DNA of 20,349 nt from a virus: positions 1 through 20,349 of IMG/VR virus record IMGVR_UViG_3300043015_000553; one strand, 5' to 3'. Below the pieces are notes generated by a model. That model had not been told where the DNA came from. It searched no databases and saw nothing but the letters and a program-made list of their open reading frames with translations. Positions within the stretch are counted from its first letter, which is position 1. Every line of letters begins with the position of its first letter. The translations under genes were made by a program, and so were the position numbers. This document shows, piece after piece, positions 1 to 20,349 of the stretch.

Positions 1-903
1 GTAGTTCTAGAAGATGCTACTATTACTAGGATCACTCTTCATAATATTGGTATTATCGAAGAGCATAATCTAGGGCTAGGTGATACTATTCTAGTAGAAA
101 GAGCGGGTGGTGTAATACCTAAGTTTATAAGCGTTGTAGAGCACTCTAAGCACAATCTTAAAATTACTAAAGAGCACGCAGAAAAAGCTCTTAATGTTGC
201 TACATACAAAAACGGTCCTAAACTATTTACAGTTGAGAAAGACAAAGCATCTAGCGATAAAGTGATTGAGCATTTTGTTAAGGTAATGGAAATCAAAGGT
301 CTTGGTCCTGCTAGCCTTAAGAAAATGGCGTTTAATACACCAGCAGATATCTTTTCCTGCACTACATGGTCAAAATTGGGAGTAAACGGCGAAAAAATAA
401 AAATAGAACTTGATAAAGCTAAAAATAAGCCTTATAATCAAGTATTAGCTGCTTTAGGAATTCCAGGAGTGGGAAGATCAGCAGCTAAACTTATCGTCAC
501 TAAATTACCAAAATTTACTGACTTAAAAGATATTGCTGTTACTGACATCAAAGGCGTGGGCCCTTCTACAGAGCAGTCAATTCTATCATGGTTAGAAGAT
601 AATCAGAGTTGGGTAGAAAAACTACCTTTAGCTCTAGAAGAAAAAGTTCTAACTTCTGATGTAATAACAACAGAAATCAAGAAAGTATGTATCACAGGAA
701 AGCTAGACATGACCAGAGGTGATCTAGCTGATATACTTACATCTAAAGGGTTTACTGTTACTAGTACTGTAACGAAAGACTGTTACGCACTAATAACAGG
801 AGGAGACACTACCTCTTCAAAATATAAAAAAGCTGTTCAATACAACACAAAGATAGTTGACTACTGGTCAAGTAAAAAAGATGTGTTACAAGGAGTTTTT
901 TGA
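1..903 (+). CDS. ligA: NAD+-dependent DNA ligase, C-terminal part (5' end outside window)
   Basis: The frame is open from base 1, giving 300 residues of a LigA-type ligase, which seals nicks using NAD+. The visible part starts inside the OB fold: residues 8-47 contain TITRITLHN and the VERAGGVIPK block typical of LigA. Next comes a segment aligned with the usual Cys4 zinc finger, but it has no cysteine between about residues 45 and 118. Helix-hairpin-helix motifs follow (MEIKGLGPASL near residue 95, LGIPGVGRSAAK near 155 and IKGVGPST near 185), then a C-terminal BRCT domain from about residue 222 (VCITGKLDMTRG). The adenylation domain lies upstream and is not seen. In T5 the ligase is split into two genes, so this could be the second subunit of a split enzyme or the tail of a full one. 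Family assignment is firm; zinc-finger loss is read directly from the translation. Confidence 0.93.
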   Translation, partial: VVLEDATITRITLHNIGIIEEHNLGLGDTILVERAGGVIPKFISVVEHSKHNLKITKEHAEKALNVATYKNGPKLFTVEKDKASSDKVIEHFVKVMEIKGLGPASLKKMAFNTPADIFSCTTWSKLGVNGEKIKIELDKAKNKPYNQVLAALGIPGVGRSAAKLIVTKLPKFTDLKDIAVTDIKGVGPSTEQSILSWLEDNQSWVEKLPLALEEKVLTSDVITTEIKKVCITGKLDMTRGDLADILTSKGFTVTSTVTKDCYALITGGDTTSSKYKKAVQYNTKIVDYWSSKKDVLQGVF

Positions 904-931
904 ATATTTTTTAAGGTAGCAAGCTCACAAA

Positions 932-967
932 AAACTTTAACTTTATAGTTGCTTAATGTTAAAGTTT
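932..967. repeat. 10-bp perfect inverted repeat upstream of the HTH-repeat gene
   Basis: AAACTTTAAC (932-941) and GTTAAAGTTT (958-967) are exact reverse complements separated by 16 nt. It lies in the 129-nt gap after the ligase stop and overlaps the weak promoter candidate at 949-977. No T tract follows, so it does not look like an intrinsic terminator. An operator for the DNA-binding protein just downstream is possible but is inference. Confidence 0.7.
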
Positions 968-977
968 GTATTAATAT
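949..977 (+). promoter_or_regulatory. weak sigma70-like promoter candidate for the HTH-repeat gene
   Basis: TTGCTT (949-954) and TAATAT (972-977) are separated by 17 nt. Matches to consensus are only partial and the region is AT-rich, so chance is possible. The downstream gene looks highly expressed and has its own terminator, which makes a dedicated promoter in this gap likely even if this is not the exact one. Confidence 0.35.
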
Positions 978-989
978 CTAAATATAACA

Positions 990-1005
990 AAGAGAACTTT
1001 CTCTT
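990..1005 (+). repeat. short dyad in the leader of the HTH-repeat gene
   Basis: AAGAGAA (990-996) and TTCTCTT (999-1005) form a 7-bp dyad. As RNA it would be a 6-bp stem with an ACTT loop, ending 16 nt before the AAGGAA ribosome binding site at 1021-1026. A 5'-end mRNA stabilising hairpin or a protein-binding site would fit; neither is shown. Confidence 0.5.
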
Positions 1006-1032
1006 AACAACACACTAACAAAGGAAACATTA

Positions 1033-1725
1033 ATGTCTAAATTCGAATACACCGACGAAATGGTTGCACGTATGCAAGAAGTTGCTAACAGTGGCCTAGA
1101 CGAGGAAAAAATCACAGCACTTATGGAGGAATTTGACTTTCCTCGCCGTTCTGTAACAGCTAAACTACGTAAGCTTGGTTATGATGTACCTCGTAAGCCT
1201 AGCGCTGCTCCTATCTTCTCCGCAGAAGAAACTGAAACTCTAGGCGCTTTCCTAGAAGCAAATTCCGGCAATATGACTGCTGAAGAAATCGCGTCTCATT
1301 TCTCCGGTGAATGGGGCCGTGAAGTTACTGCTCGTCAGATCAACGGTAAAGCACTTTCTATGGAAATGACTGGCCATATTAAGCCTGCTGATAAAAAAGT
1401 AACTCCTCGTACTTACACAGAAGCAGAAGAAACAACTATCGCACAGATGGTAGAAGCTGGCAAGTTCCTAGAAGAAATCGCAGACGCTATGGGTCGCCCT
1501 GTAAACTCCGTTCGCGGTAAGCTTCTTTCTATGGGTCTAAAAGCGCCTCAGCGTGATAAAAAAGACAACAAGACCGATGCTTATGCTGGTATCGAGGATA
1601 TGCTAGATCAAACTGTTGAAGAGCTAGCAACTCACTTCGATAAAACTGTCCGCGGTGTAAAGACTGTGCTAACTCGTCGTGGGCTAGCATGTGCAGACTA
1701 CACCCCAAAGGCTGCTGCAGAGTAA
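1033..1725 (+). CDS. four-repeat HTH DNA-binding protein, likely T5 D5 counterpart
   Basis: This 230-residue protein is built from about four repeats of roughly 45-55 residues, near residues 5-52, 60-118, 127-175 and 182-225. Each has a predicted helix-turn-helix pattern ending in a V-x(2-4)-KL-x(3)-G-like helix, seen as SVTAKLRKLGYDVPRK, SVRGKLLSMGLKAP and GVKTVLTRRGLA. This suggests a homeodomain/Myb-like DNA-binding array. Codon use is richer in GCT, CGT and GC-containing codons than its neighbours, the ribosome binding site AAGGAA is well placed, and a strong terminator follows directly. These features point to a single abundant transcript. T5 encodes an abundant double-stranded DNA-binding protein, D5, at a comparable position; I infer an analogous role in coating DNA or controlling late expression. 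No sequence homology to D5 is claimed. Confidence 0.72.
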   Translation: MSKFEYTDEMVARMQEVANSGLDEEKITALMEEFDFPRRSVTAKLRKLGYDVPRKPSAAPIFSAEETETLGAFLEANSGNMTAEEIASHFSGEWGREVTARQINGKALSMEMTGHIKPADKKVTPRTYTEAEETTIAQMVEAGKFLEEIADAMGRPVNSVRGKLLSMGLKAPQRDKKDNKTDAYAGIEDMLDQTVEELATHFDKTVRGVKTVLTRRGLACADYTPKAAAE

Positions 1726-1750
1726 TCTGCTAAATAAACTAAAAGTTACT

Positions 1751-1778
1751 AGGATGGCGGAAACGCCATCCTTTTTTT
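1751..1778 (+). terminator. strong intrinsic terminator after the HTH-repeat gene
   Basis: AGGATGGCG (1751-1759), GAAA loop, CGCCATCCT (1764-1772), then six further T residues. This is a perfect 9-bp, GC-rich stem closed by a GNRA tetraloop with a U tract, a textbook Rho-independent terminator 25 nt after the stop codon. Confidence 0.95.
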
Positions 1779-1791
1779 ATGGGAGTATCAA

Positions 1792-2100
1792 ATGAATAGC
1801 GATTTTATATTAGAAGATTTACCTGACGAATCTTTAGACGCCGTACTAGCTATGGAAATGGAAAATAAAATTATATACTTTTCTAACCTAATAGAGCATT
1901 TCTATCCTGACCTAAGTGAGGAAGATGATCAATACACAGATTTGCTTGAGTTATATATAAGCAGTTTTTACGTAGAAAAGCTGTATAGGTCGAATAGGTT
2001 TTTTAATGAAAAATTTACTCCAATTTATACTATGACAGGTCTTATAAGAGATATTTCAGCAGATATGTTTCTGCTAGATAATGACCTAAGTGTTCATTAA
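1792..2100 (+). CDS. small acidic protein of unknown function
   Basis: The product is 102 residues, strongly acidic (many D/E, for example FILEDLPDESLD and LSEEDDQYTDLLE) with a tyrosine- and phenylalanine-rich middle. No membrane segment, signal peptide or known motif is visible. The start is supported by GGGAG at 1780-1784, eight nt upstream. It begins 13 nt after the terminator with no convincing promoter between, so it is probably expressed by read-through or from an unrecognised start. Base composition is AT-rich like the replication genes and unlike the preceding gene. A small acidic early phage protein could act as an inhibitor or DNA mimic, but nothing here demonstrates that. Confidence 0.7.
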   Translation: MNSDFILEDLPDESLDAVLAMEMENKIIYFSNLIEHFYPDLSEEDDQYTDLLELYISSFYVEKLYRSNRFFNEKFTPIYTMTGLIRDISADMFLLDNDLSVH

Positions 2101-2106
2101 TAATAT

Positions 2107-2135
2107 TTGACATACCTAGGAGAATTTTATATAAT
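2107..2135 (+). promoter_or_regulatory. consensus sigma70 promoter (P1) for the replication operon
   Basis: TTGACA (2107-2112), 17-nt spacer, TATAAT (2130-2135): a perfect match to the bacterial housekeeping consensus in a non-coding gap, facing the replication genes. Transcription would begin near 2141-2143, leaving a leader of about 110 nt that contains the 10-bp palindrome ATGCTAGCAT at 2168-2177. Confidence 0.9.
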
Positions 2136-2167
2136 TATAGGATGCTTCTTTTATTTCGTAAGCCGTA

Positions 2168-2177
2168 ATGCTAGCAT
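2168..2177. repeat. 10-bp palindrome between the two promoters
   Basis: ATGCTAGCAT is a perfect 10-bp palindrome located between P1 and P2, where a bound protein could affect both. It could be an operator, although such short palindromes arise by chance. Confidence 0.35.
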
Positions 2178-2194
2178 ATAAAACTGTTTTCAGC

Positions 2195-2223
2195 TGGACA
2201 CTTTGTTACTTATGAGATATACT
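2195..2223 (+). promoter_or_regulatory. second sigma70-type promoter (P2)
   Basis: TGGACA (2195-2200), 17-nt spacer, TATACT (2218-2223), five of six matches in each box. A further TATAAT lies at 2225-2230 with non-optimal spacing. Transcription would start about 20 nt before the ATG at 2254, giving a very short leader compared with P1. Confidence 0.75.
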
Positions 2224-2253
2224 ATATAATAATGATTACTAATAGGGTTACAA

Positions 2254-3024
2254 ATGAGTAAAAAAGCAACAACTGAAATATCAGAAGCAAAAATACGGCA
2301 AGCTAAATGGTATTTAAAAGCAGGTAAAACTAAGAAATTTGTTTGCGAACATTTAGGTATTCCTTATAATACAAAACGTTTAACTAAATTGATAGAGGAT
2401 TTTGATAAATCCCTAGAGCGAGAAGCTGCGCTTAAAAAAGCTGCCAAAAACAAAATATTTACTAAAGCTGAGAAAGACGGCATAGCCAGAGCTTATCTTA
2501 ATGGGGAAACTCAGTCAGGGTTAGCTAAGCAATATTATGTGTCTGCTCAACGCATTAAAAATATCCTGCTTGAGACTGGCACCCCTATACGTGCTAGAGG
2601 TAAAAAACAAGCAGCTACAGTAGATCATATTGTACAAGATCTAGAAGTAAAATTTAATAAAGGAGATAAAGTATTTATTGCTAAAGAGAATTGCTTTGCT
2701 ATTGTAGACGAAGTATATGACGAAGACTTATTAGAATACCTAGAGTCTGGTCGACAAAAAGCAATAGAAACTTACCCTTTTAAACCCAATAAACAAGGGT
2801 TATCAGGAGTGCACGAAGAACCTAAAGAAGGTGTGCACTATGAAGTATATTGGATATTTGATGACGGAAAGCACGTAAAAATGAAAGCAATGTTGCAGTT
2901 GCGTAATCAAATAATGAAAGTACTTGAAGAAACAGGTAGAGAGTATTATAGGGTTTGGATAGATGAAGATTACAAATGCTTTAAATACGTTAAAAGGGAC
3001 GAACTCTACCCAGTAAAGGGATAA
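2254..3024 (+). CDS. HTH DNA-binding protein of the replication operon
   Basis: First gene after the tandem promoters, 256 residues. Two helix-turn-helix-like segments are visible: residues about 12-50 (KIRQAKWYLKAGKTKKFVCE then LGIPYNTKRL) and about 70-112 (FTKAEKDGIARAYLNGETQS, then VSAQRIKNIL). They resemble the resolvase/homeodomain class that recognises DNA through A-x-x-Y-x-x-G-x-[ST] spacing. A basic linker (RARGKK) follows, and then a distinct C-terminal half with KGDKVFIAKENCFAIVDEVY, which reads like a small beta-barrel, and aromatic, charged sequence to the end. GGGTTA precedes the ATG. Its place directly before helicase and primase suggests an origin-binding, helicase-loading or regulatory role; this is inference from position. 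No specific family name is recognised. Confidence 0.75.
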   Translation: MSKKATTEISEAKIRQAKWYLKAGKTKKFVCEHLGIPYNTKRLTKLIEDFDKSLEREAALKKAAKNKIFTKAEKDGIARAYLNGETQSGLAKQYYVSAQRIKNILLETGTPIRARGKKQAATVDHIVQDLEVKFNKGDKVFIAKENCFAIVDEVYDEDLLEYLESGRQKAIETYPFKPNKQGLSGVHEEPKEGVHYEVYWIFDDGKHVKMKAMLQLRNQIMKVLEETGREYYRVWIDEDYKCFKYVKRDELYPVKG

Positions 3025-3026
3025 TA

Positions 3027-4418
3027 ATGGCAATAGACTTACAAAGAGTTGCTTTGCGAAGGCTACTAGATTCGCAAAGCAATGATTTATATTCTAAAAT
3101 TTTTGACAACTACTTTACCGGAATAAATGCTATTATTTTTGGTAAGATTAAGTCTTTTTATAAAGCTAATACTCGTCTACCTTCTCTAGACGAGTTTACT
3201 GCTGTCCACAAGGATAGTACAGTACAAGAATATTTAGAATCTCAGATATGTTCTGAGGATTCTGTAAACTCAGAAATTAGTGATTCATTTCTGATTGCAC
3301 AACTACAAGACTACTTTGTAAGAGAAGAAACTATTGTATTTGTTGATAAGCTAGTTGACAGCTTAGAAGATTTAGAAAAAGTAGAGATAGTAGATAAATT
3401 TCAGAATCACTTATTAGCCTTAAACAGTGCTATACCTACCGATGATGAGCTTTTTGATGTTGCTGAGCTAGACTTTTTTCCTTCAGAAGACGATTTCAAT
3501 ATCTTTCCTTCTGGGCTATCTAATGAATATGATGCTATAAATGGCGGTTTTGCTACTCAAGAGTTAGTGCTTCTAGGCGGTAGAAGAGGTTCTGGTAAGT
3601 CTATTATATCCCTCAACTTAGCCTTAAATCGTTTCTTACAAGGGAACACTGTAGCATTTTTTAGTATCGAAATGAGGTATAAAGAAGTATATGACAGATT
3701 ATTGTCTATTATATCAGGAGTTCCTTTTCTAGATATATTTAAAAATAAACTTACACCAGCTCAAAGGCTACAGATTGCAAAAGCAAAATTTGCTACCTTC
3801 TATGAAAGCTCAGACACAGTAACAAACCTATTAGGAGAATTTGAGTTAGATAAAGACTACAAAAAGTTTGAAAAGAGGGTAAAAATTGAAAAACCTACAC
3901 TCAAAGAACACCGGCTATTCTTAATTGATGATGAGTCCCTATCTTTAAATAGGATTGATCACTATTATAACTTATTTGGAAATAAGTATCCTAATTTTAA
4001 TATGTCAGTTGTGGACTACCTAAACATTATTAAACATGAAGACCAAAAAGACTGGAAAACACAGATCGTAATTGCTGATAACCTAAAATCCCTATCTAGA
4101 AAATACGATCTAACAACAGTGTCTCCTTATCAGATTGATGCTAGTGGTGAAGCTAGATTTGCTAAAGGCATCCTTGATAGTGCTGATAGAAGTTTTAACT
4201 TCTTTCCAGCTAATGAAGGTGATGATAGGTCTCTAGAAAATAAATTAGCTATCCATACTACTAAAATAAGAAACGGTAAGCATATGAGTTTTGATGTGGC
4301 TATGAATTGGGAATGTGTAAAAATCAATCCTGCAAGTAGTGATGTTATAGCAGAAAGACCTCATAGTGCTACTAAGTTCGGTAGTGATAACGAAAAACAA
4401 GGACCAAAAGACGTATGA
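3027..4418 (+). CDS. DnaB-type replicative DNA helicase
   Basis: A 463-residue RecA-fold hexameric helicase that would unwind DNA at the fork. The ATPase core carries Walker A GRRGSGKS at residues 185-192, the DnaB motif FFSIEM shortly after it, and the VVDYLNIIKHE block equivalent to the DnaB VIDYLQLM motif B. A downstream DASGEARFAKGILDSAD stretch corresponds to the arginine-finger region. The roughly 150-residue N-terminal part is acidic and poorly conserved, as expected for a phage version of the primase-interacting domain. The start follows AAAGGG by six nt and lies two nt after the previous stop. The gene overlaps the primase start by four nt (ATGA), so the two proteins are probably translationally coupled. 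Several perfect hairpins lie in its first 270 nt and are listed separately. Confidence 0.93.
   Translation: MAIDLQRVALRRLLDSQSNDLYSKIFDNYFTGINAIIFGKIKSFYKANTRLPSLDEFTAVHKDSTVQEYLESQICSEDSVNSEISDSFLIAQLQDYFVREETIVFVDKLVDSLEDLEKVEIVDKFQNHLLALNSAIPTDDELFDVAELDFFPSEDDFNIFPSGLSNEYDAINGGFATQELVLLGGRRGSGKSIISLNLALNRFLQGNTVAFFSIEMRYKEVYDRLLSIISGVPFLDIFKNKLTPAQRLQIAKAKFATFYESSDTVTNLLGEFELDKDYKKFEKRVKIEKPTLKEHRLFLIDDESLSLNRIDHYYNLFGNKYPNFNMSVVDYLNIIKHEDQKDWKTQIVIADNLKSLSRKYDLTTVSPYQIDASGEARFAKGILDSADRSFNFFPANEGDDRSLENKLAIHTTKIRNGKHMSFDVAMNWECVKINPASSDVIAERPHSATKFGSDNEKQGPKDV
3049..3082 (+). repeat. 12-bp perfect hairpin inside the helicase gene start
   Basis: TTGCTTTGCGAA (3049-3060) and TTCGCAAAGCAA (3071-3082) are exact reverse complements around a 10-nt loop. 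It covers helicase codons 8-19 and starts 22 nt after the ATG. There is no T tract. Such a stable stem near a start codon could slow translation or act as a protein site; a chance match of this length is unlikely in 20 kb. Confidence 0.75.
3171..3195 (+). repeat. 9-bp hairpin in the helicase gene
   Basis: ACTCGTCTA (3171-3179) and TAGACGAGT (3187-3195) pair perfectly around a 7-nt loop inside the coding sequence. One or two stems of this length are expected by chance in 20 kb; it is noted because it is the second near this gene's start, with an 8-bp stem (3270-3277 with 3287-3294) close behind. Confidence 0.5.
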
Positions 4419-5281
4419 CAGACTTGTTAGATCTTCTTACTAAGCGAGGTATTACATACCAAAAAACTAACAATCCGGCAGAAATACTATTGTACTGTAC
4501 TAGCGGAGAGCATCAAGATAACTCTCCTAGTTTGTCTTTTAATATTGAAAAAGGTATTTTTAACTGCTGGAGTTGTGGTTTCAGAGGCGGTATAAACAAA
4601 TACTTAGCTAGTATAGGCGAAATACCTTTAATAGACATTGATAGTAAACAACCCTACAAAATCATGAAGCTAAAAGAAAAGATAAATAAAAAGCTTCAGA
4701 TTGATGCTATTAAATTACCTGACGATAGACGCATCTTTTCCGAAGAGTTTAGAGGTATAGCTCCAGAAATATATAGATCCTTTGGCGCTTTTACTACTGT
4801 AGAGCTAGGATTACAAGACTATTTATGTATCCCTATATTTCAGCACGGAAAACTAAGGTTCATAGAAGGTAGACTGCTAAAAGATTTAGAAAACCAGTCT
4901 AAATATAGTAGAAAACCTGGTAGTTCTAAAACTGCTGATTGCCTATTTCCGTTAGACAGAATATCTAACACTAATCATGTTATCTTAGTAGAAGGGCTTT
5001 ATGATATGCTAAATATGTGGCAGAACGGTTTTAAGAATACTCTGTGCATATTTGGGTCAACTAATTTTAATAAAGATAAAGTAAAGCTGCTAGATAATAG
5101 AGGAGTTATACGCGTAGATATAATGATGGATTCAGATGAATCTGGTACAAAAGCAGCAGAAAAAATACAAAAACTATTGGATTCTAGTAATATTTATGCT
5201 AGAATTATAAGATTACCAAAGGGTGTTGACCCAGGTGAATTAACTAAACAACAAGCAGAATCATTACTTAGAAAGGTGTAA
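4415..5281 (+). CDS. DnaG-type DNA primase
   Basis: A 288-residue primase that would make RNA primers for lagging-strand synthesis. The N-terminal zinc-binding module is clear: C28, H33, C51 and C54 in the pattern CTSGEH...NCWSCG. The catalytic Toprim domain follows, with the acidic motif VEGLYD (E193) and the metal-binding MDSDESG motif (D239, D241). At half the length of bacterial DnaG it lacks the long C-terminal helicase-binding domain, which is common in phages. Translation starts within the helicase stop (ATGA), keeping primase and helicase stoichiometry linked, and the polymerase gene begins two nt after its stop. Assignment rests on both domains being present in the right order. Confidence 0.93.
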   Translation: MTDLLDLLTKRGITYQKTNNPAEILLYCTSGEHQDNSPSLSFNIEKGIFNCWSCGFRGGINKYLASIGEIPLIDIDSKQPYKIMKLKEKINKKLQIDAIKLPDDRRIFSEEFRGIAPEIYRSFGAFTTVELGLQDYLCIPIFQHGKLRFIEGRLLKDLENQSKYSRKPGSSKTADCLFPLDRISNTNHVILVEGLYDMLNMWQNGFKNTLCIFGSTNFNKDKVKLLDNRGVIRVDIMMDSDESGTKAAEKIQKLLDSSNIYARIIRLPKGVDPGELTKQQAESLLRKV

Positions 5282-5283
5282 CT

Positions 5284-7560
5284 ATGACTGACGTTTGTTT
5301 TGTTTTTCCTAGCACTTCAGAAAAGAGTGCCGAGAAAATCATTAATAAGTATCTAAAAAATGTAGAATTTGATGTTAAATATCTATGCTCTACAGAGAAA
5401 GAAAAAATCCTCAAAAAAGATGTAGACTTAGACTTATCAAGCTTAGATGCTTATAAGATTGTGTGCCCTGTAGGTGCAGAGTCTCTAAAATACGTGGCTG
5501 GTATGACTGGAGTTCAGAAGTATAACGGAATATACGTTGAGCACAAGTATCTACCTATTATGCACCCAAATATCATTACTGTGCGCCCACAACTAGAAGA
5601 TGATATTATAAAAGCTTTTAATAATATTCCTAAGCTACTTTCCGGTGAAGAGCTTACTAAAAAGCATGAAAAAGATTACTGTTTTATTGAGACTGAGGAA
5701 CAGTTCAATAAATACAAACAACAAATAGAAGAAGCAGACACTATTGTAGCAGATATCGAGACCTCTAGCTTGTCTCCGTATAACGGTAGTATCTTAGGCA
5801 TTGTATTATCAACGCGCCCACACCAGGGTCTTTATGTATCTAAAGAAATAGTATACAAATATAAAACTTGGTTTCATAATATCTTTAAAACGAAGAAGAT
5901 CATATTTCATAACTCAAAGTTCGACGTAAGGTTCATGGTGCACGAACTGGGCTTTGAGTTTCCAGACTTTGAAGATACGATGTTACTGCATTACTGTCTA
6001 GAGGAGGCTGTAGGTACTCACGGCCTAAAACCATTGGCTATGCGTTTTACAGATCTAGGTGACTACGAACGTGATCTTGATGATTATAAAAAGACTTTCT
6101 GTAGAAAAAATAAAATCAAACTAGCTGACTTTAACTATGGTATGCTACCTGATGAAATTCTAGCACCTTACGGCTGTAAAGACGGAGATGCTACATTTCA
6201 GCTTTACAATAAGTTTAAGCCTCTAGTTGATAGAAGTGAGCAATTCTCTAAACTATATAATAATATCCTAATGCCAGGTACTCGTGCTATTATTCAGCTA
6301 GAGACTAATGGCGGCCCTGTTGATAAAGAACAAGTAAACTGGCTTGCAGAACAGTATCAAATCGACGTTGAAGAGTGTCGTGCAGAAATTGAAGAGCACG
6401 AAGCGGTAAAACGTTTTGAGCGTATACATGGTAAAAGCTTTAACCCCAACTCTACAGCACAGCTGCGAGAGCTGTTCTTTAGCATACTTAATATCCGCCC
6501 AACTAAAAAGACAGATACAGGGGCGTGGTCTGTAGATAAAGAAGTACTAAAAAGTATTGATCACCCGCTAGCAGAAGCTGTTTTAGATTTACGAGAAAAG
6601 TCTAAAATGGCAGGTACTTACATCAATAATATTAAAAACGGTATTGACCCTGATAGCAGGCTTCGTAGTGGCTTTAACATTCACGGCACTACTTCTGGTC
6701 GTCTAAGCTCTAGCGGTGTTATTAATTATCAAAACATACCGCGAGATAACAAAGACATCAAAAAGCTATTTAAAGCTAGACCAGGCTATAAAATAATTCA
6801 GTGCGACTTAGGAACAGCCGAAGTTTATTATGCAGCTGTTTTGAGCGGTGATAAGTTTCTACAACAAGCGTTCATTGACAAACTAGACTTCCACTCTTAT
6901 GTAGCTAAGCAGATGTTTAATCTGCCTTGCGAAGTTAATGAAGTTAAAAAGTTTTATCCTGCTGAGAGACAGTATGCAAAGGCAATCACCTTCGGGATTA
7001 TGTATCAGGCAGGGCCAGCTAAAATTGCTGAGACTGTCAATAAAGATGCTAAACCAGGAGAAGAAATATCTATAGTTCAGGCAAAACAGTTTATTAATAA
7101 GTACTTTAACGAAGCTCGCGCACTAAAACGTTTTATTGATGATTCAAATCATCAGATCGAGAATCACGCGTTTATCTATTCATTTTTTGGCCGTAAGCGC
7201 AGACTACCAGAAGCAAAAGCTGACAGCCCTGGAGTAGCTAAACATGCTATCCGCTCTGGAGTTAACTTTTTAGTACAGTCAGTAGCTTCTGATATTAACG
7301 TATTAGGTCTTATTGATTTAATGAATTGGGTAGGAGATAGAGGGTATCAAGAGGATATAATACCTTTTACTGTAGTTCATGACTCTATCGTATCTGAAGT
7401 GCGTGAAGAACTAGTAGAAGAGTATATTTCTAATGCTAAAGAGTGTATACAACGTGACAGAGGCTTATCTATTCCTGGATGCCCTATTAAAGTAGATTTT
7501 GAAATAGGAGACAGCTGGGGAGAATTAGTAGATGAAGAAAAATATATTAAAGCTGCGTAA
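5284..7560 (+). CDS. family A DNA polymerase with 3'-5' exonuclease, T5/SPO1-like
   Basis: This 758-residue replicative polymerase has three parts. Residues 1-130 resemble a degenerate uracil-DNA-glycosylase-like fold: VCPVGAESLKYVAG, a KYNGIYVEH segment and YLPIMHPNIITVRP match the spacing of the end of family 4-type UDGs. The proofreading exonuclease has D157 and E159 (ADIETSS), HNSKFDVRFM (Exo II) and YGCKDGDATF (Exo III). The polymerase domain has motif A CDLGTAEVYYAA (D508), motif B RQYAKAITFGIMYQAG (R562, K566, Y574) and motif C VVHDSIVSEV (H699, D700). Motif C has Ser where E. coli Pol I has Glu. There is no 5'-3' exonuclease domain; that activity is supplied separately by the flap endonuclease gene near the end of the window. 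GTGTAACT precedes the start, with GGTG as weak Shine-Dalgarno. Confidence 0.95.
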   Translation: MTDVCFVFPSTSEKSAEKIINKYLKNVEFDVKYLCSTEKEKILKKDVDLDLSSLDAYKIVCPVGAESLKYVAGMTGVQKYNGIYVEHKYLPIMHPNIITVRPQLEDDIIKAFNNIPKLLSGEELTKKHEKDYCFIETEEQFNKYKQQIEEADTIVADIETSSLSPYNGSILGIVLSTRPHQGLYVSKEIVYKYKTWFHNIFKTKKIIFHNSKFDVRFMVHELGFEFPDFEDTMLLHYCLEEAVGTHGLKPLAMRFTDLGDYERDLDDYKKTFCRKNKIKLADFNYGMLPDEILAPYGCKDGDATFQLYNKFKPLVDRSEQFSKLYNNILMPGTRAIIQLETNGGPVDKEQVNWLAEQYQIDVEECRAEIEEHEAVKRFERIHGKSFNPNSTAQLRELFFSILNIRPTKKTDTGAWSVDKEVLKSIDHPLAEAVLDLREKSKMAGTYINNIKNGIDPDSRLRSGFNIHGTTSGRLSSSGVINYQNIPRDNKDIKKLFKARPGYKIIQCDLGTAEVYYAAVLSGDKFLQQAFIDKLDFHSYVAKQMFNLPCEVNEVKKFYPAERQYAKAITFGIMYQAGPAKIAETVNKDAKPGEEISIVQAKQFINKYFNEARALKRFIDDSNHQIENHAFIYSFFGRKRRLPEAKADSPGVAKHAIRSGVNFLVQSVASDINVLGLIDLMNWVGDRGYQEDIIPFTVVHDSIVSEVREELVEEYISNAKECIQRDRGLSIPGCPIKVDFEIGDSWGELVDEEKYIKAA

Positions 7561-8041
7561 TATATCTTTTCCTTTTTTCGGGTTGAAAAAAGCTCCTGAT
7601 ACTGTAGAGTATACACTAGATAAGATATACACATATTCAGGGCCTAATGCTCACAAAGCTACTTTAGATGATAAAAACTTGTCTGGCGATTATTTCGCCA
7701 GACTACTTCAAATGAAGAATAGAGTGCGTTTCGATTTTACTTGCAAAAACATTCAAGATATAGTATACTCAAAAGTGAACTGGGGAGTAGACTCCGCAGG
7801 TATAATCCACGACTTGAGCGTACCTCAAGCAGTAGAATGGCAGATAAAACGTGTTAAAAGAAGCAGTAATAATCTAGTATGGCTAGATAAAATATCCTAT
7901 CCTTTTGAAATTAACACTCTAGAAGACTTAAACCTAGACACTAAAGATATGAACGCTGTAGTAGTCTTAATAAATAACGAATGGTATATAAAAGAGTTTA
8001 CTAGTGAAAAAACTATAGATAAAAAAAGAATAACAGTATGA
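7532..8041 (+). CDS. unknown protein between polymerase and SF2 helicase
   Basis: A 169-residue soluble protein with no motif I recognise. The start lies 29 nt inside the polymerase gene and is backed by GGGGAG at 7517-7522, nine nt upstream; the stop overlaps the next ATG (ATGA), so it sits in a translationally coupled polymerase-unknown-helicase string. The N terminus is basic and aromatic (KKNILKLRNISFPFFGLKK), and the C-terminal part contains NAVVVLINNEWYIKEF, which looks like beta strands. No cysteine pair or nuclease motif is seen. Its conserved-looking position suggests a polymerase or helicase accessory factor, but function cannot be assigned. Confidence 0.75.
   Translation: MKKNILKLRNISFPFFGLKKAPDTVEYTLDKIYTYSGPNAHKATLDDKNLSGDYFARLLQMKNRVRFDFTCKNIQDIVYSKVNWGVDSAGIIHDLSVPQAVEWQIKRVKRSSNNLVWLDKISYPFEINTLEDLNLDTKDMNAVVVLINNEWYIKEFTSEKTIDKKRITV
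7681..7703 (+). repeat. 9-bp GC-rich hairpin inside the unknown gene
   Basis: GTCTGGCGA (7681-7689), loop TTATT, TCGCCAGAC (7695-7703): a perfect 9-bp stem in an otherwise AT-rich coding region. No U tract follows, so termination is unlikely; an mRNA processing or stability element is possible. Confidence 0.55.
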
Positions 8042-9324
8042 ACAAAGCTAAAGTAGAATCTATAATAATAGCAGATAAAATATATATAAGTAAGACTGGC
8101 GTAGAAGATGCAGAGCATCTACGAAGTTTATATACCTATCATAATGGCGAAGAGTTTCTTTCTACTATAGAAGAAACTGACGAGTGTTTTATAGTTCCGT
8201 CTAACTCTTACAATAAACTCGAATGGAATTCGATAGAGGATAGACGAAACTTTAAAGCTCTTGACTATAATATCGAATTTAATGGTGTACTAAGACCAGA
8301 ACAGCAAGAAGCTGTAGATAAATTTTTTAATAGAAGCAGGGCTAGAAGTGGTTTATTACAAGCTCCTCCTGGGTGGGGTAAGACTTTTGCCGCGTGTAAT
8401 CTTATAGCTAGAAATAACACACGAACTCTTATATTAGTTCATACTAAACTTCTATTTAGACAATGGCTAAAAGAGTTAGAACAGCAGCTGCCAGATGTTA
8501 AAATCGGTAAAATAGGAGATGGGTTATTTTCTGTAGAAGATATAACCGTAGCTATATACAAAACAGCTTATAATAATTTAGACACTCTTAGAGAAGAGTT
8601 TAGCTGCTTACTAGTAGATGAAGCGCACAAGTGTCCGGCAGACATGTTCTCTACTGTAGTAAACAACATAAACTGTAAAATAAAAATAGCAATAACGGCA
8701 ACTCCTAGAAGAAAAGATGGTAAACACCTATTCTTGCCTGATTATTTTACAGATTATCATATAATAGCAGAAGATTCTAGAGACTTAGTCACTCCTAGTG
8801 TAAAACTTATACCTACAGACTTTAAGTTTGTTATAAGAGACCCAAAAAGAGACTGGGCTAGAGCATTAAACAAGCTGTGCTCTGATGAAGTTTATATAGA
8901 GTTTGTAGCTAACTTAGCTAATAGCTATATTGCTAAAGGCAGATGCCCTCTTATATTAGGTGAGCGAGTACAAATGCTAAAAGACATACAAAGTAGAATA
9001 CCAAATAGTATATGTTTGATAGGTAGCACATCAGAAGAAGAACGTGAAGACGGGTTAGAAGGTTTAGGAACTAAATATAAAGCTATACTATCTACTAAAC
9101 TATTTGATGAAGGTATTAGTTGTCATAGACTAGATACTCTTATATTAACATGCCCTAGCAACAACACTATACAGCTAGAGCAAAGAATTGGGCGTATAGA
9201 AAGGCTTCATCCAGAAGCTCAAGACCCTTTAGTAGTAGATATTCAACTTGTAGGCAACATAGTAAAACGTCAACAAAATAACCGTATATTGTGGTATCAA
9301 AAACGTGGTTACGACATATTTTAA
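8038..9324 (+). CDS. superfamily 2 DNA helicase, T5 D10 / UvsW-like
   Basis: A 428-residue SF2 ATPase predicted to remodel branched DNA during replication and recombination. An upstream Q-like segment (LRPEQQEAVDKF) precedes Walker A APPGWGKT (residues 109-116, K115). Walker B DEAH is at residues 194-197 (LLVDEAHKCPA), motif III is ITATPRRKDG, and motif VI is QLEQRIGRIERLHP. The N-terminal hundred residues are a separate small domain. Order and content fit the T5 D10 helicase, and the family also includes T4 UvsW and XPB-like helicases. The gene is coupled to both neighbours: ATGA overlap upstream, and a 20-nt overlap with the GTG-started gene downstream. Confidence 0.92.
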   Translation: MNKAKVESIIIADKIYISKTGVEDAEHLRSLYTYHNGEEFLSTIEETDECFIVPSNSYNKLEWNSIEDRRNFKALDYNIEFNGVLRPEQQEAVDKFFNRSRARSGLLQAPPGWGKTFAACNLIARNNTRTLILVHTKLLFRQWLKELEQQLPDVKIGKIGDGLFSVEDITVAIYKTAYNNLDTLREEFSCLLVDEAHKCPADMFSTVVNNINCKIKIAITATPRRKDGKHLFLPDYFTDYHIIAEDSRDLVTPSVKLIPTDFKFVIRDPKRDWARALNKLCSDEVYIEFVANLANSYIAKGRCPLILGERVQMLKDIQSRIPNSICLIGSTSEEEREDGLEGLGTKYKAILSTKLFDEGISCHRLDTLILTCPSNNTIQLEQRIGRIERLHPEAQDPLVVDIQLVGNIVKRQQNNRILWYQKRGYDIF

Positions 9325-9736
9325 TTGGGATGAACTTCTAGTACTAGGCAGAAAGGATCTTGCTGCAATATTATGCTTGGCATATGCTCAAACAAATGTG
9401 TATAATGAGTTATCAAGTAAGACAATGTTACGAACTTTAAATATACACCACATACCTAGACATATATTTAACAAAAACTGTTTCTACTTAGATAAACGAG
9501 TAGGGCTGGTATGTTATTACAAAACTAAAGAGCCTCAAAGCTATTTTAGGAATCCAGAGTTTTTATTCTACAATGTGCCTGCAAGAAAAAAGGTTGTATA
9601 CCTAAAAGCACTATCTATGCGCCGCATAAACGAGAATCAAAACTACATACCTAAGAAGTATTTTGAAAACGTAACAGAAAATCCATTTTTAACAATAACA
9701 GACGACAGGATTTATTTTCCTCTCGAATCCCTCTAA
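9305..9736 (+). CDS. unknown basic protein, GTG start
   Basis: A 143-residue protein overlapping the helicase end by 20 nt. The frame begins at GTG 9305; no clear Shine-Dalgarno precedes it, so expression probably depends on translation of the helicase gene, and no better in-frame start exists before the methionine around residue 41. The sequence is basic and tyrosine-rich (KTMLRTLNIHHIPRHIF, CYYKTKEPQSYF), with no recognised catalytic motif or membrane segment. Its place between the SF2 helicase and the ssDNA-binding protein corresponds to T5 D11 by position only. A nucleic-acid-binding accessory factor is plausible but unproven. Confidence 0.65.
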   Translation: MVTTYFNWDELLVLGRKDLAAILCLAYAQTNVYNELSSKTMLRTLNIHHIPRHIFNKNCFYLDKRVGLVCYYKTKEPQSYFRNPEFLFYNVPARKKVVYLKALSMRRINENQNYIPKKYFENVTENPFLTITDDRIYFPLESL

Positions 9737-9785
9737 CGAGGAACCACTATTAAGAACTTATGTTCAACAACCAAGGAGAAGAAAT

Positions 9786-10445
9786 ATGGTAGCTTGGGAT
9801 CAAGCAAAAGGTAAAAAAGCGTCAAATTCAGGTGAGCGTCGAGAAATCAAACGACTAAGCCTAAAAGCAGGCGATACAAAAGTAAGACTAGTAGGTGGCG
9901 TATTGCCCCGTTATACTTACTGGGTAGTTACTAAAGAAGGCCGTAAAATGCCTGTAGAATGTCTTCAGTTTGATAGAGAGACTGAAAGCTTTAATAATAA
10001 CGCAGAAGATCCTATGAAGGAAATTCCAGAAGATGTATATAACGATAAACCTGGTTTTGCGTATGTATGCCAAGTAATTGATAGAGCAGACGGAGAAATT
10101 AAACTATTTGACCTTCGCTCTACTATTTACGCACAGATTGTTGATCTAGCAGTAGACCCAGACTACGGCTCACCCGCTGACCCTGATAACGGGTATGATA
10201 TCACAATCAAAAAAGAAAAAACTGGACCTCTTCCACAAAACGTAAAATACTCTATTCTTCCTGCACGAGGAAACAGCCCTCTTACAGACGAAGAAAGAAG
10301 CCTAGAACTTTATGATTTAGAGAAAATTATAAAGCGTCAATCTTATGATGATCAGAAAAAATGGCTTCTAGAAAATACCAACTATTTTGCTGGTGAAGCT
10401 TCTGACGAGTTTAAGCCAGTAGAGGACGTAGACGATCTAGCATGA
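9786..10445 (+). CDS. single-stranded DNA-binding protein, gp32-like
   Basis: A 219-residue protein that I assign to the phage gp32-like ssDNA-binding group. The N-terminal part is basic (WDQAKGKKASNSGERREIKR), the middle gives an OB-fold-like strand pattern with YVCQVIDRADGEIKLFDL and the characteristic block YAQIVDLAVDPDYGSPADP followed by YDITIKKEKTG, and the C terminus is an acidic tail (EFKPVEDVDDLA) of the kind SSBs use to contact partners. The gene has a near-perfect Shine-Dalgarno, AAGGAG at 9773-9778, seven nt before ATG, and more GC-rich codons than its neighbours, consistent with high demand for an ssDNA coating protein. It lacks the zinc-binding cysteines of T4 gp32. The stop overlaps the next ATG (ATGA). 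Confidence 0.85.
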   Translation: MVAWDQAKGKKASNSGERREIKRLSLKAGDTKVRLVGGVLPRYTYWVVTKEGRKMPVECLQFDRETESFNNNAEDPMKEIPEDVYNDKPGFAYVCQVIDRADGEIKLFDLRSTIYAQIVDLAVDPDYGSPADPDNGYDITIKKEKTGPLPQNVKYSILPARGNSPLTDEERSLELYDLEKIIKRQSYDDQKKWLLENTNYFAGEASDEFKPVEDVDDLA

Positions 10446-11248
10446 AAAAATCATTAACAGATTTGGCTGTTAAGGGTGAAGCTCCAAAACAACAAAGTTT
10501 TGGGGCTTTTACCTCTTTAAACGGCGGGCAAGCCACAGTAGACCTAGAAAAACTTAGAAAACATAATGTCTTTTTTGCTACCCCTTGTTATGGTGGTATG
10601 CTAACAGACCAGTACTTTCTGAGTATGTTTCGTGCTACACAAACTCTTATGCGTCATGGCATTAATTTTAGAATTACAACTCTAAGAAATGAAAGCTTAA
10701 TATCTCGTGCTAGAAACATTCTCACAGCTATGTTTTTAGCTAGTGATTGTACTCATCTAATGTTTATTGACGCAGACATTGAGTTTCAGCCAGATGACAT
10801 TATCAGAGCATTAGCTTATGATAAGCCTATTTTAGCAGGTGCTTACCCTAAAAAAGCACTACCAGTGCAGTATGCTATTAACTTTAAATTTATGGATTCA
10901 GAAAGACGTAAGATTAGAGTAGAAAACGGGGCTGCAGAAGTACTAGATGCTTCTACAGGATTTTTCTTAGTAAAACGTGAAGTGATTGAAAAGATGATTG
11001 CAAATTATCCAGAACTTCATTATCGTAACGATTCTAATATATCTAAAGATCTAGAGAAGTATTGTTATAATCTATGGGATGTGCGTCTTGATCCTAAAGA
11101 TAATCGACTACTTAGTGAAGACTACAGCTTCTGTCGTCGTTGGCAAGAACTAGGCGGAGAGATTTGGTTAGATTTAAATACTAAACTTAACCATGTAGGG
11201 TCTTATACTTTTGAAGGCGATGTATCTAAGATTGTAGGCCAGAGTTAA
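10442..11248 (+). CDS. GT-A fold glycosyltransferase
   Basis: A 268-residue putative sugar-nucleotide-dependent glycosyltransferase. After about 38 divergent residues it has VFFATPCYGG, the SLISRARN segment, the metal-binding DAD at residues 110-112 (MFIDADIEF), DDIIRALAY and PILAGAYPKK, then the acceptor-side STGFFLVKREVIEKM and SEDYSFCRRW motifs typical of family 2-like and related phage enzymes. It is coupled by ATGA to the ssDNA-binding protein. Its position in the replication block suggests DNA or protein modification, but the substrate cannot be told: no hydroxymethylase or other base-modifying gene is in this window. The stop codon is part of the first unit of the downstream tandem repeat, so the C terminus may have been altered when the repeat arose. 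Confidence 0.82.
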   Translation: MKKSLTDLAVKGEAPKQQSFGAFTSLNGGQATVDLEKLRKHNVFFATPCYGGMLTDQYFLSMFRATQTLMRHGINFRITTLRNESLISRARNILTAMFLASDCTHLMFIDADIEFQPDDIIRALAYDKPILAGAYPKKALPVQYAINFKFMDSERRKIRVENGAAEVLDASTGFFLVKREVIEKMIANYPELHYRNDSNISKDLEKYCYNLWDVRLDPKDNRLLSEDYSFCRRWQELGGEIWLDLNTKLNHVGSYTFEGDVSKIVGQS

Positions 11249-11339
11249 CCCCGTGACTAAACTTCGTTTAGAAGCAGTTAACCCGTGACTAAACTTCGTT
11301 TAGAAGCAGTTAACCCGTGACTAAACTTCGTTTAGAATC
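11243..11339 (+). repeat. three tandem 32-nt repeats with a hairpin in each
   Basis: Units lie at 11243-11275 (one extra C), 11276-11307 and 11308-11339, each beginning AGTTAACC and containing GTGACTAAACTTCGTTTAG. The first two are otherwise identical, and the third differs only near its end. Each contains the 6-bp hairpin CTAAAC-TTC-GTTTAG (11257-11271, 11289-11303, 11321-11335). The first unit supplies the stop codon of the glycosyltransferase gene. Near-identity implies recent duplication or ongoing homogenisation. Confidence 0.93.
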
Positions 11340-11570
11340 AGCATAAAAACTAAGCTAGCAGCAGGCACAAAGTGGCCCACTAACAAAAAGCAACTCTGTT
11401 GCTAGCTTATAACGTAATAATAAGATAAACAACTTCGTTGTAGCGTGCACAACCTTTATGTAACTCTGTTACAACGTTTGCGCAAACTGTGCGAGGCTTG
11501 TTCAATATTATTCAATCGCTATATTAATGCTAACTTCGTTAATACTAGCACAGTTTAAAGCGAAAGGCAA
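11249..11570 (+). other. 322-nt non-coding region: array of small hairpins
   Basis: No credible protein gene or tRNA is seen. Besides the three tandem units, four more stems share the core AAC-(TTC or TCT)-GTT: AGCAAC-TCT-GTTGCT (11389-11403), ACAAC-TTC-GTTGT (11429-11441), TGTAAC-TCT-GTTACA (11459-11473) and TAAC-TTC-GTTA (11531-11541). The flanking stem bases differ but stay complementary, which is what selection for structure rather than sequence would leave. Also present are AGTG-GCC-CACT (11371-11381) and the palindrome GTTTGCGCAAAC (11476-11487). None has a U tract. Possible roles are a structured leader or non-coding RNA for the nuclease operon, an RNA-binding-protein platform, or a replication-origin element. 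A poor promoter-like pair (TTGTTC 11498, TATATT 11520) is not convincing. Confidence 0.8.
11351..11409 (+). repeat. 10-bp inverted repeat with a competing inner hairpin
   Basis: TAAGCTAGCA (11351-11360) and TGCTAGCTTA (11400-11409) are exact reverse complements 39 nt apart, enclosing the AGTG-GCC-CACT stem. The 3' arm shares bases 11400-11403 with the local hairpin AGCAAC-TCT-GTTGCT (11389-11403), so the two folds cannot both be complete. Confidence 0.75.
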
Positions 11571-11936
11571 ATGGAAAAAATTCAAGTTACAGAAGATGAT
11601 ATTCTAGTAAAAAGTGTTCTTAAAATGCCAGAAAACACTAATACTATAACTATATATTCAGAAGAAAAGGTGCTAGTATCTATATTACCTGACGGTACTC
11701 ACAAGTTTCATGACGAAAGCAAAATAGACGAAGCAGCTAGAATATTTTGGGCTAGTGTATCTACATATTTCACTCGTATGCAAGATGCTAACTACACGCT
11801 AGTTAGTATAGATGAGTTAGCAGACCTTAAGAAAGATTCTTTAGAACTGCAATGTTTACACGAGGGAGGTGTAGATAACTGGTTAGGATATAGTGAAAGT
11901 TTACAACGAGGAGGATACTTCGACAACTATGATTAA
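11571..11936 (+). CDS. small acidic protein of unknown function
   Basis: A 121-residue protein first in the nuclease operon, right after the hairpin array. GAAAGG at 11562-11567 gives a usable ribosome binding site four nt before ATG. The product is acidic, starting MEKIQVTEDDILVKSV, with a central FWASVSTYFTRMQD segment that reads as a helix, and ends in RGGYFDNYD. No motif, metal site or membrane segment is recognised. Its stop overlaps the start of the SbcD-like gene by eight nt, so the two are translationally linked, and it might act with or regulate the nuclease. That is inferred only from linkage. Confidence 0.75.
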   Translation: MEKIQVTEDDILVKSVLKMPENTNTITIYSEEKVLVSILPDGTHKFHDESKIDEAARIFWASVSTYFTRMQDANYTLVSIDELADLKKDSLELQCLHEGGVDNWLGYSESLQRGGYFDNYD

Positions 11937-12897
11937 AATATTAAGTAGTGCAGATTGGCACATTAATTTACACAAAAAGAAAATACCTTATGCTTGGGCA
12001 GAGCGTAGATTCTTACTGCTATTTGAACGTTTGCGAGATTTAGAGGGTCAGTGCGATGTTCATGTAATCTCTGGCGACTTATTTGATAGAAAACCAGAAA
12101 CTGATGATGTAGCGCTTATACTATCCTATCTAAATTCAGTTACAATTCCTACTATTGTGATACCAGGTAATCATGAAAGCACTCGCAAAGGTCATAGTTT
12201 TTGGGAACACTTTAAGTTAGAAAATACTGTAAAAAATGATTTAGTACATATTCTAACAGGCAATGATAGGGTAAACATCTTAGGTCAAAATTTTCAAGCA
12301 TTTCCTTATGGTAGCGTAGAAACAGACAATCTTCCTGAGTATATGGAGGGAGACATATTAACTACTCATATTCGCGGAGAAGTTCCCCCACATATTACTG
12401 CTGAGTATGACTTTGAAAAACTACGTCCTTGGAAACTTATACTGCTTGGCGATTTACATGAACGTCATCGCTATAAAGACTTTCCAGCTTATTATCCCGG
12501 TTCTCCACTAAATACAAGCTTTGATAGAAATGAAAAGCGTGCTTATGGTGTTGACATAATTGAACTGCGTTCAATAGATGATTATAGCGTTGAGTTTGTA
12601 GACTTAAAGCTACCTAAACTACTTCGTCGTACTATCTCAGCAGGCGAAGAAATGAAGCAAGATGAGTATCATCATGTAGTATATGAAGTCAAAGGTTCTA
12701 TTGATGAGTTAGCAAAAGTGCAAAAGTCAGAACTGTTAGACAAAAAGCTTGCTACTCGTGATGAAAGTGATGCTACTCTTGATTTAAAGAATAAAAACAT
12801 ATATGAGGAGCTTGAAATATATCTTAATCATATAAACATCGCTAATGTAGACGCTGTATTAAAAGTATTTAAAGACACTATAGGAAGTAGACTATGA
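11929..12897 (+). CDS. SbcD/Mre11-like nuclease subunit (T5 D12, T4 gp47 type)
   Basis: A 322-residue calcineurin-like metallophosphoesterase, the nuclease half of an Mre11-Rad50-type complex that trims DNA ends. All five metal motifs are present: SADWHIN (D9, H11), ISGDLFD (D50), IPGNHES (N81, H82), THIRGE (H147) and LGDLHERH (D175, H177). I chose ATG 11929 because the family starts with a strand directly before the first motif (MIKILSSADWHIN). An in-frame GTG at 11893 would add 12 residues; TAGGA lies just before that GTG, while GAGGAGG (11908-11914) sits 14 nt before the ATG, so the start is not fully settled. The stop overlaps the partner gene by ATGA, the usual sbcD-sbcC arrangement. Confidence 0.93.
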   Translation: MIKILSSADWHINLHKKKIPYAWAERRFLLLFERLRDLEGQCDVHVISGDLFDRKPETDDVALILSYLNSVTIPTIVIPGNHESTRKGHSFWEHFKLENTVKNDLVHILTGNDRVNILGQNFQAFPYGSVETDNLPEYMEGDILTTHIRGEVPPHITAEYDFEKLRPWKLILLGDLHERHRYKDFPAYYPGSPLNTSFDRNEKRAYGVDIIELRSIDDYSVEFVDLKLPKLLRRTISAGEEMKQDEYHHVVYEVKGSIDELAKVQKSELLDKKLATRDESDATLDLKNKNIYEELEIYLNHINIANVDAVLKVFKDTIGSRL

Positions 12898-14720
12898 ACA
12901 CAACGCTAAAACTAATAGAGTTTTCTAATATGTTTAGCTATGGTAGCTCTAATAACCTATTGCTAGATAAAAATAAGATAACTCAGCTTACTGCTCAGAA
13001 TGGTAGCGGTAAAAGCTCGATAGCCTTAATTCTTCAAGAAATACTCTATAATAAAAACATAAAAGGAGTAAAGAAAGGCGATATTCTAAACCGATGGTCA
13101 AACTCTAAAAACTGGAAAGGTGCTGTTGAGTTTGATACCGACGATAACTCTTACAGAGTAGAAGTACAGCGAACAGGTGCGTCTACAAAAGTCAAGCTGT
13201 TAGAGAACGGAATAGATATTTCTGAACATAAGGTTTTAGATACTTATAAAAAAATCAACTCTATAATCGGTCTTGATTTTGAAGTATTCTCACAACTTAC
13301 TTATCAATCATCTACAGACTTGCTAGACTTCTTAAAGGCTACAGACGCTAACCGCAAGAAGTTCTTAATTAATCTATTTAACCTTGAAAAATACCTAGAA
13401 ATAGGCGATAATATTAAGGTAGCATCATCTGCTACAGACAAGCAGTTAAACGAGTTACAAGGTGAGTTACGGTCTGTAGAAGACTTTTTAAACAACACAA
13501 AACTATCTGAACCTCGTGAAGAAAAACCTTTACCAAAGATTGATTCATCTCTATCTGTGCGAATTTCTGAAATAGATAGTGAGCTATCTAACATAACTGA
13601 GATTACAAAGCGTATAGATAAGAACAATATGTACATCTCAGAAAGAGATGAGCTAAGTTTTGATGTTAGTTTACAAGAGCCTGAAGTATATGAGGGTATC
13701 GACGAATTAGAAGTGCTAAAACATGAAAAGATCGGCTTATCTTCAGAACTAAACACTCTTAAGCGTGAAGTTTCTAGTATCAAGATTTTAGATAAATGCC
13801 CTTCTTGTGGTCAAGACATAGACAATAATCATCTTGTAGCTATGAAAGCAAAACTAGACGGTAGCATAAAAGAAAAAGAAAATGAGCTGTTTCTGCTAAA
13901 CCAGTCTATAAGTTCTATGCAAAGAAACTACGATAAATATCAACAAGTATTAGAGCATTACACGTCAAATAGAGATAAGATTCTTAGGTTCGAGCAGCTT
14001 ACACAGCTAATAGATAGTAGTATTCCTACTGAATACCCCAATGCTGATAACTTAAAAGCTGAAAAACAAAAGCTACAGTTAGAGCTAGATTCTCAGCAAG
14101 ATATACAAAAAACTATAATAGACTTTAATAAACAAGTTAGCGCTCATAATGCTAAAATTGAGGCAGTAAAAGAGCAAATTAGCGATTTTAAAGTTAGACA
14201 GGACGATATAAAAAAGGATATACTTAACAAGTCGGATGTAGCTACCTCGCTAAACATACTTAAAAAAGCTTTTAGCACGTCTGGGATCGTAGCATTTAAG
14301 CTTGAAAGTCTCACTAAAGAGTTAGAAACTACTATAAATCAATATCTAGCTTCTTTGAGCGATGGACAGTTTCAAGTAGAGTTTTCTTTAGAAAAAGAAA
14401 AGCTAAATATATCTATAGTAAATAACGGCATAAAATCTCCTATAGAGACAATGTCTGGCGGTGAATTTAGCCGTATACAAACCTCTATTTTATTAGCAAT
14501 TCGTAGTCTTCTATCTAAACTAGGTGGAAGTTCTGTAAACCTGTTGTTCTTAGACGAGATAACAGGCGTTTTAGACGCAGATGGCAAAGAAAAACTTATA
14601 GAAGTGCTACAAGAAGAAGAAAGCTTAAACGTTTTTCTAATCTCTCACGACTTTACACATCCGTTAATACACAAAATTAGTATAACAAAAGAAAATAACA
14701 TAAGTACTATAAATAGCTGA
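12894..14720 (+). CDS. SbcC/Rad50-like ATPase subunit (T5 D13, T4 gp46 type)
   Basis: A 608-residue SMC-type ATPase that partners the preceding nuclease. Walker A is NGSGKSS (K40), the ABC signature is MSGGEFSRIQ followed by a helix, and Walker B is LLFLDEITGVLDADG, with a final switch histidine in FLISHDF. Between the ATPase halves lie two coiled-coil stretches rich in E, K, L and Q, meeting at a zinc hook CPSC (C302, C305) inside KCPSCGQDI. The coiled coil is short compared with bacterial SbcC of about 1000 residues, as in T4 gp46. The complex probably acts on recombination intermediates and DNA ends during genome replication. Coupling through ATGA keeps the subunits in balance. Confidence 0.95.
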   Translation: MNTTLKLIEFSNMFSYGSSNNLLLDKNKITQLTAQNGSGKSSIALILQEILYNKNIKGVKKGDILNRWSNSKNWKGAVEFDTDDNSYRVEVQRTGASTKVKLLENGIDISEHKVLDTYKKINSIIGLDFEVFSQLTYQSSTDLLDFLKATDANRKKFLINLFNLEKYLEIGDNIKVASSATDKQLNELQGELRSVEDFLNNTKLSEPREEKPLPKIDSSLSVRISEIDSELSNITEITKRIDKNNMYISERDELSFDVSLQEPEVYEGIDELEVLKHEKIGLSSELNTLKREVSSIKILDKCPSCGQDIDNNHLVAMKAKLDGSIKEKENELFLLNQSISSMQRNYDKYQQVLEHYTSNRDKILRFEQLTQLIDSSIPTEYPNADNLKAEKQKLQLELDSQQDIQKTIIDFNKQVSAHNAKIEAVKEQISDFKVRQDDIKKDILNKSDVATSLNILKKAFSTSGIVAFKLESLTKELETTINQYLASLSDGQFQVEFSLEKEKLNISIVNNGIKSPIETMSGGEFSRIQTSILLAIRSLLSKLGGSSVNLLFLDEITGVLDADGKEKLIEVLQEEESLNVFLISHDFTHPLIHKISITKENNISTINS

Positions 14721-14757
14721 GGCTTTTTATAGATTATTTTATGCGTAAGGAGAATAT

Positions 14758-16878
14758 ATGTTAACTATTGGGAAAAACCCTATTAAATTTCAACTAAAAC
14801 AAGCCTTTAAAGACGAGCTAAAAAGTCGTTCTGTTACCTGGGGATATGGAGGACTAAGTGCTTTTACCTATTACCGTACATATTCACGTAAAAAACCTAA
14901 TGGTAAGATGGAATCGTGGGCAGACACGGTAATTCGTGTTATAGAGGGTATGTTTTCTATCCTTAAAACACACTCGATAACGTCTGAACATACTTGGAAC
15001 GAAAAACGCGCGCATAGCCTAGCTGAAGAAGCTGCTGAAAGGCTATTTACTTTTAAATGGACACCTCCAGGTCGTGGCCTATGGATGATGGGCACTGATT
15101 TTGTATGGCAAAAAGGCGGCGCAGCACTTAACAACTGTGGATTCGTTTCGACAGAAAATATAGACGCAGAAATGTCTAAACCTTTTGCGTTTCTTATGGA
15201 TATGAGTATGGTAGGCGTAGGTGTCGGGTTTGATACTAAAGGCGCTGGTAAAATAGCCTCTTATATACCAGAAGGTGATCCAGAAGTAATAACTGTTGAA
15301 GATTCTCGTGAAGGTTGGGTAGAACTTATATCTTGTCTAATAGATTCTTATTTAGAAGAAGGATCTAATCCTGTACTACCTGATACATCTTTAGTAAGAG
15401 AATATGGAGAGCCTATAAGAGGTTTTGGTGGTGTAGCGTCTGGGCCAGAACCGCTAGTGCAAGGTTTCAACGGTATTAAAGATATACTTGAAAGCAGAGC
15501 TAAAGCCTCTAATCCTCTACTAACCTCTGTAGATATTACAGATATAATGAACATTATTGGTAAAATTGTTGTTGCCGGTAATGTAAGAAGAACAGCTGAA
15601 ATTGCTTTTGCAGAACCAGATGATCTAGATTTTGCTAATATGAAAAATTGGCAGAAGTTCCCAGTGGAAACAGGCGGTGCAGCTCCTCTAGAACTAAAAG
15701 AGATTAATGAAGACGATTATAATAGTTATAATAGATTTGAAAATACCGCTATTATAGCCCGTAAATACTCTGAGTACCCTTGGGCCTATAAGTTCGGAGG
15801 CTGGCGCTGGGCATCTAACAACTCTATACTTGCAAAAGTAGGTATGGATTATACTGAGGTAGCTGAGTCTATTGCAGTAAACGGTGAACCGGGTCTAGCT
15901 TGGCTTGATAATATGCAAGCGTTTAGCCGTATGAAAGACCCTGCAGACCATAAAGATTATAGAGTTCGTGGCGGTAATCCATGCCTAGAGCAGTCTTTAG
16001 AGCCTTATGAGCTTTGCTGCTTGGTAGAAAGCTTCCCGTCTAATCATGAAGATTATTGGGATTTTCAACGCACATTAAAGTTTGCTTATCTATACGCTAA
16101 GACAGTAACTCTTGTTCCTACTCACTGGAGAGAAACTAATGATGTTATTAAACGTAATAGACGTATTGGAACATCCCAAAGCGGTATTCAAGAAGCTATA
16201 CAGCGTTTTGGTCGTAAGCGTTACTTAGATGAGTTCTGTGATCGAGCATATAACTACGTAGACTATTTAGATCAAAAGTACTCAGAATGGCTTGGCGTTC
16301 CGTTATCTATTAAACGTACTAGTATAAAACCTAGCGGAACAGTATCTCTAGTTGCAGGCGCACTTCCAGGCATACACTATGCAGAAGCAGAGAGTTACTA
16401 TAGACTTGTAAGAGTAGCGAATACGTCAGAACTTATTCCTATTCTAGAAAAGGCAGGTTATAGAGTAGAACCAGCTATTACTGACCCTCTTAAAACCTCT
16501 GTAATATATTTCCCTATACTACACGAGCCAGGAACTATCAGTAAAACAAACATTTCTATATGGGAACAATTTGCTAATGCTGTTGACTTGCAAGAATACT
16601 GGGCAGATAACCAAGTATCTATCACTATCACTTTCAGTGAGCATGAAAAATCTCAAATTGCTCGTGCACTAAGCTGCTTTGATAGAAAACTAAAAGGAGT
16701 ATCTCTTCTTCCTATTAGTGATCATGGCTATGCTCAAGCGCCTTATACCCCAGCACCTCGTGAAGAAATAGAGCAGTATATGGCAACGCTTAGCCCTCTT
16801 GACTTCTCTGCACTAACTGCAGAAGGTGAGAATGCTGAGGCTAATAAGTTCTGCGATTCCTCAGGCTGTGAGATTTGA
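14758..16878 (+). CDS. nrdJ: class II (adenosylcobalamin-dependent) ribonucleoside-triphosphate reductase
   Basis: A 706-residue monomeric ribonucleotide reductase that would make dNTPs using coenzyme B12 as radical source. Diagnostic features are FKWTPPGRGLWMMGT, the first redox cysteine in LNNCGFVST (C127), the active-site NPCLE (C409 and E411), the second cysteine of the redox pair in YELCCLVE (C420), and a C-terminal C-x4-C (C699, C704), which matches the shuttle cysteine pair of Lactobacillus-type enzymes. Substrate and allosteric segments such as GNVRRTAEIAF and IKPSGTVSLVAGALPG are also present. AAGGAG at 14747-14752 is an excellent ribosome binding site. T5 itself carries class I nrdA/nrdB, so this is a different solution. 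The enzyme needs host cobalamin, and the glutaredoxin gene downstream could help reduce it. Confidence 0.95.
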   Translation: MLTIGKNPIKFQLKQAFKDELKSRSVTWGYGGLSAFTYYRTYSRKKPNGKMESWADTVIRVIEGMFSILKTHSITSEHTWNEKRAHSLAEEAAERLFTFKWTPPGRGLWMMGTDFVWQKGGAALNNCGFVSTENIDAEMSKPFAFLMDMSMVGVGVGFDTKGAGKIASYIPEGDPEVITVEDSREGWVELISCLIDSYLEEGSNPVLPDTSLVREYGEPIRGFGGVASGPEPLVQGFNGIKDILESRAKASNPLLTSVDITDIMNIIGKIVVAGNVRRTAEIAFAEPDDLDFANMKNWQKFPVETGGAAPLELKEINEDDYNSYNRFENTAIIARKYSEYPWAYKFGGWRWASNNSILAKVGMDYTEVAESIAVNGEPGLAWLDNMQAFSRMKDPADHKDYRVRGGNPCLEQSLEPYELCCLVESFPSNHEDYWDFQRTLKFAYLYAKTVTLVPTHWRETNDVIKRNRRIGTSQSGIQEAIQRFGRKRYLDEFCDRAYNYVDYLDQKYSEWLGVPLSIKRTSIKPSGTVSLVAGALPGIHYAEAESYYRLVRVANTSELIPILEKAGYRVEPAITDPLKTSVIYFPILHEPGTISKTNISIWEQFANAVDLQEYWADNQVSITITFSEHEKSQIARALSCFDRKLKGVSLLPISDHGYAQAPYTPAPREEIEQYMATLSPLDFSALTAEGENAEANKFCDSSGCEI

Positions 16879-17033
16879 TTGAATCACCGTGTATAAAACT
16901 ATGCAGACTCCAAAACGGAGTCTGCATAGGCTGCTTTAGAAGCCAAGACGAAATAAGAATGTGGCTTGCTTCTAGCAATGAGCAAAAGATTGACATATTA
17001 AAAAACTGCGAAAAGAGAAAATATGAAAGTTAA
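16875..17033 (+). CDS. DUF1289-family small Cys-rich protein, TTG start
   Basis: A 52-residue protein too short to attract notice. It reads MIESPCIKLCRLQNG, then VCIGCFRSQDEIRMW, matching the DUF1289 pattern SPC-x3-C-x5-GxCxGCxR-x2-DEIxxW. Four cysteines (C6, C10, C17, C20) are placed as in that family and could bind a metal; C45 is extra. The start is TTG overlapping the reductase stop as TTGA, and the stop overlaps the dUTPase start by 11 nt, so it fits a coupled reductase-DUF1289-dUTPase string. There is no good Shine-Dalgarno, consistent with coupling. DUF1289 proteins are common in Proteobacteria with no agreed function as far as I know. A link to reductase or redox chemistry is only suggested by position. 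Confidence 0.82.
   Translation: MIESPCIKLCRLQNGVCIGCFRSQDEIRMWLASSNEQKIDILKNCEKRKYES
16899..16929 (+). repeat. 13-bp perfect hairpin inside the DUF1289 gene
   Basis: CTATGCAGACTCC (16899-16911), loop AAAAC, GGAGTCTGCATAG (16917-16929). This is the longest perfect stem in the window. It lacks a U tract and lies in codons 9-19, where it spans codons for the first and second cysteine pairs. It could be a pause or processing site between the reductase and dUTPase messages. Confidence 0.75.
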
Positions 17034-17439
17034 AAAACTAAGAGATGATGCTATTCTACCTAGCAGAGGTAGTATTGAAGCTGCCGGTGCTGATATAAGT
17101 TCTATAGAAACTATAAAAATACCGCCTCGTGAATTTCGTATGGTTAGTACTGGTATTTCGGCTCAGGCTCCGGAAAATTGCTATATTAGGATCGCTCCAA
17201 GATCTGGTTTAGCCGCTAAAAAAGGTATTGACGTATTTGCTGGTGTAGTAGATAGAGACTATACAGGAGAGATAAAAGTCATCTTAATGAATAACTCTAG
17301 TCAGATAGTAGATATTAATGCAGGTGACAGAATAGCACAACTTATTTGTGAAACTATCAAAATTACAGACATAGTTGAAGTTGATAGCCTAGAAGATACT
17401 GAACGAAGTTCAGCAGGGTTTGGGTCTACAGGCGTATGA
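17023..17439 (+). CDS. dut: dUTPase (deoxyuridine 5'-triphosphate nucleotidohydrolase)
   Basis: A 138-residue trimeric dUTPase that hydrolyses dUTP to dUMP, protecting phage DNA from uracil and supplying dUMP for dTTP synthesis. All five family motifs are present: AAGADISS (1), APRSGLAAKKG (2), GVVDRDYTGEI (3, catalytic Asp), GDRIAQLI (4) and the glycine-rich arm RSSAGFGSTG (5). Length is typical. The start ATG lies within the last codons of the DUF1289 gene and has GAGAAAA as a weak ribosome binding site; the stop overlaps the glutaredoxin start (ATGA). T5 also has a dUTPase in its early region. In the last 45 nt a small dyad (17399-17413) resembles, on the minus strand, the hairpins of the 11.3-11.5 kb array. 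Confidence 0.95.
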   Translation: MKVKKLRDDAILPSRGSIEAAGADISSIETIKIPPREFRMVSTGISAQAPENCYIRIAPRSGLAAKKGIDVFAGVVDRDYTGEIKVILMNNSSQIVDINAGDRIAQLICETIKITDIVEVDSLEDTERSSAGFGSTGV

Positions 17440-17663
17440 AAGCTGTAGTATGGAGTAAACTAAACTGCCCTTTTTGTGTAGACGCAAAAAACTTTTTATC
17501 AGAAAGAGGAATAGGGTATGAAGAACGTGTGATAGGAGAAAAGTACTCCAAACAAGATTTACTAGAAATATTACCTAATGCACGAACTGTTCCACAAATT
17601 TTTATTGATAATGTTTACGTAGGAGGCTATAATGACCTTATAGAGTATTTTAACTCTAAATAA
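17436..17663 (+). CDS. glutaredoxin
   Basis: A 75-residue thioredoxin-fold protein of the glutaredoxin/NrdH size class. The dithiol active site CPFC is at residues 11-14, TVPQIF carries the cis-proline, and VGGYNDL is the usual GG motif that positions glutathione or the partner protein. In phages such proteins reduce ribonucleotide reductase, and the class II reductase with C-terminal shuttle cysteines lies just upstream with only DUF1289 and dut between, so that role is likely. CPFC differs from the CPYC of most cellular glutaredoxins but is a common variant. The gene overlaps dut by ATGA. Confidence 0.93.
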   Translation: MKAVVWSKLNCPFCVDAKNFLSERGIGYEERVIGEKYSKQDLLEILPNARTVPQIFIDNVYVGGYNDLIEYFNSK

Positions 17664-17675
17664 GAAAGGTTTTAT

Positions 17676-18383
17676 ATGGCTTCTAAAAAGAATAAAAATA
17701 ACAATACAGGCTTAAAGGCAGTAAGGATTGATGATCTAGATACTGTATCTCCTAAAACAACTAACCAAGAAAAAACATTTAGAGAGTTTCGTAACGGTAA
17801 AGAACTACTGTTACACGGAGTAGCTGGAACAGGTAAAAGTTTTATTAGTCTGTATCTAGCACTTGAACAAGTATTAGACCCATCAAATGATTATAATGAT
17901 ATATTTATAATTCGTTCTACTGTACCAACTAGGGATATGGGTTTTCTTCCAGGTACCGAAGAAGAAAAAGTATCTATCTATGAAGCTCCCTACAGGCAGA
18001 TATGTGGGGAGCTTTTTTCTGTTCGTAATGCATATGATTCTCTAAAATCACAAGGCACTATAAAGTTTACTAGCACTTCCTATGTAAGAGGTATTACAAT
18101 AAATAACTCTATAGTAATAGTTGACGAATTACAAAACTTGACATTCCACGAACTAGATTCTGTGTTTACTCGTGTAGGGCACAATACTCGTATAATATTC
18201 TGCGGTGATTATTTACAATCTGATCTGCAAAAAACTAACGATAAGAACGGAGTTCTTCAGTTTATGAAAGTTTTTAAGAGTATGCAGGAAACAGCAGATA
18301 TAGAGTTTGATACTGACGATATAGTTAGGAGTGATATAATACGTTCTTATATACTAGCTAAACTAGAATTAGGAATAACGTAA
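17676..18383 (+). CDS. PhoH-like P-loop ATPase
   Basis: A 235-residue protein of the PhoH/PhoL family. Walker A GVAGTGKS is at residues 48-55 (K54), Walker B and the family hallmark VDELQNLTFHELDSVFTR at about 149-166, and FCGDYLQSDL gives sensor motif III. The first 30 residues are a basic Asn/Lys-rich tail. PhoH genes are frequent in tailed phages, including T5 relatives; a nucleic-acid-linked ATPase or helicase role is proposed for the family, but the phage function is not settled. GAAAGG at 17664-17669 is the ribosome binding site. The stop shares one base with the next start (TAATG). Confidence 0.93.
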   Translation: MASKKNKNNNTGLKAVRIDDLDTVSPKTTNQEKTFREFRNGKELLLHGVAGTGKSFISLYLALEQVLDPSNDYNDIFIIRSTVPTRDMGFLPGTEEEKVSIYEAPYRQICGELFSVRNAYDSLKSQGTIKFTSTSYVRGITINNSIVIVDELQNLTFHELDSVFTRVGHNTRIIFCGDYLQSDLQKTNDKNGVLQFMKVFKSMQETADIEFDTDDIVRSDIIRSYILAKLELGIT

Positions 18384-18838
18384 TGGTAAATAAAAGTAAA
18401 ATAAAAGGTAGCGCTTATGAGGCTAAAATAGTAGGTATTCTTAATAAAGAGTTTTCTACAATACAGTTTGAGCGGGTGCCACTAAGTGGTGCTATATCTT
18501 ATTTAAAAGGAGATATATGGACGCCTCACGATACGGCTGCTTGGCCGTGGTGTATTGAGGCCAAGCACTATAAAGAGTTAGAGTGGAACAACCTACTAAC
18601 AGCAAAATCAACAGATATTATACGCTTTTGGGAACAGACTATAAGAGAGGCAGAAGTTATGAAGAAAAAGCCTTTACTTATATTTAGATGGAATCGCTCA
18701 AAAGATTTTGTAGCTTATGACGATGATATACAAATTGATGATTATATACAAGTAAATTCATTTGGTTATAGCTTCAAAATATCTTTACTATCTGACTGGC
18801 TGACAGCAGTAAAAAGTCAAACTTCTCTTGCTAAGTAG
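18383..18838 (+). CDS. PD-(D/E)XK nuclease, Holliday junction resolvase-like
   Basis: A 151-residue small nuclease. The fold signature is KGSAYEAKI (E13), then KGDIW (D44), then CIEAKHY (E59-x-K61), the E...D...ExK pattern of Hjc/RecU-type resolvases. The spacing and the strand before ExK also fit, and aromatic residues after it (WNNLL, RFWEQT) are usual in phage versions. It would cut branched DNA before packaging or during recombination. The place between PhoH and the flap endonuclease corresponds to T5 D14, which I believe is also resolvase-like. A VRR-NUC or general restriction-like endonuclease is an alternative reading. Translation is linked to phoH by TAATG. Confidence 0.82.
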   Translation: MVNKSKIKGSAYEAKIVGILNKEFSTIQFERVPLSGAISYLKGDIWTPHDTAAWPWCIEAKHYKELEWNNLLTAKSTDIIRFWEQTIREAEVMKKKPLLIFRWNRSKDFVAYDDDIQIDDYIQVNSFGYSFKISLLSDWLTAVKSQTSLAK

Positions 18839-18839
18839 T

Positions 18840-18872
18840 TTTTTATTTGTTATTATGAAATACAAATAAAAA
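18840..18872. repeat. AT-only inverted repeat covering the gap before the flap endonuclease
   Basis: TTTTTATTTGT (18840-18850) and ACAAATAAAAA (18862-18872) pair over 11 bp around an 11-nt spacer. It begins just after the previous stop codon, and its 3' arm runs into the AAGGA ribosome binding site at 18871-18875. In RNA it could partly hide that site; in DNA it could be an operator. Confidence 0.65.
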
Positions 18873-18882
18873 GGAATATTAA

Positions 18883-19725
18883 ATGACAGTATCGTGGAAT
18901 GACTTAGCAGACCTAGAAGTAGAATCTGCAAAAGATAGGAAAAACCTACTACTGGTAGACGGCAATAACTTAAGCTATCGCTATATCCGGCGTGCTAATT
19001 ATAACTCTTACGGCGACGATTTTGTTAGGACTGTTAGGTCTTTAGCTAAGTCTTATGATGCTTGTAGGACTTTTACCTGTTTTGATTATGGTAAATCATA
19101 CTACCGTATGGAAATGTTTGATGACTATAAAGGTAATCGCAAAGAAGAACTCAGCGTAGAAGAACAAGAGAAGAAAGACGAATTCTTTTCTGTTCTAAAT
19201 GTTCTACCTGAGATTATCGGGAAAGACGTAGTAAAACTACGAGGTGTAGAAGCAGATGACACTATTTGCTACCTTGTAGAGAAATACAAGTCTGAGTTTG
19301 ATCATGTATGGATTGTATCTTCAGACAAAGATCTTATCCAACTTGTTGATGATAACGTATCTATTTTTAATGTATTTTCTAGGAAAGAAATTACCAAAGA
19401 TAGCTTATTTGAGAATCTACAACTAACACCTAGCGAGTTTATGCTATCACGTATTATCGAAGGCGATACAGGAGATAACATCATCGGCATTGAAGGTATC
19501 GGCCCTAAGCGAGCACAAGCACTAGCTAAGCAGTATAAAACATTAGATGTACTACTAAAAGCTATGCCTATAGGCGGTCGAGCTAAATATATTCAAAACC
19601 TCAATGCAGGAACGGATACTCTAGTAAAAAACGAAAAACTCATCAACCTTAAACGGTACAATACCGAAGCTATATTAGCAGGCAAGGATGATGCAGAAAA
19701 TCTTGACTTCTTAGAAACACTTTAA
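18883..19725 (+). CDS. flap endonuclease / 5'-3' exonuclease, T5 D15 homologue
   Basis: A 280-residue structure-specific nuclease that removes RNA primers and 5' flaps, supplying the activity missing from the polymerase. Conserved blocks are LLLVDGNNLSYRY (D26), SLAKSYDACRTF, DDYKGNRKEE, RGVEADDTICYLVE, the WIVSSDKDLIQL site, IEGDTGDNIIGIEGIGPKRA (second metal site and helix-hairpin-helix) and GGRAKYIQNLNAG. The blocks and even the short SW...E-rich N-terminal tail match T5 flap endonuclease as I recall it, including KYIQNLN, making this the best marker of phage kinship in the window. One difference is SSDKDL where I recall T5 having STDGDW. AAGGA at 18871-18875 serves the start, and a terminator follows the stop directly. 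Confidence 0.96.
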   Translation: MTVSWNDLADLEVESAKDRKNLLLVDGNNLSYRYIRRANYNSYGDDFVRTVRSLAKSYDACRTFTCFDYGKSYYRMEMFDDYKGNRKEELSVEEQEKKDEFFSVLNVLPEIIGKDVVKLRGVEADDTICYLVEKYKSEFDHVWIVSSDKDLIQLVDDNVSIFNVFSRKEITKDSLFENLQLTPSEFMLSRIIEGDTGDNIIGIEGIGPKRAQALAKQYKTLDVLLKAMPIGGRAKYIQNLNAGTDTLVKNEKLINLKRYNTEAILAGKDDAENLDFLETL

Positions 19726-19754
19726 AAATGACGCGCTGTAATGGCGCGTCATTT
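19726..19754 (+). terminator. terminator hairpin after the flap endonuclease
   Basis: AAATGACGCGC (19726-19736), 7-nt loop, GCGCGTCATTT (19744-19754): a perfect 11-bp stem starting directly after the stop, with a GC-rich core and a short T run at its 3' end and A run at its 5' end. It is probably an intrinsic terminator closing the long operon, possibly weak because the U tract is only three. Confidence 0.8.
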
Positions 19755-19939
19755 ATGCTATAAGCGGTATAGTTATAAATAATATAAGAATAAAAAAATC
19801 AAGCTATCACTACAGCCTTGAGATTCGCCATATTAAAAAATACGTTTTTTAATAGGGAACAACTATAGTAAAATTATGATAAAATAAGTAAAATTCTCTT
19901 ACAAAGTTCAAATTTTGTGAAGATTTTTCTGGAGAAAAA
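19755..19939 (+). promoter_or_regulatory. AT-rich leader of the dihydrofolate reductase gene, promoter not resolved
   Basis: This 185-nt gap follows a terminator, so a promoter for the next gene is expected here. The only reasonable element I see is an extended -10-like TGATAAAAT (19877-19885) with no matching -35 box. Several TATAA-like words at 19768-19788 also lack a -35 partner. GGAGA at 19931-19935 is the ribosome binding site. Confidence 0.35.
19831..19854. repeat. AT-only 10-bp inverted repeat with TACG loop
   Basis: TATTAAAAAA (19831-19840), TACG, TTTTTTAATA (19845-19854): perfect complementarity in a non-coding leader. It is too AT-rich to be a good terminator and no U tract follows its 3' arm; an operator or leader element is possible. 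Confidence 0.6.
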
Positions 19940-20349
19940 ATGATAAGAGCTATAATAGCAGCTGATACTAATAACGGTATAGGCAAAAACGGAACACTAC
20001 CGTGGCCCCATAACAGTGCCGATTTAAAATGGTTTAAAAACTGTACTAACAACTCAGTAGTAGTAATGGGTAGGCATACTTGGGAAGACCCAAAAATGCC
20101 TAAACCACTGCCTAACAGGTATAATGTAGTAGTGTCTAATTCTTATATACCGGCAGGACCTAACCTTATAATAAGAAGAGAAGATAATATAAAAGTTATA
20201 CTAAGCAGTTTTGCAGAAGATGTGTGGATTATAGGCGGAGCTAAGCTTATTAACAACACAAAGCATCTATGCAAAGAAATCTGGGTAAGTCGTATAAAAG
20301 GTGATTATAAGTGTGACACTTTTGTAAACCTATCAGGATTTACGTTAGC
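19940..20349 (+). CDS. dihydrofolate reductase, truncated by the window end
   Basis: The first 136 residues of a dihydrofolate reductase, which regenerates tetrahydrofolate for thymidylate synthesis. Visible motifs are IAADTNNGIGKNGTLPW, ADLKWFK with the catalytic acid D28, VVVMGRHTWED for NADPH binding, KPLPNRYNVVVSN and the VWIIGGAKL glycine pair. The reading frame is open at the last base and lacks the final strands of the domain. GGAGA precedes the ATG by four nt. T5 also carries dihydrofolate reductase with thymidylate synthase and reductase genes, so a thymidylate synthase may follow outside the window. Confidence 0.95.
   Translation, partial: MIRAIIAADTNNGIGKNGTLPWPHNSADLKWFKNCTNNSVVVMGRHTWEDPKMPKPLPNRYNVVVSNSYIPAGPNLIIRREDNIKVILSSFAEDVWIIGGAKLINNTKHLCKEIWVSRIKGDYKCDTFVNLSGFTL

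Follow-up and report, generated by a model that had tools for sequence, protein, structure and literature searches.

What role is played by a gene-free stretch of viral DNA that is crowded with miniature hairpins? We analyzed a 20.3-kb virus record over its whole length of 20,349 nt (the window), and our window searches cover that record alone. ORFs at 10442-11248 and 11571-11936 flank a gap of 322 nt (11249-11570, assigned to neither strand), in which the ORF list places no gene. The original prediction described here seven stems with an AAC-NNN-GTT core, and we found all seven between 11257 and 11541, five with the loop TTC and two with TCT; six of the stems are perfect and 5-6 bp long, and the remaining one is TAAC/GTTA. 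Read on the minus strand, mini-hairpins 1-3 are CTAAAC-GAA-GTTTAG, one in each of three tandem copies of a 32-bp repeat (11250-11345), followed in coordinate order by mini-hairpins 4 (AGCAAC-AGA-GTTGCT, 11389-11403), 5 (ACAAC-GAA-GTTGT, 11429-11441), 6 (TGTAAC-AGA-GTTACA, 11459-11473) and 7 (TAAC-GAA-GTTA, 11531-11541), the last lying where transcription would be expected to start.

The seven mini-hairpins are real and far beyond chance: AACNNNGTT is present seven times where dinucleotide shuffles give 0.24 (at most 3; n=5000), and AACTTCGTT occurs six times in the 20-kb record (0.16 expected), with five of the six inside 11249-11570. Because mini-hairpins 1-3 are copies of a single tandem repeat, the independent stems in the window number five, not seven. 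With two tandem copies left out, five occurrences of AACNNNGTT remain, a count reached by 0 of 5000 shuffles, as do four hairpins of at least 5 bp, equalled in 5 of 5000. In L007, a phage that is nearly identical, the 32-bp repeat is present twice instead of three times, and one of the loops has changed from TCT to TGT (mini-hairpin 6) with every stem kept. The covariation claimed within this one sequence was overstated, three of the copies being identical; support for selected stems comes from compensatory change among relatives. We rejected CRISPR-like or type III toxin-antitoxin repeats, as the relatives lack the 32-bp repeats and the adjoining ORF is gp5.9-like.

The genes around the array follow the order of the T5 D-region, with a D5-like regulator (phrog_323), DnaB helicase, SSB, SbcD/SbcC and flap nuclease, and PolA most resembles that of T5-like phages. 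The SSB (phrog_1607; 9786-10445, + strand) shares about 30% identity with cultured phages and has no close cultured relative. The gene at 10442-11248 is glycosyltransferase-like (phrog_1574; weak Anp1 match). It adjoins SSB throughout the group, which is odd for a replication cluster, and its protein has relatives in cyanophage ACG-2014f and in rhizobial phages. Directly after the array comes an ORF ending in a T7 gp5.9-type RecBCD-inhibitor domain (PF25708; 11571-11936, + strand), and then the gene for an SbcD/D12-like nuclease subunit (11932-12897, + strand), syntenic with D12 in T5-like phages; both this gene and SSB served as queries for relatives. The slot that separates the hairpin element from SbcD is a gene-insertion hot spot that holds differing ORFs in close relatives (L011, L018, L025, L026, L027, L033 and L177); in relatives such as L018 and L033, the ORF that begins immediately behind the element has an FLHEG stretch similar to that of the gp5.9-type ORF.

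Searches of the non-coding stretch against cultured phages gave no match, and no relative was found in bacterial genomes; a bacterial prophage, L155, was dropped as a carrier when its sequence was read and the hit proved a chance word match. Among 80 relatives collected via SSB, 61 carry two adjacent triloop hairpins at the syntenic position. Of the other 19, two (L047 and L079) are truncated where their contigs stop, and two more (L042 and L067) carry variants of the element. By sequence comparison, the window array is part of a control element that is conserved among uncultured marine T5-like phages, where it is non-coding and present in single copy. This element spans about 150-200 nt and usually sits with the SSB/glycosyltransferase-like pair on one side and SbcD (D12) on the other. 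Its aligned order is H1 (GGCAAC-TCC-GTTGCC or GGAAC-TAC-GTTCC, among others), H2 (GTCTC-TCC-GAGAC or GGCAC-TAC-GTGCC, among others), TTCA words, H3 (CACC-TGC-GGTG, CAAC-TAC-GTTG), TAGCAYA, GCAA and a start codon. In the window it also encloses the palindrome GTTTGCGCAAAC (11476-11487, no strand assigned), of which we saw none in relatives.

We built a model (R1, length 1-129) on the relatives' conserved element and searched with cmsearch. It matched the window over its full length (1-129) at 11426-11552 on the + strand with 25 bits and an E-value of 0.005, a modest score, yet the sole match in the window and syntenic with the 61 relatives. R1 also recovered further held-out members. Of 13 long records, 10 gave one clear copy, and no contig gave a second clear one; in T5 and Vibrio phage D239 it did not find the element. 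One contig, L089, has two tandem element-like copies at 9700-9990 (AGACAC-TAC-GTGTCT and AGACAC-TAC-GTGCCT), the second with an A-C mismatch that is the only broken stem of that kind noticed.

The element stays constant while the gene that follows varies between SbcD itself and unrelated ORFs. Large relatives, with records of 173, 107 and 69 kb, have it at another place, where the small genes next to it are unrelated and run in the reverse orientation relative to it, yet its internal order and polarity are unchanged. Such relocation with unchanged polarity indicates a mobile and autonomous element.

We next asked what is conserved in the stems. In alignment A2, 99.8% of stem cells are paired, 43 cells are double-changed against 13.9 in shuffles, and shifting the partner by one column lowers pairing to about 30%. 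Watson-Crick pairs fill 1058 of 1060 stem cells, and neither G-U nor A-C occurs in any of the 1060. When changes were mapped on a tree of SSB proteins (106 rows, 54 distinct), we counted about 15 independent Watson-Crick swaps, an upper bound on events since adjacent pairs possibly changed together, and one change that breaks a pair. This compensatory change shows that the stems are selected as structure, as originally proposed. When the downstream motif was the only search criterion, it led to 66 distinct elements, and every one of them had both hairpins. A different account, in which small inverted repeats expanded neutrally or by chance through tandem duplication, fits the three copies, which form a recent tandem repeat of varying number, but not an element that dozens of contigs conserve and whose changes are compensatory; it is refuted for the core element, has hardly any probability overall, and may apply to the tandem copies, three in number.

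The loops obey a rule of their own: on the SSB tree, position 2 changed 19 times and positions 1 (T) and 3 (C) not once. A T-N-C loop on the + strand corresponds to C-GNA-G on the minus strand, and the window clade departs from it in part, its TCT loops reading AGA on the minus strand. The free-energy tables that we used do not discriminate between the hairpins of the two strands. In C-GNA-G DNA loops, a sheared G:A pair stabilizes the promoter hairpins of phage N4, which extrude at physiological supercoiling; the template-strand hairpin survives SSB and the opposite-strand hairpin is melted (PMC4496689). Two C-GNA-G hairpins in coding sequence on the + strand, at 17399-17413 (CTGAAC-GAA-GTTCAG) and 18243-18257 (AAGAAC-GGA-GTTCTT), are probably due to chance. 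A CsrA-sequestering RNA, with GGA loops, was discarded, the window loops being GAA and AGA.

A putative leftward promoter adjoins the hairpins. All 64 main-clade elements carry a sigma-70-type pattern on the minus strand, with TTG at -35, 17 nt, TRTG and TAnnnT, and an A/T tract upstream, and the pattern is kept even where the + strand gene there differs. In the window, the -35 box TTGCCT lies at 11565-11570 (minus strand; TTG in 64/64 related elements), and a 17-nt spacer separates it from an extended -10 at 11542-11552 (minus strand) composed of TGTG (11549-11552) and TAGTAT (11542-11547). This putative promoter has by sequence the -35, the -10, the 17-nt spacing and the extended -10 of the sigma-70 class, and the pattern occurs at two sites in 20 kb on both strands, versus 0.15 expected. 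We also found it in L206, L208 and L137; L091 and L148 deviate from it, either by their spacing or by the final base. Transcription is predicted to run leftward from 11542-11570 through a set of iterons to the hairpins. Judged by promoter and GNA loops, the functional strand appears to be minus.

The iterons TGCGAGGCTTG, TTCAATATTA and TTCAATCGC (11490-11519, no strand assigned) are spaced by 11 and 10. Across the stretch from hairpins to promoter in 14 representatives, which are related and do not amount to 14 independent tests, the self-repeat score at lag 11, the best of all lags, is 95, whereas 200 shuffles give 71.8 +/- 3.6 and reach 82 at most; smaller peaks lie at lags 10 and 20-22. Clear 11-bp repeats are present in L042 and L266 despite otherwise different sequence. 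Such 11-bp phasing of TTCA repeats is as expected from a protein that binds one face of duplex DNA. The promoter and iterons had been missed in the original prediction, and together with the hairpins they form a conserved unit.

Does this unit act as RNA or as DNA? The main rival to the reading that we favor below is a minus-strand gene for a small non-coding RNA of about 150-200 nt, whose GNA-triloop hairpins and UGAACA linkers would bind or sequester a protein or pair with target RNAs. The conserved sigma-70-type promoter, the compensatory stems, the lack of a minus-strand gene after the promoter in most clades and terminator-like structures in the window and some relatives all speak for it. 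The statement that no U tracts follow the hairpins was right for the + strand; on the minus strand, two structures and no others are so followed, a small hairpin and a larger stem, and the argument against terminators does not hold there. Mini-hairpin 4 leads into TTTTTG, and a larger terminator-like stem (11345-11409, minus strand; arms 11396-11409 and 11351-11364, 14 nt and 93% complementary), which shares sequence with mini-hairpin 4, leads into GTTTTTATG. A plain array of intrinsic terminators is ruled out by relatives that lack U tracts after their hairpins, and a consistent terminator was not found in the main clades, although some relatives or clades have terminator-like structures.

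Of the two features expected of a structured RNA, compensation is present and G-U pairs are absent, none occurring among 1060 stem cells. The global RNA fold of the window is somewhat better than that of shuffles (z -2.7), whereas the whole-RNA folds of L011 (-1.6) and L135 (0.35) are not significant; we counted the former against a DNA origin and the latter for a DNA element. Among 4227 Rfam models none matched the element, with only chance-level matches elsewhere, and no tRNA was found. The helix-phased repeats likewise count against a small RNA, which we regard as unlikely though a serious contender. G-U absence and phasing also weigh against giving first rank to a binding platform for an RNA-binding protein, one of the roles suggested earlier. 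The original prediction had listed RNA or single-stranded DNA structure side by side, and of the two we favor DNA: the hairpins probably act as DNA rather than RNA.

Two readings tie the element to neighboring genes. In one, it serves the SbcD operon as a structured leader or intercistronic RNA on the + strand, a reading that takes in antitermination of the nut/boxA kind. Most relatives do have it directly before + strand genes, and L123 has a boxA-like CGCTCTTTAACA, but that word is not general, the promoter is on the opposite strand, and in the large relatives the element is relocated and reversed against its neighbors. With promoter and GNA loops pointing to the minus strand, the leader suggested earlier is very improbable. 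In the other, the element controls transcription in cis, as an early promoter with a downstream operator and no replication role: the phased iterons would receive the D5-like regulator, and extruded DNA hairpins would tune the promoter or the passage of polymerase. The pairing of promoter with phased repeats suits this, as do the encoded regulator gene (phrog_323) and the L203/L266 clade, where the element stands directly before a gene. Most of the phages, however, have no following same-strand gene to regulate, and the element remains intact while adjacent genes change, so we consider this reading improbable.

The hairpins most resemble the early promoters of N4, with a stem of 5-7 bp, a C-GNA-G triloop, strand specificity and a link to SSB. 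Virion RNA polymerase promoters of that type, made of DNA hairpins, would match in hairpin type and be on the strand that suits the rightward genes. In N4, the loop centre (-11) must be a purine and position -8 must be G (PMC4496689). In the element, GTA and GCA loops are common, T or C often stands at the loop centre, -8 is mostly A/T, and A-T, T-A or another combination forms the second pair. The element further differs in that its hairpins are grouped and accompanied by iterons and a separate sigma-70 promoter. In a 117-kb relative, the four largest ORFs are two tail fibres, a tape measure and one without a match, with no recognizable RNA polymerase; a search with PF00940 (RNA_pol) gave no match, its control being silent too, in records that may be incomplete. 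The N4-type reading is largely refuted already, and we give it next to no weight.

T5 and other Demerecviridae have a replication module of identical gene order: D5, helicase, primase, PolA, D10, SSB, D12, D13 and D15. The searched cultured phages of this group have a UL9-like origin-binding protein and lack the element, whereas contigs bearing the element show the reverse: the protein is present in T5, D239 and VCPH and absent from 11 contigs of the element group, a complementarity that covers three cultured phages only and contigs that are possibly incomplete. In the cultured T5-like phages its gene lies in AY543070 (59596-62310), AP014889 (57993-61121) and OZ196063 (47310-50459). We counted this distribution in favor of an origin, and the absence of the protein from the 11 contigs led us to reject an origin of the UL9 type. 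The T5 injection stop signal was also set aside, the element being mid-genome and beside D12.

Iteron origins are known from lambda ori and iteron plasmids, and hairpin single-strand initiation sites from the phage G4 origin and plasmid ssi. The element resembles them in its hairpins, in direct repeats that are phased and in the promoter next to it; its sequence is unrelated, its mini-hairpins are much shorter, and no initiator gene lies beside it. In transcription-primed origins such as T4 oriF and ColE1, a host-type promoter reads into the site, as is predicted for the element, and our phage encodes a PolA-type polymerase and a flap nuclease. Iterons phased with the helix, a feature of replication origins, are present. 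The element would work like N4 hairpins, iteron origins and transcription-primed origins and answers to the testable definition of none of them.

Phased iterons, strand-specific hairpins and a promoter that fires through them, in a single copy independent of neighboring genes and set beside SSB, are best fitted by a site of replication initiation. An origin near the SSB gene was among the roles first suggested and is now the leading reading: tentatively, we propose a DNA element that is activated by transcription, has C-GNA-G hairpins able to extrude, and is most likely an origin of DNA replication, a preference that falls short of confidence. Read from right to left on the minus strand, this self-contained control element would comprise the sigma-70 extended -10 promoter, TTGTTCAACAGC-like iterons phased at 11 bp, and at least two C-GNA-G mini-hairpins. 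A phage initiator protein would bind the iterons on one helix face, the leading candidates for the iteron-binding protein being the D5-like protein (1033-1725) and a 256-aa protein (2254-3024), and host RNA polymerase would fire leftward, so that transcription and negative supercoiling open the DNA and extrude the mini-hairpins. By analogy with N4 promoters, SSB would melt the C-TNC-G hairpins (+) and spare the C-GNA-G hairpins (-). The helicase, primase and PolA-type polymerase of the phage would thereby be offered a defined single-stranded entry site or an RNA primer.

Several observations count against an origin. GC skew, which follows gene direction and is uninformative on the origin, does not switch where the element lies; several clades have terminator-like sequences that would suit a short and stable RNA as well; and in one clade the promoter also serves a downstream gene. 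A literature search returned no description of such an element, and we know of no sequence-level definition of a T5-like phage origin in the little T5-origin literature that we covered. To our knowledge, N4 is the main example of a phage with a double-stranded genome in which DNA hairpins serve as functional signals. Extruded C-GNA-G mini-hairpins, phased iterons and a firing promoter may constitute a new class of origin or nucleic-acid switch, a bolder proposal that we hold as somewhat doubtful. If true, an N4-type DNA hairpin device would serve a purpose other than a virion RNA polymerase promoter in a large uncultured marine T5-like lineage. At less than 200 bp, polar, and with paired stems and phased repeats, the element is a directly testable candidate for a replication start, and bears on where and how abundant marine T5-like phages begin DNA synthesis; if it is not an origin, it would be a new phage small RNA. 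Elsewhere in the window, the ribonucleotide reductase gene (14758-16878) is closest to that of Actinomycetia phage DSL-LC01 (43%), not to those of T5-like phages, a possible sign that the host is unusual or that the gene was transferred.
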